A stretch of 64,000 bases of DNA, from the NCBI RefSeq assembly GCF_003574315.2, contig NZ_AP025739.1, positions 6,696,001-6,760,000 on the forward strand, in the 5' to 3' direction. Positions 1 to 64,000 of this stretch are shown piece by piece. The position numbers were made by a program, and so were the translations under genes. The notes beneath the pieces are model-generated. The model did not search any database. It had not been told where the DNA came from and was given only the letters and a program-made list of their open reading frames with translations. The DNA comes from Capsulimonas corticalis (GTDB lineage: Bacteria; Armatimonadota; Armatimonadia; Armatimonadales; Capsulimonadaceae). Position 1 is the stretch's first letter. Every line of letters begins with the position of its first letter.

Positions 1-1
1 G

Positions 2-349
2 TCCATGAAGGCGCTCTCGGGGGGCTCCACAGAAGCCGTTGCGACCGAAGAATTGGCCGCTCAGCGATGGCGGGATTTCGGCGCCGTACGTCTCGCCGAA
101 TGCCGGATGGGCCTGGTCGATCTTCAGAATCGCCCCGTGACTCACATGAACACGCTTCAGGTCTTCTCAACATTCCAAGGCGACGATTTTGATTCGGCGA
201 TTGCCCAGCAGGCGGTGTACTGGGTGCTGATTCAAGGCGCCTTCTGTCTCGCGCTCTGCTTTATCTCCGCTCAGCTCGGACGCCTCATTCACCGCGTCCA
301 CACGACGCTGAGGGCGCAGAGAAAGATGAGCCGCTCGCTATTCAGTTAA
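2..349 (+). CDS. C-terminal end of an unidentified membrane protein (partial)
   Basis: The frame is open from the window edge to the TAA at 347-349, so this is probably the last ~115 codons of a gene that begins upstream; the ATG at 5 may be internal. The visible part has a soluble stretch and then one strong hydrophobic segment (about residues 70-92 from that ATG, around VYWVLIQGAFCLALCFIS), followed by a short basic tail rich in Arg and Lys, as in an inner-membrane protein with a cytoplasmic C-terminus. No family was recognised. It ends 29 bases before the next gene, on the same strand. Confidence 0.5.
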   Translation, partial: SMKALSGGSTEAVATEELAAQRWRDFGAVRLAECRMGLVDLQNRPVTHMNTLQVFSTFQGDDFDSAIAQQAVYWVLIQGAFCLALCFISAQLGRLIHRVHTTLRAQRKMSRSLFS

Positions 350-378
350 CCCGGCCAATTTTTCAGAGGGAGTCTTCC

Positions 379-1209
379 ATGTCACGCAAGGTCCACCGCA
401 AGCCACAAGCCTTTACGCTCATTGAACTGCTCGTCGTGATCTCCGTGATCGCGATCATGGCCGCGATCCTCTTCCCAGTGTTCGCGAAGGCGCGGGAAAA
501 AGGCCGGCAGGCCGCCTGCATCAGCAATGAGAAACAGCTGGGCGTCGCCATTCTCGCCTACACCCAGGATTACGATGAGGTGCTGCCGCTGCGCACGACC
601 GCCGAGGAGGAATACAGCTGGAAGTACGAGATCTCGCCCTATCTGAAGTCCACGGAAGTCTTCAAATGTCCGTCCAATCCCTCGCGCGGCAAGGATGATT
701 ACAACACCGCGATGGAATTGCAGCCGCTGGGAATGCCCGTCTTTCCGCCATCGTACGCCGTCAATCGCGGGAGCGGCGCCAACGGCCCGTTTGTCGATGA
801 GCCCCTGCCCGCCGGAGCTACTCCGACATCACTCCGGGACGCAACATCCGTCGTCCATCTCGCCAGCATCCAATCGCCGTCGCAGGTCATCGGCGTCGTC
901 GAAACCACCGCGCTCTACACGGACTTCATCGTCACGGACTTGCTCTGGCGCGCCCCAAATCCATCCCTCTTCGAAGAATCGGGAAACCTGTTCGCCGGAC
1001 ACAACGGGCGCGGTAATTTCCTCTTCATGGACGGCCATGTCAAAGCCATGAAACCGCTCACCACGCTCGACCTTGGGGACGGCGGCTCCGGCCCGGTAAA
1101 CCTATGGACCAACGACAATAAACCGTTCCTCGGCGACCCCAATGCGTCCGCCCCCGGCGATACGACGGGGAAAACAGTACTGAGCTATTCGGAGGAGATG
1201 TATCAATAA
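379..1209 (+). CDS. DUF1559 pseudopilin-like protein (prepilin N-terminus, H-X9-DG C-terminus)
   Basis: 276 residues. The N-terminus is a class III prepilin signal: a basic leader, then [20 protein letters not shown] with the +5 Glu, and a hydrophobic helix followed by FPVFAKAREKGRQ. The residue before the cleavage point is Ala rather than the usual Gly. The C-terminal part carries the H-X9-DG signature (His in AGHNGRG, then FMDGH about ten residues later). Such proteins should be processed by a prepilin peptidase and displayed like minor pseudopilins; their precise function is unknown. A good ribosome binding site (AGGGAG at about 366-371) supports this ATG. One of four such genes in the window. 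Confidence 0.93.
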   Translation: MSRKVHRKPQAFTLIELLVVISVIAIMAAILFPVFAKAREKGRQAACISNEKQLGVAILAYTQDYDEVLPLRTTAEEEYSWKYEISPYLKSTEVFKCPSNPSRGKDDYNTAMELQPLGMPVFPPSYAVNRGSGANGPFVDEPLPAGATPTSLRDATSVVHLASIQSPSQVIGVVETTALYTDFIVTDLLWRAPNPSLFEESGNLFAGHNGRGNFLFMDGHVKAMKPLTTLDLGDGGSGPVNLWTNDNKPFLGDPNASAPGDTTGKTVLSYSEEMYQ

Positions 1210-1319
1210 ATTTCCGCCGCCTTGCAATTTTCGTGTTTGAGAGAATTTTTTGATAATGTATTTTTACTGAATAGGTATAATCGCACATCAAATCTCACTC
1301 AGACAGGACGTAAGGCATC

Positions 1320-2573
1320 ATGATGAAATCGACCGCGCTGATCCCGCTGGCTCTCCTGAGTTACGTACTGTTCCCCAGCGCCGCCGCGCAGGCGCAGAAA
1401 AAAGTCGCCCCGACAGCGGCGGCCGCCGCCGAGACAAACCGGGCAGAGGGCAAGCCCACGGTGCTCAACGGCATCCGTGAAACGACGCTGCCCAACGGCC
1501 TGACGATCCTGACCAAGGAAGTCCACGCCGCGCCCGTGGTTTATTTCTCGGTGTACTACAGGGTCGGCTCGGTCAACGAGCAGGTCGGCCAGACGGGCAT
1601 GAGCCACCTGATGGAGCATATGATGTTCAAGGGGACCAAGTCGCGCGGCCCCGGCGTCATCAGCTCCACGCTCCAGACCAACGGCGCCGACTTCAACGCG
1701 TCGACCTACTTCGACCGGACCGAGTACCATGAGACGCTCGCGTCGGACCGTCTGGAAACGGCGATGCAGATCGAATCGGACCGCATGGTCAACTCGCTCT
1801 ACGATGAGAAGCAGCATCAGAAAGAGATGAGCGTCGTGCGGTCGGAGTACGAAGCCGGCGAGAATAATCCCGGCGAGGCTTTATATAAGGCCGTACGACT
1901 CGCGGCGTATCAGGTGCATCCATACCGGTGGGAGACGATTGGGTTTCGGTCGGACATCGAGAACTTCACGCGCGACGAGATGTACGCGTATTACAAGAAC
2001 TACTATACGCCTAACAATGCGACCGTGGTGATCGTCGGCGACATCGACACCGCGAAGGCGATTGCGATGGTGACCAAGTACTTTGGATCGATCCCCTCGC
2101 ACCCGGTCGCCGAGCACTTCATCACCCCGGAGCCGGCGCAGGAAGGTGAGCGGCGCGTGACGGTCTCGCGCGCGGGAACGACGCCGCAGATTCTGATCGG
2201 TTACCATATCCCCGGCGTGATGAACCCCGACCGGTACGCCGTGGATGTGCTGGAGACGGTGCTGAGCGGCGGCCGCACGTTCGGACGCCAACGCCAGCGA
2301 TACGGGCCTACGCGATCCAGACCTCTTCATCCTTGGCGCCTCCGCGCAGCCCGGCCACACCAACCCCGAGCTGGAGAAGGCGCTGCTGGACGAGGCGGAG
2401 AAGGTAAAGACGACGCCGATCTCGGGCGAGGAACTGACCCGCGCGGTCAATCAGGCCGAGGCCGATCATGTCTTTGGCGGCGAATCGGTCACCGAACAGG
2501 GAAGCCAGTTGGGCGAAAACGCCATGCGCGGCGATTGGCGCTACGGCGAATACTACCTGCAAAACCTGCGTAA
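1320..2573 (+). CDS. M16 family zinc protease, N-terminal part (frameshifted gene)
   Basis: Starts with a signal peptide (MMKSTALIPLALLSYVLFP, Ala-rich cleavage region), so the product is exported. The M16 (pitrilysin/insulinase) active site is intact: His96-Leu-Met-Glu99-His100 is the inverted HxxEH zinc motif, and Glu176 in VRSEYEAGENN lies at the spacing expected for the third zinc ligand. Homologous sequence stops at VLSGGRT around 2280; the remaining ~98 residues (Arg/Pro/Gly-rich) are out-of-frame read-through. The true continuation is in the +1 frame from 2281. A TATAAT-like -10 lies at 1276-1281. The intact ancestor would have been a secreted two-unit M16 protein of about 930 residues. 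Confidence 0.85.
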   Translation: MMKSTALIPLALLSYVLFPSAAAQAQKKVAPTAAAAAETNRAEGKPTVLNGIRETTLPNGLTILTKEVHAAPVVYFSVYYRVGSVNEQVGQTGMSHLMEHMMFKGTKSRGPGVISSTLQTNGADFNASTYFDRTEYHETLASDRLETAMQIESDRMVNSLYDEKQHQKEMSVVRSEYEAGENNPGEALYKAVRLAAYQVHPYRWETIGFRSDIENFTRDEMYAYYKNYYTPNNATVVIVGDIDTAKAIAMVTKYFGSIPSHPVAEHFITPEPAQEGERRVTVSRAGTTPQILIGYHIPGVMNPDRYAVDVLETVLSGGRTFGRQRQRYGPTRSRPLHPWRLRAARPHQPRAGEGAAGRGGEGKDDADLGRGTDPRGQSGRGRSCLWRRIGHRTGKPVGRKRHARRLALRRILPAKPA

Positions 2574-4092
2574 GGTGACGCCGGCGGACGTGCAGCGCGT
2601 CGCCCAAAAGTATCTGGTCGAACGCAACCGCACCGTCGGTTACTTCGAGCCGATCCGCGCCGCGAACGCTCCGGGCGGCGCCGCTCCCGCCATCCCGGCG
2701 CCCGCCGGCGTTGTCGCCCCCAATCCCGTCAAAATGCATCTGCGCGATTACCACATGTCGCGGCCTGCCGCGGCTCGTCCGGCGTCCCTCCTCGCGGCCA
2801 GCGCCAAAGGCGCGCTGCCGACAAAAGTGGTGCTGGACAATGGGATTACGGTGGTCGTGCAGGAAAATCACGCGACACCGACTGTCTCCATCAGCGGCGC
2901 GCTGATGAGCGCTGGATCGGTCTTCGATCCGCAGGACAAGCGCGGCCTCGCCGGATTCACGGCGGCGCAGCTTTCGCGCGGCACGCAGTCGCGTTCGCTC
3001 CTCGATATCGCCAAGATCCTCGAAGGCGGCGGCTCCAGCGTCTCGATCGGCGGGGGCGATGAGTATGCGTCGCTGGGCGCGCACGGTCTGTCCAAGAACT
3101 TCGATACCCTGCTGGATGTCCTGTCCGACGAACTTCGTCATCCGGCGTTCCCGGCGGACGAACTGGAAAAGGCGCGCCGCCAATCGCTGGCGGGGGTGAG
3201 CTCCTCGGCGTCCAACACGGGCGTCCTGGCCGGGATCGCCTTCCGCAATGCGCTGTATCCGAAGACCCACCCCTACAGCGCAGAGCCGCTCGACGAGCAG
3301 GCGTCGGTGCTCAAAGCTCTGACGCGCGACGATCTCGTGAATTTCTACAGCGCGCACTACGCCCCGGACCAGCTCATTTTGACGATCGTCGGCGATGTCG
3401 ATACGCAGACAGCGATCGCGCAGGTCAAGAAGTACTTCGGCGATTGGGCCAAAAAGGGCAACCTGCCGGCCGTCGCCATCCCGCCGGCGCCGCCCGTCGA
3501 TGGACCGCTTCAGACCATCGTGATCCCCGTGCCGGACAAGGCCCAGGTCGATGTGCGCTACGGCTTTCCCAGCGGCCTGCGGCGCAGCAGCCCGGACTTC
3601 TACACGGCGAACGTGCTCAACTTCATTCTGGGCGGCGGAACGCTTTCCTCGCGTCTCGGACTGAGCGTGCGTGACCGCCTGGGGCTCGTCTACGGCATCA
3701 CTTCCTCCGAGGAAGCGCGTCTGGGAGAAGGACCGTTCAGCGTGCGGTACGGCAGCAACCCCGCCAACGTGGATCAAGCGGCGGAGGAGATGTTTCGGCA
3801 GATCCAGCTCATCCACGATAGCGGCGTGACCAAGCAGGAGACGGCGGACGCCATCTCTTACTTGACCGGATCCTACGCGGTCACCCTTTCCACAAACGGC
3901 GCCGTCGCGGGACAGCTGCTCACGGCCCAGGTATATTCGCTCGGCCTCGATTATGTCCAGAAGCGCAACGACTACTACCGCGCCGTAACCGTGGATGATG
4001 TGAACGCCGCCGCGAAGAAGTATCTGAAGCCGGGGACCGGCGCGCTGGTTATCTCCGGAACATACACCGGAAAGTACGCCAGCGCGAAATAG
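2509..4092 (+). CDS. M16 family protease, C-terminal part (continuation of the frameshifted gene)
   Basis: Continues the upstream M16 gene in another frame. Homology begins at about 2281 (SDANASDTGLRDPDLFILG), but no ATG/GTG/TTG occurs in this frame until a TTG at 2509, so independent translation is doubtful. It includes the end of the first M16 unit (YLQNLRKVTPADVQRVAQKYL) and a full second unit starting near TKVVLDNGITVVV. The second unit lacks HxxEH (GLAGFTAAQLSRGT at that position), as is normal for the non-catalytic half of two-unit M16 peptidases. LRDDLVNFYSAHY-type and GLVYGITSSEE segments are typical of M16 C-terminal domains. Better viewed as one disrupted gene, 1320-4092. Confidence 0.8.
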   Translation: MGENAMRGDWRYGEYYLQNLRKVTPADVQRVAQKYLVERNRTVGYFEPIRAANAPGGAAPAIPAPAGVVAPNPVKMHLRDYHMSRPAAARPASLLAASAKGALPTKVVLDNGITVVVQENHATPTVSISGALMSAGSVFDPQDKRGLAGFTAAQLSRGTQSRSLLDIAKILEGGGSSVSIGGGDEYASLGAHGLSKNFDTLLDVLSDELRHPAFPADELEKARRQSLAGVSSSASNTGVLAGIAFRNALYPKTHPYSAEPLDEQASVLKALTRDDLVNFYSAHYAPDQLILTIVGDVDTQTAIAQVKKYFGDWAKKGNLPAVAIPPAPPVDGPLQTIVIPVPDKAQVDVRYGFPSGLRRSSPDFYTANVLNFILGGGTLSSRLGLSVRDRLGLVYGITSSEEARLGEGPFSVRYGSNPANVDQAAEEMFRQIQLIHDSGVTKQETADAISYLTGSYAVTLSTNGAVAGQLLTAQVYSLGLDYVQKRNDYYRAVTVDDVNAAAKKYLKPGTGALVISGTYTGKYASAK

Positions 4093-4115
4093 CCACTCGG
4101 TACACTCCAACACCA

Positions 4116-4153
4116 ATCGCGGGCGCAGCCAGAAGAAAGGCTCCGCCCGCGAT
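4116..4153 (+). terminator. Hairpin terminator after the M16 gene
   Basis: ATCGCGGGCG-c-AGCC pairs with GGCT-c-CGCCCGCGAT across an 8-base loop, with one C:C mismatch. It is followed by CATTTATTAAAAA, only weakly T-rich. It sits 24 bases after the stop codon of the M16 gene and before the promoter of the next gene. Confidence 0.6.
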
Positions 4154-4179
4154 CATTTATTAAAAATGTCTAATTCCTG

Positions 4180-4232
4180 TTGACAAACGGTTTTCCGAAA
4201 TGCTATCCTATCTCCGACCGAATTAATCGGAG
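4180..4232 (+). promoter_or_regulatory. Promoter and dyad before the second DUF1559 gene
   Basis: TTGACA at 4180-4185 and TATCCT at 4204-4209 are separated by 18 bases. Directly after lies a dyad, CTCCGA (4212-4217) with TCGGAG (4227-4232), near the expected transcription start. A second TCGGAG at 4243-4248 is the ribosome binding site of the ATG at 4256, so the CTCCGA element could pair with either copy. Confidence 0.6.
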
Positions 4233-4255
4233 ACTATAAACGTCGGAGAATAAAT

Positions 4256-5083
4256 ATGCGCACCCGTTCCCGTCTCGGGTTTACCTTAATTGAATTGCTC
4301 GTTGTGATCGCTATTATCGCGATTCTCGCCGCCATCTTGTTCCCTGTCTTTGCCCAGGCGCGGGAAAAGGCGCGAGCCATCTCATGCATGTCCAATATGA
4401 AACAGATCGGACTGGGCGTCCAGATGTACATTCAGGACAACGATGAGCGTCTGTTCTTCCGAGGGGCGAAGGACAACACGGCGTCCAGCCTGGGCAAGAT
4501 CCGCACCGGAGCGGTCGTCGGCTCCAGCACGAGTCCGGCCGCTCTGGCCGCAGCCTGGTACAACGTCATCTTCCCATACATCAAGGCAAAGGGCGTCTAT
4601 TCCTGCCCGAGCGATCCCGGCCCCACCCCAAGCCTGATGCCGGACGGCGTGTCCACGGTGCTTCGCTCCTATGCCGCCGCCGACTCCACGGAAGGTTTGT
4701 CGCTGGCGCAGGTCGATGTTCCCGCAGACACGATTGTCGTCACGGAGAAATGGGATAAGTCTCTTGCCGGCGTCGCGAACACCGAGTCCTGGTTTGAAGT
4801 TTGGGACGGCGACATGGCGCACGAGCCGACCCAGCCCGGCCGCATGGTCAAATATGCGAACCGGCATCAGGGATTTATGAACTGCGCCTTCTTCGACGGC
4901 CACGCGAAGGCGGTCCGGCCCGATGCGATCTGGAAGAGCGCGGATCTGACGGGATGCAACCTCATTCATCGCTATCCGGCGCCCGGAACATCGGGTATCT
5001 CTAAGTGTGACGGATTTTCGACGGGCTGTATCACTAACGACCCGACCAAAAATATGTGTATGAGCTTTACCTACAACAACTAA
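4256..5083 (+). CDS. DUF1559 pseudopilin-like protein
   Basis: 275 residues. Classic prepilin N-terminus: basic leader MRTRSRLG, then cleavage before [19 protein letters not shown], followed by [13 protein letters not shown]. The central part has the SNMKQIGLG / YIQDNDE sequence and Cys residues usual in the family. The C-terminus has H-X9-DG (His in RHQGFMN, then FFDGHAKAV). Expected to be processed by a prepilin peptidase and anchored by its N-terminal helix. It has its own promoter and a strong terminator, so it is probably monocistronic. Start supported by TCGGAG seven bases upstream of the ATG. Confidence 0.95.
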
Positions 5084-5105
5084 GCCGTCACACTCCGCAA
5101 GACCA

Positions 5106-5140
5106 TTCGGCCTTCATTCCCATCGGGAATGAAGGCCGAA
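5106..5140 (+). terminator. Strong hairpin terminator after the DUF1559 gene
   Basis: A perfect 15-bp stem, TTCGGCCTTCATTCC (5106-5120) with GGAATGAAGGCCGAA (5126-5140), and a 5-base loop CATCG. It lies 22 bases after the stop codon. The T-tract is poor, so it could also act as a 3' stabilising hairpin. Confidence 0.7.
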
Positions 5141-5205
5141 GCTGTTTCACTCCAGGAAATCCGGCGGCGCATGGCGAATATGCCTGCGTTGTGACGGGAG
5201 AAGAG

Positions 5206-5622
5206 ATGAAGCAAGTGAACGGACCCGGCATCCCATTGTTGGCCGGCGGGATTGGTTTGATCGTTTTCGCGGCGGTGGTGATCGGAGTTTTCAGCTACAA
5301 GCCGCACGCCATATTGCAGGGCGCCCTGCCCGTCTCCGGCCCGCGCGCCCCCATCCCGGTCGTCGACGCCGCCACGGTTGATCGGGGCCGCCATGTCTAC
5401 CAGCGGGAAAACTGCAGCGGCTGCCACACCATGACCGGAACTCAGATCGGGGCGATTCCGGACCTGCTCCACGAAGGCCAGCGCAACGCCGATATTCCGT
5501 GGCAGATGTCCAACCTGCGCGAGCACCGACGGATCCATCCCAATTCGGATATGCGCAACTACGACAAACTTTCGCCCGAAGACCTGCGCGCGCTGGCCTC
5601 ATATCTGGCGACGCGGCAGTAA
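5206..5622 (+). CDS. Membrane-anchored mono-heme cytochrome c
   Basis: 138 residues. An N-terminal hydrophobic segment (about residues 8-27, LLAGGIGLIVFAAVVIGVF) acts as an uncleaved anchor or signal. The heme-binding CxxCH is CSGCH, preceded by DRGRHVYQRENC. A probable Met axial ligand lies in HPNSDMRNY, before the usual final helix LSPEDLRALASYL. It should carry electrons on the outer face of the membrane; the redox partner is not evident. The ATG at 5206 follows GGGAG at good spacing; the frame is open further upstream into the previous gene and its terminator hairpin, which is unlikely to be coding. Confidence 0.9.
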   Translation: MKQVNGPGIPLLAGGIGLIVFAAVVIGVFSYKPHAILQGALPVSGPRAPIPVVDAATVDRGRHVYQRENCSGCHTMTGTQIGAIPDLLHEGQRNADIPWQMSNLREHRRIHPNSDMRNYDKLSPEDLRALASYLATRQ

Positions 5623-5657
5623 CGCCGCATGGGATCGCGCAGAGATTGGTGCGACCG

Positions 5658-6278
5658 TCAAGCCATTTTCGTCCGTTCCGGGAGGGCGAAAAAGACCGCG
5701 AGGGCGGCGACCATGATGACGCACACGGTCACATTGACGAACGCGAGCGCGAAGGCGGCTCCATACAGAATCGGGCCGAATCGGTACTGCTGGGTGATAT
5801 GCCGAACACGGTGCGGATCGTGCTCGGCGGCGAGCAGCCGGCCGTCTTTCGCGGCGTAGCTCCAAAGCTGATTGAACGCGCACGCCATCAGGACGTTGAG
5901 GCCGCAATAGACGGCGGCGGCCGTTTGCGCGTAGGGCGTCCGGATATATTCGGCCACAAGCGCGGTGGGAAATGGGATCAGCGTCACCAGCATCAGCAGC
6001 AGGCCGTTGTAGACCAGAAGCTGATGGTCCTTGCGGTGGATCTGCTCGAACAGCCGATTATGGTTGATCCACATGACGAGGATTGTCAGAAAGCTGATGA
6101 CATAGGCGGCCATGGACGGCCACTGCGATTTGAGCGCGCTAAGCAGCGCCGCCCCCGGATCGCCCCCCGCAGCCACGGCGAGGGAGGGGACATGGATATC
6201 CAGCACCAGCAGAGTGATCGCCACCGCAAACACGCCGTCGCTAAACGCCTCCAGCCGCCCGGTTTCCTTTTCCGCCAT
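5658..6278 (-). CDS. TMEM175-type (DUF1211) potassium channel-like membrane protein
   Basis: 206 residues from MAEKETGRLEAFSDGVF. The first helix contains the family hallmark RLEAFSDGVFAVAITLLVLD, with the FSD motif that lines the pore in bacterial TMEM175 channels. Five to six hydrophobic segments follow, with a motif WINHNRLFEQI after helix 3 that is also typical of the family. Predicted to conduct K+ across the inner membrane as a tetramer, by family knowledge. An upstream in-frame start (6317) would add 13 residues rich in Arg and Cys; the downstream Met is preferred because family members begin just before this motif. It ends opposite the cytochrome c gene, tail to tail. Confidence 0.9.
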   Translation of the reverse strand: MAEKETGRLEAFSDGVFAVAITLLVLDIHVPSLAVAAGGDPGAALLSALKSQWPSMAAYVISFLTILVMWINHNRLFEQIHRKDHQLLVYNGLLLMLVTLIPFPTALVAEYIRTPYAQTAAAVYCGLNVLMACAFNQLWSYAAKDGRLLAAEHDPHRVRHITQQYRFGPILYGAAFALAFVNVTVCVIMVAALAVFFALPERTKMA

Positions 6279-6332
6279 TCGCCGCCTTTGTCCCTCTCCG
6301 CAGCAATCCAAATTCACGATCGAGCGCCGCCG

Positions 6333-6962
6333 CTAACGTTTGAGCAGCCGAAAGGCGATGCCGCGCCCCATGCCCTGAGCATAGGCCAGCTGTCCCCAAA
6401 GGCTCGCCAGCGTTTCCAGCAGCGCGGCGCTCGCGAGCGGCCCGGCGTCCACGGCGTCGAACCCCATCTCACGCGCCAGGGTCGCCGCGATGGCTTTCGC
6501 CTCGGCGTCGTCTCCCGCGTAAAGCATTGTCGCCGCCTCGCCTCCAAAATCGGGATCCTGCATACCCTCAAAGCCCAGCGTGTTGAAGACCTTGACCACA
6601 CGCGCTCCCGGCGCCCACTGCGCGATCTGTTCGCCCCCAGACGTTGACGCGGCGTCCGGCGTCGCGAACTTATTGCCGCGCAGCGGGTTCGTACAGTCCA
6701 GCAGAACCTTGCCGGTCAGATCCCCCGCGCTCTCAAGCACCCCGCGCGCCGCATCCCAAGGAACCGCCAGCGCAACCACGTCCGCCCGCGCCGCATCGCG
6801 GATCAGCGCCGCCTTTGTCCCCTCTCCAATCCGCGCCGCCGTTTCCTGAGCCCTCGAAAGCGAGCCGTCGGCAACGCCAAAGGTTACCTGATGCCCATTG
6901 CCCGCCCAGGCGCGCCCCAGCGCGCCGCCCACGTTACCGGCGCCTAAAATTCCAATCTCCAT
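6333..6962 (-). CDS. NADPH-dependent F420 reductase-like / NAD(P)-binding oxidoreductase
   Basis: 209 residues starting at MEIGILGAGNVGGALGRAW, where GxGxxG is the Rossmann dinucleotide-binding loop at the very N-terminus. DVVALAVPWDAARGVL and KVLLDCTNPL are conserved strands of this family, and VVKVFNTLGFEGMQDP matches the Fno/YjgR-type reductases. The same fold is used by coenzyme F420:NADP+ oxidoreductases and by uncharacterised relatives; whether F420 is the substrate cannot be told. The start is chosen for the AAGGAGA site shortly upstream. It lies 54 bases upstream of the channel gene on the same strand and may be co-transcribed with it. Confidence 0.85.
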   Translation of the reverse strand: MEIGILGAGNVGGALGRAWAGNGHQVTFGVADGSLSRAQETAARIGEGTKAALIRDAARADVVALAVPWDAARGVLESAGDLTGKVLLDCTNPLRGNKFATPDAASTSGGEQIAQWAPGARVVKVFNTLGFEGMQDPDFGGEAATMLYAGDDAEAKAIAATLAREMGFDAVDAGPLASAALLETLASLWGQLAYAQGMGRGIAFRLLKR

Positions 6963-7013
6963 CGGGTCGTCTCCTTCTGCGATTGTCACCCATTCCTAAG
7001 TTGCGATGGCGTC

Positions 7014-7080
7014 CGGGGCAAACCCACCCCGGCGCTTTGCGTACTCCCTGGCAAACCCACCCCCACGCTTCGCGCGACCC
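7014..7080 (-). repeat. Intergenic repeat, left copy (inverted relative to the right copy)
   Basis: Read on the minus strand, this contains GGGTCGCGCGAAGCG, then T, then GGGGGTGGGTTTGCCA (7080-7049), followed by GGGAGTAC, AAGCGCCGGGG and TGGGTTTGCC. The first 32 bases match the plus strand at 8767-8798 with a single difference. The motif GGGGTGGGTTTGCC occurs twice here. It looks like a REP-type palindromic intergenic repeat rather than coding sequence. Confidence 0.7.
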
Positions 7081-7147
7081 CTCCCGCCGCCGGGAAGGGT
7101 TTGTAAGATTGTCTCTTACGAAAGTCGCCTGCGATATCGATCCGAAT

Positions 7148-8703
7148 CACCCTTCCCGCTGCGGCTAAGCTTGTATCACATCTTTTGGGGGTGTACGAAA
7201 TTGACGCAGAATATGGGATCCTAATATCGGAGGAACAACGATGTTAGGATCCGGGTGGGCCGAAAACGAAATTCAGGGGACAAAGTTTGGCGATGAGCGC
7301 TTCCGCCGTGTCATGGGGGAGACACTGGAAGCAAAGTTTTCTCAACCCAACGTCAGCTTTTCCACGATGTGCGGCAATGCTTTGAGACAATCGGCGGGAC
7401 GTCTATTACGCCACCCAGAAACCAATGCGACGGATCTCCTGGAGGGACACCGGCAAGCAACTCTGCAGCGATGCCTGGGAGAGAAAACCATTGTCGTAGC
7501 CCAGGACACCAGTTCCTACAATTATTCCACCCACTACGCCACCGAAGGGCTGGGGCCGATCAATGACTCGAAAAAGGCGATGGGCATTCATCAGCATTCC
7601 GCGCTGGCGATGACACCCGACAGACTTCCGCTGGGAGTGGTGGAGGCTCACTTTTGGGCGCGCCCCCTGGAGAAGCAAGCGGCGGCGCAGCGACGCAAAA
7701 AGCCCATTGAGGAGAAGGAAAGCCATCGCTGGCTGCGAACGGCGAAACATGTGGAGCAGCTCTTTGAACCCCACCTTCGCCAAGGAGGAGAGGTGGTCGT
7801 GGTCGCGGACCGGGAAGCGGATATCTTCGACCTGCTAGCACAAGAGCGTGCTTCGGGCCTGGAACTGATTATCCGCGCCGCTCACCCCCGCACTGTTAAA
7901 GTGATGGATGGGGAGGTGATGGATGGGGAGGTGATGGACCGTTCGGAGGGCGCCACGAAAGAACCGGCCTATTGTTCTCTTCTGGTAGCGGCTCAGCAGG
8001 GAAACGTCCTGGGCCACTATACGCTTCGTGTTCCTGGACGGACCCAGGCTCAAGATCGTGACGCCACGATGGAGATGCGCCATTGCCGTGTGGAGGTTCA
8101 GCCGCCCAAAGCCGGTGTGGGACATGAGGAGAAAGCCGTTCCGATCCAAGTGGTAAGCGCTCGGGAGATCGTCCCTGAGGGAGATCCCCATGCCCCTTTG
8201 GAATGGATCATGATCACCACTGTGAATGTGATCGATATGGCGTCGGCGCGGCGTGTCCTGGATCTTTATACGTGTCGTTGGGAGATTGAGCGATTTCATT
8301 TTACGCTCAAATCGGGCTGCCAAGCCGAGCGTCTTCAGATGGACGATCTAGATACTCTTTGCAATACGCTCTCGCTTTACCTGGTGGTTGCCTGGCGATT
8401 GTTATATGTGACGCATTTGGCGCGTGTGATGCCCGAAATCCGCGCCGACCAGATTATGGATACAACAGAGCTTGCCATTCTCAATCAGCAGAGCCGTACT
8501 CCGATCACGACAATTTCGCAGGTGGTGACGGCCATCGCGCAGCTTGGGGGCTTTGAGCCCTACAAAGGCGGCCCGCTACCTGGGGTAAAAGTGCTCTGGA
8601 ATGGGCTCAGAAAGCTCGACTCCATGGCGGCTGGATGGAGGCTCGCCATGGAGTCGATCAGAACCCAAAATGTGATACAAGCTTAGCCGCTGCGGGAGGG
8701 GTG
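7148..8703 (+). mobile_element. IS4-family (IS50/Tn5-like) insertion sequence
   Basis: A single transposase gene is bounded by inverted repeats. The left end holds GCGGCTAAGCTTGTATCACA from 7161 then TCTTTTGGGG; the right end, ending at 8690, is its reverse complement with small differences (ACCCAAAATGTGATACAAGCTTAGCCGC). Similarity weakly continues outward to 7148 and 8703 (CACCC-TCCCGC against GCGGGAGGGGTG), so the exact ends are uncertain. No convincing 9-base target duplication was seen. Total length is about 1.53-1.56 kb, normal for IS4-group elements. The gene is intact, so the element may be active. Confidence 0.85.
7241..8686 (+). CDS. IS4-family transposase (DDE type)
   Basis: 481 residues. 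The N-terminus (FGDERFRRVM) and the block VVAQDTSSYNYSTHYATEGLGPI match Tn5/IS50-like transposases, the latter holding the first catalytic Asp. VVVVADREADIFDLL has the second Asp. The Y-R-E-K signature is complete: Tyr-Thr-Cys-Arg, three residues, Glu, six residues, Lys in YTCRWEIERFHFTLK. It catalyses cut-and-paste transposition of the surrounding element. GGAGG nine bases upstream supports the ATG. A 15-base tandem repeat at 7901-7939 encodes VMDGE-VMDGE-VMD, an in-frame expansion between strands that probably sits in a surface loop. Confidence 0.95.
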   Translation: MLGSGWAENEIQGTKFGDERFRRVMGETLEAKFSQPNVSFSTMCGNALRQSAGRLLRHPETNATDLLEGHRQATLQRCLGEKTIVVAQDTSSYNYSTHYATEGLGPINDSKKAMGIHQHSALAMTPDRLPLGVVEAHFWARPLEKQAAAQRRKKPIEEKESHRWLRTAKHVEQLFEPHLRQGGEVVVVADREADIFDLLAQERASGLELIIRAAHPRTVKVMDGEVMDGEVMDRSEGATKEPAYCSLLVAAQQGNVLGHYTLRVPGRTQAQDRDATMEMRHCRVEVQPPKAGVGHEEKAVPIQVVSAREIVPEGDPHAPLEWIMITTVNVIDMASARRVLDLYTCRWEIERFHFTLKSGCQAERLQMDDLDTLCNTLSLYLVVAWRLLYVTHLARVMPEIRADQIMDTTELAILNQQSRTPITTISQVVTAIAQLGGFEPYKGGPLPGVKVLWNGLRKLDSMAAGWRLAMESIRTQNVIQA

Positions 8704-8704
8704 G

Positions 8705-8819
8705 CCCGAAGGGCCGGGGTGGGTTTGCCAGGGAGTACACTAAGCGCCGGGGTAGGTCACCCGGAAGGGTCGCGCGAAGCGCGGGGGTGGGTTTGCCAAG
8801 GATGCCCCGAAGCGCCAAG
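8705..8819 (+). repeat. Intergenic repeat, right copy flanking the IS
   Basis: Contains two GGTGGGTTTGCCA units (about 8718-8731 and 8786-8799), GGGAGTAC, TAAGCGCCGGGG, and GGGTCGCGCGAAGCG then CGGGGGTGGGTTTGCCA (8767-8798), which is 31/32 identical to the inverse copy left of the IS. The unit is GC-rich and partly palindromic. No gene lies between 8687 and 8861. Confidence 0.7.
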
Positions 8820-8861
8820 GTAGAAAAAGCCCAGGCAGCCCAAGCGCCAGTAATAACTTCC

Positions 8862-9608
8862 TCAAACCCCAAGCGCTTGAATGGCAAGTCGCGCGGCGTC
8901 CGCGCCGGAATATTGCTGCTGGCCGGTGATCAGATTGCCGTCGCGGACGGCGTGGGGCTTGAACCGGCCGTCCACGATGAAGTTTGTTCCCGGCAATTTC
9001 TTGGCCTCTTCCTCAATCCAGAAGGGCTGGATCTTTCGCTGGACAAAGGCGTCGGCGAACTCTTCTTCCGAATTGGCGAAACCGGTCCATGTCTTGCCTT
9101 GGACGAGCAGGCTGTCGTCGGCGAGCCGCGTTTTGAGAAGGACGGCGGTCGCATGGCAGACGATCGCCGTGATCTTGCCGGTCTGGTAGAAGTCCGACAC
9201 GGCTTGATGGACGCGCTCGTCTGCGTAAAACGTCACCATCGGCGCTTGTCCGCCCACGAGGAACAGGACATCGTAATCGTCCAGACGCACGGAGTCGAGC
9301 CGGAGCGAATGGGTCACCTTCTCCATCAAATGGGGCGAACTGAGAAAGCCCAGGCTGATCAGGTCCGACGCCGAGTAGCCGCTGGAATCGCGCGGATCGC
9401 TCCAGGAGTCGGCCTTGAGCTCGCCGCCGTCGGGGCTCGCGATCTCCACGATGTAGCCGCTTTCGGTAAATTCCCAGTAAGGGTGCGTCAGCTCCGACCA
9501 CCAGAAACCGACCGGCCAGCCGGTTTGGGGAGACACCGCTGGATTGGAGGCTAAAATCAAGACTCGTTTGGGATGGGATGGGTTCAGCAGATCGATGGCT
9601 TTACTCAA
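8862..9608 (-). CDS. DJ-1/PfpI superfamily protein (Hsp31-like)
   Basis: 248 residues. The fold elements are KRVLILASNP at the N-terminus, YDVLFLVGGQAPMV before the nucleophile region and ITAIVCHATAVLL, whose Cys is the conserved nucleophile at the elbow, followed by His. Length and the WPVGFWWSELTHPYWEF insertion resemble the Hsp31/glyoxalase III branch (about 230-290 residues). Likely a glutathione-independent methylglyoxal-detoxifying enzyme or protein chaperone; the exact activity is not determined by sequence. Its start overlaps the end of the upstream cysteine-hydrolase-like gene by 8 bases, so the two are translationally coupled. Confidence 0.85.
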   Translation of the reverse strand: MSKAIDLLNPSHPKRVLILASNPAVSPQTGWPVGFWWSELTHPYWEFTESGYIVEIASPDGGELKADSWSDPRDSSGYSASDLISLGFLSSPHLMEKVTHSLRLDSVRLDDYDVLFLVGGQAPMVTFYADERVHQAVSDFYQTGKITAIVCHATAVLLKTRLADDSLLVQGKTWTGFANSEEEFADAFVQRKIQPFWIEEEAKKLPGTNFIVDGRFKPHAVRDGNLITGQQQYSGADAARLAIQALGV

Positions 9609-10269
9609 TGGAAGTCTCCTTGCGGGGTGAATGCTTGGCCAGCAGGTCGCAGAGTGACGCGGTGTCGGTCATCATGGCGTCGCCGGCAAACGCAAAGCCG
9701 TCGAGCGCCCGCTGCCGCGCGGCCTCATCTCGCCCCCCGCAGGCGTCGGTCACGACGACGGGGAGATATCCAAGATCAGTGGCGTGACGGACGGTCGGCT
9801 CGATGCCGATCTCCAGCGCGAAGCCCACCACAATGACGGTGGTAATGGCGCAGTCGCGCAGGGCGATATTGAGAAACGTCCCCTCAAAGGCGGCCATGGT
9901 GATCTTGTCCACGACCGCCTCGCTCGGGAGCGGGGCGACTTCGGGGCTGATCTGGAAGCCGGGCGCGTCCCGCAGAAACCATGGATGGACTTCGGCGACG
10001 GTCGAAACGCGCTGCCACGCCATGGCCTGCCGCAGCAGGAAGACGCCGCTGGTCTCCTTGGGCAGCGAAAGGTGGCGCGTGAAGAACACCCGAACGCCCG
10101 CCGCGCGCGCGGCGGCAAGCACCCGGACAACCCGCGCGGTGGTCGGCGCGGCGTCCGGAAGCTGGCTCAGGATGCCGATCTGCATATCGTAAACGAGGAG
10201 CGCCGTCCGCTGGGGGTCGCAGGCTTCTTCGAGTGTTTGGGGAATGTTCAATCCGAAGGCGTGTTTCAA
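9601..10269 (-). CDS. Isochorismatase-like hydrolase lacking the usual catalytic Cys
   Basis: 222 residues. Isochorismatase-like fold: ALLVYDMQIGIL contains the catalytic Asp, and VVDKITMAAFEGTFL contains the Lys. At the nucleophile position, where active family members have Cys (pattern C-x-E-x-T), this protein reads FALEIGIEPTVRHATDLGY, that is Gly in place of Cys. The block PVVVTDACGGRDE is normal. So it either belongs to the branch with isochorismatase-type water-mediated chemistry or uses a different mechanism. It lies between a muconolactone-isomerase-like gene and the coupled DJ-1 gene, all on one strand. Confidence 0.85.
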   Translation of the reverse strand: MKHAFGLNIPQTLEEACDPQRTALLVYDMQIGILSQLPDAAPTTARVVRVLAAARAAGVRVFFTRHLSLPKETSGVFLLRQAMAWQRVSTVAEVHPWFLRDAPGFQISPEVAPLPSEAVVDKITMAAFEGTFLNIALRDCAITTVIVVGFALEIGIEPTVRHATDLGYLPVVVTDACGGRDEAARQRALDGFAFAGDAMMTDTASLCDLLAKHSPRKETSIE

Positions 10270-10355
10270 GGTCTTTTCCTTTCCTCGGGCGACGCGGCGG
10301 ATCGAACCGCGCCGCCCCTGCCGTCTCGGGTCTACTCACCGCAATGCCGGCCCGA

Positions 10356-10697
10356 CTACGCCGCGCCTTCCAGCTCCGAGTCGGGCATCGCCACGCGGCC
10401 TAACGAGGCTTCGTCGAACATGCTTTCCAGCGGCAGCGGCGCGATCACGGGAAGGCAGAACCATTCGATCAGGCCCGCCTGCGTCATGGGAAATTCGTCC
10501 AGGTATTTCTGAGCCTCGGCGACGCTCGCAACTTCGAAGACAATCACCACGCCGGGCTGATCGGCCAGGGCGTAGTTTTCCCGAATGATCCCCTTCTTCC
10601 AGAGCCGCCAGGCGTGGGCGGTCTCTTCGGGGAGCATCGGTCGGATCTGCTCCATCGTCACTCCGGGCTTGAAACGGTCATAGGTAATCACTTTCAC
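10356..10697 (-). CDS. Muconolactone delta-isomerase-like small protein
   Basis: 113 residues. The ferredoxin-like dimeric alpha/beta barrel pattern is visible: MKVITYDRFKPGV, a helix with PEETAHAWRLWKKGIIRENY, a strand PGVVIVFEVASVAEAQKYLDEFPM, and FCLPVIAPLPLESMF. This arrangement (two charged helices, WKKGIIRE, then E-FPM) resembles muconolactone isomerase family members acting on small cyclic substrates. The substrate is unknown. It is the first of three same-strand small-enzyme genes behind the AraC gene; 154 bases separate it from that regulator. Confidence 0.75.
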   Translation of the reverse strand: MKVITYDRFKPGVTMEQIRPMLPEETAHAWRLWKKGIIRENYALADQPGVVIVFEVASVAEAQKYLDEFPMTQAGLIEWFCLPVIAPLPLESMFDEASLGRVAMPDSELEGAA

Positions 10698-10851
10698 GTT
10701 TAGCTCTCCTGTATCCGGCGCTCACCAGCAAGTTTCGAGTGATCGCACTCCTTGATTATGCGGGGCGACGGCGAAGCGGGCTAGGACGATCTTGCGGCTT
10801 CTGGAACGATCTTGCGAATGTTTTCGAGACGGACATGAGCGCGGGGAGTCA

Positions 10852-11754
10852 TCACCGAGCCGTCTCCTGCAAAAAGGCGCGCGGGGTCTGCCCGGTCAGC
10901 CGCTTGAAGTGGCGCGTGAAGTGGCTTTGGTCGCTGAAGCCCAGCTGCTGGGCGACCTCGCCCACGGAGAAGCGTCCCGACCGAAGCAGCGTCCTGGCCC
11001 GCTCGATCCGCCGCCGCAAAACGTAATCGTAGGGCGAGGCGCCGGTGGCCTGTTTGAACTGGCGTGAAAAGTAGTAGGGGCTGATCTGCGCGACGGCGGC
11101 CATTTCGGCCAGCGTCAGGTTTCGGTGGAGGTGGGCGTCGATATAATCGATCACGCGGCGCAGCTTGGGACGCGAAAGCGCGCCGATCCCATCCAGAATG
11201 GGCTCGGGAAAGGCGTTGTAGCGGCGGAGCAGATGGACGGCCAGCGCGGTCGCCAGGCTCTCGGCGAACAGCGGACCACCCAGGCTGCCGCTTTCCAGCT
11301 CCGCCTTCAGCGCCAGCCCCAGGTATTGGACTTGCAGATCGAGGCCGCCGTGGCTTTCGACGAGTTCGATCCGGTCGGCGTGGACGGTTTCGCGGGCGAC
11401 ATTCGCGACCAGATGCGGGTCGATCGCGATCGCCAGCACGTCCGCCGCCTCATGCCAGCGCAAATCGCGCGGGACGCCGGCGGGAACAAGGCAGACATCG
11501 CCGGCGGCCATGCTTCGGCTGCGATACTGCTTCCCGGACTTCCACTCCAGCGTATTGGACGGACTGAGGTGGAGCGTCAGCAAATGGTCCGGCAGCAGGT
11601 TCTCCCTCGGCTCCATCGGGGGCAAACGAAACTGCTCGACAATGATTCCCTTCCAGCCCGCGTCCGCGCTTGACAACAGCAGGGACGACTCCGGGACGAC
11701 CGACAAACGTTCGCCGCTCTCACTGTCCGCATAATGTATCAGGCTGACGGGCAT
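10852..11754 (-). CDS. AraC-family transcriptional regulator
   Basis: 300 residues. The N-terminal two thirds is a cupin-like effector domain (GDVCLVPAGVPRDLRWH). The C-terminal ~100 residues hold two helix-turn-helix motifs: LTLAEMAAVAQISPYYFSRQ followed by FKQATGASPYDYV, and VGEVAQQLGFSDQSHFTRHF followed by KRLTGQTPRAFL, the AraC/XylS signature. Most likely it controls the downstream genes (muconolactone-isomerase-like, hydrolase, DJ-1-like), which lie on the same strand. The inducer is unknown, though the enzymes suggest aromatic or electrophile stress. Confidence 0.93.
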   Translation of the reverse strand: MPVSLIHYADSESGERLSVVPESSLLLSSADAGWKGIIVEQFRLPPMEPRENLLPDHLLTLHLSPSNTLEWKSGKQYRSRSMAAGDVCLVPAGVPRDLRWHEAADVLAIAIDPHLVANVARETVHADRIELVESHGGLDLQVQYLGLALKAELESGSLGGPLFAESLATALAVHLLRRYNAFPEPILDGIGALSRPKLRRVIDYIDAHLHRNLTLAEMAAVAQISPYYFSRQFKQATGASPYDYVLRRRIERARTLLRSGRFSVGEVAQQLGFSDQSHFTRHFKRLTGQTPRAFLQETAR

Positions 11755-11830
11755 CGCCGCAAAAATCCCTTCAACGCATCACGCAATTTCTCTGCCTCCA
11801 GTTTACCTAATGTCCGGCCAATGTGGGGCG

Positions 11831-14800
11831 CTATTGTCTGACGAGCCGCCCTTTGACATGCCCGTCGACGAATGCGACGGTTTCCCAGGACGCGCCGTCA
11901 AAAGGGCGGGCCATCGCAGCATCGCGAAACAGCGGCTGCTCGGCGGGACGAGCGATGTTCACGAGGCTACCGCCAGACAGCGCCCCCTCGAACTGATAGG
12001 GCTGTCCGGTCAGCGGGCTCACGAATACGTCGTTCCCGATGGCCGGATGGGAGCGTCCCGTGTTCGGATCGATCCGCTTTTCCTTCGCCGCGATATAGGA
12101 CGCGAGTGTCCGGCGAAGCTGCGCGAGCGATTGGAGATGGGGGAGTTTCCAATTGTGGTCGGCTTCATACTGAACGATCGCAAGGCCGATCAGCTGCATG
12201 TTGCTCTTCGTCGCCGCCGACTTTGCGGCCCAGCCCACCCGCTGATCGTACTCGGTGGGAGTCATCACGCTGTTCCCGATGGTGGGGTAGAGCGGAATAT
12301 CCCGGAACTCCACGATTTGGTACGCCCGTGTTTGCAGCTGAAATTCCTTGATGTTCGCCCTCGCCAGCTTTGGATTCACGCTGAAGATCGTTTCGACATT
12401 TGTTTGCATGGCCGAGGCGATCTCCGTCCTCTTCGCCCCGTCGAGCGGAACGACCGAGCCGTCTCGGTAGACCGCAACAAAGCGGCGCGCCAGCTTCGCG
12501 ATCGACGCTCCTCCAGGCAAAATCGGATCGCGATGCATCTTTCCCCCGGCGCCGGGATACCACAACAAAGGTTTGTCGCCGAGGATCAGCTCCGGAAAGA
12601 GGAACGCGGTGCGCTTGTCCGGCCACTCAGCGGACACGACCGGCGCCGAAAAAGCAGGCGTCGCCTCAGTCGGCAGCGTCAAGATAGTCCGCCAGGGCTC
12701 CGTGGAAACGCCGACACGAACCGTACAAGATTTAGAGTTAGGTGAGAGAGATTCCACCCTCATTTCTCTATCGAAAGCCTCATTGGAGTAAGAGAATGCG
12801 GAATCTTTTTGAGCATTCAGCATCTCGTAGTAGCTGCTGCGATCGCGGCTCGCCGACTTGATTGAATAAGACACCTGGTAGGGAATCGCCGGGTCTTTGG
12901 GATTTACCGGCCGCATCCAGTTGACGGGCGCGCCTACTTCGAGCGCGGTGATTGGGGCGCCGTCGGTATTCCACCACGCCCCGGCCGACATATTCCAACG
13001 GTTCTCCTCACGCACCGGCCGGCTTATTCCGTTAAAGCTCACCTCGGCGCCGTTAGGCAGCATGGCCGTGTGTCCATGCGCGACGATCCGATCGACGAAC
13101 GCATTGTCCGAAGCAGCCGTCGTCGCCGCAAGGGTCTGAAGACTACCCAGTTCCCCTGGCAGGTCCGCGTCGGGCGCGTTCAAACGATCGGCGAGCGACT
13201 GCGTATCCGCGACCGTTCGAAAACATCCGGCGAGTTCCAACGTCCCGCCATGAATCGGCATCGCGATCGTCGGCGCGGAGAGCATCCTGGCGTCGCGGAC
13301 GATCCCCATGGTTTCGCCGACATGCGACTCCGTGAACGCCGCCAGCTTCCGAACGCCTTCCGAACTCAGGGTGATCTTCACCACGGGTTCACGACCATCG
13401 GCGCCGCCCAGCTTCGCCTGCGCGCTCACAATATCGGCGTCCGTCAGGATCATCTTGCCGCTCATCAGAAAGGCCGACCAGCGATTGTAATTATGGGCTC
13501 GTTTTTGAATTTCCGCTTTGCGAGTTGGCGACAATATGGCGATATTCTCACCGGAAGTCACCGATGAAAAAGAGGCGTCGAAAAATGTCTGTTTGTCGCG
13601 GCGGTCGATGAATTGATAAACCTCACCACCACTTTGATCACGCGCGATCGACATCGACACCGGACGGTTGGGATCTCGCCGGGAGGAGAGGTCACGCCAG
13701 TAGAGAAATTCCAGGATTCCCCGGCTGCGACGATGGACTACCGAAACGGTCGTCGCGGGCGCGGCGTTTGTCTCGCCGTGAGCGGCCGTTCGCGCGATGG
13801 GATGCAGCGCTGACAGGGGCAGAACCAATACGGCGGCGAGGCCACAGGCGGCGAAGATCCATTTGCGGCTCAGCGAACGCCGATTCACTCCCGCCGTAAG
13901 CACGGCGCGGATGCGTCCTTCCGTTTCACGCGGCAGCGCCATGGCGATTGCCGCCGTTCGCGGATTGGCGCCGGGAGGCAGCGACTTCAGGACATCGACC
14001 AGGCGCTGCGCGTATTCCGTCGGAGGTACGCCGGCGCGCAGCACACTGTCATCGCAGGCGCGCTCGCCCGCTTCGCGCATTTGCCGCGACGCGAGCCAGA
14101 CCAGGGGATGAAACCAATAGAAGGCGCACGCCAGAGTGGCCGCGCACTGCGTCAGCCAGTCGCCGCGACGGATATGCGCCAGCTCATGAAGCAGCACGGA
14201 GCGCAGGCACTCCTCGGACCACTCTTCCGACTGCGCGGGCAGCAGAACGACCGGTCGAACGACGCCCCAGGTGATCGGAACCGCGACACCGCCCTCGCGG
14301 GATCGCCGAATGTCTAAGTTTCGACGCAGCCCCACCGCGCGAAGACACTCCCGTGCAAGGCCGTTCGCACACTCGTCCAGCGCCAAGCTCCCCTGACGAG
14401 CGCTCGTTACCAAGCGCAGCCCCAGGAAGAATCGCCCCAGCGAGACAAACACGCCCAGCGCCCAAACGACAGCGACAATGGCTGTCCAGGCGATTCGCGG
14501 CGGTTCGACCGGCGATGCGACAGCCGCCGGCGAAGCAACGCTTGACACATCCAACGCGCCTGCCGCCATCGGCGACGCGATTGCGGTATGCTGCTTCTTT
14601 TCGGGCATAGCGATAGGGGCGGCGTCACTCTGCGCCGATGCGGAGATCGCCTCCGCCGGCGTGTTCTTCCTGATAGGAGCGACCGCCGAGCGCATCGTAT
14701 AAGCGACATTCCATGTGGGAAGAGCAAAAGAGAATAATGGCAGCAGCAGAACGCCGGCGATGGCCGACGCCCAGACGGCGTGACGCGCCGCCGCCGATGC

Positions 14801-14899
14801 GCGTCGTAAGCCGCGCGCTATCGCCATGGCGGCCAGCAGCAAGAACGTACACTTCGCGAGCAGAACAAAAACCGGCGGGGCCATCCATGCGTTCATCAT
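11831..14899 (-). CDS. Giant BlaR1-type M56 metallopeptidase with SecD-like and pseudopilin-like regions
   Basis: 1022 residues, well above the ~350-600 usual for BlaR1/MecR1. Residues 1-360: membrane-embedded M56 peptidase, with hydrophobic helices at about 9-27, 41-61 and 140-165, HELAH zinc motif near 237-241 (LLHELAHIRRGDW), and EAGERACDDSVL downstream. Residues ~500-590 resemble the SecD/SecF periplasmic P1 head: VVKITLSSEGVRKLAAFT, VGETMGIVRDARMLSAP, then PIHGGTLELAGCF. The last ~130 residues (KSNMQLIGLAIVQYEAD to VAFVDGHVKGRL) resemble the DUF1559 globular domain. The first ATG overlaps the blaI stop as ATGA. It should sense an outside signal and cleave BlaI. Confidence 0.85.
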   Translation of the reverse strand: MMNAWMAPPVFVLLAKCTFLLLAAMAIARGLRRASAAARHAVWASAIAGVLLLPLFSFALPTWNVAYTMRSAVAPIRKNTPAEAISASAQSDAAPIAMPEKKQHTAIASPMAAGALDVSSVASPAAVASPVEPPRIAWTAIVAVVWALGVFVSLGRFFLGLRLVTSARQGSLALDECANGLARECLRAVGLRRNLDIRRSREGGVAVPITWGVVRPVVLLPAQSEEWSEECLRSVLLHELAHIRRGDWLTQCAATLACAFYWFHPLVWLASRQMREAGERACDDSVLRAGVPPTEYAQRLVDVLKSLPPGANPRTAAIAMALPRETEGRIRAVLTAGVNRRSLSRKWIFAACGLAAVLVLPLSALHPIARTAAHGETNAAPATTVSVVHRRSRGILEFLYWRDLSSRRDPNRPVSMSIARDQSGGEVYQFIDRRDKQTFFDASFSSVTSGENIAILSPTRKAEIQKRAHNYNRWSAFLMSGKMILTDADIVSAQAKLGGADGREPVVKITLSSEGVRKLAAFTESHVGETMGIVRDARMLSAPTIAMPIHGGTLELAGCFRTVADTQSLADRLNAPDADLPGELGSLQTLAATTAASDNAFVDRIVAHGHTAMLPNGAEVSFNGISRPVREENRWNMSAGAWWNTDGAPITALEVGAPVNWMRPVNPKDPAIPYQVSYSIKSASRDRSSYYEMLNAQKDSAFSYSNEAFDREMRVESLSPNSKSCTVRVGVSTEPWRTILTLPTEATPAFSAPVVSAEWPDKRTAFLFPELILGDKPLLWYPGAGGKMHRDPILPGGASIAKLARRFVAVYRDGSVVPLDGAKRTEIASAMQTNVETIFSVNPKLARANIKEFQLQTRAYQIVEFRDIPLYPTIGNSVMTPTEYDQRVGWAAKSAATKSNMQLIGLAIVQYEADHNWKLPHLQSLAQLRRTLASYIAAKEKRIDPNTGRSHPAIGNDVFVSPLTGQPYQFEGALSGGSLVNIARPAEQPLFRDAAMARPFDGASWETVAFVDGHVKGRLVRQ

Positions 14900-15309
14900 T
14901 CCGTCCCTTCGTGGGTCTTGTCGCGCCCTTCGGTCTTCGCCTGCTGGATCATGCCTTCCAGGCGACTCAGCTCGTCCTCGGTCGGCCGCATCTGCTGGTT
15001 CGCGAGCAATGTCGCGACTGCGGATTCCACGCTGCCTCCGAAAAACGTCTGCACTACATTCTCAATCGCCGACTTCGCCACCGCCGCCCAACTCTCCGTC
15101 GGCTTGTAAACGTACTTCGTCCCCACCTCGGTGTGGCGGATCTGCCCTTTCTCCTCCAAAATGCGCATCAGCGCTCGAACCGACGAATAACTCGGCGGGT
15201 CCGGCAGCGCCTCCAGCACCTCGGCCACGGTCGCTTCACCGCGCGCATAGATGATTTCCATGATCTGCCGCTCGCGCCGACTCAGCCGATGCGGCAATAC
15301 TTTGTTCAT
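14896..15309 (-). CDS. blaI: BlaI/MecI-family repressor (first copy)
   Basis: 137 residues from MNKVLPHRLSRRERQIMEII. Winged helix-turn-helix of the BlaI/MecI/CopY type: ATVAEVLEALPDPPSYSSVRALMRILEEKG is the recognition part, and VYKPTESWAAVAKSAI marks the linker whose cleavage releases DNA in this family. The ATG at 15309 has AAGGAG eight bases upstream; a TTG six codons earlier is less likely. It overlaps the M56 gene by four bases, the classical blaI-blaR1 pair. Two operator-like palindromes sit on its promoter, so it is probably autoregulated. Confidence 0.95.
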   Translation of the reverse strand: MNKVLPHRLSRRERQIMEIIYARGEATVAEVLEALPDPPSYSSVRALMRILEEKGQIRHTEVGTKYVYKPTESWAAVAKSAIENVVQTFFGGSVESAVATLLANQQMRPTEDELSRLEGMIQQAKTEGRDKTHEGTE

Positions 15310-15340
15310 TCGGAGGCTCCTTGACAATGCGAACTTCTTA

Positions 15341-15401
15341 TGCTAAATATATTAGCATCACAGACGAGCCGTGTCAAGGGTTTATGCGAAAAAATTTAGC
15401 A
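15341..15401 (-). promoter_or_regulatory. Promoter and two BlaI-type operators of the first blaI-M56 operon
   Basis: On the minus strand TTGACA (15377-15372) and TAATAT (15354-15349) are spaced by exactly 17 bases. One palindrome, TGCTAA-5-TTAGCA (15341-15357), covers the -10. A second, TGCGAA-5-TTAGCA (15385-15401), lies just upstream of the -35. The pair brackets the promoter, as expected for repression by BlaI dimers. Confidence 0.85.
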
Positions 15402-15444
15402 CATCATTTTAACCCCGCCCTGAGCGAGTTTCGCCCCACTGCGC

Positions 15445-15861
15445 TTACAGTGTGGATGTTGTCATCGTTCCCGCCGGCGCGGTCCGCGCTTTCTTTTGGC
15501 GGCGGGGCCTGGTTTTCGGCTGCTGGATTCTGCCGAGGAACTTCGCCAAGGCGCCTTTGCGCCGATGCTGATCGTTTTCGTCCGTTTCTTCCCAATGCGT
15601 CAGCGCTTTTTTTGACTTGATCAGATCCTCCACGCGCGCCAGCACGTCGGGCTCCAGCACGCCGTACTCCCACTGGGCGTTGGCGAGCGCGAACCAGACG
15701 ACGCAGGCGTCGCACGGATCTTCGAGAAGATCGGCGAAACGGAGATTCAGCGCGCTTCGTATTTCTTCATGCCTGAAGCCTTCATCGTACCTGGCGAGGC
15801 AGTCGAGATAGATCTCCTGAATAGTGACGTCCGCGATTAGCCCCGTATCCCACGTTCCCAT
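15445..15861 (-). CDS. Conserved hypothetical soluble protein starting MGTWDTGLIAD
   Basis: 138 residues from the ATG at 15861, preceded by GGGAG. The start MGTWDTG recalls the MGxWGxG opening of small DUF4259-like proteins, in which a helical body follows. Visible features are a helical, acidic middle (RSALNLRFADLLEDPCDACVVWFALANAQWEY split by short turns) and a strongly basic C-terminal tail (RPRRQKKAR). No signal peptide or membrane segment. Earlier in-frame starts (15981, 15894) would add an Arg-rich leader and are not favoured. Function unknown. Confidence 0.7.
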   Translation of the reverse strand: MGTWDTGLIADVTIQEIYLDCLARYDEGFRHEEIRSALNLRFADLLEDPCDACVVWFALANAQWEYGVLEPDVLARVEDLIKSKKALTHWEETDENDQHRRKGALAKFLGRIQQPKTRPRRQKKARTAPAGTMTTSTL

Positions 15862-16096
15862 AGTCCCGCTCCCTGCTCTGCGTGATTTGCCCATTGTACT
15901 CTGTCTGCGTCTCCCCAGGAACCTCGTATTGCCCGCCGAGATACGATGACTTCGGAAAGTGGCGGGGTATACTACCGTCACGGGCGACGTGTCTGACAGA
16001 CCGTCAACGCTTGCGGGAAGCGTCGGCTCCGCCGACCGCGATCACGAAATTGCAGCGCCCCACCATTTAACAACCAAGCCGACACAGGGAGATTTC

Positions 16097-16876
16097 GTGA
16101 AAAAGTTTATCGAGTTCGCAATCAAGGCGGGAAAGATCCTCGCCAAAATCGCGGCGGTGTACGCCGCCGTCGGCGCCTATGATGTGCTTCGCAACAAGCC
16201 GGCGGACAAAGCCGTCGCCAAGCGCTACTTCACCGGCAACGGGATCCTGACCTGGGTGCTGTCTCCGCTGAACACGCTGCTGGACGTCCTCTCGCTGCCA
16301 TATGTCAATAAGGGCATCTGGAAGCTCGAAGACTTCCCTAAGGAATATCAGGAAGAGATCACGCGCGTTCTGGAAGCCTCGGTGCGCGAGAACCTGGTCG
16401 CCAAGCTCGAAGAAACGGCGAAAGAGCACAAGCGGACGATGGTCTTCTTCAAGTGGTACGGCGAGAACGTGGAGAACACGATCGAAATCCCGGATTTCCA
16501 TGCCGACTACAAGTACATCCAGACCATCGGCGTGTCGGTCTTCAACAAGAAGCAATCGACATCCAAGCACTTCGGCCCGTTCCGCGCCACACTGCGCATC
16601 CTCTACAATATCAATCAGATGGAGGATGACTCGGCGTACATCACGGTCGGCAATGTGAACAACTACTGGCGCACCGACAAGCTGTTCATCTTCGACGACA
16701 CGCTGATGCACCAATCGTTCAACGAGACCGAGCAGCCGCGCTACAACATGTTCATCGACATCCTGCGCCCCTCGCTCGTCCCAAGCTTCTTCCGCAAAGT
16801 CGTCTCCACCGCACGCTTCTTCCTGCGCAGCGTCAACTTCCTGTTCTACAAGAATTGGGACGTCGTCAAGGGCTAA
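16097..16876 (+). CDS. Aspartyl/asparaginyl beta-hydroxylase-like protein
   Basis: 259 residues from a GTG at 16097, preceded by AGGGAG. A short hydrophobic N-terminal segment (ILAKIAAVYAAVGAYDVL) is followed by a soluble domain. The C-terminal third resembles the AspH/LpxO cupin fold: HFGPFRATLRILYNI, then FIFDDTLMHQSFNETEQPR, where His and, eleven residues on, Arg fit the distal iron ligand and 2-oxoglutarate-binding Arg, followed by YNMFIDILRPSLVP. The first iron-binding His expected in RxHL is not present in RATLRI, so activity is uncertain. Ends just before a terminator. An LpxO-like lipid role is possible but not shown. Confidence 0.75.
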   Translation: MKKFIEFAIKAGKILAKIAAVYAAVGAYDVLRNKPADKAVAKRYFTGNGILTWVLSPLNTLLDVLSLPYVNKGIWKLEDFPKEYQEEITRVLEASVRENLVAKLEETAKEHKRTMVFFKWYGENVENTIEIPDFHADYKYIQTIGVSVFNKKQSTSKHFGPFRATLRILYNINQMEDDSAYITVGNVNNYWRTDKLFIFDDTLMHQSFNETEQPRYNMFIDILRPSLVPSFFRKVVSTARFFLRSVNFLFYKNWDVVKG

Positions 16877-16899
16877 TCGCCGACGGTTAACGAACACAC

Positions 16900-16946
16900 G
16901 GCGCGGAGGTAAACGGCAAACACCGCCGACCTCCGCGCCTTTTTTC
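16900..16946 (+). terminator. Rho-independent terminator after the hydroxylase-like gene
   Basis: GGCGCGGAGGT (16900-16910) pairs with ACCTCCGCGCC (16929-16939) over an 18-base loop, immediately followed by a run of seven T. It ends 14 bases before the next ATG. Confidence 0.9.
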
Positions 16947-16959
16947 TGGGGATCCAAGT

Positions 16960-17481
16960 ATGCCCTACAATTTCCGTAACTTCTCCGGCGTCCCTTTTGA
17001 CATGTTGATAGCGTGGTACGTTACTGGTATGTTTGCCCTTGTGGTTGTTCTGCCGCTGGGAGTAATTGGGCTTCTCGCCTACATACTGCCGCGTAGACCT
17101 CTGCCATTTCCAAAGCAATGGAGTCGCGGTGTGTCGTTTGCCACTTTCGTCCTCCCGCTCCTCTCTGGTCTTGTACCCCTGTCTGCTCTCTACTTACTCG
17201 CATGGCGCGCGCACCTCAATATTGGGCATTGGCCACGCTATATGCTGGATGATCCAAATAACTTCCAATTCAACGATCCCTGGTACGATCGCCTCGACGG
17301 TCTCACCTGCATTGCCGATGGGATTGGCTGGTGCTGCCTATATGCATCGATTGCACTCACAATACGCTTTTCTCCCCAAATTACCATGCGCCGCCGCATC
17401 ATTATGGTCTGCCTGTTCCTTGTCTCTTGGACAGTATTTGTCCACGAACCCAATCAGCTGTTTTGGTGGCGGCTGGATTGA
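16960..17481 (+). CDS. Hypothetical four-helix membrane protein
   Basis: 173 residues with four clear hydrophobic segments: about 14-43 (WYVTGMFALVVVLPLGVIG), 60-82 (FATFVLPLLSGLVPLSALY), 118-137 (IADGIGWCCLYASIALTI) and 147-161 (IIMVCLFLVSWTVFV). Loops are Arg-rich between helices 1 and 2, suggesting a cytoplasmic loop there. No family motif was recognised. Its start lies right behind a terminator, so it needs its own promoter, and none is obvious in the 14-base gap; transcription may come through the terminator. Confidence 0.65.
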   Translation: MPYNFRNFSGVPFDMLIAWYVTGMFALVVVLPLGVIGLLAYILPRRPLPFPKQWSRGVSFATFVLPLLSGLVPLSALYLLAWRAHLNIGHWPRYMLDDPNNFQFNDPWYDRLDGLTCIADGIGWCCLYASIALTIRFSPQITMRRRIIMVCLFLVSWTVFVHEPNQLFWWRLD

Positions 17482-17564
17482 GTATAATTGCAGCAAGATA
17501 GCGAATGCTATATTGCTCCGCCTCGGATTTGTCGGAGAGGCAAATTTCGCGAATACATAGACCG

Positions 17565-17969
17565 ATGAAATATTTTCTTTACGCCAATCAGGAATTCGTG
17601 GGATGGTCTGCGCTGGAGCATGCGGATCCGGCCATGGGCTGCGTTTCCGGCGTTTTCCACCCGAACGAGAATTACGAGAACATCAAGGACATCATTCTGA
17701 AGTATTCGGCGTGCCACTTACCTGGCACGGACGCCGCAAAAAAAGAACTCGACCAGGTGTGGCCGCGGATTGAGGCGCTCGGTCTGGCGGTCGAACCCGA
17801 GGGATGCTCGCCGTTCGAACCTACCGGAGGCGTGATCGTTATCGATTACGCGGAAGATTTAGGGGATGAAATCGGGCGCGAGTTGCATGTCTTTGGCTTA
17901 TCGCAGGAAATATTCGCGGAGTACTTTCCAGAAGCGCACGATCGATACTGGGGCGTTAGCGATCGATAA
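17565..17969 (+). CDS. Conserved hypothetical acidic protein
   Basis: 134 residues from MKYFLYANQEFVGWSALEHAD. Acidic and soluble, with no signal peptide. The pattern (opening strand, G-F-P-x-E-x-Y around VSGVFHPNENYENI, then VWPRIEALGLAVEPEGCSPFEP) suggests a small alpha/beta fold of the kind found in immunity-like proteins, but no family was recognised. The upstream in-frame codons from 17505 include no good ribosome binding site. A shared terminator follows. Confidence 0.6.
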   Translation: MKYFLYANQEFVGWSALEHADPAMGCVSGVFHPNENYENIKDIILKYSACHLPGTDAAKKELDQVWPRIEALGLAVEPEGCSPFEPTGGVIVIDYAEDLGDEIGRELHVFGLSQEIFAEYFPEAHDRYWGVSDR

Positions 17970-18053
17970 ATGATATTGCTCTCTAATCGAGTGCGCCGTT
18001 ACTGGATGGAAACACCAAGCGCCGATCGGAGATGATACGTGGCGGCATAAAAC

Positions 18054-18107
18054 AAAAAAGGCCGACTGGGAAGCGCGCGGCGGTGCGCCTCCCGGTCGGT
18101 CTTTTTT
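18054..18107. terminator. Bidirectional terminator between convergent genes
   Basis: AAAAAAGGCCGACTGGGA on the left pairs (with G-U pairs) with TCCCGGTCGGTCTTTTTT on the right, giving an A-run before and a T-run after the stem. It sits between the plus-strand gene ending at 17969 and the minus-strand gene ending at 18133, and should stop transcripts from both sides. Confidence 0.85.
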
Positions 18108-18132
18108 GTATGAGCAATCTGCCCGGACGGAC

Positions 18133-19026
18133 TTACCGGGGGCTGAATGTCGCCGTGAACTGGCCGTCGTCAGTGCCCGCCGCCATGCCCTGGACGCTGA
18201 CGGTGCAGTCGGTGGGCGAGCCGCCGCCCTGGACGCAGTCTCCGGCCAGCGCGACGGATCCCGCCGATACCGAGTTGGGGCGAAGCCATTTGGCGTGGCC
18301 GTCGCACAGCAGGAAGTTGGAGCCGTCCGTGTGGCGGCCCTTCAAAGCCGCGAGGCCGCCATTCGGGTCCGCCGTACAGGTCATCCCGCCCATGCAGCCC
18401 GTGGCGAGCGCCGCGCCCCGCGACTGATTGCCGATGCTGAACGGGTAGACGATGTTGTTGGTCGGGCCGCCGCCGTTAAGCACCGCCGACACGACGGTCG
18501 ATGTGCTGCGCTCCGCCGGATCCGTCAAAGGACCGTACACGCCCTGAACTTCCGAGAGCAGAACCGTCTTCGCCGGGGAAGCCTGCGCGGAAATCGCCTG
18601 GCCGACATGCGGATCCGTGCCGCTGCCGGGATCCGTGCGCGTCAAATTGAGGTTCGCGGCGTAGGAGTTCACGTAACTCGTCACCCCGCCGCTCGGCGCG
18701 GGCGGCTTCGTGGCGTCGTCGGGACACTGATAAACGCCGGTGCTCTTGATATAAGGATAGATTTCGCCGCCCCAGCCCTGGCCGAGGTAATCACCCTGAG
18801 ACGCCGGGTAAGCGGCTGTGATCGGGAAATTATCGTCGCTATCCTGTTCGTACTGCATAAACCCCAGTCCAAGCTGCTTCATGTTGGAAAGGCAGGACGT
18901 TTGCCGAGCCTTCTCGCGAACCTTCGCAAAAACCGGGAACAGGATCGCCGCGAGCACCGCGATGATGGCGATGACGACAAGAAGCTCAATCAGCGTAAAG
19001 CCAGTGCGGTAAGATTTAATCGACAT
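18133..19026 (-). CDS. DUF1559 pseudopilin-like protein
   Basis: 297 residues. Prepilin leader MSIKSYRTG then [19 protein letters not shown], and LFPVFAKVREKARQTSCLSN. The middle is Gly/Pro/Ser-rich and carries pairs of Cys (residues near CPDD, GCMGGMTC, GDC-GG-TDC) that could form disulfides after export. H-X9-DG is intact (GRHTDGSN, then LLCDGHAKW). Start supported by AAAAGGA nine bases upstream. A TTGATG/TAAAGT pair about 60 bases upstream on the minus strand may be its promoter. It is divergent from the Nudix gene. Confidence 0.95.
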   Translation of the reverse strand: MSIKSYRTGFTLIELLVVIAIIAVLAAILFPVFAKVREKARQTSCLSNMKQLGLGFMQYEQDSDDNFPITAAYPASQGDYLGQGWGGEIYPYIKSTGVYQCPDDATKPPAPSGGVTSYVNSYAANLNLTRTDPGSGTDPHVGQAISAQASPAKTVLLSEVQGVYGPLTDPAERSTSTVVSAVLNGGGPTNNIVYPFSIGNQSRGAALATGCMGGMTCTADPNGGLAALKGRHTDGSNFLLCDGHAKWLRPNSVSAGSVALAGDCVQGGGSPTDCTVSVQGMAAGTDDGQFTATFSPR

Positions 19027-19164
19027 TCGTAATTCCTTTTGACAGCCGACTTTAGCCAGCGGTGTAGTATCATCAATAGTCGGGGGGCGAGAGGGAGATC
19101 TTTAGCCCTATCGAACACTTGTCCGCGAAGAATCCGCGATACCGACGAAAGAATTCTCACAATT

Positions 19165-19653
19165 ATGAGCGAAATTATCGATACCGAGCGGTTTGCGATC
19201 CGCGCCATCCTGCTCACTCCGGAGCGCGAAGTCTTACTGCTGCGCATTCTGCCCGACGATAATATCGAGCCGTTTTGGATCGCTCCCGGCGGCGGGCAAG
19301 AATCGGGCGAGACGTTCGAGGAGACGCTGCGGCGGGAGTTGCGGGAGGAACTGGGACTGACGGAGTTCGCTGTCGGCCCTGTCGTGTGGCGGCGAGAGCA
19401 CACGTTCCGCTGGGCGGGACGCCGGATCCGTCAGCAAGAGCAGTATCATATTGTCCACGTCCCGCGCTTTCAGCCGGTGATGACGGATGAAACGGAAGCC
19501 AAATCCCTCGATCGGTTCCAATGGTGGCCAGCCGCGGACCTGGCTCAGACCCGCGAGCGCCTCACGCCCCTCTCCCTGGCGACTATTGTCGAGCAATACA
19601 TGGCGAATGGCGCGCCGCGCGAACCGCTCGCTCTCGAAGTGCTTGTGGATTAA
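19165..19653 (+). CDS. Nudix hydrolase
   Basis: 162 residues. The complete Nudix box G-x5-E-x7-REU-x-EE-x-GU is present in GGQESGETFEETLRRELREE followed by LGL, preceded by WIAPGGG. It hydrolyses a nucleoside diphosphate linked to another group; the true substrate cannot be read from sequence. The ATG at 19165 (MSEIIDTERFAIRAILL) begins right where family members start; the frame is open upstream but with non-conserved sequence. Confidence 0.92.
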   Translation: MSEIIDTERFAIRAILLTPEREVLLLRILPDDNIEPFWIAPGGGQESGETFEETLRRELREELGLTEFAVGPVVWRREHTFRWAGRRIRQQEQYHIVHVPRFQPVMTDETEAKSLDRFQWWPAADLAQTRERLTPLSLATIVEQYMANGAPREPLALEVLVD

Positions 19654-19852
19654 ACGCCCGGCGGCTATACGCGCTGAGAAATCTTGGTTCCTTCTGGATG
19701 GATGTTGGTATAATTACCTATATTGCCGTTTCGCTATCCGTGACGCTGGCAGTGTCGCCTTTCCATCACGTTGATGAACACCGCAATTTTTAATACCTTC
19801 CCACGACGCGGCGGCGCGTCACGGGTTATTTTGGACGAAATTGAAGCAGGCA

Positions 19853-20899
19853 ATGTCCGATCAAAACATATCCCAGGAAGCGGGCAACGAAGCCCCAGCG
19901 CCAGATGACGCCGCCAGAACCAAATCAGAAACGAGCGGCGCGCGAGCGATGTCGCGTCCCCACAGATTGTCACTGCGCAGCGATAGCCAGTTTCGCCTTC
20001 TCGTCGAAAGCGTCGAGGACTACGCGATTTTCCTTCTGGATGTGGATGGGTACATCGTGACGTGGAATCGAGGGGCGCAGCGGATCAAGGGGTATAACGA
20101 ATCCGAGATCATCGGCAGGCACTTTTCGACATTTTACACGCCCGAAGATATCGCGCGCGACCATCCGGCGGAGGAGCTGGAGATCGCGATTGCGGAAGGG
20201 CGATATGAGGAAGAGGCCTGGCGTGTCCGTAAGGACGGCTCGCGTTTTTGGGCGAATGTGATCATCACCGCCTTGAAGGACGAGTCCGGACAGCATTGCG
20301 GTTTCGCCAAGGTCACGCGCGACGTCACCGCGCGTCGCAACGCCGAGGAATCGAAGATCCAGCAGATCCGCGAGCAGATCTCCCGTGTCTTTCTGCGCGA
20401 AGTGCTCTTCAGCGTGACTGAAGGACGCCTTCGATTTTGCGAAAATGTGAGCGATCTTCCCGAGCCGCTGCCGCACACCAGCGGCGACATTCCCTTTGGA
20501 TACACAACCCTCGCCTCGGTACGCTACTTTACGACGGAAGCCGCGGCGAAACTCCACTACTCCGAGGAGCGTATCCATGACTTGATCACGGCGGCCAGCG
20601 AAGCGGCGATGAACGCCGTGGTTCACGCACAGAAGGGCATCTGCCGTATCTCCTGGTCGCCGGAAGGCTCCATCCAGGTTTCGATCTCAGATCACGGCCC
20701 TGGCATTGAACTATCGCTCCTGCATCGCGCCACGCTGGAGCGCGGCTACAGCACGGAAAACAGCCTGGGGCATGGCTTCTGGCTCATGCTGCAAACCTGC
20801 GACCGTGTGTGGATCCACTCCGCCCCCGAAGGCAGCATCGTTGTGCTGGAGCAGGATAAGCAGACGCCGGACCCCGGCTGGCTGTCCATGCAGAAATAA
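19853..20899 (+). CDS. PAS-domain protein with RsbW/anti-sigma-like ATPase domain
   Basis: 348 residues. After a ~35-residue polar leader comes a PAS domain (SQFRLLVESVEDYAIFLLD to DVTARRNAEE), with YIVTWNRGAQRIKGY, GRHFSTFYTPED and a PAC-like end. The C-terminal domain is HATPase_c: N box in HDLITAASEAAMNAVVHAQK, G1 in ISDHGPGIE, and G2 in GHGFWLML. There is no HisKA/DHp helix with a phospho-His, so this is more like an anti-sigma serine kinase or signal-coupled ATPase than a classical histidine kinase. PAS may bind heme, flavin or a small ligand. No partner (sigma factor or anti-anti-sigma) lies next to it. Confidence 0.85.
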   Translation: MSDQNISQEAGNEAPAPDDAARTKSETSGARAMSRPHRLSLRSDSQFRLLVESVEDYAIFLLDVDGYIVTWNRGAQRIKGYNESEIIGRHFSTFYTPEDIARDHPAEELEIAIAEGRYEEEAWRVRKDGSRFWANVIITALKDESGQHCGFAKVTRDVTARRNAEESKIQQIREQISRVFLREVLFSVTEGRLRFCENVSDLPEPLPHTSGDIPFGYTTLASVRYFTTEAAAKLHYSEERIHDLITAASEAAMNAVVHAQKGICRISWSPEGSIQVSISDHGPGIELSLLHRATLERGYSTENSLGHGFWLMLQTCDRVWIHSAPEGSIVVLEQDKQTPDPGWLSMQK

Positions 20900-20973
20900 C
20901 CCCCTACCCTTGCAGCGGCAGCCCCAGCGCGATCGCCACGCCAAACATCAGCAAGGCGCAGAGATCGTGCGAT

Positions 20974-21939
20974 TTAACTCTTCTCCCCGGCGGCTTTGAG
21001 CGCGGTTACAATCGCTTTGGCGTTTTTCACGAGCTCGGGCGAGTTGCCGTCGTTGTTGTAAACGCACGCGATGAGCGTCTTTCCGTCTTTGGCGCGCGTG
21101 TGGACATCCGCGCCGTGCGCCAGTAGAAACTTTACGTTTTCCAGACAGCCAAAATCTACGGCGACATGCAGCGGCGTTTCTCCGTCCTGATCTTTCAAAT
21201 TGATCTCAAACCCGTGCTGAAGCAAATAGCGCAGCATCGGCGTATGTCCGTCCTGCTGGGACGCCACGTGCAGCATGGTCGAGTGGTTGCGGGTCGTCGC
21301 GTACAGATCCGCGCCGTGATCGAGCAGCAGCTTAAAGACGTCCAGGCGTCCCGCGCAGGCGGCCATATGCAGCGGCGTAGCGCCCTCGGAATCCAGCGCG
21401 CGGACATTGGCGTGATGGGCGAGGAGCAAGCGGACAAGATCGGGACTCGAAAACGCGGACGCGAGGCTCAGCGCCGTCGTTTGGTTGAGCCCCACTCCCT
21501 CGGTGTCCGCGCCGGCGTCCAGCAGCGTCTTCGCCAGCGCGACCGGCGCGCCGGGCCCCAGTGACGATATTGGAGTGTAACCGTAGCTATCACGCGCATT
21601 CGGATCCGCCCCATGCTGGATCAGCAGCGCCGCCATGCGCGCATTGCGAGTCTGACTGGCGAGCATTAACACCGGCGTGCTGGGCATCGAACGATGCGTC
21701 GCCGCCGGGTTCTTATAGTTCGGATCGGCCCCGGCGGCAAGCGCGGCGTTGGCCTTGGCGAAATCGCCCGCATCCACCGCGTCCCACAGAGCCGAATTGG
21801 AGATGGCGGGCGCCGCGTCCGCCAGCGTGGCGACAGGAACGGGCGTCGTTTGCGCCTTCGCGGCGGGACCGCCGCACAACAAGGCAAGCGGAAGGAGGAT
21901 TGCGTAGACAGGCTTGACGGATCGGAACCGGAGCGACAT
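20974..21939 (-). CDS. Secreted ankyrin-repeat protein
   Basis: 321 residues from the ATG at 21939, which has GAGGAGA eight bases upstream. Signal peptide MSLRFRSVKPVYAILLPLALL then a small-residue cleavage site near AKAQ. Eight or so ankyrin repeats follow from about residue 47, seen as repeated LLxxGADPNxxDxxGxTPLxxA patterns, e.g. LLIQHGADPNARDSYGYTP, LLLDHGADLYATTRNHST and FLLAHGADVHTRAKDGKT. Ankyrin repeats mediate protein-protein binding; the partner is unknown. A longer frame reaching 22284 is out of register with any sensible start. Confidence 0.9.
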   Translation of the reverse strand: MSLRFRSVKPVYAILLPLALLCGGPAAKAQTTPVPVATLADAAPAISNSALWDAVDAGDFAKANAALAAGADPNYKNPAATHRSMPSTPVLMLASQTRNARMAALLIQHGADPNARDSYGYTPISSLGPGAPVALAKTLLDAGADTEGVGLNQTTALSLASAFSSPDLVRLLLAHHANVRALDSEGATPLHMAACAGRLDVFKLLLDHGADLYATTRNHSTMLHVASQQDGHTPMLRYLLQHGFEINLKDQDGETPLHVAVDFGCLENVKFLLAHGADVHTRAKDGKTLIACVYNNDGNSPELVKNAKAIVTALKAAGEKS

Positions 21940-22054
21940 GGGCGTTTCTCCTCGCGGCGGGCGTTTGTCGCGCAATCTTACACAAATTTCATGGAAAATC
22001 CTGCGCAATGACGTCGCGTGGCGTGTGCGGCCCGCGCAAATCCGTGAAGTAATC

Positions 22055-22870
22055 TCAATACTCATGCCCTTGCTGCGGGACGACAATCTCTCCGGACCGG
22101 GTTTTGAACTTGATTGGGATCGTGGCGTGCTTGTCGCCGTCAATATTGTTGAAGACGTCGAAGTGCAGGTGCGGCTCGGTGGAATGGCCGGTGCTTCCCG
22201 ACAGCGCCAGCGGCTGCCCGACAGCGACGCGCTGGCCCAGCGCCACCAAAACGCCGTGCAGTTCGAGGTGGAAGTACTCGCCAAAGGTTCCGTCGGAGTG
22301 CTTCACGATCACATAGTTGGCGTCATTCGCGAACGAGAGAGCGGCGCCGCCACGATCCGAGTCCGAACGCACCGCGACCACCACGCCGGCGCGCGCGGCG
22401 CGCACCACCGTTCCGGTTGGCATCGCCCAATCGATCGCGTATTCGTTCTGTGATCCGCGATAATGGCTGAATGTCCCCAGGTTACCTTGCGAAACGGGAA
22501 ACACGGCGTTGGCGTAGGGAAGCGAATAAATGTACGGCTGCGCCGCCCCCTTTCTTCGGCCGCCCGCCCGCGCCCGGCACTTTGACTGATAACGCCAGGC
22601 GCGGCTCGGGTCCGCTCCCGTCAGATACACCACGGGAATCGAACGCTTGCCGTCCGAGTCCAGCGTCACGGGCAGCTTGCGCGAACACCGCAAGTTCTCG
22701 CCGCTCACATCCACCGTAATCGTAAAGCACGAGATATTCGCCGACTGCGCCACCAGCCACACGCCGCCCGGCGCCGGATACGCCTTCAATTCAATGCTCG
22801 AATCGCCGGCGGCCAGCGCCGGCGCGACGAGGCCAAAGAGCAAAACCACGACAAGTAAGAATTTCGACAC
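22055..22870 (-). CDS. Secreted M23-family (LytM) peptidase-like protein
   Basis: 271 residues. Signal peptide MSKFLLVVVLLFGLVAPALA. An immunoglobulin-like N-terminal part precedes the LytM/peptidase M23 domain (about 135-255). The zinc site shows YAIDWAMPTGTVVRAARAG (the conserved Asp), HSDGTFGEYFHL (His), and GSTGHSTEPHLHFDVF (HLH plus neighbouring His). The position that carries the first zinc His in classical members (HxxxD) is Asn/Glu here (GSQNEYAID), a substitution seen in a sub-branch of M23. Expected to cut or remodel peptidoglycan cross-links in the periplasm. Lies 115 bases upstream of the ankyrin gene, same strand. Confidence 0.88.
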   Translation of the reverse strand: MSKFLLVVVLLFGLVAPALAAGDSSIELKAYPAPGGVWLVAQSANISCFTITVDVSGENLRCSRKLPVTLDSDGKRSIPVVYLTGADPSRAWRYQSKCRARAGGRRKGAAQPYIYSLPYANAVFPVSQGNLGTFSHYRGSQNEYAIDWAMPTGTVVRAARAGVVVAVRSDSDRGGAALSFANDANYVIVKHSDGTFGEYFHLELHGVLVALGQRVAVGQPLALSGSTGHSTEPHLHFDVFNNIDGDKHATIPIKFKTRSGEIVVPQQGHEY

Positions 22871-23063
22871 GAGATAAACAGCCTTTCCCTGGCGCGGATA
22901 TCGAGCAGCCCAACACTGTATTATATGGCGAAAGAAACAGAATCATGGTGAGCGCCTGCAAACTCGTAGCAACACGGTGACATCCCTCTCTTCGCGCGCC
23001 GACAATAAAGACTACCAAGCGTCTGATACGCCTGGTGAGAAATGCTGTCCGAGGAGATGTGGA

Positions 23064-25409
23064 ATGAACAGTTGCCTCCGTGGATTGATGCGCTGGAGCG
23101 CATCGGCGCTGCTGCTCTTGGTTTTGGCGACCGGACTGTGGGCGCAGGATATGAGCCCGGGCTACTATGACGCCGGCGCGCCGGCGTATGTGGACCTCTG
23201 GGTCAACCCCGTGAGCGGACGAGACTCCAACAGCGGCGCCACGCGCGGCGCGGCGCTCCAGACGGTGGAGGCGGCCTGGGCGAAGATCCCTGCGCAGACG
23301 GCGCTGACGAAAGCGTACCGGATCCTGCTGACGCCCGGAAATTACTCCGAAAGCGCCATGCCGAGCGGCAACTGGTTTGAGCTGCGGCAGGGAAGCTTCG
23401 CACACCCCGTAGTCATTCAGGCCGCCGACGGAAAGCATACCGTGCGCCTGCATGCGTACCTGCAATTCGACCACTGCTCCTACCTCTATCTCATCAACCT
23501 GGACTTCGTGACCGACCGAGGCTACGGCGGCGGGGGGAACGTGGTTCACTATTCGTTCTGCGATCATATGCTGCTGCGCGGCTGCGTGCTGAACGGTTTC
23601 GACGGCGCGATACGCCAGCCCCAGGAGACGCTCAAGGTCAATCAGGTGCGTTATATGTATGTCGAGGACTGCGACATCAGCAACGCCTTCTGGATGGGCC
23701 TGGATTATGTCGCCGTGCAGTACGGGCATATCGTCAACAATAAGATCCACGACACGGACAACGACTGCCTGATGGTGAAGGGCGGCTCCGCGTACCTGCG
23801 CATCGAGGGCAACGAAGTCTACAACTCCGCCCAGTGCGGCCTTGTCGCGGGCCAGGGGACCACATTTGGCTTCATGGTGGCGCCGTGGCTGCACTATGAA
23901 GTGTACGACACGAAGTTCGTCAACAATATCGTCCACGATATCCAGAACGCCGGGATCGCGGCGCGCGGCGTTTATAACGTCCTGTTCGCGCACAACACGC
24001 TCTATCGGATCGGCCTGGACCAAGTCTACGGCTCCGGCCTGATTCTCTGCTCGCCCGGAGGGCGGGTCTGCGAAGGAGACCTAGACATTTGCCAGCGGCT
24101 GCACCTGGCCGGCGGATGGGGGCAGACATCGATCGGCGATGAAGCCCAGTGCATTCCCAATCGCAATGTCTATATTTACAACAATATCTTCTACAACCCG
24201 CTGGGCGTCCGAACGCTCTACGGCCATTTCGTCATCTTCGGACCGCAGCCGGCCCCGCCGGGAACCAATATCCCCGGCCCCGTCCTCTCCGACGACAACC
24301 TTCGGATCAAAGGCAACATCGTCTGGAATGGTCCCAGCGATCTGGACCTGGGGCTTGACGACAGCTCCGGCGCCCAGCCCTCCAATCCTACCTGCAATGA
24401 GACCCTGATGCGCGCTCAGAACGCGATCAACACGCTCCAGCCGCAGTTGGTCGATCCCGCGCACGGCAACTTTCGGCCCTTGTTAGGCGGCAGCGTCTTC
24501 CGAGCCGTCAGCTACCCGGTTCCGGACTTCGCGGGCGGCGACCGCCAGCCTCGCCCGCTCGCTCCCGCCGGCAACCTCTCGAACGCCGTCACGCGGGATA
24601 TCTCGGGCCGGGGCCGCGCCGGTCTCTGCCCGCCAGGAGCTTACGCGGCGGTCCCTGGCGACTTCGACGGCGACGGCCGCCCGGACCTGGCGCTGGAGAA
24701 CCCCGCGACGCACGCCGCCGGCGTATGGCGTCTGAACGGCGCCGTAAAATACGGCGACGCCCTCTTCTCGGCTCCTCTGCCTGCGGACTTTCACATCGCC
24801 GCCATCGGCGATTTCAACGGCGACGGCCAGACGGATCTTGTGCTGGAGAACTCCGCGACGCACGCCATACGCCTGTGGTTCATGAACCGGATAACACGCG
24901 CCAGCGAAGCAATCGCGCCGTCGCTCAGCGCGGGCTGGCGGATCGCAGGAGCCGCCGATCTTAATGGGGACGGGCGTCAGGATCTGATCCTAGAGAATGC
25001 GGGGACCCGCCAGGCGGGAGTCTGGTATATGAACGGCGCCGTCAGAATAGGCGGAACGGTCGTCTCCACGCCGCTGCCGACGGGGTTCCGGATCGCCGGA
25101 GCGGGCGACTTTAACCGTGATGGGCGACCAGATCTCCTCCTGGAAAACGCCCAGACCCATCTCGCGACCATCTGGACCATGAACGGCGTGACGAAAACCG
25201 GCGAAACGCCGGTATCCCCCGCGCTTCCGACCGGCTCATCGATCGCCGGCGTGTGCGATTGGGACGGCGATGGATGCCCCGATCTCACGATTTTCAACCC
25301 ATCCACGATGACGGGAGCGATTTGGCGAATGAACGGCGCGCTCCGCCTCACGGAGACGCCGATCTCCCCCGCGCTCGCCGCCGGATGGCGCATCGCCGGC
25401 GCTCCATAA
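23064..25409 (+). CDS. Secreted right-handed beta-helix protein with VCBS/FG-GAP repeats
   Basis: 781 residues from the ATG at 23064 (GAGGAG upstream); signal peptide around SASALLLLVLATGLWA. Residues ~40-500 look like a parallel beta-helix (polysaccharide-binding or lyase-like fold): RVLLTPGNYSE-type opening, then many repeats such as DCDISNAFWMGLDYVAV, NNKIHDTDNDCLMV, NNIVHDIQNAGIAA. The C-terminal ~270 residues hold five FG-GAP/VCBS units of about 50 residues, each with DxDGDGxxDLxLEN and IWxMNG, which probably bind Ca2+. Function likely surface carbohydrate binding or cleavage; no catalytic residue is assignable. Confidence 0.85.
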   Translation: MNSCLRGLMRWSASALLLLVLATGLWAQDMSPGYYDAGAPAYVDLWVNPVSGRDSNSGATRGAALQTVEAAWAKIPAQTALTKAYRILLTPGNYSESAMPSGNWFELRQGSFAHPVVIQAADGKHTVRLHAYLQFDHCSYLYLINLDFVTDRGYGGGGNVVHYSFCDHMLLRGCVLNGFDGAIRQPQETLKVNQVRYMYVEDCDISNAFWMGLDYVAVQYGHIVNNKIHDTDNDCLMVKGGSAYLRIEGNEVYNSAQCGLVAGQGTTFGFMVAPWLHYEVYDTKFVNNIVHDIQNAGIAARGVYNVLFAHNTLYRIGLDQVYGSGLILCSPGGRVCEGDLDICQRLHLAGGWGQTSIGDEAQCIPNRNVYIYNNIFYNPLGVRTLYGHFVIFGPQPAPPGTNIPGPVLSDDNLRIKGNIVWNGPSDLDLGLDDSSGAQPSNPTCNETLMRAQNAINTLQPQLVDPAHGNFRPLLGGSVFRAVSYPVPDFAGGDRQPRPLAPAGNLSNAVTRDISGRGRAGLCPPGAYAAVPGDFDGDGRPDLALENPATHAAGVWRLNGAVKYGDALFSAPLPADFHIAAIGDFNGDGQTDLVLENSATHAIRLWFMNRITRASEAIAPSLSAGWRIAGAADLNGDGRQDLILENAGTRQAGVWYMNGAVRIGGTVVSTPLPTGFRIAGAGDFNRDGRPDLLLENAQTHLATIWTMNGVTKTGETPVSPALPTGSSIAGVCDWDGDGCPDLTIFNPSTMTGAIWRMNGALRLTETPISPALAAGWRIAGAP

Positions 25410-25450
25410 GGACGCAGGCGAAGCCGAATCTCACTGTCGAAATCCCCTCC

Positions 25451-25475
25451 GCGGCGCGCCGAAAAGGCGCGCCGC
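25451..25475 (+). terminator. Hairpin after the beta-helix gene
   Basis: GCGGCGCGCC (25451-25460) and GGCGCGCCGC (25466-25475) form a perfect 10-bp stem with the loop GAAAA. No T-tract follows, so this is a hairpin with terminator-like position rather than a canonical terminator. Confidence 0.5.
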
Positions 25476-25598
25476 GCAAAATCCAGCATTCCTACTCGTG
25501 ATCCCCTCTGAGCCCGATACCGAAATGATTCTTATAGCGGCCCGACTTTAAGCTGGGGCGCGGGAACGTCAGACTAGTATCGAACAAAGAGGTCAGAC

Positions 25599-28500
25599 AT
25601 GAACAGAACTCACGCACGGAAACGTGCGTTTATCATAGGAACACTCGGGCTGGCCGCCACGGCGGGCCGAGCGGCGGCGGATCCTTCGGATCTGATGCGC
25701 ATCGCCGGACATATGCCGGCGGCGCTGAGCCAGACGAAGCTGATCGGCGCGACCGACGAGAGCGCTCCGCTCTCCATGGCGATCGTGCTTCCGCTACGCA
25801 ACCCCGGTCTTCTCCAGACGACGCTGCAGCAGATCTACGATCCCAGCAGCCCGTCTTACCACCATTTTCTCTCCTCGGAAGAATTCAATGCGCGCTTTGC
25901 GCCCACGGAAGCGGACTACTCAGCGGTGGCGGCGTACGCCAAATCGCAGGGACTGACCGTGAGCGGAACGCACACAAACCGCCTGGTTTTGGACGTCAAG
26001 GGCTCGGCTCTGAACGCATCCAGCGCGTTCCACGTCCGATTGAACAATTATCGCGCCGCCGACGGGCGCGTCTTCCACTGTCCTTCCTCCGATCCCCTGC
26101 TCCCCGCCTCGATCGCGGGACGCGTGCAGTCGATCGTCGGTCTGGACAACGCCGCCGTTCTCCATCCGAACTTCATTCAGACGCCCATCAACGATGTCCT
26201 GGGATCTCCGAACTATCTTCAGGGCATGACGGGAGGCGGCTCCCTGCTCGCGCCGCGCGGCGGCGGCAGCGGCCCTGGCGGCGGCTTGACGCCGAGCGAC
26301 ATCAACACGGCTTATAACCTGGCCGGCGGCGCGCGGACCGGGTCGGGGCAGACCCTGGCGCTGTTCGAGCTGGACGGCTACAGCGCGAGCGACATCCGGA
26401 TGTACGAGTCTGCCTACGGACTGCCCAATGTCCCGCTTCAGAACATCCTGGTCGACGGCGTCAACGGCGTCCCGGCAACCGACGGCGCGGCCGAAGTGAC
26501 TCTGGACATCGAACTGCAAATCGCGGTCGCTCCCGGCGTCAGCAAGGTCATCGTCTATGAAGCTCCGAACACCGGATCGGGCCTGGTCGACGAATACAAT
26601 CGCATCGCTACCGACAACACCGCCAAACAGATCAGCACCTCCTGGGGCATGCCGGAGCACTACGCCAATGCAGCGCTTCTGAACGCGGAAAACACGATCT
26701 TCCAGCAGATGGCCGCGCAGGGCCAATCCATCTATGCGGCCGCCGGCGACAGCGGCGCTTACGATGACAACAGCACGGTTTGCGTCGACGACCCCGCCTC
26801 TCAGCCGTTCGTCTCCAGCGTCGGCGGCACCCGGCTCACCCTGGGCGCGAACCACTCGTACGGCAGTGAAACGACCTGGAACCACGGTCGCGGCGCCGGC
26901 GCGGGCGGCGGCGGCGTGAGCGTCTACTGGAACAAGCCCGACTGGCAGCAAGGCCTGGGCGTTTCGGCCACAAAGCGCAACATCCCGGATGTCTCGCTCG
27001 ACTCCGACCCCAACACCGGTTACTCGATCGCCTATCACGGCTCCTGGACCCTCTTCGGCGGCACCAGCTGCGCGTCTCCGCTGTGGGCGGGCTTCACGGC
27101 GCTCGTCAACCAGCAGCGCGCGATTGCGGGCCTGAGCCCCATGGGCTTCCCGAATCCCGTGCTCTACACGATCGGCAAGGGAACGAACTACGGCGCGGAC
27201 TTCCACGACATCGCGGACGCCAGCACCAACCTCTTCTACTCGGCGACCACGGGCTTCGACGACGCCACCGGATGGGGAACGTTCAATGGCCTGAACCTGC
27301 TCGCCGATCTCGCGCCGATGGCGCCGCCGGTCGCTCCGGCGACGGATCTGGCCGCGACGCTCACGCCTCCGACCACGGTCGGCCTGTCGTGGACGGCGGT
27401 GGACGGCGCCGCCAGCTACAATGTCCTGCGGGGAACGAAAGCCGGCGGACCTTACGCCAAGATCGGAAACACCGCCACGGCGTCCTACACGGACACCACG
27501 GCGGGTTCGTCCACGACGTACTACTATGTGGTCGTCTCGGTCGTCGCCTCCGGAACCAGCGTCTACAGCAACGAAGCCAGCGTCACCACCGCCGGCGCGC
27601 CTCAGGCGATCACCGATCTTGCGGCGGCCAGCGCCGGGATGACCGGCGTCAACCTGACCTGGACGGCGGGCGCCACGGCGACCAGCTACAATATCCTTCG
27701 CTCCGCCACGCACAGCGGCCCGTACACCCAGGTGGGAACCTCCACGGATCCCAGCTACAGCGACACGGGATTGACGGGCTCCACGACGTACTATTATGTC
27801 GTCACCGCCGCGAACAGCGATGGCGTGAGCGCCAACAGCAATGAAGCGTCCGCGACGACGGCTCCCGCCGCGCCGCCCGCTCCCACGAAACTCACCGCGA
27901 CCAGCGCCGGCTCCTACCGGATCGTTCTTTCCTGGACGGCGTCCCTGCGCGCCACCGGCTACGCCGTTCTGCGCAGCACGACGGCGGGCGGACCGTACAC
28001 CGCCGTGACGACGAGTTCGACCACCAGCGCCAGCAACGACGGCCTTGCTCCCGGAACGACCTATTACTATGTCGTCACCGCGATCAACACCGGCGGAACG
28101 AGCCCGAACAGCAATGAGGCGAGCGCTAAGACCACTCCGGCGGCTCCCCAGGCTCCGGCGAACCTCACGGCGACCGCAGCGAGCGCGTCGGCCATCAACC
28201 TCTCCTGGACGGCTCCGGCCGGCGCGGTCAGCTATAACGTCCTGCGCGGCGTCAAGCACCTCGGCCCTTACTCCAAGATCGGAACCACGACCAGCACGAC
28301 CTATGTCAGCGACAGCCTGGACAGCAGCACGGCGTACTACTACGTCGTGACGGCGGTCAACACCGTCGGCTCCAGCCCCAACAGCAACGAGGCCACCGCC
28401 ACCACGGCGCTCGGCGCTCCCAAGGCTCCCACCGGCCTGGTCGCCAAGACCCAGAACACGACCATGATCGGCCTGTCCTGGAACCCGACGCCCTACGCCA

Positions 28501-30116
28501 CCGGCTATGGCCTCTTCCGCTCCACCACCAAGGGCGGCCCGTACACCTCGATCGGCATCGTCAACGTCAACTCCAGCAACTCGGCGCATCCCAATTGCGC
28601 GGACTCGTCGCTGACGCCGAACACGACGTACTATTACGTGATCAATGCCTTCAACTCGGTCGGCTCCGGCCCGAACGGCGCGGAAGCCAACGCAACCACG
28701 CTGCCGCTGCCTCCGTCCTCCGCGACTAACCTGACGGCGACGGCCGTCAATGCAAGCCGCATCACTCTGAGCTGGACCGCCGGCGACGGAGCAACAGGCT
28801 ACATCATTCAGCGCTCTCTGACCGCAGGCGGCCCCTACACGAAGGTCGCCACCGCGACCACGACGAACTACATCAACGACGGCCTCGACAGCTTGACCAC
28901 ATACTACTATGTGGTGACTTCGGTCAACGCCGGCGGAACCGCCGATAACAGCAACGAAGCCAGCGCCACCACGGCGCTCGCGCCGCCTCCGGTCCCGGCT
29001 CATCTGACGGCGACCACCACGGGCACGACCAGCATCGCGCTGACCTGGACGGCTTCCAAGAACGCCGCCAGCTATACGGTCTCGCGCCGCACCGGCTCCA
29101 CCGGAGCATTCACGCAAATCGCGACGACTACGGATCCCGCCTACGCCAATACCGGCCTGACCGGCTCCACGACGTACACGTACATCGTGACCGCCACCAA
29201 CGCCGCCGGCGTAAGCCTGGCCAGCGCTCCCGCCTCGGCGATTACCGCGCCGAACGCGCCGCCGGCTCCGACCCATCTGGTGGTCAGCTCTGTCGCTTAC
29301 AATCACGTCAATCTGGCGTGGACATCGGCGGCCCGCGCCACAAGCTACGTGGTTGCCCGCAGCGCCACGCAGGGCGGACCGTACACTCAGGTCGGCTCCG
29401 CCACCGGCGTCAACTACATCGACACCAGCGTGAGCGGCAGCACGACGTACTACTACGTGGTGAGCGCCGCGAACGCCGGCGGCGGCAGCGACATCAGCAA
29501 TGAAGTCACCGCCACCACCCCCACGGCGCCGCCCGCCGGTCCGACCGGTCTCACGGCGAGGGCTCTGGGCGCCACGCAGATCAACCTGACATGGACGGCC
29601 TCGACGGACGCGGTGACCTACAACGTTCTGCGCGCCAAAGCGCACAACGGCCCTTACGTCAAAATCGCGACGTGCTCGGGTACGGGCTACTCGGACCGCG
29701 GCCTGACCAAAGCGACGATGTTCTACTACGTCGTCAGCGCGACCAACACCAACGGGACCGGCGCCAACAGCGCCGAAGCCAGCGCGCAGACGGCCGCCGT
29801 CGTCTTCGCGGCTCCCACCGGCCTGGCGACACAGCCGGAAGCTCCCACCCTGATGGGACTTTCCTGGAACGCGGTCCCCGGCGCGACCACCTACGGGATC
29901 TACCGCTCCACCACCCAGGGCGGCCCGTACACTTCGATCGGCATCGTCAACGTCTGGAGCGGCAACGCCGCTCATCCGAACTGCGCGGACGCCTTCGTGC
30001 AGGCCGGAACAACCTACTACTACGTCGTCACGGCGTACACAACCGGCGCAACCAGCGGCTTCAGCAATGAAGCCGTCGGAACCACCGCAACCGACGGCTC
30101 GTCGGCGAACCGGTAA
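25599..30116 (+). CDS. Secreted S53 (sedolisin/kumamolisin) peptidase with ten FnIII repeats
   Basis: 1505 residues. A signal peptide (about 1-28) precedes an activation propeptide (about 40-190: TLQQIYDPSSPSYHHFLSS, FAPTEADY). The serine-carboxyl catalytic set is complete: Glu299 and Asp303 in AEVTLDIELQ, Asp384 in AAGDSGAYDD, and Ser490 in GGTSCASPLW. The C-terminal Ca2+ site appears in DFHDIADAS and GFDDATGWGTFNG. Ten fibronectin type III domains of ~90 residues follow from ~570 to the end, each with LTATxxxxxxxxLSWT, NVLRGTxxGGPYT and TTYYYVV. Acid-active endopeptidase is the family activity; the FnIII tail probably spaces or tethers it. Followed by a very strong terminator. Confidence 0.95.
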   Translation: MNRTHARKRAFIIGTLGLAATAGRAAADPSDLMRIAGHMPAALSQTKLIGATDESAPLSMAIVLPLRNPGLLQTTLQQIYDPSSPSYHHFLSSEEFNARFAPTEADYSAVAAYAKSQGLTVSGTHTNRLVLDVKGSALNASSAFHVRLNNYRAADGRVFHCPSSDPLLPASIAGRVQSIVGLDNAAVLHPNFIQTPINDVLGSPNYLQGMTGGGSLLAPRGGGSGPGGGLTPSDINTAYNLAGGARTGSGQTLALFELDGYSASDIRMYESAYGLPNVPLQNILVDGVNGVPATDGAAEVTLDIELQIAVAPGVSKVIVYEAPNTGSGLVDEYNRIATDNTAKQISTSWGMPEHYANAALLNAENTIFQQMAAQGQSIYAAAGDSGAYDDNSTVCVDDPASQPFVSSVGGTRLTLGANHSYGSETTWNHGRGAGAGGGGVSVYWNKPDWQQGLGVSATKRNIPDVSLDSDPNTGYSIAYHGSWTLFGGTSCASPLWAGFTALVNQQRAIAGLSPMGFPNPVLYTIGKGTNYGADFHDIADASTNLFYSATTGFDDATGWGTFNGLNLLADLAPMAPPVAPATDLAATLTPPTTVGLSWTAVDGAASYNVLRGTKAGGPYAKIGNTATASYTDTTAGSSTTYYYVVVSVVASGTSVYSNEASVTTAGAPQAITDLAAASAGMTGVNLTWTAGATATSYNILRSATHSGPYTQVGTSTDPSYSDTGLTGSTTYYYVVTAANSDGVSANSNEASATTAPAAPPAPTKLTATSAGSYRIVLSWTASLRATGYAVLRSTTAGGPYTAVTTSSTTSASNDGLAPGTTYYYVVTAINTGGTSPNSNEASAKTTPAAPQAPANLTATAASASAINLSWTAPAGAVSYNVLRGVKHLGPYSKIGTTTSTTYVSDSLDSSTAYYYVVTAVNTVGSSPNSNEATATTALGAPKAPTGLVAKTQNTTMIGLSWNPTPYATGYGLFRSTTKGGPYTSIGIVNVNSSNSAHPNCADSSLTPNTTYYYVINAFNSVGSGPNGAEANATTLPLPPSSATNLTATAVNASRITLSWTAGDGATGYIIQRSLTAGGPYTKVATATTTNYINDGLDSLTTYYYVVTSVNAGGTADNSNEASATTALAPPPVPAHLTATTTGTTSIALTWTASKNAASYTVSRRTGSTGAFTQIATTTDPAYANTGLTGSTTYTYIVTATNAAGVSLASAPASAITAPNAPPAPTHLVVSSVAYNHVNLAWTSAARATSYVVARSATQGGPYTQVGSATGVNYIDTSVSGSTTYYYVVSAANAGGGSDISNEVTATTPTAPPAGPTGLTARALGATQINLTWTASTDAVTYNVLRAKAHNGPYVKIATCSGTGYSDRGLTKATMFYYVVSATNTNGTGANSAEASAQTAAVVFAAPTGLATQPEAPTLMGLSWNAVPGATTYGIYRSTTQGGPYTSIGIVNVWSGNAAHPNCADAFVQAGTTYYYVVTAYTTGATSGFSNEAVGTTATDGSSANR

Positions 30117-30152
30117 TTTCCTTCCCCGGAAGCGCGAGCATCCGACCACGAA

Positions 30153-30197
30153 GGGCCTCTCGTCTAGCCATAAGGCTAGACGAGAGGCCCTTTTTTT
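30153..30197 (+). terminator. Strong Rho-independent terminator after the S53 gene
   Basis: A perfect 17-bp stem, GGGCCTCTCGTCTAGCC (30153-30169) and GGCTAGACGAGAGGCCC (30174-30190), with a 4-base loop ATAA and then seven T. Confidence 0.95.
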
Positions 30198-30209
30198 CGC
30201 GCGGCGGCG

Positions 30210-30338
30210 TTAGTGTTGTGACCAAGCGATTTCCAGCTCGTAAAACTCCCCAAGCTTACGCTGGAGCAGCGCCGCATTGTCGATTTGCAGCTCCGCGCGG
30301 ACGCGTTTGATCAGGTGAATGCGGTATGATTTGAGAAG
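30210..30338 (-). pseudogene. Possible remnant of a C-terminal coding region
   Basis: On the minus strand an open stretch ends at a TAA (30212-30210) and reads KSYRIHLIKRVRAELQID followed by NAALLQRKLGEFYELEI and AWSQH, a plausible helical protein tail. No start codon or RBS was found and the frame has no convincing N-terminus, so it may be the relic of a gene lost upstream. The pattern could also be chance. Confidence 0.25.
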
Positions 30339-30389
30339 CAGGAATGTTGATAAAGACAGGACGGAAGGACACCTGCCTAACAAACACTA

Positions 30390-30494
30390 TATTTTAATAT
30401 AAAATACGATTCCCCGCCAAATTCGTGTACAATAAATCCACGGCCTTCTAAGCACGCGGCTGCAACTCAGCAAGTTTTACAAACTCAGCAAGTT
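30390..30494 (+). promoter_or_regulatory. AT-rich dyad and tandem direct repeat upstream of the 30506 gene
   Basis: TATTTTA-ATA-TAAAATA (30390-30406) is a perfect dyad. Nearer the gene, AACTCAGCAAGTT occurs twice (30464-30476 and 30482-30494) with an 18-base period, the second copy ending 12 bases before the ATG at 30506. No good -35/-10 pair was recognised. Together with the terminator and the possible remnant these fill the 30117-30505 gap. Confidence 0.4.
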
Positions 30495-30505
30495 CACCTC
30501 ACGTC

Positions 30506-31054
30506 ATGGATGGCATCATGTTTGCGAAAGACCATAAAGCCGCCTCTCGCGCGGTCGCCGCTCAAACACTCGTTTGTGTTTTGGCGGCCGGCTTTGTGCT
30601 GACGCATTTCCACCATCACCCAGCGACGGGACATACGGACAATCTCCTCTTCGCCAGAAGCGAGCCAAGACCTCTCGCCATGAATTCCCCGGAACTGAGC
30701 CAGCAGCCGGTCATCGTGCTTGACGCCGGCGCCATTATCGTTCCCATGACGGGTGTCGGCCCTGGTCCTGAGGGCACGATGTCGCCCGGCGCGACAAAGT
30801 GGCGGATCGTCAAAGAGCGCGGCCGGACCGCCGCCTGGGGCTATGTGCCCTCCGATGTGAATCTCGCATCCCACGATGGCGGCTTTACGGTCCGCTATAC
30901 CCACCGGGTCCTCAATCTTTACGGCGCGCCCACCCACGTCCTCTCCGTTCAGGCGCTAGGCGATCCCGCGAGACTTGTCGGGCGGTACGCGCTGGAGCAG
31001 GCGGACGGGCGACGCCCGGTCTTTGGACGCTTTGAAGTGATCGCGCCGCGCTGA
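30506..31054 (+). CDS. Hypothetical exported or membrane-anchored protein
   Basis: 182 residues, or 178 from the ATG at 30518. A hydrophobic segment at about 15-33 (AAQTLVCVLAAGFVLTHF) looks like a signal anchor. The rest is soluble and rich in Pro/Gly/Val with PVIVLDAGAIIVPMTGVGPG and WRIVKERGRTAAWGYVPSD; no family was recognised. The downstream glycosyltransferase gene starts 21 bases later and may be co-transcribed. Confidence 0.6.
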   Translation: MDGIMFAKDHKAASRAVAAQTLVCVLAAGFVLTHFHHHPATGHTDNLLFARSEPRPLAMNSPELSQQPVIVLDAGAIIVPMTGVGPGPEGTMSPGATKWRIVKERGRTAAWGYVPSDVNLASHDGGFTVRYTHRVLNLYGAPTHVLSVQALGDPARLVGRYALEQADGRRPVFGRFEVIAPR

Positions 31055-31075
31055 TCGCGGAGAGGCTCGATCTTT

Positions 31076-32182
31076 ATGAGACTTCAGCTCACCGCGCGCC
31101 GCGCCGCAACCTTTGGCCAGGATTTCCTCGCGGCGCGGATCAACCGCCGCCTGAACGTGACGCCGCTGGTCGCGGACGCCGGCGGCGCATTTACCCTCGG
31201 CGCGCTTTCGCAAGGCCCCCATCTTATCATCTCCCACAATCCTGAAGACGAGGGCGAGGCCCATCTTCTTGCCGGACTTCCCCCGAATGTGCGAGCCGTC
31301 GTCCACCGGCATGTTCAGTGGAGCTATCTGGATCGGCGGCAGCAGGAAAATGTGCGAACGTCGATGGCCAGGGCGTCGCTGTGCATCGTTCCCGCCGCGT
31401 TTCTCGCCGCCGAATCGCACGGGCTGTTTCCGGAGACGCCCTGCGAAGTCGTCCATATCGGGCGCGATCCCGCCATGTACCGGCCAGCGGACGACGCCGA
31501 ACGCGCGGCGTTTCGCGCGCGTCTTGGAATCGCCGAGGACCGTTATCTGATCCTCCATGTGGGACGTCTGGAGGCCGCCAAGGGGCTTCAGATTTTATGT
31601 GACCTGGCGGCGCGTTTGCCGGAGTCCGCCGCGCTTTTGATCCAGTTCACGGCGAGCGCGGATGAAACGGCGCGGCGCGGCGGCTTCTGGCCGCAGGCGC
31701 TGGAAATCCAGCGCGCGCGTCCCGGCCGAGTTTTTCCGTGGCCGGACACCGACCCACAGTCGGATCGGCCTGTGCGCCATGCCGATCTTCTCCTGTCCGC
31801 ATCGCTCAAGGAAGTCGCGCCGATGGTCGCCGTCGAAGCGCTCATGAGCGGCGCGCCGGTCGCCGCCACCGAATCCACCCCATTTTATGCGGAACTGCAC
31901 GCGCTCGGCGTCGCTTCCGAGGATTTGACGGTCGCGCCCCTGCCCTTCGCCGAGCGTCTCGCGGGCCGGACGCGCAGCGAGCTCACGCTGACGGACGCAG
32001 AAACGGATACGGCGGCGAGGCTGCTGGCGAACGCCATCGAAGACAAAATCTCCCAACATCACCTTGTTTCGAAGGAACGGCGCGACGCGCGGTCCAATCA
32101 AATGACTCGCCTCGGATTTACGGAGGACCGAATGGTGTCGCGTCTCGATGCGCTTTACAATTCAGTCGTTGAAAATACGTGA
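31076..32182 (+). CDS. Glycosyltransferase, GT4-like (GT-B fold)
   Basis: 368 residues. Pattern of two Rossmann-like domains: N-terminal QGPHLIISHNPEDEGEA and VRAVVHRHVQWSYLD, with linker PCEVVHIGRDPAMYRP before YLILHVGRLEAAKGLQILCD, the classic GT4 nucleotide-sugar-binding opening. The C-terminal motif KEVAPMVAVEALMSGAPVAA matches the E-x7-E region. It should transfer a sugar from an NDP-sugar to an unknown acceptor at the cytoplasmic face. The neighbouring genes (exported protein upstream, lectin-like protein downstream) fit a surface-glycan context, but this is only suggestive. Confidence 0.85.
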   Translation: MRLQLTARRAATFGQDFLAARINRRLNVTPLVADAGGAFTLGALSQGPHLIISHNPEDEGEAHLLAGLPPNVRAVVHRHVQWSYLDRRQQENVRTSMARASLCIVPAAFLAAESHGLFPETPCEVVHIGRDPAMYRPADDAERAAFRARLGIAEDRYLILHVGRLEAAKGLQILCDLAARLPESAALLIQFTASADETARRGGFWPQALEIQRARPGRVFPWPDTDPQSDRPVRHADLLLSASLKEVAPMVAVEALMSGAPVAATESTPFYAELHALGVASEDLTVAPLPFAERLAGRTRSELTLTDAETDTAARLLANAIEDKISQHHLVSKERRDARSNQMTRLGFTEDRMVSRLDALYNSVVENT

Positions 32183-32289
32183 GAGAGCGCACGAAAATCC
32201 GTGCGATTGCGGTAGAATTCCAGGGATTCGGATTGCATTCACGGCAAGTCAGCATCGGCTCACCGCCAGCCGCTGGACCGGGAGATTCC

Positions 32290-33174
32290 ATGTCGCGTAA
32301 AGTTCACATCCTCGTTCTCGCGGCGGCCGCGCTGCTGCCGATCTCCGCGCGCGCACAGGTCATCGACCACTCCAACCCCACCTCCAACAATGACCTCGTG
32401 GCAAACCAGAGTTACCCCTGGGGCCCCGTCTTCATGGGCGGCGTCTGCCGCCTGACGGACAAGGGAACGAGCGAGATCTGTACGATCTTCTACAAAGACC
32501 GCGTCAACGTCGCCAAATTCAAAAACTCGTTTGAGTTTCAAATCATCAGCGGCGGGCCGTTCGACGACGCCACCCAGAGTTACCCAAATGTCGCGGACGG
32601 AATGACGTTCACGCTCCAGGCAACCGCGGTTTCCGCAATCGGCCTGGGCGGCGGGAACCTGGGATACGGGACCATCGACCATAGCGTCGCCGTCAAATTC
32701 GACTGCGCCCCAAACCCGGAAGGCGATCCTTCTGGAAGCTGCACCGGGCTCTTCGTCAACGGCCAAGCTCCCTTTGGGGGCATCGATCTCCTGCCGGCGA
32801 AGATCGACCTGCGCAGCCAGCATCCCTTCCGAGTAGAAATGGACTACGACCACGCCGTATTGCGTGTTCGGATCACGGATCTTGCGACCGCCGCCACGGC
32901 CGTGCAGACATACAATGTCGATATCCCGGCGACCATCGGCTCTCCCTCGGCGTTCGTCGGCTTCACCGCCGCCACGGGCCTGGGCAGCAGCGCCCACGAC
33001 CTCCACTCCTGGTACTGGAACTCTCCGCCCTTCGGCTCAACGGCGTCCAAAAGTACGCCGCGCGAAGCGAACGTCGCCGCCTGTCCCGCGCCGTCCCAAA
33101 GCGCCAGGGGCAAAAAGATCGTGGCCCCATGGCCGACCTTCTCCCTCACACCCGCCAAGCCGCCCAGGCCGTGA
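32290..33174 (+). CDS. Secreted L-type lectin-like protein
   Basis: 294 residues from MSRKVHILVLAAAALLPISA, a signal peptide; GGGAG seven to ten bases before the ATG supports this start. The jelly-roll of legume/L-type lectins is recognisable: NSFEFQIISGG, DGMTFTLQATAVSAIG, GYGTIDHSVAVKFDC, HPFRVEMDYDHAVLRV, and AFVGFTAATGLGSSAHDLH with SWYWN, the usual C-terminal strand. This fold binds carbohydrates through a Ca2+/Mn2+ site near the D-x-x-x-D loop. The last ~45 residues are Pro/Ser/Lys-rich and probably disordered. Likely surface or secreted glycan binder. Confidence 0.8.
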   Translation: MSRKVHILVLAAAALLPISARAQVIDHSNPTSNNDLVANQSYPWGPVFMGGVCRLTDKGTSEICTIFYKDRVNVAKFKNSFEFQIISGGPFDDATQSYPNVADGMTFTLQATAVSAIGLGGGNLGYGTIDHSVAVKFDCAPNPEGDPSGSCTGLFVNGQAPFGGIDLLPAKIDLRSQHPFRVEMDYDHAVLRVRITDLATAATAVQTYNVDIPATIGSPSAFVGFTAATGLGSSAHDLHSWYWNSPPFGSTASKSTPREANVAACPAPSQSARGKKIVAPWPTFSLTPAKPPRP

Positions 33175-33226
33175 GGTTTGTCATCCGGGCGTTTGTGTAT
33201 TGCCTCGAAGCAGAAAGGTGATGATG

Positions 33227-33565
33227 ATGTCCACGATCGCCATGCCGCTCCGCGAGTTTCTCGACAGCGGCGTTGAATATGTATTGGTCGTCCGTGAGTG
33301 GGATCAATGGACCATTCGCTCCGCCTCCCGCGACGGCTTCTGGTACCTGCACGCCGAGAACCGCATCACGGGCGAGGGCAAACGGATCGTCTATCCCAAC
33401 TGGGAAGCGCGCCTCAAAGACGTCAAGATGATCAAATCTCTCCCCGGAGACGACAACTCCGCCCACGACGGCGTGCCCGCCCGCGACCACCCTCCCACCC
33501 TCGGCCCCGCCGCCAACGCCAGCCCCCTGCCGCCCGAAGCATGCCCCGAGTGGCTGTTCGCATAA
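33227..33565 (+). CDS. Small hypothetical protein
   Basis: 112 residues. Of three in-frame ATGs (33221, 33224, 33227) the last has AAAGG at sensible spacing. The N-terminal part (LDSGVEYVLVVREWDQWTI, WYLHAENRITGEGKRIVYP) looks like a small folded domain, and the C-terminal third is Pro/Ala/Asn-rich. No signal peptide, no family recognised. No promoter seen in the 52-base gap behind the lectin gene, so it may share its transcript. Confidence 0.5.
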   Translation: MSTIAMPLREFLDSGVEYVLVVREWDQWTIRSASRDGFWYLHAENRITGEGKRIVYPNWEARLKDVKMIKSLPGDDNSAHDGVPARDHPPTLGPAANASPLPPEACPEWLFA

Positions 33566-33663
33566 TCTCAAAAAATCCGCCGAGAAACAAGCGCCGTTGT
33601 CCGAATCCGCGTCAAACGGCGCCCCGCCCCGCGATGGAATCCGTCGCCGGGGTTTTCGATATT

Positions 33664-33700
33664 ATATACATTGACAAGCATATACACTGTCAGGTATATT
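33664..33700 (+). promoter_or_regulatory. Promoter with operator dyad for the ArsR gene; leaderless start
   Basis: TTGACA (33671-33676) and TATATT (33695-33700) are 18 bases apart. An imperfect dyad spans both: ATATAC and TGACA on the left (33664-33676) mirror TGTCA and GTATAT on the right (33688-33699). The ArsR ATG at 33707 lies only seven bases behind the -10, so transcription is likely to start at or next to the A of the ATG. Confidence 0.75.
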
Positions 33701-33706
33701 GAGAAT

Positions 33707-34060
33707 ATGGAATCCGTGTTTGAAATCATTGCGGAGCCGAACCGTCGCGCGATCTTGGGCCTGCTGCTCACCTCCCAACAGTCGGTTGGCGAGATTGAGC
33801 GTCAGCTTCACATGACACAAACGACCGTGTCAAAGCACCTGCGCGTGCTGCGCGAGGCCGGCTTCGTGGAGTCCACGGTGGACGCACAGCGCCGCCTCTA
33901 CCGACTGAAGCCGGAGCCGCTTCAGGAGATCGACGCCTGGCTAGCGCCGTTCCGCTTGTTCTGGTCCACTCACGTGGATGCTCTGGAACGCCATCTCGAC
34001 CGCATGGATGAGCCCACTCCAATATCGACACCGACGAAAAAGACGACAAGGAGAAGATAA
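33707..34060 (+). CDS. ArsR-family HTH regulator
   Basis: 117 residues. Winged helix: EIIAEPNRRAILGLLLTSQQ, then SVGEIERQLHMTQTTVSKHL as the recognition helix, followed by RVLREAGFVESTVDAQRRLYRL for the wing. No Cys-rich metal box (CxC) is present, so it is of the metal-independent type frequently paired with an SRPBCC (AHSA1) gene. That gene follows directly at 34061 with no gap. It likely represses its own promoter via the overlapping dyad. Confidence 0.92.
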   Translation: MESVFEIIAEPNRRAILGLLLTSQQSVGEIERQLHMTQTTVSKHLRVLREAGFVESTVDAQRRLYRLKPEPLQEIDAWLAPFRLFWSTHVDALERHLDRMDEPTPISTPTKKTTRRR

Positions 34061-34606
34061 ATGGCCAATCGTGAACAGTATGCGCCGGGTCCCGCCAGCG
34101 ACGCGCAGATACGGAAGGACGGAGAGAATTGGACGCTCATTCTCGTCAGAGAACTGCGCCATTCGCCGGAAAAAGTCTGGCGGGCGCTGACCACCCCGGC
34201 GGACCTGCGCGAGTGGGCGCCCTTTGACGCCGATGGGAATCTGGGTACGGCGGGCGCCACGGTGAATCTCACCACGGTGGGAGCGCCCACGCCGCAGGTT
34301 TCGGAAACCACAGTGACGCGGGCCGACGCTCCCAAGCTGCTGGAGTACCAATGGGGCGGCGCCGATATCCGGTGGGAACTCGAATCCCTGCACGGCGGCA
34401 CGCGGCTGACGCTGTGGCACAATATCGATCGCCGCTTCATCTCCATGGGCGCCGCCGGGTGGCACATTTGCTTCGATGTTCTGGATGAGCTTCTCGGCGG
34501 AGCTCCCATCGGGCGCATCGTCGGCGGTGAGGCGATGAAGTTCGGCTGGCCGCAGCTCAATAAGGAGTACGCCAAGCAGTTCGGAGTGGAAACGCCCAGC
34601 TGGTGA
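34061..34606 (+). CDS. SRPBCC/AHSA1-domain protein
   Basis: 181 residues. START/AHSA1-like fold: LILVRELRHSPEKVWRALT then PADLREWAPFD is the family opening; ETTVTRADAPKLLEYQWGG and LESLHGGTRLTLWHNID are the central beta strands, and MGAAGWHICFDVLDELL the closing helix. Such proteins bind small hydrophobic ligands or act as stress partners. ATG directly abuts the ArsR stop, the standard ArsR-SRPBCC pair. The ligand is unknown. Confidence 0.92.
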   Translation: MANREQYAPGPASDAQIRKDGENWTLILVRELRHSPEKVWRALTTPADLREWAPFDADGNLGTAGATVNLTTVGAPTPQVSETTVTRADAPKLLEYQWGGADIRWELESLHGGTRLTLWHNIDRRFISMGAAGWHICFDVLDELLGGAPIGRIVGGEAMKFGWPQLNKEYAKQFGVETPSW

Positions 34607-34682
34607 GTTCCCCAAGATCAGTTCGACCTCGAAGACCAAGTATGAACAGACCGACGACAGCCGGAAAGAAAGCGACAACGAG

Positions 34683-35123
34683 ATGCAGAATGTGAACGAG
34701 AGCGCGATGGAGGAAGAATCTCCCTCTCTGCTGATAGATGCGCAGATCAAGGAGATGGGCGATTGGCGTGGCGAGATGCTCGCTCGGCTCCGCAGTCTCA
34801 TCAAACAGGCCGATCCCGAAGTGATCGAGGAGGTGAAATGGAGAAAGCCGTCGAACGCAATGTCAGGAGTGCCGGTGTGGTCGCACGACGGAATGATCTG
34901 CACGGGCGAGACTTATAAGAACGCCGTCAAATTGACCTTCGCCAAGGGCGCGTCGCTGGAGGATCCTTCCCATCTGTTTAACTCCAGCCTTGAAGGCAAC
35001 ACCCGCCGCGCCATCGATTTCCCAGAGGGAGCAAAGATCGATGAAGAGGCCCTGAAGGCGCTCATTCTCGCCGCCGTGGCGCTGAACGCGGCCTCCAAAA
35101 AACCAGGCAAGAAATCATCCTAA
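34683..35123 (+). CDS. DUF1801 (YdhG-like) protein
   Basis: 146 residues. Helical N-terminus (LLIDAQIKEMGDWRGEMLAR), then IKQADPEVIEEVKWRKPSN and VPVWSHDGMICTGETYKNAVKLTFAKG, the characteristic DUF1801 core, followed by the acidic and basic C-terminal helices. The family is frequently found beside ArsR/SRPBCC genes, as here; its biochemical role is unknown. Downstream of the SRPBCC gene by 76 bases and probably in the same transcript. Confidence 0.85.
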   Translation: MQNVNESAMEEESPSLLIDAQIKEMGDWRGEMLARLRSLIKQADPEVIEEVKWRKPSNAMSGVPVWSHDGMICTGETYKNAVKLTFAKGASLEDPSHLFNSSLEGNTRRAIDFPEGAKIDEEALKALILAAVALNAASKKPGKKSS

Positions 35124-35145
35124 AGGACCGTGAGGGGATTTGAGA

Positions 35146-37407
35146 TTGTCTCAGGAATACATTTCGATACGCGGCGCACGCGAAAACAATCTGAAAGACG
35201 TATCGCTGCGCATTCCAAAGCGCAAGATCACGATCTTTACCGGCGTGTCCGGCTCGGGGAAATCGTCCATCGTCTTTGATACCGTCGCCGCCGAAGCGCG
35301 CCGCCAGCTAAACGAGACCTTCAGCACGTTCGTCCGCAACTTCCTGCCGCGCTATGCGCAGCCGGACGCCGACGCAATCGAAAATCTGAGCATGGCCATC
35401 GTGGTCGATCAGAAGCATCTTGGCGGCGGCTCCAGCTCGACGGTGGGGACGATTACCGATATCTACTCCGTGTTGCGGCTGCTGTTCTCGCGCGTCGGCC
35501 AGCCGTTCGCGGGCTATTCCAACGCATTTTCGTTCAACGACCCACAGGGCATGTGTCCGGAGTGCAACGGCATTGGCCGCAAGATCGGCGTCGATCTCGA
35601 TAAGTTCCTCGACACATCCAAATCTCTGAGCAGCGGGGCGATCCTGTACCCGGAATATTCCGTGGAAAGCTGGGGGTGGAACATCCTGATCCAGTCGGGA
35701 CTGTTCGACAACGATAAAGCGCTGGATGACTACAGCGAAGAAGAGATGGACCGCCTCCTCCACGGCAAACCCTACAAAGTCAAGATGGACTTCGCCGGCA
35801 AATCCGTCAACCTGACCTCGGAAGGCATCGTCGATAAGTTCAGCCGCAAGTACATCACGGGCGACGTAAAAAGCTACTCCGAGCGCACGCAAAAATCGGT
35901 CGAGCCCTACATGACTTACGGCCCATGCACTCTTTGTAAGGGCGCGCGGCTCAGCCAGGCGGCGCTCGGCTGCAAGATCGATGGTTACAACATCGCTCAG
36001 CTGGCGGCGATGGAAGTCGACGAGCTGATCGAGGTCATCCGGGCGATCGAAAACCCGATCGCCGCGCCGATGGTCGCCTCACTGGTCGAGCGGCTCCAGC
36101 ATATGATCGATATCGGCCTGGAATATCTCAGCCTGAGCCGTGAAACCGATACGCTGTCGGGCGGCGAGTCGCAGCGCATCAAAATGGTCAAACACCTGGG
36201 CAGCAGCCTGGTGGATGTGACTTACGTCTTTGACGAGCCCAGCATCGGAATGCACCCGCGCGACGTACACCGCCTGAATGAACTCCTGCAAAAGCTGCGC
36301 GATAAAGGCAACACCGTGATCGTGGTGGAGCATGATCCCGACGTCATCAAAGTCGCCGATCACGTGGTGGATGTCGGACCATTCGCTGGAACGCGCGGCG
36401 GGACAATCGTCTTCGAGGGCAGTTACGCGGACCTGCGGAACGCCGACACCCTGACGGGCCGGCACATGAAGCAATCGACGCCGATCAAATCGAGCTGGCG
36501 CGCGGCCAAGGGCAAGCTTTCCATCACCAACGCCAGAGCCAATAACCTGCATGATGTCAGCGTCGATATCCCGACAGGCGTCCTGACCGTGGTCACGGGC
36601 GTCGCCGGGTCCGGCAAAAGCTCGCTCATCCACCAGTCCTTTCTGCGGCAGCATCCCGACGTGATTGTGATTGACCAGTCTCCCGTTGGCGTCTCCAGCC
36701 GCTCGAATCCCGCCACGTACACGGGGATCCTGGATGAGGTCCGAAAGACGTTCGCCAAAGTCAACAAGGTCAGTCCGTCGCTGTTCAGCTTCAACTCAAA
36801 AGGCGCCTGCGAAAATTGTCAGGGGCTGGGCGTCGTCTACACCGACCTGGCGTACATGGACGAGGTCAAAACCCCGTGCGAGATATGCGGCGGCAAGCGC
36901 TTCAAGGACGAAGTGCTGACCTACAAATTCCACGACAAATCGATCTCCGATGTCTTGAACATGCCTGTTCGGGAAGCCCTGGAGTTTTTTGACGCCAAAG
37001 AAGTGGCGAAAGACGTTATGCGCAAACTGCAAGCCTTGAGCGATGTCGGACTGGACTATCTTACCCTGGGCCAGCCGCTGAGCACCCTCTCCGGCGGCGA
37101 ATGCCAGCGCATCAAACTTGCCAGCGAACTGCACAAAAAAGGCAGCGTGTACGTGATGGACGAGCCGACGACCGGGCTGCACATGTCCGATATCGGCCAC
37201 CTGCTCGCGATCATCAATCGTCTGGCGGACGCCGGAAACACAGTGATTATCATCGAGCACAACCTGGCGGTTATCAAGAACGCCGACTGGATCATCGACA
37301 TGGGTCCTGAAGGCGGCAGCAAGGGCGGCAGAGTCATGTTCGAGGGCACGCCGCAGCAATTGCTGGATTGCAAACAATCACTGACAAGCGCATACCTGCG
37401 CGATTAG
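35146..37407 (+). CDS. UvrA-like ABC ATPase lacking the UvrB-binding insert
   Basis: 753 residues from a TTG at 35146, whose RBS (GAGGGG) fits better than the TTG at 35140. Two UvrA ATPase halves: Walker A GVSGSGKSSI and GVAGSGKSSL; signatures LSGGESQRIK and LSGGECQRIK; Walker B VFDEPSIGMH and MDEPTTGLH. Zinc pairs are CPECNGIG, CTLCKGARL, CENCQGLG, CEICGGKRF. In canonical UvrA (~940 residues) about 130-150 residues, including the UvrB-binding domain, lie between LRLLFSRVG and the FSFN strand; here VGQPFAGYSNAFSFNDP joins them directly. So it resembles the short UvrA-like group linked to drug or stress tolerance rather than excision repair. Last gene of the ArsR operon. Confidence 0.92.
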   Translation: MSQEYISIRGARENNLKDVSLRIPKRKITIFTGVSGSGKSSIVFDTVAAEARRQLNETFSTFVRNFLPRYAQPDADAIENLSMAIVVDQKHLGGGSSSTVGTITDIYSVLRLLFSRVGQPFAGYSNAFSFNDPQGMCPECNGIGRKIGVDLDKFLDTSKSLSSGAILYPEYSVESWGWNILIQSGLFDNDKALDDYSEEEMDRLLHGKPYKVKMDFAGKSVNLTSEGIVDKFSRKYITGDVKSYSERTQKSVEPYMTYGPCTLCKGARLSQAALGCKIDGYNIAQLAAMEVDELIEVIRAIENPIAAPMVASLVERLQHMIDIGLEYLSLSRETDTLSGGESQRIKMVKHLGSSLVDVTYVFDEPSIGMHPRDVHRLNELLQKLRDKGNTVIVVEHDPDVIKVADHVVDVGPFAGTRGGTIVFEGSYADLRNADTLTGRHMKQSTPIKSSWRAAKGKLSITNARANNLHDVSVDIPTGVLTVVTGVAGSGKSSLIHQSFLRQHPDVIVIDQSPVGVSSRSNPATYTGILDEVRKTFAKVNKVSPSLFSFNSKGACENCQGLGVVYTDLAYMDEVKTPCEICGGKRFKDEVLTYKFHDKSISDVLNMPVREALEFFDAKEVAKDVMRKLQALSDVGLDYLTLGQPLSTLSGGECQRIKLASELHKKGSVYVMDEPTTGLHMSDIGHLLAIINRLADAGNTVIIIEHNLAVIKNADWIIDMGPEGGSKGGRVMFEGTPQQLLDCKQSLTSAYLRD

Positions 37408-37428
37408 ATCTCGCCCCAGAAAAAGGCC

Positions 37429-37448
37429 CCGGCGGTTGAAACCGCCGG
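37429..37448 (+). terminator. Short hairpin after the UvrA-like gene
   Basis: CCGGCGGTT (37429-37437) and AACCGCCGG (37440-37448) form a 9-bp stem with a GA gap, so the real loop is probably four or more bases (TGAA), followed by CGCTTCTTCTT. Position 22 bases after the stop codon fits a terminator. Confidence 0.5.
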
Positions 37449-37543
37449 CGCTTCTTCTTGGATCGGCGCCTTCACTCGTCACCGTGCAACTTTTCCACCG
37501 ATGCAAGGTCAAACGGAGCAGTAACCTAAGAGGAGGGGTATTC

Positions 37544-37732
37544 ATGAAGTGGGAGAAGGTAGACAGTTCGCCGGTAACGATCGGGGAAGGCATGCTCAAA
37601 ATGAACGCGACGATTACCGTCGTCCGCGCAAAAGTCCCAGGCGGGTGGCTGGTTGTTTACTACGGCGCGAACATGATTTTCTACCCGGACCCGACCCACT
37701 CCTGGGATCCCAATGCTCCCGAAAGCCGATAA
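37544..37732 (+). CDS. Small protein of 62 residues
   Basis: ATG at 37544 with an excellent AGGAGG (37530-37535). Sequence: MKWEKVDSSPVTIGEGMLKM at the start, then a beta-rich part including WLVVYYGANMIFYPDPTHSW. No family recognised. It stands alone between the UvrA-like operon and the DUF5916 gene. Confidence 0.55.
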   Translation: MKWEKVDSSPVTIGEGMLKMNATITVVRAKVPGGWLVVYYGANMIFYPDPTHSWDPNAPESR

Positions 37733-37865
37733 AGCAGCGCCCCAATTCTTGACCGCTTCCTCCATCTGGTATAATGCATGCCCTAACGAAATAAAATCGC
37801 CTGGCAGTTTTCATTAGCAATACGAGACGCTGCGCCGATAGGACCTTAAGGGGGCGCACGCCGAC

Positions 37866-39923
37866 ATGACCGCATGCTTCAACGCACGAAAACTGCTGAG
37901 CCGATGGATGAGCGTGAAGACAACAATGGGCGCACTGATTGGCGCCATTGCTCTATTGGTCTGCGCGGCGGCGCACGCCGAGCCGGCGAAGTACGAGCGC
38001 GCCACCAGTTCGTTCCCCGTGGCGCGTTGCGATACTCCCCCCAAAATTGATGGCGCGCTCGACGATCCCTGCTGGACCACGGCATCCTCCACCGGCGGCT
38101 TTTACCGGTTCGCGAGTTCATCGCCGGTCGCGGAGATGACGGAGGCGTGGGCCTGCGCGGACGGCCGAAACCTCTATGTCGCCTTTCACTGCCACGATTC
38201 CCAGCCGGGCCGGATTCGCGCGGATGAGACGCAGCGTGACGGCGATCTATCCAAGGACGATCGGATCGGCGTCGAGATCGACAGCCAGGGAACACAGCGC
38301 GGCTACTCAACCTTTGTTCTGTCGGCGTGCGGAACGCAGTTCGAATCGATGGAGAACGGGAATACGGACAATATCGCCTGGGCCGGAGACTGGCAGGGGG
38401 CCGTCCAGAAAACCAGCGACGGTTGGACGGCGGAGTTCGCGATTCCCTACGCCCTGTTGAAGTACCCGCGTGACGCGCGCTCGGTGCGATTGATGCTGTT
38501 CCGTAACCTGGCGCGCGAAACCAATCGCACGGTCTGGCCCGGCGTCCCGCTGTCGGTGACGGATCCCTGGCACGACACGCTGTACATGCAGCCGTGCGAC
38601 GGTCTGTCCATGCCCTACTTCGCCCCGCGCCCGGTGATCCTGCCCTATATCCGCGCCGGGATCGGCCAGACCGCTGGCGTGGCGACCGGCGTGGACGTCA
38701 AATATCCTCTCAGCACCACCTTGACCGGCGTCGCCGCCTACAAGCCCGATTTCCAGACCATCGAACAAAGCGTCTCGGACGTCAACTTCTCCTACACGCA
38801 AAAGTATGTCAACGACCACCGGCCTTTTTTCGTCGAAGGCGCCAACTACATGCCCGACAGCGATCTGCTCTACACGCCGCAAATCGCCAACGTGGATACG
38901 GGAGTAAAAGTCGTCGGGAAAAACGGACCTTATGAAATCGGCGCGCTCCATACGGAATCGGGAGGTCCGGGCGGACAGGAGGCGTCCGTCATTTCGATCG
39001 GCCGTGAAATCGGCGTCACCAACAACATCGGCCTGAACTTCGCGCGGGGCAATCAGCCGGGCGAGGCCTTCAGTAATGTCGGCCGGCTGACCGGCGGATA
39101 CAACTGGAAAAACGGCTCGACCAACTACAACGCCTTTACACAGCTGACCGGCTCCTGGCGGGACAGTTCATGGCGCGGGCAGCAGCAGTTTTTCGATTTC
39201 TCGATGAATCCGAAGGACGGCAAGCCGGGCTTCGACATATACCATTCGCTGTTCGGCGCCGATTTCTACAGTGAGCTCGGATACCTTCCCGAGCTGAACC
39301 GCAAAGGCGACGGGCTGAGTATCTACCAGGACAACCGCTTCGACAAAGGCGCGCTGGAGAGCTACCACGCCAGCACCTATATCGACTCCTGGCAGCATGA
39401 GACGGGCGGTTTCTTCCACAACTATCAGAACGGCTTCATGGATCTGCATTACCGGTCGGGCATTGGCTTCCACGTGGGTTACTCGCACCAAATACGGCAG
39501 CAGGACTCCAGTACGCTCTACCGGGACCACATCATGGAGCGCAGGTTCTGGTGGGGCGAAAAGACGCTGCTGCAAGGGGGCCGGATCCAGTACGACTCCG
39601 GCACGCAGGCCGGCCAGAGTTACGCCTACGCGGTGCTCGCCCAGGGCGTTCGCTTCTCGCGGGTCTTTTCCAGCCAGCTGCTGTTCAACCGTCTCGACCT
39701 GGGCGGAGCGATCCAGACTCAGACGGTTGTTTCGGGCGTATATCACCTCAAGAATGAACGCTCCATCGGCGGCCGCCTCGTGTCTCAGGATCGCGACACC
39801 AACGTCTATCTCTCGTTCAACCAGAAAACACGCGGCGGCACGGACATCTACGTCCTCCTGGGCGATCCCAACCGCCGCACAACCGCCGCCGGGATGACGT
39901 TCAAGCTCGTGCGAGCGCTATAA
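37866..39923 (+). CDS. CBM9-like plus DUF5916 outer-membrane beta-barrel protein
   Basis: 685 residues. Signal peptide around MGALIGAIALLVCAAAHA; a start at 37908 would shorten the leader. Residues ~45-230 form a carbohydrate-binding (CBM9/DOMON-like) domain: PPKIDGALDDPCWTTA, TEAWACADGRNLYVAFHCHD, and WTAEFAIPYALLKYP. The rest is DUF5916: FFVEGANYMPDSDLLYTPQI, then many beta-strand pairs ending in MTFKLVRAL, as in outer-membrane barrels. Suggests an outer membrane and carbohydrate handling. It converges on the esterase gene with only seven bases between stops. Confidence 0.85.
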   Translation: MTACFNARKLLSRWMSVKTTMGALIGAIALLVCAAAHAEPAKYERATSSFPVARCDTPPKIDGALDDPCWTTASSTGGFYRFASSSPVAEMTEAWACADGRNLYVAFHCHDSQPGRIRADETQRDGDLSKDDRIGVEIDSQGTQRGYSTFVLSACGTQFESMENGNTDNIAWAGDWQGAVQKTSDGWTAEFAIPYALLKYPRDARSVRLMLFRNLARETNRTVWPGVPLSVTDPWHDTLYMQPCDGLSMPYFAPRPVILPYIRAGIGQTAGVATGVDVKYPLSTTLTGVAAYKPDFQTIEQSVSDVNFSYTQKYVNDHRPFFVEGANYMPDSDLLYTPQIANVDTGVKVVGKNGPYEIGALHTESGGPGGQEASVISIGREIGVTNNIGLNFARGNQPGEAFSNVGRLTGGYNWKNGSTNYNAFTQLTGSWRDSSWRGQQQFFDFSMNPKDGKPGFDIYHSLFGADFYSELGYLPELNRKGDGLSIYQDNRFDKGALESYHASTYIDSWQHETGGFFHNYQNGFMDLHYRSGIGFHVGYSHQIRQQDSSTLYRDHIMERRFWWGEKTLLQGGRIQYDSGTQAGQSYAYAVLAQGVRFSRVFSSQLLFNRLDLGGAIQTQTVVSGVYHLKNERSIGGRLVSQDRDTNVYLSFNQKTRGGTDIYVLLGDPNRRTTAAGMTFKLVRAL

Positions 39924-39930
39924 AACGCAT

Positions 39931-40809
39931 TCAGTGGCCGGCGAGAAACGCCAGGACTTGCTCGGTGGGGATATCGCCGTCCGTCCCAAGCCCGGTGTTC
40001 AGCGTCCGGTGCGTCTTGTCGTACGCCGGTTTCACTTCAACGGAAACATGCGCGTCCTTAAGCGCCTTCTGCATCATTTCGGACTGCGCCCTGGATGTGT
40101 CCCGGGTGGCGACGTAAAAGATCAGAAACGGCGGGATGGCGTGGTTGGTGGAGATGTGCGCGATCGGCGAGGCGTCCCTGCGCACGGCGGGATCGGAGCC
40201 GAAGGCGTTGAGGTAGATGCGGCGAGTGATCAGGTCGGCGGGCGCGCCCCGGCTCAGGTCGTAGCCTGCGGAGTCGAGCAAGACGCAGCCGCTCAGGATC
40301 TTCGTCGATGTCCCGGCGTCCGTCAGATACTTGGGATCGGTGCTGATAAGCGCCGCCAGATGCGCCCCCGCCGAGTGCCCCATCACAAAGAGATGGTCCG
40401 GGTCGCCGCCGTAATCCGCGATGTGCTCGTGGACCCAGGCCACCGCCTGCGCGCAGTCGACGGCGAAATCGGGAAAATGCACGGCCGGCACAAGCCGGTA
40501 ATTGATGCTGACAAAGATGTATCCCTGGAGGGCGAAATCCGCTCCCTTGTTGTTTGCCGCCATATCCTTGTCGCCGTTGCGCCAGCCGCCCCCGTGAATG
40601 AACACGATCACCGGCCGCCCTGTCTGCCCCGCCGGAGAGTAAATATCCAGCGTGTTATATTTGGGATCTCCCCCAGCGATGTAGGAAATATCCCGCGCGA
40701 TCTTCACCGGCCCCGCGCCGCCGCAAAATGCGGGCGCGGCGGACAGCGCCGCCATCGCGACCAGCGCGAAAACAATCATTGCGCGAACCGCTCGCCGAAC
40801 TCCATTCAT
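39931..40809 (-). CDS. Secreted alpha/beta-hydrolase (carboxylesterase, BD-FAE/lipase-like)
   Basis: 292 residues from the ATG at 40809, which has GGAGGG six to twelve bases upstream. Signal peptide (MNGVRRAVRAMIVFALVAMA then AAPAFC). The HGGG oxyanion motif is in IVFIHGGGWRNGDK; the nucleophile elbow is GHSAGAHLAAL (Ser); the Asp and His of the triad lie in the C-terminal part (DTSRAQ, KTHRTLN region, His at DKTHR). Hydrolyses esters of small acids or glycan acetates. Longer upstream reading frame to 41103 lacks an RBS. Confidence 0.88.
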   Translation of the reverse strand: MNGVRRAVRAMIVFALVAMAALSAAPAFCGGAGPVKIARDISYIAGGDPKYNTLDIYSPAGQTGRPVIVFIHGGGWRNGDKDMAANNKGADFALQGYIFVSINYRLVPAVHFPDFAVDCAQAVAWVHEHIADYGGDPDHLFVMGHSAGAHLAALISTDPKYLTDAGTSTKILSGCVLLDSAGYDLSRGAPADLITRRIYLNAFGSDPAVRRDASPIAHISTNHAIPPFLIFYVATRDTSRAQSEMMQKALKDAHVSVEVKPAYDKTHRTLNTGLGTDGDIPTEQVLAFLAGH

Positions 40810-41044
40810 CGAATCACCCTCCCTGTGTAAAATCCAGCAGCCACGCATCAATGACGCAAAAATCAGGCAAAGGTTCGATGCCTCCACGAACGCCGATGCA
40901 TGAGTCCAAATTATCACCATAAAATTGTAAGGATATTTGATACCATTGACATACAAACAGCGGCGCAACGTGTATAATGGCTTCGCACTGCCCCGCAGGC
41001 AACAGCGCCTGCAAATGACATGCCTGAAAAGGAACCGACCACCC

Positions 41045-42076
41045 ATGTTATGTCTCAATTGTAAAGTTGCAATGACAGTGTCCGCATGCGGCCTCGCCGC
41101 CATGCTGCTTGGCGGCCAAGCGTCTTACGCTCAGAATTACACGATCAAAGACCTGGGCGTGCTGGGAACAACGAGGTTCAGTATCCCGCACAGCATCAAC
41201 CAGAATGGCCTTGTCGTGGGAGAATCGGATTGGGTCGGAGGCGGCGCCGGCAAGGCGTTCCTCTATCAAAACGGCGTTATGAGCGATCTCAGCACTGCCG
41301 GCAGTTTGAAGAGCATCGCCTACAGCATCAACACCACAGGACAGATTGTTGGCTACATTGAAGATTCGTCGGGCAATACGCATCCGACGCTCTGGCAGAA
41401 TGGGAGCGCCGTCACACTCAACTACCCGGGCTTCGCGCAGGCGATCAATTACGCGGGCGCCATCGCCGGGATCTATGTGGACAGCGGCAATATCAATCAC
41501 GCTTCGCTCTGGACGCCGACTTCGCCCAATGGCGTCACCGGCTCGGTGCGCTCCATCACCACGGGCAACGGATCCGCCAACGCCGTCAACCACTTCTATC
41601 AAGTGGCGGGAAGCTTCTCGGTCGGCAGCGCGACCCACGCGTTTCTCTGGGACGCCACGCACGGACTGAAGGACCTGGGCGATATCGGCGGCTTCGGCCA
41701 GGCGTATGCGACCGGCGTGAGTTACAGCGGCTCCGTGACGGGGAGTTTTGTCGGACCGGTCGGCGGCGGCAACACGGGCTTCCACGCCTTTGTCTGGAAG
41801 CCGACATCGGCGAACGGCGTCACCGGCTCCGTACAGGACCTGGGAATCGGCCAGGCCGCCAGCATCAACAGCTCCGGCCAGATCGTCGGCGTATCGTCGA
41901 ACGCCGCCGCGCTCTGGCAAAACGGCGTCCTGACGAATCTCAACACCGCCATTCCCGCCGGTTCCGGATGGACGCTGTATGAAGCCGACGCCATCAGCGA
42001 TGTCGGCCAGATCGTCGGCGCCGGCAGCCTGAACGGCGGAATGTCGCACGCCTTTCTCCTCACCCCCACGCACTAA
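41045..42076 (+). CDS. HAF-repeat secreted protein
   Basis: 343 residues. Signal-like N-terminus (VSACGLAAMLLGGQASYAQ). HAF repeats of ~45 residues follow: IKDLGVLG, then INxxGxVVGxS and HAFLWxxTxGxKDLG, e.g. SINQNGLVVGES, SINTTGQIVGYI, HAFLWDATHGLKDLG and AHAFLLTPTH at the end. Such proteins probably form a beta-propeller-like surface structure of unknown function. The ATG has AAGGA about 13 bases upstream; a start at 41072 is possible. TTGACA (40946) and TATAAT (40973) lie upstream but 21 bases apart. Confidence 0.85.
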   Translation: MLCLNCKVAMTVSACGLAAMLLGGQASYAQNYTIKDLGVLGTTRFSIPHSINQNGLVVGESDWVGGGAGKAFLYQNGVMSDLSTAGSLKSIAYSINTTGQIVGYIEDSSGNTHPTLWQNGSAVTLNYPGFAQAINYAGAIAGIYVDSGNINHASLWTPTSPNGVTGSVRSITTGNGSANAVNHFYQVAGSFSVGSATHAFLWDATHGLKDLGDIGGFGQAYATGVSYSGSVTGSFVGPVGGGNTGFHAFVWKPTSANGVTGSVQDLGIGQAASINSSGQIVGVSSNAAALWQNGVLTNLNTAIPAGSGWTLYEADAISDVGQIVGAGSLNGGMSHAFLLTPTH

Positions 42077-42125
42077 GCTCAGGCATTTGCGATCCCTCTC
42101 CCACGTCTCAGCAGGTTAGGGCAGG

Positions 42126-42161
42126 TGATTTGCCCGAAGACTTTAGTCCTCGGGCAAATCA
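42126..42161 (+). terminator. Long hairpin after the HAF-repeat gene
   Basis: TGATTTGCCCGA-a-GACT (42126-42142) pairs with AGTC-c-TCGGGCAAATCA, loop TT, giving a 16-bp stem with one mismatch. No T-tract follows. It is 49 bases after the stop and could be a terminator or stabiliser. Confidence 0.55.
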
Positions 42162-42212
42162 GAAACCCTCTCCGCCTCCACGCAGTCATTGAAAATTCCC
42201 TTGCGATTTCTC

Positions 42213-42255
42213 TTGACAGAAAAAGCATGATATTGTATCATTGAGTTAATACAAT
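42213..42255 (+). promoter_or_regulatory. Promoter and operator of the GntR (YtrA-type) operon
   Basis: TTGACA (42213-42218) and TATCAT (42236-42241) are 17 bases apart. A palindrome ATTGTAT-10-ATACAAT (42232-42255) overlaps the -10 and lies 21 bases upstream of the GntR ATG, where an auto-repressor would bind. Confidence 0.85.
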
Positions 42256-42275
42256 TATAAACCACGAAAGAGTCC

Positions 42276-42692
42276 ATGCAGATCCATATCTCAACCGAAG
42301 ACGGGACGCCGATCTATTTGCAGATCGTGAATCAGATCAAGTATCTGGCCGCTTCGGGACGTCTGGAGACCGGCGAGGAGATGCCTCCGATCCGCGTGCT
42401 CGCGGAGCAGCTTCTGGTGACGCCGAACACGGTGGCGCGGGCGTACCGGGAGCTGGAGATGGCGGGCGTGGTGGAGAAGCGGCGTACGGCGGGGACGTAT
42501 GTTTCCGACGCCGGATCGCGGCTCGCGCATCACGAGCAGTGGAAGATCCTGACGCAGCGCGTGGATGTTTTGCTCGCGGAGGCGACCCAGATGAATGTCG
42601 GCGTGGAGCAAGTGCTGGAGCTGGTGAAAGAGCGCAGCGCCGCGATGCGGCCGATGGATGACGGCGCAGAGAAAGTTTCCAAGGAGAAGTGA
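42276..42692 (+). CDS. GntR-family regulator, YtrA subfamily
   Basis: 138 residues. Winged HTH with PIYLQIVNQIKYLAASGRLE, GEEMPPIRVLAEQLLVTPNT and VARAYRELEMAGVVEKRR; then only a short helical tail (about 65 residues) instead of a large effector domain, typical of YtrA-type regulators that control ABC transporters. The start lies 20 bases after the operator palindrome. The downstream ABC ATPase begins five bases after its stop. It most likely represses the whole cluster and releases it on a membrane or metabolite signal. Confidence 0.92.
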   Translation: MQIHISTEDGTPIYLQIVNQIKYLAASGRLETGEEMPPIRVLAEQLLVTPNTVARAYRELEMAGVVEKRRTAGTYVSDAGSRLAHHEQWKILTQRVDVLLAEATQMNVGVEQVLELVKERSAAMRPMDDGAEKVSKEK

Positions 42693-42696
42693 CCCG

Positions 42697-43653
42697 ATGA
42701 CTACCAATCGCATCAATCCGCCCCATGACGGCGGCGTCCCTGTCGTGGAGATCCGCAATCTGACGCGCCGCTTCGGCCCGAAGGTCGCGCTGGACGATGT
42801 GAGCCTGACGGTCCCCGCCGGCGTCGTCTTTGGCCTGGTCGGCGAGAACGGCGCGGGAAAGACGACGCTGATCAAGCATGTCCTCGGGCTGCTCAAGGCG
42901 CAGGAGGGATCGGTGCGTATCTTCGGCAAGGACCCGGTGGAGGATCCGGTCGGGGTGCTGTCGCGCATCGGCTATCTCGCGGAGGAAACGAGCCTGCCCG
43001 GCTGGATGACGGTGCATGAGCTCATGCGCTACACGCAGGCGTTCTACCCGACCTGGGACGAAGCGTTCGCGGAGCAATTGCGCGGCGAGTTCGGTCTTGA
43101 CGTCCGCGCCACGGTGAAGAACCTCTCCAAAGGACAGCGCGCCCGCGCCGGCCTGCTGGCGGCGCTCTCCTACCGGCCCGATCTGCTGCTGCTCGACGAA
43201 CCGTCGTCGGGCCTCGATCCGATCGTCCGGCGCGATATCCTGGGCGCGATCATCCGCACGATCGCCGACGAGGGGCGCACGGTGCTGTTCTCCTCGCATC
43301 TGCTGAGCGAAGTCGAGCGCGTTTCGGATTACGTCGCAATGGTGCGCGGCGGCAAAATCGTGTTCGCCGACGCATTGGACACGATCAAGGAAACGCACTT
43401 CAAAGCCACGCTGCAGTTCGCCGAAGCGCGCAAGACGGCTCCGCAGATCCCCGGCGTGCTGCACTGGGAAGGCCTGGGCGGCGAATGGACCGCCGGCCGC
43501 GAGTGGACCGCCGTCTGCCACGGCCGCCCCGCCGAGATCGCCGCCGCCGCCGTATTGCACGGCGCCCGCATGGTCGCGCACTCGCCCGCCTCGCTCGACG
43601 ATATCTTTGTGGCCCGCGTCGGCGCCAAGATCGCGGTCGCGCAGGAGGATTGA
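42697..43653 (+). CDS. ABC transporter ATP-binding protein
   Basis: 318 residues from MTTNRINPPHDGGV; AAGGAG 11-16 bases upstream. Walker A GENGAGKTT; Q-loop region YLAEETSLPGWMTVHELMRY; signature LSKGQRARAGL (Lys instead of the usual Gly in LSGGQ); Walker B LLLLDEPSSGLD; H-loop SSHLLSEVERV. The C-terminal ~70 residues after the Walker core (LEAPQIPG region) fit the accessory segment of ABC-2 exporter ATPases. It is the only ATPase in the cluster, so it should serve the four membrane proteins that follow. The next ATG comes three bases after the stop. Confidence 0.95.
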   Translation: MTTNRINPPHDGGVPVVEIRNLTRRFGPKVALDDVSLTVPAGVVFGLVGENGAGKTTLIKHVLGLLKAQEGSVRIFGKDPVEDPVGVLSRIGYLAEETSLPGWMTVHELMRYTQAFYPTWDEAFAEQLRGEFGLDVRATVKNLSKGQRARAGLLAALSYRPDLLLLDEPSSGLDPIVRRDILGAIIRTIADEGRTVLFSSHLLSEVERVSDYVAMVRGGKIVFADALDTIKETHFKATLQFAEARKTAPQIPGVLHWEGLGGEWTAGREWTAVCHGRPAEIAAAAVLHGARMVAHSPASLDDIFVARVGAKIAVAQED

Positions 43654-43656
43654 CCC

Positions 43657-45345
43657 ATGGCGGTACAGCTAATACACGCGCCAGCGTCCGCCAGCGGCGA
43701 CATACCGGCGGGTGCGGGGATTGGACGATACCTCTGGATGCGGTTCCATCGGATGTTCGGCGGCGTCCTGCTGTTCTGCCTGGTGACAACGCTGATCGAT
43801 CGCCTCTTTTTCGCGGGCCCGATCGGAACTCAGGGGCGCGAGCGAGATTTCTCTCATCTTCTCCTGATGATGCTGCCGCCGGGAGCGCTCCTGCTATCGC
43901 CCCTCGTGGCGATCTTCGATATTGACGAGACGCTCTGGACGCTGCCCTTGCGCACCAAGACTCTGATCGGCTGGCTGCTGTTTTATGGCTGCGCCGGGAG
44001 CGCGCTGTGCTGGTTGATCGATGTGGTTTGCATCTGGCGGCCGGCGGGAGTCGATGTTCCCATCGCCTGGCCGGCCGCCGCGGCCGCCGCCGCGCTCGCC
44101 ACGTTATTCTCGGTCCGCTGTCAGCCGTTCGCGCCCGGCGCGGTGCAAGGATTTGTTTACCTGCTGAGCGCTTCTGTACTCATCGGCGCCGGAGCATGCG
44201 CCGTCGGCGCGGCCCCAGCCGCCCTCACCGCCGGCTATCTCGGAGTGATTCCCGTCGCCGCTCTTCTGGCGGTCGCCGGAGCGAAGCGAACGCGGAGCGG
44301 CAATATGGTCGCCGTCCCCACGCTGCGACGTGAGTTCAGTTCCCGGCCGCTGCTCGGACGCTTCCGTTCCCCGAGCAGCGCTCAGGTCTGGCGCGAATCG
44401 CACAGCTCACGATTTTTAGCGGCGACCCTTTGCGCGATCTGCGGCGTCTTCACGCTGCCGGCCCTCGCCACGTCCACCGCCACGGAAATCAGCGTTCTCA
44501 CCTTCCTAACGCACGGCGCGCACATCGTCAACGCCAGCCTCTGGGCGGAACTTGCGCCGGTGATGATCGGCCTGATCCTGGCGGGAAACACTCTGACGGG
44601 CGGCATGAGTTTGGGACTTGGCGCGGACAGCGGAAAAAAGGGCGCGGAGGACACCACACGGACACCGATATTCGCCGCCTATCCGATCGACTACGCCACG
44701 CAAGTCAGAGCCAAGCTTCGCGTCGCGGCGGACAGCGCCCTCGCATCAATGATCGCCGTCCTTCCTTTTCTGATCATCTGGCTGGCGCAGACAGGCTGGG
44801 AGGGTGAGCGGCGGGAATATCTCGGCGCGGCGCTGTGGAGCGCCCTCGGCGCTCACGCCCCGGAAAAAGCCGTCGCGGCCTTCCTGCTCCTGCCCGTTCT
44901 GCTCTGGAAGATGCAGGCGGACACGCTGTGCATCACCTTGACCGGCCGCCGCTGGATCTCCGGAACGTTCTATGTCGGGCTTCTGGGCCTGCTGGCGATC
45001 CCGCAATTCAGCCACGCTCTGCTCGCAGCCGCCAAATATCTCCTCGCCCATCCGATGTCTCCCCCAGTCATCGCGGCACTGGCGACGGCGGCGCTATTGA
45101 AGCTGGCGCTCACCGTCTTTCTCACCGTCATCTTACGCCGGCGCCGCATGGTGACCACCCAGACATTACGCCAGGTCCTGATAGGATGGACAACCGCCGC
45201 CGCCCTATTCTTCACCATGATCTGCGCCGCCTTCGCCCCGGTTCAGATCTCCTGGCAGTCGGCAGCTCTGACCGTCATTCTCCTCATGCCCGGCGTTCGC
45301 CTCGCCCTCGCCCCGCTCGCGCTCGCCTGGGGACGTAGCCGATGA
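43657..45345 (+). CDS. Paralogous polytopic membrane protein 1 of the ABC cluster
   Basis: 562 residues, about a dozen hydrophobic segments. Opens with MAVQLIHAPAS, then IGRYLWMRFHRMFGG before the first helix. Conserved with the next three genes: DETLWTLPLRTKTLIGWLLF, CIWRPAGVDVP, LTHGAHIVNASLWAEL, and the end ILLMPGVRLALAPLALAWGR. No ATPase domain, so probably a permease subunit of the ABC system encoded just upstream. No described family could be assigned. AGGAGG overlaps the end of the ATPase gene. Confidence 0.75.
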   Translation: MAVQLIHAPASASGDIPAGAGIGRYLWMRFHRMFGGVLLFCLVTTLIDRLFFAGPIGTQGRERDFSHLLLMMLPPGALLLSPLVAIFDIDETLWTLPLRTKTLIGWLLFYGCAGSALCWLIDVVCIWRPAGVDVPIAWPAAAAAAALATLFSVRCQPFAPGAVQGFVYLLSASVLIGAGACAVGAAPAALTAGYLGVIPVAALLAVAGAKRTRSGNMVAVPTLRREFSSRPLLGRFRSPSSAQVWRESHSSRFLAATLCAICGVFTLPALATSTATEISVLTFLTHGAHIVNASLWAELAPVMIGLILAGNTLTGGMSLGLGADSGKKGAEDTTRTPIFAAYPIDYATQVRAKLRVAADSALASMIAVLPFLIIWLAQTGWEGERREYLGAALWSALGAHAPEKAVAAFLLLPVLLWKMQADTLCITLTGRRWISGTFYVGLLGLLAIPQFSHALLAAAKYLLAHPMSPPVIAALATAALLKLALTVFLTVILRRRRMVTTQTLRQVLIGWTTAAALFFTMICAAFAPVQISWQSAALTVILLMPGVRLALAPLALAWGRSR

Positions 45346-45383
45346 CCGCGCAAGATTATCAAAGCGAGGGGAGGAACTAACCC

Positions 45384-47096
45384 ATGGCTGTCCAGATAGC
45401 TCGCTTATCCGCGCGCACGCGCCGGCTCAGTCCGTTTCAGAGTTATGCTCTGTATCTTTGGACGCAGTATCGCCTGAACTTTGCCGTCGTTGCGTTGCCA
45501 TGGCTGATATCGGCCCTGCTTGCGCATTTCGCGTACGCTGGGCAAATCACGTCACTGCAGCAGTGCGATGGACTAAAATCGGTGACGATGCTTGCATTCC
45601 CATTGCTGACCATCCTGTCGCCGCTGGTGCTGCTTTCCAAAATCGACGACCGATTATGGACTCTGCCGATCAAAACGCGTACTCTGGTCGCCTGGAACAT
45701 GACGATTGGCGCGGCGGCCGTCGCCCTCTTGTGGATCGTCACGACGTTTATGATCTGGCGTCCGGTCGGGCTGAACGCCCCGCTTTTGGGGCCGGCGGCG
45801 CTGCTCGCGGCGCTTTACGCCTGGTCGTTCGCCGTTACCCGATGGCCAGGCGGCTTCAGAATCATCGCCGAAATCGCCTATGTGATCGGCGCCTACGCTG
45901 CAACAAAACTCGCCGCCGCTGGCGCTGCACATGCCATACCTGATGGCGTTCTCACAGCGGCCTATTTTGCGATTGCGATGCTGGCGTTTCCACCCGCCGC
46001 TGCCGGAGCTCAGTATACGCGAAGCGGAATGGAGAAAGTTCGAAGAGAAGCACGGAGGGGCCGCGCCAACTCAGCGCTTCTCGCAAAGTTTCGCACGCCG
46101 GAACACGCACAGCTCTGGTACGAATGGCGAGCACGCCGATGGGCAATCCTCTCCCTCTCATTGGCTCCCGGCGTTCTGGCGCTGCTGTGCCCCGTATTGG
46201 CGCGCGTCATCACGAATGCGCCGCCGCTCCCAAACCATTGGAGTCTTTACGGAGTTTCGTCGATCAATTGGATTTTCGTCTGTGTCAACTTTGCCGTGAT
46301 CGTCGCCTTCTCGATGATCACCGGCGCATTCGCTCCAAGATATCTGGGAAGTAAAGCACGTCCGCAGGGCGCCATGGCTTTGCGGTTCGCCATCGCCGAT
46401 CTCGGCGTGGCGGCGTTTCTCAAAGTACGCCCTATGGACGCCACCGCTTTCATCGTCGTGAACCTGCGCGTAATCACTCTTATGACGGCGGCCATGTGGA
46501 TATCCCTCATCCCCAGCATCGTCCTCTGGCTGCTAGCGCCGACGACGATGGGATCCTTCCCAACCACGCAGGGCCATGCATTGATTGCAGTGCTGAGCGC
46601 TCCTGGGAATGTGCATCTCTGCCTGCTGGCGATCGCCGCTTTGATCGGTTCCGTATTCCTCAGCTGGACGGTCCAAGCGGAGATGCTTACATTGAGCCTG
46701 ACCGGGCGAGGATGGATCATCATCGGAGGCTATTACACGATAAAAGTGACGCTGCTCCTCACTGCTCTGGGACTGGACTGGCTGAACATGTTGCCCTACG
46801 CCCCTGTGTCTCTCGTCGTGATTGGAGCCATCACTCTCAGCGCCTCCATCAAGCTGTTGCTTTTGATCCAGTCAATGCGCGCTTTGCGTCGAAGCCGGCG
46901 AGTCCCGGTTTCGACGATACGGCGAGCATCCATCGCATGGGCAATCACCGCCGGCTTCTTCTTTGCGCTATTCTGCGCCGCGCTCGCCCCCCAAGGCGTC
47001 GCATGGTGGGTGACGGCGCTGGGCGTATTTCTGCTTATGCCGGGGCTTGGGTTATCGATCGCCGCGCCGGCGTTCGCCTGGGACAGAAACCGATGA
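45384..47096 (+). CDS. Paralogous polytopic membrane protein 2 of the ABC cluster
   Basis: 570 residues. The start MAVQIARLSARTRRLSPFQS and the core DDRLWTLPIKTRTLVAWNMT, FMIWRPVGLNAPLLGPAAL, and the ending LMPGLGLSIAAPAFAWDRNR align with the other three, but this copy is the most divergent (SLYGVSSINWIFVCV replaces the LTHGAH motif). GGGAGGA precedes the ATG. Separated from copy 1 by 38 bases with a leftover TGACCGCGC-like stretch, which also occurs in the following junctions. Confidence 0.75.
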   Translation: MAVQIARLSARTRRLSPFQSYALYLWTQYRLNFAVVALPWLISALLAHFAYAGQITSLQQCDGLKSVTMLAFPLLTILSPLVLLSKIDDRLWTLPIKTRTLVAWNMTIGAAAVALLWIVTTFMIWRPVGLNAPLLGPAALLAALYAWSFAVTRWPGGFRIIAEIAYVIGAYAATKLAAAGAAHAIPDGVLTAAYFAIAMLAFPPAAAGAQYTRSGMEKVRREARRGRANSALLAKFRTPEHAQLWYEWRARRWAILSLSLAPGVLALLCPVLARVITNAPPLPNHWSLYGVSSINWIFVCVNFAVIVAFSMITGAFAPRYLGSKARPQGAMALRFAIADLGVAAFLKVRPMDATAFIVVNLRVITLMTAAMWISLIPSIVLWLLAPTTMGSFPTTQGHALIAVLSAPGNVHLCLLAIAALIGSVFLSWTVQAEMLTLSLTGRGWIIIGGYYTIKVTLLLTALGLDWLNMLPYAPVSLVVIGAITLSASIKLLLLIQSMRALRRSRRVPVSTIRRASIAWAITAGFFFALFCAALAPQGVAWWVTALGVFLLMPGLGLSIAAPAFAWDRNR

Positions 47097-47133
47097 CGCG
47101 CTTTTTTGATAACGAAGGGAAGGATCTCGATCC

Positions 47134-48801
47134 ATGTTGACGCAAGTTCTTCGGTCGCCGGCAAGCCCGCGCCGCTACTCGGCGGCGCAGGGGATAGCGC
47201 TTTACCTTTGGATGCGATTCCGCCGGATGTTTGAACTGATCGCCGCCGTTTGGCTCATTTCGGCGCTCGCGGATCAGATGTTCCTCACGGGGCGGATCGC
47301 TTCGTTCGCCGACGCCGTAAAAGGGCCACATCTGATCTCGATGGTGCTGATCCCTGGGCTGCTGCTACTGGCGCCGATGGTGGCGATCTCTGAAATCGAC
47401 GAGAATTTATGGACGCTGCCGGTGCGCACCCAAACCCTCGTCGGCTGGCTGATGTGTTATGGCTGCGCCGGAGTCGCGCTGTTCTGGATCGCCAACGCCG
47501 TTTGTGTTTGGCGGCCGGCGGGCCTGGATGTTCCCATCTGGTGGCCTGCCGCGCTGCTCGTCGCGATCCAGGCGACGGCGCTCGGAGTCCGCTGCCAGCC
47601 CTTCACCTTCGGCGCGCTGCATGCGCTGATTTATTCGCTCTGCACGATTTTCCTCGTTGTCGGCGGCGGGATCGCCTACGCAAACCATGTCACGCCAGAG
47701 GCGCTGGGCGTGCGTTATTTGACGGTGGCGGCGCTCGCGTACATTCTGGGGGTTGTCGGCGCCGAGCGAATGCGCAGCGGCGATTGGATCGGCGGCGTCA
47801 GTCACGCGGACGTGAACTCCGGACGCACGTTGCAGGGAAAATTTCGTTCGGCGAGCCGCGCTCAAGCCTGGTTCGAATGGCGCAATCATGGGTTTTATAT
47901 CACGGCGGCCGTCGCGGGCCTCGGCGCGCTGACGCTGCCGGTTCTGTTCATCCCCTTGATCTCGGAGATCCGCGTAATCACGCTTCTGACGCACGGCGCG
48001 CATCATGTCTACGCCAATATGTGGGCGGCAAACGTCCCGCCGTTTCTGGTCGTAGCCGTGCTGTACTTTTCGCTTGTGTTTGGCTGCGCATCGCCGGGAA
48101 TGCGGGAAAGCGACAAGACCCTGTCGCAGTTTCTCGCGACACGCCCGGTCGACTGCACGGGCCTGGTGGCCGGCAAGCTGCGCGCGGCGGCGCTGAGCGC
48201 CGGCGCCGCCTGGGCGTCCCTCGCCCCATTCTTCCTCATCTGGATGCTGCTTCCCGCGTACGAGTACGGCCAGCGCGAATTCCTCGGGCAAGCGCTCTGG
48301 AGCGCCCTCGCCACGGTGATCGACGCCCGGTGGGTAATGGCGGGCGTGGCGGGATTTTTGCTCTTGCTCCTTTTGAGCTGGAAGCTCCAGGTCGATACGC
48401 TATTCCTCCAGCTCACGGGGCGGCCCTGGGCGCCATGGGCGTTCACCGGCATTATTGTGCTGCCGCTCGCCATTCCGCCCTTCTATAGCCACGTCCTTCA
48501 CAACGCTGCATTCCAGCCATACCTCGCCGGCGCGGCCGTGGGCGCCGCCCTGGTGAAGCTGGCGTCCACAGCCTTTATCGTTCGCGCGCTTCGCCGGCGA
48601 GGGATCATCTCCGCGCGCACCCTGAACATCTCCCTCGCAGTCTGGGCCGGCGCGGCCTTGCTCTTGATCGGTCTGTTCTGCGCCACGCTTGCGCCATACC
48701 ACATCGCCTGGTGGCAAACGGCCGCCGGCGTCCTCTTATTCATGCCGGGCGTCCGCCTCGCCCTGGCGCCGCTGGCGCTCGCCTGGGACCGAAGCCGGTG
48801 A
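47134..48801 (+). CDS. Paralogous polytopic membrane protein 3 of the ABC cluster
   Basis: 555 residues. ALYLWMRFRRMFELIAAVWL, DENLWTLPVRTQTLVGWLMC, CVWRPAGLDVPIWWPAALLV, VITLLTHGAHHVYANMWAAN and the end FMPGVRLALAPLALAWDRSR match copies 1 and 4 closely. The C-terminal part carries a further cluster of helices. GGAAGG precedes the ATG. 37 bases from copy 2. Confidence 0.75.
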   Translation: MLTQVLRSPASPRRYSAAQGIALYLWMRFRRMFELIAAVWLISALADQMFLTGRIASFADAVKGPHLISMVLIPGLLLLAPMVAISEIDENLWTLPVRTQTLVGWLMCYGCAGVALFWIANAVCVWRPAGLDVPIWWPAALLVAIQATALGVRCQPFTFGALHALIYSLCTIFLVVGGGIAYANHVTPEALGVRYLTVAALAYILGVVGAERMRSGDWIGGVSHADVNSGRTLQGKFRSASRAQAWFEWRNHGFYITAAVAGLGALTLPVLFIPLISEIRVITLLTHGAHHVYANMWAANVPPFLVVAVLYFSLVFGCASPGMRESDKTLSQFLATRPVDCTGLVAGKLRAAALSAGAAWASLAPFFLIWMLLPAYEYGQREFLGQALWSALATVIDARWVMAGVAGFLLLLLLSWKLQVDTLFLQLTGRPWAPWAFTGIIVLPLAIPPFYSHVLHNAAFQPYLAGAAVGAALVKLASTAFIVRALRRRGIISARTLNISLAVWAGAALLLIGLFCATLAPYHIAWWQTAAGVLLFMPGVRLALAPLALAWDRSR

Positions 48802-48835
48802 CAACGCGACTGTTTGGGAACGAACGGGGGAAACC

Positions 48836-50530
48836 ATGACGGTTCAAATCGCGCGGACGCCGGCCCTTCGGCGCGGCGAGACGCCGGCGGCGCTCGGCAT
48901 CGCTCGTTATCTCTGGATGCGCTTCCACCGCATGCTCGGAAGCATCGTCGCGCTTCTGGTCGTTTCGACCTTACTGGACCGCGCGAACCTCTGGAGCAGA
49001 GCCGGCGCTTCGGCGGACGCCCGAGACTGCTCCCATGTGCTTTTGATGCTGCTCATGCCGGTGCTGCTTGTCCTCGGCCCGATGATCGCGGTTTTTGAAT
49101 ATGACCGAAATCTCTGGCTGCTTCCCCTGCGCACGCAAACTCTCGTCGCCTGGCTGATGCTTTACGGAAGCGGCTGTATTGCGCTGTTTTGGATCGTGGA
49201 TGCGGTTTGCGTCTGGCGTCCCGCCGGATGGAACGCGCCGATATTGTTTCCGGCGGCGGCGCTCGCCGGCGCGCAGGCCCTCGTGTTCGCGATCCATTGT
49301 CAGCCGATCACATCCGGGAAGCTTCGGGCCGCGGCTTACTTGATGTGCGCGGCCGTTCTCCTGGGCGCGGGGGCCGGCGCGTCCGCGCTGGGCGCATCTC
49401 CCGCAGTGCTCGCCGCCGGCTCACTGGCGCTGATCCCGATGGCTTACGCCGCAGCCGTGACGGGAGCGGCGCGGACCCGGCGTGGAGACATTCTCGTTCA
49501 CAGGGGCAAGGCCGATCGCCGTGTATCAGGCGCGCTCCGCGAACGGTTTCCGTCGGCCCGCCACGCCCAGCTTTGGTGGGAGTCGCATTGGTATCGTCCG
49601 TATGCGGCGACCATCGCCGTCATCTGCATTGGGGCGCTTTCGCTGCCCATACTCGCCGCCACGTTCACCGAGGAAAACAGCGCCGTCACAGCTCTAACAC
49701 ACGGCGCGCGCCATATCATCGTGAATATCTGGGCGGATCTCGCCCCGTTAATTCTGGAAATCGCCCTGGCGATCACGGCCATGGTTCTTGGGATCGGGCT
49801 GGGATTCCAAGGATCTGGAACGCCGCAGGGCAGCACGACTCAGCCGCAATTCTTCGCCGCCTTTCCGATGGACTGCGCGGCCCGAGTGGCGGCGAAGCTG
49901 CGGACGGCGGCGGCAGGCTCCATCGCGGCAATGATCGGCGCCGCGCCATTCCTCATTTTATGGCTCGCGCAGCCCGCCTGGGAGCATGGGCGGCGGATAA
50001 CCCTTGCCGCAGCTCTGTGGAGCGTGCTGGGTTTCCATGCGCTGACGATCGCCGTCGCCGGTCTTCTCCTCCTGACGATGCTCATTTGGAAGCTCCAGAC
50101 CGAAACGCTGTGCCTGACTTTGACCGGCCGTCCCTGGGTCTTTGGCGCGGCATACGCGCTCATCATTCTGCCGCTCTCGATCCCGCATGTCAGCAATTGG
50201 CTCATCGAAACCACAAGCCATGTTTTCTCGGCTCCCGCGAAGATTCCGTTCCTCGGCGGCGCGCTCGCCGTCGCCGTTCTGCTGAAACTCGCGATCAGCG
50301 CTTCTCTGCTCAGACAAATGCGACGCCGTGGTTTGATGTCCGCGCAAACTCTGCGCCAAACCCTCACTCTCTGGTCGGCGGCCACCGGCGCTCTCCTCAT
50401 CCTGTCGTGCGCGGCGGTTCCCTCGGAATACGCGCCCTGGCCGCAAACCGCCCTGTTCGTCATTCTCCTGATGCCCGGCGTCCGCCTCGCCCTCGCGCCA
50501 TTTGCGGCGGCGTGGGACCGAAGCCGATAA
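48836..50530 (+). CDS. Paralogous polytopic membrane protein 4 of the ABC cluster
   Basis: 564 residues from the ATG at 48836; an upstream in-frame extension overlaps copy 3 and is not favoured. Conserved blocks: IARYLWMRFHRMLGSIVALL, DRNLWLLPLRTQTLVAWLML, CVWRPAGWNAPILFPAAALA, VTALTHGARHIIVNIWADLA, and LLMPGVRLALAPFAAAWDRS at the end. It closes the cluster; no terminator is obvious and the ~500 AT-rich bases follow. Confidence 0.75.
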   Translation: MTVQIARTPALRRGETPAALGIARYLWMRFHRMLGSIVALLVVSTLLDRANLWSRAGASADARDCSHVLLMLLMPVLLVLGPMIAVFEYDRNLWLLPLRTQTLVAWLMLYGSGCIALFWIVDAVCVWRPAGWNAPILFPAAALAGAQALVFAIHCQPITSGKLRAAAYLMCAAVLLGAGAGASALGASPAVLAAGSLALIPMAYAAAVTGAARTRRGDILVHRGKADRRVSGALRERFPSARHAQLWWESHWYRPYAATIAVICIGALSLPILAATFTEENSAVTALTHGARHIIVNIWADLAPLILEIALAITAMVLGIGLGFQGSGTPQGSTTQPQFFAAFPMDCAARVAAKLRTAAAGSIAAMIGAAPFLILWLAQPAWEHGRRITLAAALWSVLGFHALTIAVAGLLLLTMLIWKLQTETLCLTLTGRPWVFGAAYALIILPLSIPHVSNWLIETTSHVFSAPAKIPFLGGALAVAVLLKLAISASLLRQMRRRGLMSAQTLRQTLTLWSAATGALLILSCAAVPSEYAPWPQTALFVILLMPGVRLALAPFAAAWDRSR

Positions 50531-51049
50531 CGCAGCCTCAGAAGAAGATTCGGGAACACCCACGCCGCATTTCCGCCCCAGACATCCCAATTCCGCGCAA
50601 CAACGCAACAAATTGCGTTAATAAGTTTTATCTATTGTCATAATTCGCTAAAATTGCCTTATTCAGTTTTATCAATACATCAAATGTGAGAATTTTCTCA
50701 AAAAATAATACTTGACACCCATTCGAGTTGAACATATAATAGTGAAAACCCGTTGACCAGACCGATACATTCCGTTTCATCTCAACAATCTTGTCAATTA
50801 TTGATACGAAAATAGAGAACACCAAGAAATGGTTTTATCAATTAGAAAATGATAACACTTAACTAAAAACTTTTTAGAGGAAAGGAGAGAAGTCTTATTT
50901 GCTATAATCGGTGTTTTTATGTAAAAAGAACGTCAGTTTCGATCGATTTCGTCAATGGCTTACGATAGAGTTAATAATGATTCTATCGCAACAATTGCTG
51001 TATTTCACATGAATTCCATCCATGATACTTGACTAAGGAGACACGACCC
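50531..51049 (+). promoter_or_regulatory. AT-rich leader region with a perfect consensus promoter
   Basis: No gene of reasonable length. Far more AT-rich than the surroundings. TTGACA (50712-50717) and TATAAT (50735-50740) are 17 bases apart, an exact sigma-70 consensus. If it drives the DUF1559 gene at 51050, the leader is about 300 bases. Another TATAAT is at about 50902-50909 (TGCTATAATC), with no clear -35. A palindrome CGATAGA/TCTATCG (50963-50988) lies near the gene. An untranslated regulatory RNA is possible but not shown. Confidence 0.6.
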
Positions 51050-51892
51050 ATGAACGGCAACACTGCTCAGCGCTCGGGCGCACGAGCTTTTACACTTATC
51101 GAATTACTCGTTGTTATCGCTATCATCGCGATACTTGCATCAATCCTGTTCCCGGTCTTCGCCAAGGTCCGAGCGCAGGCGCGGAAGATCGCCTGTCTGT
51201 CCAATGAAAAGCAGATCGGGCTTGGAATTCTTCAATATGTACAGGACAATGATGAGAAATTTCCGTCCAGCGACTGGTTCAATCACGCGCACTGTGATTT
51301 AACAACAGCGGGATGTGGGAAGTTTCGCCCGGATAACGGCCTCCTGACCTATGCCGACGCCATCTACCCCTATGTCAAGAGCACCCAGGTCTTTCAGTGT
51401 CCCAATCACCCGAAAGACGCTCTCGGCTACGGTTTGAACACGTTCCTGACTCCTGTCGCTAACCCGTCCGCCTTTATGACGGCGACGGGCTGGTATCGGG
51501 ATGAAGGTTTTAACTATAAATATGTCGCCACAATCGCGCAAATTAATGAACCTTCGAATCGCATTATGATTGGTGAGCTGGCAAGCGGAAACGGCGCCGG
51601 CGACGCCGGGCCTTGGTACAACACACTCTATCAAGACAATTTCAATACTTTAGCGGCCGGGCAGAACGGTTTCTGCAACTATGTGTTCTGCGACGGTCAC
51701 GCGAAGTCCATGAAAGTGAAGGCGACGATCTGGCCGAAATTCCTGTGGAACGCCGTGGACGACTGGAATTTGCAGGGCAACAACACATCCATGGTCGCCA
51801 TCCCGAGCGGAACGTTGTCGTACGCCGGAAATGAAGCGGGGGCTCAGGCCCTTTATAACGGCGCGTTCGATCCCAAAAACACGGATTTGTAA
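51050..51892 (+). CDS. DUF1559 pseudopilin-like protein (variant H-X9-DG)
   Basis: 280 residues from the ATG at 51050 with AAGGAG ten bases upstream. Prepilin helix [20 protein letters not shown] (Ala, not Gly, before Phe), then LFPVFAKVRAQARKI and SNEKQIGLG. At the C-terminus the pattern is AGQNGFCNYVFCDGHAK: the His of H-X9-DG is replaced by Gln while DGH is kept. Otherwise normal for the family. Its long AT-rich leader sets it apart from its three relatives. Confidence 0.93.
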   Translation: MNGNTAQRSGARAFTLIELLVVIAIIAILASILFPVFAKVRAQARKIACLSNEKQIGLGILQYVQDNDEKFPSSDWFNHAHCDLTTAGCGKFRPDNGLLTYADAIYPYVKSTQVFQCPNHPKDALGYGLNTFLTPVANPSAFMTATGWYRDEGFNYKYVATIAQINEPSNRIMIGELASGNGAGDAGPWYNTLYQDNFNTLAAGQNGFCNYVFCDGHAKSMKVKATIWPKFLWNAVDDWNLQGNNTSMVAIPSGTLSYAGNEAGAQALYNGAFDPKNTDL

Positions 51893-51919
51893 AACGACCG
51901 GTCCATCTTGTCACACATG

Positions 51920-51960
51920 CGCGCTTTCCGTCGCCATTACGAATGGCGACGGAAAGCGCG
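51920..51960 (+). terminator. Perfect 19-bp hairpin between two genes
   Basis: CGCGCTTTCCGTCGCCATT (51920-51938) and AATGGCGACGGAAAGCGCG (51942-51960), loop ACG. It lies 27 bases after the DUF1559 stop and 21 bases before the next ATG. No T-tract follows, so it may be a 3' stabiliser, a terminator or a 5' structural element of the next gene. Confidence 0.6.
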
Positions 51961-51981
51961 CCGTCGAAAGGAATGAGCCCA

Positions 51982-52449
51982 ATGAACATGCAAAATATGA
52001 CGCAGAAACAAAAGACAATCGCGAGCGCCATCGCGATCGTGGTAATCCTCGTTCTGGGCGGGCGGCTGGTGGCGCAGGCGGTCGATGTGATCGCTCCCGA
52101 TAATCTGCCGGGCTACTTCGCGCTTGCCATCAATCCAAACCCCAATATGACTCCCGAGCAAAATACCGCCAACATGGGGCTGGGCATGTGTCGACTTTCC
52201 ATCTCCATCGATCATACGTATCGTTTTGGCGATATGCGCGGCTCCTGGCGGCACTCCGGCGATACACTGAGCCTCACCCCCGACGGATCTGGCGGGCAGG
52301 CGTTCCAGGCGTCTTCGATGGCGGCGCCGCTCTCCGCAATGACAAAGCCAATCGACCTGAAGGTCGGCAAAGACGGCAAGACGCTGAGCGCGCCTGATAC
52401 CGGCGCCGGCCCGCTGAACTTTACCAAGACGAGCGACGCCATGCGATAA
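51982..52449 (+). CDS. Hypothetical exported/membrane-anchored protein
   Basis: 155 residues from the ATG at 51982, with AAAGGA ten bases upstream; the ATG at 51973 is too close to that site. A hydrophobic segment at about 10-28 (TIASAIAIVVILVLGGRLV) anchors it. The soluble part is Met/Pro/Asn-rich and includes IDHTYRFGDMRGSWRHSGDT and KPIDLKVGKDGKTLSA, an eight-strand-like pattern resembling lipocalin-type heterogenous domains but not identified. Lies downstream of the hairpin. Confidence 0.6.
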   Translation: MNMQNMTQKQKTIASAIAIVVILVLGGRLVAQAVDVIAPDNLPGYFALAINPNPNMTPEQNTANMGLGMCRLSISIDHTYRFGDMRGSWRHSGDTLSLTPDGSGGQAFQASSMAAPLSAMTKPIDLKVGKDGKTLSAPDTGAGPLNFTKTSDAMR

Positions 52450-52538
52450 ATCGCAGTTTCCGCAACTTTTTCGAACCGTTCGGGTCATACTTGTCGTTCT
52501 TATGCCAATCCGCCGTCATGGCGCTGGAGATTCCGACA

Positions 52539-54653
52539 ATGACCCGACGATTTTACGCCGCGCTCGCGGCGGCTTTTGCACTCTGCTCAGGTAGCCGCGC
52601 CTTCGCCGCCGATATTGATCGCTGCTATTCGGTCTCCATCGACGGCAAGGCGGTCGGCTACGACCATTTTCTTTTCGTTCACTCTCCGGCCGGCGCAAAG
52701 GCGACCGACGACGCGCTGATCAAGCTCAGCGCGCTCGGCTCCCCGCTGGACATCTCCACGCAATCCGTCACCGAATGCGGCCCGAACGGCGCCGCGCCCC
52801 TCTCATACACGGAAACCACCACGCGCGGCGACGCGGTCACCGTCAATCGATTGCGGTTCGGCAAACAGACCGCGTACTGGAGCCAGGAAAGCTCGGGAGT
52901 ACGGACAAAACGAGAGATCGCGCTGACGCCAGGCGTGATGCTTGTCGCCGGAACCGACTCCTGGGATGCGCTTCTGGGGAAAACCACGAGCGGAATGCGC
53001 CGATACGTCGCCCACGTCGTCGATCCCACGCTGGGAAAGTCCGAGCAGTTCGTATTGACGCGCGCGGCGGGGAAGCCTGGCGACGATGAAGTTTGGGCGT
53101 CGACCATTGAAACTGTCGCGGGGCCGCAGCCGATCGTGCTGCGCTATCGCCGCGCGGCGCGTACGCTCGTCGAAATTCGATTTCCCAATCAGAAAGTCGT
53201 GATGCGGCTCGCCGGGCGGGAGGCCCTGAAGAACTTCGGCAGTCTCGACTACACCTCGCATATGTTCGCCGTACTGGAAACTCCCCTCCCCAATCCGGAC
53301 GCGCTGACGGTTCTCAAGCTCAAGGTCTCGGCGAAGATCAAGCTGGACCATATCACACTGGCTTCGCTCCAGCATGCGCCGCGCCAGACGTTTCAGGGAA
53401 CCGTCCAAAACGATCAGATCGACGGCGTGTTCACCATCCGTCCAGGCCGCTACGCCGGCGCCCACGCGCTCGCCTATCCCTGCGCCCCCAATATCACCGC
53501 CGGCCAATCTCAGTGGCTGAAGGCCGACGCATTCACGGAGTCGGACGACGCCCAGATCAAAACGCTGGCGAAGACCATCACGGCGCCCGCAAAGACGACC
53601 TGGGACGCGGCGTCCGCGATTGGGCGCTGGGTCCACGACAATATCCGTTACCAGATCACAGGGTCCGGCGCGCGGGCATGCCTCGCAAGCCGCACGGGCG
53701 ACTGCGGTCCGCACTCGTGGCTCTCCATTGCGCTCTGCCGCGCCGCCGGCATCCCCGCGCGCATCCAGGGCGGCGCGCTCTACACCCCTCTCGCCGGCGG
53801 GTCCTACGCCCAGCACTACTGGACGGAAGTCTGGATGGGGCCGCGCGACGGCTGGATCCCCATAGATTCCACCACCGGCGAGATCGGGACATTCGATCCC
53901 GACCACCTTACCCTCTGGCGGCTGGGCAGCATGGATTCCATGACGGTCAAAGTCCTGGACTACGCGCCCAAGACCGCAACGACCGCGAGCGCCGCCCCCG
54001 CGCTCCCCCGCCGCGCCAATGGTCTCACCGCCGGCTATCACGAGAGCTACGATTTTCTCATCGATGGGAAAAATGTAGGCGCCCAAACCGCCGCCCTGGA
54101 ATCCCTCCAGAACGGCGCGCAGCACTGGACCTTCCGGCTCGACTTGAAAGTCCCCAGCGCCGGGCAGACGATCACGCTCACGCAAAGCGGCTCCTTCGAC
54201 GCCGCCGACACTGGCGACCCCGTGTCCATCGACAGCGCCACTTCCGGCGGCGGCATTTCCCAGGAAACCAAACTCTCCTTCAAAAAGGATCAAGCAACCG
54301 GCACCGTCACGATCGGAACGCTCGCGACGCCCAAGACCGTCGCGCTCTCCGCCCCGTCCTTCCTATTCCTGGGCAACGTCCTCACCACCTGGTCCCTGGC
54401 CACCCGCTCCATCACGCTCGCCGCCGACAAACCGACCACCATCCCCTTCTTCGCCACCGAAGCCCTGCAATCACTCCCCATCACCTTCACCCCACTCCGC
54501 GCCGACATCTTCTCCGCTCCCGACGGCAAGACAATCCCTTGCCACGTCTACACCATCGCCCCCATCGGCTCCACCCTGTGGATCGACGACGCCACCGGCC
54601 AGCTCATGAAACTCACAGACGACCGCCAGAAACTTGTGGTCGCGCTAAAATAG
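52539..54653 (+). CDS. Secreted transglutaminase-like protein
   Basis: 704 residues; signal peptide MTRRFYAALAAAFALCSG with AFA cleavage. The transglutaminase-like core sits around residues 370-460: TGDCGPHSWLSIALCRAAGI carries the catalytic Cys, QHYWTEVWMGPRDGWIPIDS carries the His and Asp. The N-terminal half is beta-rich (YSVSIDGKAVGYDHF repeats recur near 510 as YDFLIDGKNVGAQT), suggesting two related beta modules flanking the core. Likely acts on periplasmic or secreted proteins, possibly as a cysteine protease. GGAGA precedes the chosen ATG. Confidence 0.85.
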   Translation: MTRRFYAALAAAFALCSGSRAFAADIDRCYSVSIDGKAVGYDHFLFVHSPAGAKATDDALIKLSALGSPLDISTQSVTECGPNGAAPLSYTETTTRGDAVTVNRLRFGKQTAYWSQESSGVRTKREIALTPGVMLVAGTDSWDALLGKTTSGMRRYVAHVVDPTLGKSEQFVLTRAAGKPGDDEVWASTIETVAGPQPIVLRYRRAARTLVEIRFPNQKVVMRLAGREALKNFGSLDYTSHMFAVLETPLPNPDALTVLKLKVSAKIKLDHITLASLQHAPRQTFQGTVQNDQIDGVFTIRPGRYAGAHALAYPCAPNITAGQSQWLKADAFTESDDAQIKTLAKTITAPAKTTWDAASAIGRWVHDNIRYQITGSGARACLASRTGDCGPHSWLSIALCRAAGIPARIQGGALYTPLAGGSYAQHYWTEVWMGPRDGWIPIDSTTGEIGTFDPDHLTLWRLGSMDSMTVKVLDYAPKTATTASAAPALPRRANGLTAGYHESYDFLIDGKNVGAQTAALESLQNGAQHWTFRLDLKVPSAGQTITLTQSGSFDAADTGDPVSIDSATSGGGISQETKLSFKKDQATGTVTIGTLATPKTVALSAPSFLFLGNVLTTWSLATRSITLAADKPTTIPFFATEALQSLPITFTPLRADIFSAPDGKTIPCHVYTIAPIGSTLWIDDATGQLMKLTDDRQKLVVALK

Positions 54654-54657
54654 GCAC

Positions 54658-55242
54658 ATGATGATTGACAAGAATGAAGCGACCGCGATCGCAAGTCATT
54701 ATATCTCGATATCGATGTTGCAATCAGACGAGGAATGGATCCTGAATGAGCCTGCGACCATCGAAAAAAGTTACGGCTGGGTTTTCTTTTGCGGAAGCCG
54801 CCATCACCTCGAAAGCTATGAATCCGATGAAAATCCGGTCGGCGCGCCATTCTTGGTAAAGAGAGAAAACGGTGAGGTTCTTTGGTTTGGCGGATATGAC
54901 GTCGAATGGATCCTCAAGGGCTACGAACTGGGTTTCCAATGTCATATTGGCGATCTCACAGTCACCCACGTTCGCGACATCGAACAAACGGCGCGATATC
55001 TCAATCAGCTTCGCCTATACAACATCATTCCAGAGCTGGCCTACGGCGTAGAGTGGCGGATTCCGCAATATTACGATTTGCAGCAAATCAAGACTCTCCT
55101 GCGAACAGTGCCGGTCACGTTTTCCAACGCCCGGATTTTAACCGAATACGAGACGCTCTACCAAATGCGGGCCAGCAACTGCTGCCGCTATGAGATCCGC
55201 GAAATTCGTCAAGATCAGTTGCCAATAAAATCGTCTCAATGA
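54658..55242 (+). CDS. YrhB/Imm35-like small protein
   Basis: 194 residues. Aligned to the Imm35 (YrhB) pattern: YGWVFFCGSRHHLESYESDE, GAPFLVKRENGEVLWFGG. The second half (LRLYNIIPELAYGVEWRIPQ) carries more helix. Such domains often serve as immunity proteins in toxin loci, but no toxin gene is adjacent here, so that role is not supported. Its last seven bases overlap the convergent HAAS-type gene. Confidence 0.6.
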   Translation: MMIDKNEATAIASHYISISMLQSDEEWILNEPATIEKSYGWVFFCGSRHHLESYESDENPVGAPFLVKRENGEVLWFGGYDVEWILKGYELGFQCHIGDLTVTHVRDIEQTARYLNQLRLYNIIPELAYGVEWRIPQYYDLQQIKTLLRTVPVTFSNARILTEYETLYQMRASNCCRYEIREIRQDQLPIKSSQ

Positions 55243-55916
55243 CGCGCCAGACGGCTGCGGCCCGATATTGATAACCGCAGGCGGCTCGCCATCCACGCCG
55301 CGAAAAGCAGGATGGCGCCCTCCAAAAGCAAGAAGAAGAAACTCTGAACAATAAACAGTGTCAGGGACGATGAGTCCATCTTTGCAAACTGATGCACGAC
55401 GCCTGGCAGCGTGAACACACCCCAGCGCAAAATCGTTAAAATGACTCCCAATCGAGCTCCCGCGACCGCGCGAGCGGGAAATATTGAGCCGGCAATCCCT
55501 CCAGCGAGCAATGGGAAGACAATATTCCCCACATTGACGAACAAAAATAATTTTGATAAATCTGATGGCGCAAGCGGAATATGATAGTAGGGCTTTATCA
55601 TTAAGCTCATAAGGAACGCAAACGAATAGTGACAAGCCAGCGAGAGCGCGGCGGCGCCCCAATAACTGATTCGGGCTTGCTTCCGCTCACGTTTCCAGGC
55701 GGATAGCGCTTCACCGGCGACAGCGGTCGCCGCGCCGAACTGGCTAACGGCGGTCCGCACGGCTTCCTCTTCGGAGGCTCCATGCTCGACGCTCACGGCG
55801 ACCGCGTCCTCAAGGTGTGTACACATTTCCCGGAGTTCGTCTGTACGCCGAGATTCCGGCATACCGCCAAGATACGAGGCGACTTCGTTCAGATAACCAT
55901 CAAGCAGTCTGTGCAT
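55236..55916 (-). CDS. HAAS-type/DUF1700-like membrane protein
   Basis: 226 residues. Cytosolic N-terminal helical part (MHRLLDGYLNEVASYLGGMP, RTDELREMCTHLEDAVA, EEEAVRTAVSQFGAATAVAG) is the HAAS module that commonly sits before a permease. Then four or five hydrophobic helices. PadR-type regulators and HAAS proteins often form pairs, and here the coding regions overlap by 17 bases. Function likely signal reception for, or part of, a membrane stress system. Confidence 0.8.
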   Translation of the reverse strand: MHRLLDGYLNEVASYLGGMPESRRTDELREMCTHLEDAVAVSVEHGASEEEAVRTAVSQFGAATAVAGEALSAWKRERKQARISYWGAAALSLACHYSFAFLMSLMIKPYYHIPLAPSDLSKLFLFVNVGNIVFPLLAGGIAGSIFPARAVAGARLGVILTILRWGVFTLPGVVHQFAKMDSSSLTLFIVQSFFFLLLEGAILLFAAWMASRLRLSISGRSRLARH

Positions 55917-56241
55917 CGCCGATCCTTCCCAAAACGGTATGTATGACCGTGGCGTAGTCGCGCAGTTCTTGCGTGCGGCGAACCATCTCCTTGCGGCCCG
56001 CCTCCGTGAGAGTGTAGACCTTGCGGTCCGCGCCCTTGGTTTGCGGAGCCCACTGGCCGATGATCAAGCCGTCCTGCTCCAGCACGCGCAAGGCGGGGTA
56101 GAGAGAACCTTCCCGCATGTGCAGCGCCTGATCGCTGAGCGCCTCGACCTCTCGGGCGATGGCGTATCCGTAGGATGGGCCTTTGCTGAGTACGGCGAGG
56201 ACCAGCGCCGGCAAGTCCCCGCTTGGCAATTCACGCCTCAT
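55900..56241 (-). CDS. PadR-family regulator
   Basis: 113 residues. Winged HTH: LPALVLAVLSKGPSYGYAIA, QALHMREGSLYPALRVLEQD, and KGADRKVYTLTEAGRKEM, exactly as in PadR-s1. GGAGG precedes the ATG. Its promoter is covered by a perfect palindrome, suggesting autoregulation. Overlaps the HAAS-type gene downstream. Confidence 0.93.
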   Translation of the reverse strand: MRRELPSGDLPALVLAVLSKGPSYGYAIAREVEALSDQALHMREGSLYPALRVLEQDGLIIGQWAPQTKGADRKVYTLTEAGRKEMVRRTQELRDYATVIHTVLGRIGDAQTA

Positions 56242-56252
56242 AATGTGCCTCC

Positions 56253-56296
56253 AAATTCTATGTATTGAGTATACATAGAATTTAGAGGCATGTCAA
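56253..56296 (-). promoter_or_regulatory. PadR promoter with a perfect 13-bp palindrome
   Basis: Minus strand: TTGACA (56296-56291) and TATACT (56273-56268), 17 bases apart. AAATTCTATGTAT (56253-56265) mirrors ATACATAGAATTT (56271-56283) over a 5-base spacer and covers the -10, so the binding protein would block the promoter. Confidence 0.85.
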
Positions 56297-56321
56297 CAGA
56301 ACGAAGAAATTTCTCAACAGG

Positions 56322-56380
56322 TGCGAATTATTTCGCACAACCACTTGACAAAGGGGCCTAAACATGCGAAAATATTCGCA
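56322..56380 (+). promoter_or_regulatory. Promoter and two operators of the second blaI-M56 operon
   Basis: TTGACA (56345-56350) and GAAAAT (56368-56373) are 17 bases apart. TGCGAA-4-TTCGCA occurs upstream of the -35 (56322-56337) and again over the -10 (56365-56380). Same layout as at the first blaI operon. Confidence 0.85.
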
Positions 56381-56395
56381 CAAGGAGTCGCTCTT

Positions 56396-56848
56396 ATGAC
56401 TAACCCATTGGCGCATCGCCTCAGCCGCCGCGAGCGGCAGATTATGGACGCGGTTTACGCGCTCGGCCAGGCGTCGGCGAATCAGGTGCTGGAGCAGATG
56501 GACGATCCGCCCAGCTATTCGTCGATCCGGAAGCTGCTCGCGATCCTGGAGGAGAAAGGGCATCTTCGCCATATCCAGGATAAACAAAAGTATGTCTATC
56601 TGCCCACACAGCCGCGCCAGAACGCGGCGCGGTCGGCGATCAAGCAGGTCTTGCAGACGTTCTTTGGCGGCAATGTCGAGACGGCGGTGGCGACACTGCT
56701 TTCCGAGGCCGATCTGGAGCTGACGGACGAGCAGGCCGTGCGGCTCTCCGCGCTGATCGATGAAGCCGCAGGCGGCGAGACGAAGAATCGCGCGACTCCA
56801 TCGAGCCACGATCGCACTGACGGCCACGACGGGGAGGAACAGTCATGA
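56396..56848 (+). CDS. blaI: BlaI/MecI-family repressor (second copy)
   Basis: 150 residues from MTNPLAHRLSRRERQIMDAV; the ATG at 56396 has AAGGAG ten bases upstream, whereas the GTG at 56321 lies inside the operators. Same winged helix as the first copy (ASANQVLEQMDDPPSYSSIR, KLLAILEEKGHLRHI) and a linker KYVYLPTQPRQNAARSAI. The acidic C-terminus is longer than in copy 1. It overlaps the M56 gene by four bases. Confidence 0.95.
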   Translation: MTNPLAHRLSRRERQIMDAVYALGQASANQVLEQMDDPPSYSSIRKLLAILEEKGHLRHIQDKQKYVYLPTQPRQNAARSAIKQVLQTFFGGNVETAVATLLSEADLELTDEQAVRLSALIDEAAGGETKNRATPSSHDRTDGHDGEEQS

Positions 56849-59388
56849 CATCTCTCAATACGATTGCATTGTTATCGATTGGCGTCATCCTGAAGGCGAC
56901 GGCGCTGCTCGCGACGGCGACGCTGGCCGCGTTTGCCGCGCGCCGGGCGTCGGCGTCCGTGCGGCATCTCATCTGGGCGCTGGGGCTGACGAGCGCTCTT
57001 GTTCTTCCGCTGCTGTCCGTGATGCTGCCGCATTGGAGCGCCACCGTTCCCGCAGCTCCCGCCGCGATCCGCACGGCGGTGAACGCCGCCCCCCAAGATC
57101 AGCCTCAGATCACCATGCCGCCCACAGTCATCGCGCCAGCCGCGGCGCCGTCGCCTCAGTCGCCGCAAGTATCGATCAAAACCGCTTCGTCGCCAGCGAC
57201 GATTGACGCGGCGCCGTCCCTATCTTTGGCTCATACTTCCACAGCGACTCCAGCGAGGCCGCAGCAAACGATTCTCTGGCCTTATCTCATCATTGCGGCC
57301 TGGATCACTGGCGCCCTCTTGGTCCTCTCTCGGTTGATGCGGGGCATGGCGGCGGTGCGTCGTGCGGAACGCGGCGCGCGTCTTGTCTCAAACGGATCGA
57401 TGGCGCGCGCCGCTGAAGACGCCAAGAAAGCGATGCCCACGCGCCGCCATGTGGACGTGCTTCTGGCGAGCGCAAGTGAGCCAATCCGGGTTCCCATTAC
57501 CTGGGGAGCGCTCTGCCCCATCATCCTGCTGCCGGCCAAGGCGACGCAATGGCCGCGAGAACGCGTCAAGGCGGCGCTGCTGCACGAGATGGCGCATATC
57601 CGCCGCTGGGACTGGGCGATGCTGGTGATGTCTCGCATTGTCTGCGCCGTTTACTGGTGGAACCCACTGGCGTGGCTGGCCGCGCGCAAAATGCGTGAGG
57701 AAAGCGAGACGGCGTGCGACGATCTGGTGGTCCTGGCCGGAATGCCCGCCGCCGAATACGCCCGTCAGCTATTGGAAGTCGCGCTGGCCGCGCGCAAGCA
57801 AGGCGGGATCGCTCTGGGCGCGGTGGCGATGGCGCAGACGCCTGGTGTCGAGGGACGATTGCGGGCGGTGCTGGCGACGGGTCTCGCGCGCCGCCCAATG
57901 ACCGTACGCCGGGCGATCGTCGCCGCAACCATCGCGGCGGTCCTGGCCGGCCCGCTCGCCGCACTGAGACTGGCGGCGAAGACTCCCGCCATGGCCACCG
58001 TACCGGACGCCGCGCAGCTTCAGTTGCACGATGGGTTCACGCTGCGCTACGCCGTGACGATTACGGATCTAAAGACGCGCGAGCAGCAGATGAGCGAGTA
58101 CCAGCAGCTCCAAAAGTCTTACCAGAAGTGTCTCAAACAAGACCCGCACTGGCAGCCGATCCCGGACGAGTTCTACGGCCCCTTCTCGTACTATCAAAGC
58201 CGGCGCCCAAAGGTGCGTCATTTGGTCCTGACCGTCTCCGCGCACAATGGCCGCCTCCTCTGGCAAAGCACGGAAGGCGCGGACACGTTCAGCCTTGTCT
58301 ACAACGGCAAGGGAACGCAGCATTTCTGGAACGGCCATGCGGGGCGCGTCGAACCGGGCCTGAGTTTCGCGTCCATGTCCGCCTGCCCCTTGCCGGCCGT
58401 GGGATTGCCCTATGTTCCATTGATGAAACAAGCAACGCTCTCGGCGACATCGGGCGCTTTGCAAACTTGGGACGCGCAATGCCCGTTGGAAGACGCCGTA
58501 ATCACCAACGGTGAAGCGCTGTATTGGCCCGGGCAGGTCCATGTGATTCGTGATGGCGGCGTTTGGAAGGTGCGCGATATTGACACTCTGGAGCAGCGGT
58601 TTGATTTTCTGACCCACCAGCGGTTCCAGGGTCTGTGGATCGCTTCGAGCATGCGCTTGAACAAATACAGTACATCCACGAAGCCGGTGCCTGCTTCCTT
58701 CTCAAGCCTGGAAGCCGCCCACGATTGGACCAAGACCCACCGGACGCAGACCAGTTCCTGTGACTACCAGCTGCTCTCGGCCACCGAAAAGCCGGTCGAT
58801 CTCGCGACGCTGACGCAATATCCGTCGCCCAAGCCGACGAACACCGATCTCACGGCCCGCGAGGCTCAGCAAGCCCAAAGTATCGAGCAATTACGCGTGA
58901 CGCAAGCCTTACAGTTGCGCTACCACCTCCAGGATTGGGCCGGCAAAAACCGCGGCTTGCTGACACACATGGAGCAGGCGCAGCCCTCGAACCTCGCCGC
59001 CGCCATTCCGGTGATCCAGTCACTCAACAGCCTGCCTTTTCCCCTGTGGCAAACCGATCCCCGCGCGGGCCGTCCCTGGGACGGAGATCCGCGCACTGCG
59101 CCAAACGGCGAATTGCCGGCGTTTGCCTTGTGCTATCCGGCGCAGCTCACGTTCACGCATTTGCAGCGCTCACCCGAGGCGATCGACAAACGGCTGCGCG
59201 ACGCCTTTGCAAGCCGGCATGACCTGCCGATTGCAACCTCGGTAGGGACTCGGGACACCATGATTGTTCTTTGGGCCAGTGGTCGGATCACAAAGTCCGC
59301 CTCCACATATCAATTTGCCGGTCACGGCAAGCCGTTCCGGAGGACGACACACGAGACGGAGATTGTGCGAGGGTTCTTTGAAGGATAA
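56845..59388 (+). CDS. BlaR1-type M56 metallopeptidase sensor
   Basis: 847 residues. N-terminal helices (IALLSIGVILKATALLATAT, LIWALGLTSALVLPLLSVML, ILWPYLIIAAWITGALLVLS), zinc motif HEMAHIRRWDWAML, and ESETACDDLVVLAG as in M56. The ~480-residue C-terminal part after ~375 looks extracytoplasmic (LQLHDGFTLRYAVTITDLKT and further beta-rich sequence) and may be the sensor; it lacks the SecD- and DUF1559-like parts seen in the first M56 protein. Expected to cut its BlaI partner when triggered. Confidence 0.9.
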   Translation: MTSLNTIALLSIGVILKATALLATATLAAFAARRASASVRHLIWALGLTSALVLPLLSVMLPHWSATVPAAPAAIRTAVNAAPQDQPQITMPPTVIAPAAAPSPQSPQVSIKTASSPATIDAAPSLSLAHTSTATPARPQQTILWPYLIIAAWITGALLVLSRLMRGMAAVRRAERGARLVSNGSMARAAEDAKKAMPTRRHVDVLLASASEPIRVPITWGALCPIILLPAKATQWPRERVKAALLHEMAHIRRWDWAMLVMSRIVCAVYWWNPLAWLAARKMREESETACDDLVVLAGMPAAEYARQLLEVALAARKQGGIALGAVAMAQTPGVEGRLRAVLATGLARRPMTVRRAIVAATIAAVLAGPLAALRLAAKTPAMATVPDAAQLQLHDGFTLRYAVTITDLKTREQQMSEYQQLQKSYQKCLKQDPHWQPIPDEFYGPFSYYQSRRPKVRHLVLTVSAHNGRLLWQSTEGADTFSLVYNGKGTQHFWNGHAGRVEPGLSFASMSACPLPAVGLPYVPLMKQATLSATSGALQTWDAQCPLEDAVITNGEALYWPGQVHVIRDGGVWKVRDIDTLEQRFDFLTHQRFQGLWIASSMRLNKYSTSTKPVPASFSSLEAAHDWTKTHRTQTSSCDYQLLSATEKPVDLATLTQYPSPKPTNTDLTAREAQQAQSIEQLRVTQALQLRYHLQDWAGKNRGLLTHMEQAQPSNLAAAIPVIQSLNSLPFPLWQTDPRAGRPWDGDPRTAPNGELPAFALCYPAQLTFTHLQRSPEAIDKRLRDAFASRHDLPIATSVGTRDTMIVLWASGRITKSASTYQFAGHGKPFRRTTHETEIVRGFFEG

Positions 59389-59463
59389 TGCGGCTTGCGG
59401 ATGAGAGAATGCGGCCCAAAGGATTCGGAAGGTCGAACGGCTTGGTCTGTGTAACATAGGGCT

Positions 59464-60345
59464 ATGCAGATCAAACCGCACCTATCCGCCCGCTTCACGT
59501 CCAGCGCAGCGCGGATCGCCGCCCTCGGCGCAGTCGCCGTCCTATTTGCCGGTTCGCCCACGCGGGCCACGCAAAACGATCCCTTCCCCTCGCCATTGGA
59601 GTCAATCCAAGTCGCTCCCGGCGAGGGCTCGACATTCCACAACCGTCTCGATCAAGGCGAGCTTTACCTGCTGAAAGCCAATGGCGACGCAGTGTCCGGC
59701 GGCGACGGCCCGGGGATCGATATCGAACCGAAGACGCTTCGACCGGCGCTGGGAGCCGGCGCGACGCGCATGATCTGGACTGCAAGCGATCGCAAAAGCC
59801 ACACGTATTATATGATCGTCAACGGCAGCGGCGGCCCACTCTCCCTGAAGCGTACGCCTCCCGCTCGGTTACTCGCCGGCGCCTCCCCAGATGGCGACGC
59901 GATGACCGTTTCCCTCTACCGTCTCTCGGCGCTCCCAGCGCCGCTGGAGACATTGCAAGTCCCGCTGCTCCAGAAGATCGTCCCAACCGTTATGGCGACC
60001 CGCAAATCCGCCGTCTACTTGCTGCAAGCGATCGGACAGGGCCGTGTCGGAGGCGGCGGGCTCGGTCAGGGCGACGCCGAGTATATGGATTACGACGCGA
60101 GCGGCGCGGGCCAGGTGGATGTCGGCGACGGCAACACGGACTACGGCCTGGGCGTGGACGAATCCGATCTCGCAAAATCGCCCCACGCCCACTGGTGGGG
60201 GCCATGGCGCCAGGACCACGTCTACGACATGCTCTTTACCGGGACCGGAAAGCCGATTTCGTTTATGTTCTACGATGTCGCCGGCGGCTACGGCGACAAT
60301 TCCCCGACCGATACCCTGACGGTCAAGGTCTACGCGCTGCCGTAA
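59464..60345 (+). CDS. Secreted protein with an internal duplication
   Basis: 293 residues. Signal peptide (about 1-37). Two related halves of ~130 residues: SPLESIQVAPGE with GELYLLKANGD, and APLETLQVPLL with SAVYLLQAIGQ, each ending with TVSLYRLS or TVKVYALP. Contains GDGNTDYGLGVDESD and MFYDVAGGYGDNSPTD, with acidic loops that could bind metal. No family recognised. Probably a secreted ligand-binding or structural protein. Confidence 0.65.
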   Translation: MQIKPHLSARFTSSAARIAALGAVAVLFAGSPTRATQNDPFPSPLESIQVAPGEGSTFHNRLDQGELYLLKANGDAVSGGDGPGIDIEPKTLRPALGAGATRMIWTASDRKSHTYYMIVNGSGGPLSLKRTPPARLLAGASPDGDAMTVSLYRLSALPAPLETLQVPLLQKIVPTVMATRKSAVYLLQAIGQGRVGGGGLGQGDAEYMDYDASGAGQVDVGDGNTDYGLGVDESDLAKSPHAHWWGPWRQDHVYDMLFTGTGKPISFMFYDVAGGYGDNSPTDTLTVKVYALP

Positions 60346-60443
60346 CGGCGAGGCGTCAGGTCACCCAGCGCAGGATTATCCGCGCGCGGCGGCTAACAGC
60401 AGCGCGAGTTCATGAAGTCTCCGATCTCCAGAAAGGTCTCGAT

Positions 60444-61073
60444 GTGAAACGAATCTATGTTGCCCTCTTGTTGTCCGCAGGAATTTGTTCGTCCGCCTGG
60501 ATGCTTCCGCCATGCATGGCCGCCCACGCCAAAGCGAAACCCGCAAAGCCTCCAAAACCGACGGGCGGCGCCAATCAGGTCCAGGGAACGTCGGGCAAAG
60601 TTGGCGATATGCTGTTTACCGGACAGTGGCGCTTTCAAGTGACAGGTTTCCAGCAGGTCAATTCCTACACCTTGAAAGTCCCAGCAAGCGAGCAGGACTA
60701 TGCGAAATGGCATAGCGACGCGGAATACGACGACGCCTCGCATACGTTTACTCCCAAAGAAGGCATTACGTTGATCGCGGTCGATTGCTATGTTAAGAAC
60801 GGCCAGCCGAAGACAACGGAGCAGCTTGACGGATACAGCGACGATCCTAAAACCGCCCTGACCGACGACCACAGCAACTCCTATCCGCCCATCGCCTACG
60901 ATATGGTCTCACGCGGCGCCTGGGTGACAAAGCCATTGCTGCCCGGATCCGGTGAAAAGATCACCCTCCTTTTCGCCGTCGAATCGGGAACAACGCCGAA
61001 GGACCTGGTGGTCACACTCAAAAATTGGAGCTTGCACAAAGGAAAAGAAGTACGAGTGTCCCTGGCGCCATAG
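60444..61073 (+). CDS. Hypothetical secreted protein
   Basis: 209 residues from a GTG at 60444, with AGAAAGG seven bases upstream. Signal peptide (MKRIYVALLLSAGICSSAWM). The mature part is Lys/Pro-rich and then beta-rich (MLFTGQWRFQVTGFQQVNSY, GITLIAVDCYVKNGQPKTTE, KITLLFAVESGTTPKDLVVT), the sheet pattern of DUF4352-like immunoglobulin folds, though the match is not certain. Confidence 0.65.
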   Translation: MKRIYVALLLSAGICSSAWMLPPCMAAHAKAKPAKPPKPTGGANQVQGTSGKVGDMLFTGQWRFQVTGFQQVNSYTLKVPASEQDYAKWHSDAEYDDASHTFTPKEGITLIAVDCYVKNGQPKTTEQLDGYSDDPKTALTDDHSNSYPPIAYDMVSRGAWVTKPLLPGSGEKITLLFAVESGTTPKDLVVTLKNWSLHKGKEVRVSLAP

Positions 61074-61147
61074 CCAGGGTGGTTCCCAAGATCGCCGTTT
61101 CTCTTTGCTTCACCCCGCATTCATGCCGGGTACAATAGCGGCAGGGC

Positions 61148-61176
61148 GGTGGGCGGCGTAGCAAGCGCCGCCCACC
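61148..61176 (+). other. Leader hairpin before phosphoglucomutase
   Basis: GGTGGGCGGCG (61148-61158) and CGCCGCCCACC (61166-61176) form a perfect 11-bp stem with the loop TAGCAAG, 55 bases before the pgm ATG. No T-tract; nothing else was recognised in 61074-61230 apart from a TACAAT-like -10 near 61132. Confidence 0.4.
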
Positions 61177-61230
61177 TGTCTCGCGTAATTCCAGACCCAT
61201 CTTCGCATTGTAAAGAGAGATTAGAGAATC

Positions 61231-62871
61231 ATGGCCGTCTCCGAACTCGCCGGAAAGCCCGCGCCGCGGGAGCTGCTTGTCAATATCCCCCGTTTGATCT
61301 CCGCGTACTACACGCAGAAGCCCGATCCCAACAATCCCGCGCACGCCGTCGCGTTCGGCACCTCAGGACATCGCGGGTCGTCGTTCGCCTGCACATTCAA
61401 TGAGGATCATATCCTGGCGATCTCGCAGGCGATCGCCGAGTATCGCCAGTCGCAGAATATGACGGGGCCGCTGTATCTGGGCATGGACACGCATGCGCTG
61501 TCCGAGCCGGCGCTTTCGACGGCGATTGAAGTGCTGGCGGCGAATGGCGTGGACGTCTTTGTGCAGGCGGATCGCGGATATACCCCTACCCCGGTCATCT
61601 CGCACGCGATTCTCACCTATAATAAGGGCCGTACGGAGGGACTGGCGGACGGCGTGGTGATTACCCCATCGCACAACCCGCCCGGCGACGGCGGCTTCAA
61701 GTACAACCCCCCGTCGGGCGGCCCGGCGGATACGGGGACGACGAAGATCGTGCAGGACCGCGCGAATGAGCTGCTGCGTGAAGGCTTGAAGTCCGTCAAG
61801 CGTCTGACATTGGACAAGGCGCTCGCGCTGGACACCGTGCATCAGTACGATTACATCACGCCCTATGTGGACGATCTGGCGAATGTGATTGATATGGAGG
61901 CGATTAAGAACTCGGGCCTGAAGATCGGCGTCGATCCGATGGGCGGCGCGGGCGTCGGCTACTGGAAGCCGATCATCGCGAAGTACGGCCTGAACATCGA
62001 GATCGTCAATCCCAATGTCGATCCGACGTTTTCGTTCATGACGGTGGACAAAGACGGCAAGATCCGCATGGACTGCTCGTCGCCGTACGCGATGGCGAGC
62101 CTGATCGGTCTGAAGGACCGCTTCGACATCGCCTTCGGCAATGACCCGGACACCGACCGGCATGGCGTCGTCGCCCCAAGCGTCGGTCTGCTGAATCCGA
62201 ACCACTATCTGGCGGTCGCCATCTCTTATCTCTTCCAGAACCGCCCGAACTGGCGCGCGGACGCCGCCGTGGGCAAGACGCTGGTCTCCAGCTCCATGAT
62301 CGACCGCGTCGCCGCCGATCTTGGCCGCAGGCTCGCCGAAGTCCCGGTCGGCTTCAAGTGGTTCGTCGACGGCCTTGTCGACGGCAGCTATGGCTTCGGC
62401 GGCGAGGAAAGCGCGGGCGCATCCTTCCTGCGCACCGACGGCTCGGTCTGGACCACGGACAAGGACGGGATCATTCTGGATCTGCTCGCCGCCGAGATCA
62501 CCGCCAAGACCGGCCGCGATCCCGGCCAGCACTATCAAGATCTGGAAGCCAAATTCGGCAGCCCCGTCTACGAACGCATCGACGCCCCCGCGACGGTTGA
62601 GCAGGGCAAGATCCTGGCGAACCTCACCCCGGACAAAGTGACCGCCGACACCCTCGCCGGCGACAAGATCACCGCCAAGCTCACCCGCGCCCCCGGCAAC
62701 GACGCGCCCATCGGCGGCCTCAAAGTCGTTACCGACACCGGCTGGTTCGCCGCCCGGCCGTCCGGCACGGAGCCGATCTACAAGATCTACGCGGAGAGCT
62801 TCCAGGGCGCGGAGCACTTGAAGGCGATTCAGACCGAAGCGCAGGAGATCGTGACGGCGGCGCTGAAGTAA
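61231..62871 (+). CDS. pgm: Phosphoglucomutase (alpha-D-glucose phosphate-specific)
   Basis: 546 residues, the family's usual length. [11 protein letters not shown] is the N-terminal signature; [20 protein letters not shown] holds the phosphoserine (Ser147); [12 protein letters not shown] is the Mg2+-binding loop; [10 protein letters not shown] is the sugar-binding region; [16 protein letters not shown] is the phosphate-binding tail. Interconverts glucose 1-phosphate and glucose 6-phosphate in glycogen and nucleotide-sugar metabolism. Own leader with a hairpin. Confidence 0.98.
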
Positions 62872-62895
62872 CGCCCCATCGCCAGAAAGCAAACC

Positions 62896-63159
62896 ATGAC
62901 CATCACATTGATTCATCGCCTTTCTCGCTTCCTCCCCGCCGTCCTCGCAGCCGCCGCGACGGCTGCCCAGGCGCCCGCGCCTGTGGCGCCGCCGGCCAAG
63001 CCCGCCCCCATCCATCTTGCCGCGCCGGCGATCACGGCGACGCCGGCGGCGAGCAATTGTCCGCCGCAGTATGTCGGCCAGTGGATGGACGCGAACCATA
63101 TTCCGCACACGGCCCCGTTCTTCCCGGAACCAATCTCCGCTGAACCGCGCTGCAAGTAG
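62896..63159 (+). CDS. Small secreted Ala/Pro-rich protein
   Basis: 87 residues. Signal peptide (LSRFLPAVLAAAATAAQA), then a run of Ala/Pro and a short Cys-containing end (SNCPPQYVGQWMDANHIPHT, PEPISAEPRCK). Could be disulfide-linked through its two Cys. RBS is weak. No family recognised; real coding is likely but not certain. Confidence 0.45.
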   Translation: MTITLIHRLSRFLPAVLAAAATAAQAPAPVAPPAKPAPIHLAAPAITATPAASNCPPQYVGQWMDANHIPHTAPFFPEPISAEPRCK

Positions 63160-63228
63160 TGACAATGAGGAAATACGCCGCCCGTCGAGACGCTTCGGCC
63201 AGGCGCGCGGATGGAGAGGGCCGATGAC

Positions 63229-64000
63229 ATGCAGTTCCTAGGACTGGGCAACGGACCGTATCAGACCTTCAGCCATGGACTCTCGAACCCGCGATCGGAT
63301 CTGCTTTCGGGAGTTCGGTATCAGATCGTTCCCAGCATGCGCGGCGTCCCCGCCGCCCAGCTGCGATTGCAGTTCCGTCGCGATGCATCGAGCATCACCA
63401 ATCCCGAGATGACGCTCGCCGTGCTGCTGGACCGGAGCGGGTCGATGAGCGAGGCGTTCGCGGAGGGGCATGTCTATGATGTCGCTCAGGCCATTCTCAC
63501 ACACGTGCTAATGGCGGGGTCCGGATACGATTTGATCTTTTACGACGATCAAATCTCGGACGCGGGACATATCCAGAATAGCGCCGATCTGCGCGGCGCG
63601 ATCCTGCGCAACGGGCCGCGCGGCGGGACGTATGTCACGTCGGCGCTTCGGCATACGATCCAGAAGTATAAGTCCCGCGCGGGCCTTTATATTATCGTCA
63701 TCACCGATGGCGAGTTCGCGGACAAAGCCGATGTGATGCAGTTGGTCACGCAGGAGCTTTTGCCGCAGGTGAAACCGGAGTCGCCCTATGCGTTTCGATT
63801 GCACTTCGTCGGCGCGGGCGAAGGCGTCGATCACGTTTTTCTGAGACAGATGGAGGATGCGGCGACGGGGCAAGGCTCCCCGCTCGTCACGGCCCATCAC
63901 CACGCGCATCTGAGACACAGCCATACCGATATTCTCGCCGAGCTTGATAAGGCGTACGTGGGCGTCGGCGCATCGGCGACGGTCAGTGAAAGCAGCCCAT
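63229..64000 (+). CDS. VWA-domain protein, partial at the window edge
   Basis: Open from the ATG at 63229 (GGAGAGGG 9-16 bases upstream) to the end of the window, 257 codons with no stop. VWA domain with the MIDAS motif DRSGSMS in TLAVLLDRSGSMSEAF, then GGTYVTSALRHTI (Thr of MIDAS) and IIVITDGEFADKADVM (Asp). This metal-binding fold mediates protein interactions, similar to TerY/TerF-like proteins of stress-response systems. The rest of the gene is outside the window. Confidence 0.85.
   Translation, partial: MQFLGLGNGPYQTFSHGLSNPRSDLLSGVRYQIVPSMRGVPAAQLRLQFRRDASSITNPEMTLAVLLDRSGSMSEAFAEGHVYDVAQAILTHVLMAGSGYDLIFYDDQISDAGHIQNSADLRGAILRNGPRGGTYVTSALRHTIQKYKSRAGLYIIVITDGEFADKADVMQLVTQELLPQVKPESPYAFRLHFVGAGEGVDHVFLRQMEDAATGQGSPLVTAHHHAHLRHSHTDILAELDKAYVGVGASATVSESSP

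Follow-up and report, generated by a model that had tools for sequence, protein, structure and literature searches.

The best-known role of BlaR1-type receptors is the sensing of beta-lactams, and for most other M56/BlaI pairs no signal is known. The locus described here raises the question of what such a receptor may perceive when its ectodomain is made of other parts. It lies in a stretch of 64,000 nucleotides of Capsulimonas corticalis (hereafter the window), whose genome is a single contig of 7.6 Mb.

Architecture of the receptor

An earlier note on this DNA, made from the sequence alone, described a BlaR1-type sensor of about 1022 residues fused to SecD-like and pseudopilin-like domains. 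The gene is indeed an uninterrupted open reading frame of 1022 aa, with the following parts (window coordinates):

11831..14899, minus strand: M56 receptor ORF, 1022 aa, four predicted TM segments
13904..14845, minus strand: Peptidase_M56 domain, residues 19-332 (Pfam, 6.2e-32)
13172..13723, minus strand: SecD P1-derived segment, residues 393-576, comprising the last base strand, a lineage-specific linker and the P1 head (Pfam, alignment, tree)
12242..13102, minus strand: middle module, residues 600-886 (LPNG...FQLQTRAYQIVEFRDI), common to other M56 ectodomains
11852..12214, minus strand: pseudopilin (DUF1559-type) head, residues 896-1016, without the prepilin N-terminal helix (profile and alignment tests)

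The protein belongs to the M56 family by its peptidase domain, which has both HExxH and the distal E, its multi-TM N-terminus, its predicted extracytoplasmic C-terminal domain and its paired BlaI-type gene. The HELAH motif is intact (residues 238-242, 14174-14188), the distal E is present in an ERACDD motif (residues 279-284), and a simple hydropathy scan predicts TM segments at residues 4-31, 40-65, 134-161 and 346-369. With a BlaR1-like topology, the SecD P1 head and everything C-terminal of it would be extracytoplasmic. The only solved structures matching the receptor in a phmmer search of the PDB are those of SecDF (3aqo, 4e-6; 3aqp, 1e-5) and BlaR1 (8exs/8exp, 2e-4). It scores 83 bits against the NCBIfam BlaR1 equivalog (cut-off 400) and 45.9 bits against the secD equivalog (cut-off 244). 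Neither Pfam nor NCBIfam gave any transpeptidase or beta-lactamase match, so the penicillin-binding sensor domain is absent. The receptor thus resembles BlaR1/MecR1 of S. aureus and B. licheniformis in having an M56 zinc peptidase with HExxH between membrane segments, but differs from them in its ectodomain, which consists of a SecD P1 segment, a middle module and a pseudopilin head, three parts where the earlier note had two. This overall architecture is almost certainly as described.

A chimeric gene arising from mis-assembly or a frameshift was considered and rejected as vanishingly improbable: nothing was found in its favour, the genome is in one contig, the frame is open, and an artefact is contradicted both by the full-length paralog that the genome encodes and by a relative from a second assembly.

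Origin of the SecD P1 segment

The SecDF_P1_head family (PF22599) matches residues 476-574 (13178-13474) with an E-value of 3.8e-15 and 56 bits, against a curated cut-off of 27, which together with the phmmer matches to 3aqo and 3aqp bears out the SecDF P1-head-like stretch noticed earlier. The homology to the P1 of Thermus thermophilus SecDF covers about 100 residues of the head. With the SecDF of the host itself (L048:5167-8070(-), 967 aa) the alignment is longer and extends over residues 393-576, from the strand preceding the head through the linker to the head end. This linker (FRDG.QIR...LTxxQQ...WxxFL) is long only in the SecDFs of the host's family and order, and it is shared, with the preceding strand, by the receptor segment. 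The receptor is not a part of the translocon motor, and both the N-terminal P1 base (GLDIxGG) and the RND-type membrane domain of SecD are missing from it.

In a maximum-likelihood tree, the three SecD-bearing sensors (the receptor, its paralog and a relative in the same-genus draft genome G002) form one clade (support 95/95). A split with 96/96 support puts these sensors and the SecDFs from four genomes of the family on one side and the phylum's 13 other SecDFs on the other; the branch of the G002 sensor is long, and a tree of the head only is weaker (82/69). Because the linker is confined to this family and order and the sensors are placed beside the host's SecDF, the segment derives from the house translocon, and its capture in a single event is the simplest reading. 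In the host SecDF itself the P1 linker (FRDxxQIRxEY...LTPDQQ) appears to be duplicated in tandem, and this extra copy is absent from the SecDF of G002.

Middle module and C-terminal pseudopilin head

The middle module has the consensus LPNG...WW...FxLQTRxYxxxEFRxI. When the three SecD-bearing receptors are combined into a profile, it matches several further M56 receptors within the order, and also small proteins adjoining one of them. The presence of the module in these other receptors indicates that an ectodomain module in wider use received the SecD piece on its N-terminal side and the pilin head on its C-terminal side. Two small proteins with the module, encoded beside an M56 receptor gene in G002 (L060:6309-8791(-)), may be soluble partners.

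The C-terminus (residues 871-1022) has no significant Pfam or NCBIfam family, and PF07596 gives no match up to an E-value of 10. BLAST within the host genome nevertheless recovered, at 5e-6, a pseudopilin whose prepilin start reads GFTLIELL and, at 1e-5, a soluble protein in which the head is repeated. When 21 standalone pseudopilin heads of the host genome and relatives were made into a profile, with all sensors left out, it matched the paralog at 1.2e-7 and the receptor at 4.4e-4, whereas none of 1000 shuffles scored better than E = 2. A bridging profile, made from four heads of two tandem genes for triple-head soluble proteins, matches the receptor at 1.3e-15 and the paralog at 1.8e-15. In hhalign comparisons, the sensor pair aligns with the soluble heads at 99.2% probability over 100 columns, and with the pseudopilins at 98.1% over only the N-terminal 41 columns. 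The DUF1559-like domain proposed earlier for the C-terminus is therefore borne out by three profile tests, although Pfam misses it, and the two motifs from which it had been recognised, SNMQLIGLAIVQYEAD and FVDGH, are the two conserved ends of the pseudopilin head (SN..GLA..QY..D and DGH-K). Residues invariant in an alignment with four pseudopilins of the window are S-N, G, Y, D, Y, P, P, DGH and K, which are positions characteristic of the family.

We conclude from these comparisons that the receptor ends in a pseudopilin head of the DUF1559/H-X9-DG type, retaining the SN..GLA..QY..D and DGHVK ends. It differs from the PF07596 pseudopilins in being shortened, in forming the C-terminal end of a receptor, in scoring under the Pfam threshold, and in the absence of the prepilin cleavage site and hydrophobic helix (GFTLIE). 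AlphaFold2 models of the head, with the four window pseudopilins as alignment (mean pLDDT 39.9), and of the 652-aa ectodomain from the single sequence (mean pLDDT 34.1) were too poor for fold searches.

The family is very large in this organism, with at least 150 PF07596 matches in the genome (150 listed of 167 reported). The four DUF1559 pseudopilins of the window (379-1209, 4256-5083, 18133-19026 and 51029-51892) have prepilin N-termini. The tandem genes for soluble proteins (L050:5264-7252(-) and 7301-9238(-)) each encode three pseudopilin heads and a repetitive C-terminal region, with no prepilin start.

Repressor gene, promoter and operators

The surroundings of the receptor gene comprise:

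14896..15309, minus strand: BlaI-type repressor gene (Penicillinase_R; Pfam, 8e-26)
15341..15357, no strand: operator 1, exact TGCTAA-N5-TTAGCA, overlapping the -10 box
15349..15377, minus strand: sigma-70-like promoter of the blaI-receptor operon, TTGACA-17-TAATAT (independent consensus scan)
15385..15401, no strand: operator 2, with one mismatch, just upstream of the -35 box
10852..11754, minus strand: AraC-family regulator, 76 bp downstream of the receptor (Pfam)

The blaI gene lies directly upstream of the receptor and its 3' end overlaps the receptor start by 4 bp; its start was set at MNKVLPHR, as in relatives, in a frame open to 15327. The repressor partner assumed in the earlier note is thus present, with clear candidate operators on its promoter, an arrangement of adjoining repressor gene and dyads shared with the BlaR1/MecR1-BlaI/MecI systems. 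With up to one mismatch, TGCTAA-N5-TTAGCA has only four sites in the whole 7.6 Mb genome, two at each of the blaI promoters of the receptor and of its paralog, versus 22 occurrences of a control pattern (the operator read backwards). No further site was found beyond these two SecD-bearing operons, either in the genome at this threshold or in the window with two mismatches. This confinement suggests that the two receptors form a small circuit, probably cross-regulated. The G002 relative's gene is preceded by the same promoter-operator layout, and other blaI genes of the family have related but different dyads.

The AraC-family gene is possibly co-transcribed with the receptor, no terminator being predicted in the 76-bp gap. 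The next genes downstream of the paralog and of the G002 relative are on the opposite strand. The window also holds a second M56/BlaI pair (56321-59388(+)), whose M56 protein (847 aa; Pfam, 8.9e-31) shows neither a SecD nor a pilin head at the search thresholds applied.

Paralog and relatives in the phylum

The paralog (G000:C1:1967984-1971202; L047:5985-9203) is full-length, with 1072 aa and its own BlaI, 72% identical. It keeps all modules in order, with identities of 55% for the M56 domain, 35% for the SecD part, 32% for the middle module and 45% for the pilin head. The closest relative in G002, a draft genome 69% complete, is L059:637-3246, with a BlaI 84% identical; here a degenerate SecD part, for which Pfam gives no match to the P1 segment, is followed by the middle module and the end of the protein, the pilin head being absent. 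In another receptor of G002 (L063:9143-11038(-)) the last TM segment leads straight into a pilin head and then a CarboxypepD_reg domain, which represents a second M56-pilin arrangement in the same genus. Among 201 genomes of the phylum, the ectodomain with all modules occurs only in the genome of the window, and among 47 M56-like ORFs from the order and controls, P1 or pilin heads are restricted to these receptors, both at search thresholds that may hide weaker fusions.

The receptor and its BlaI very probably constitute an M56/BlaI derepression switch. Even so, the P1 and pilin heads might only dock the receptor to a pseudopilus-like structure or to the Sec translocon, leaving the middle module to bind a ligand such as an envelope or cell-wall cue. 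This reading, which we consider rather unlikely, would fit the middle module being the part common to M56 relatives without SecD or pilin parts, as well as the reported contacts of SecD P1 with PpiD and similar factors associated with the translocon (PMC7793623). The divergence, however, is not that expected of domains held to a conserved partner by strict docking, since the added domains (31-45% identity) diverge about as fast as the middle module (29-32%).

Search for P1 heads on receptors in other phyla

Most of 79 planctomycete genomes have one SecDF, and some also encode extra P1-head proteins. Those inspected include an M56 receptor of 2072 aa with SecDF_P1_head at its extreme C-terminus (L194:268-6486, 1.4e-17), a Ser/Thr kinase with a TM segment and a C-terminal SecDF_P1_head (L195:639-2351(+), 3.7e-10) and a protein with TPR repeats and a P1 head (L199). 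The M56 receptor resembles that of the window in its P1-bearing ectodomain and in having a BlaI-like gene upstream (L214:2781-3227, recognised from the sequence by eye and not by a profile), but its P1 head comes last, after other repeats, and no pseudopilin head was found in it. The planctomycete P1 tree is too weak to place this head relative to SecDF. No M56-P1 fusion was found in Acidobacteriota, among 90 sampled genomes whose few extra P1 proteins were inspected. The occurrence of P1 heads on a receptor, a kinase and a TPR protein makes the head look like a module reused outside the translocon. The earlier note knew of no description of the three-part design, and the literature searched likewise contains none of a fusion of M56 with SecD P1 or a pseudopilin head; the joining of M56 and P1 head, on the other hand, is also found in a planctomycete.

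These distributions bear on the idea that the ectodomain grew by accretion of domains from exported proteins that are abundant, so that its SecD and pilin parts would be folded ballast or relics with no specific sensing. The G002 relative, with its degenerate P1 and no pilin head, is in line with this, as is an ectodomain evolving much faster than BlaI (29-45% versus 72-84% identity). Relics would hardly be expected, however, to be retained by both paralogs as complete sets of modules in the same order within open frames of 1022 and 1072 aa, nor the pilin head to retain both conserved ends. The second M56-pilin joining and the recurrence of P1 heads on unrelated receptors also argue against accretion, and we regard it as unlikely.

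Possible signal and mechanism

The best overall explanation, which we hold tentatively, is that of a one-step receptor of the BlaR1 type in which the beta-lactam sensor has been replaced and an exported polypeptide serves as the signal. An exported polypeptide, such as an unassembled or stalled pseudopilin-type protein or another Sec client, would engage the P1 head; alternatively, it would compete with the tethered pseudopilin head, acting as partner or decoy. The ectodomain would change upon engagement of the client, and the cytosolic zinc protease would then cleave BlaI, by analogy with S. aureus BlaR1, leading to derepression of the blaI-receptor promoter and of that of the paralogous twin.

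Engagement of its sensor makes BlaR1 cleave BlaI directly (PMC9834060), and with this precedent the intact motif, the predicted topology and the operators make the same switch likely in the receptor, although cleavage of its own BlaI is assumed by analogy. An export- or pseudopilin-related signal is plausible without being probable. The sensing of periplasmic folding or pseudopilin-type signals, as proposed in the earlier note, likewise stands as an inference, and so does any output beyond autoregulation. Sensing of exported polypeptides is favoured because the SecD P1 head binds translocating substrate (PMC7793623) and the numerous DUF1559 proteins offer a large pool of potential clients. Against it, the P1 segment stands without the SecD base and membrane motor and is degenerate in G002, where the pilin head is missing. 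Moreover, the neighbourhoods of M56 genes show no significant enrichment in pseudopilin genes (P about 0.19), and no sec or pseudopilin gene in the genome has the operator at up to one mismatch.

The closest parallel for exported-polypeptide sensing is the VemP-SecD2F2 secretion monitor of Vibrio, where Sec export is linked to expression via the SecD P1 head, as described in the literature for VemP and proposed here for the receptor. VemP works by translation arrest, whereas the receptor would use a membrane protease and a repressor. A broader generalisation, improbable in our view, would make the P1 head a recurrent sensor of exported polypeptides, taken from the translocon and set on varied chassis (M56/BlaI receptors in Armatimonadota and Planctomycetota, a Ser/Thr receptor kinase in Planctomycetota), used here with a tethered pilin head as decoy or ligand in a protease-based export monitor.

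The ectodomain, made of a piece of the organism's own Sec motor and the head of a very large exported family, provides a concrete clue to the signal of an M56 receptor and suggests that it may monitor protein export instead of antibiotics. The signal is directly testable, since the promoter is defined and so is the operator, both being limited to two loci. If our reading is true, the receptor would represent a new coupling of Sec export to transcription.
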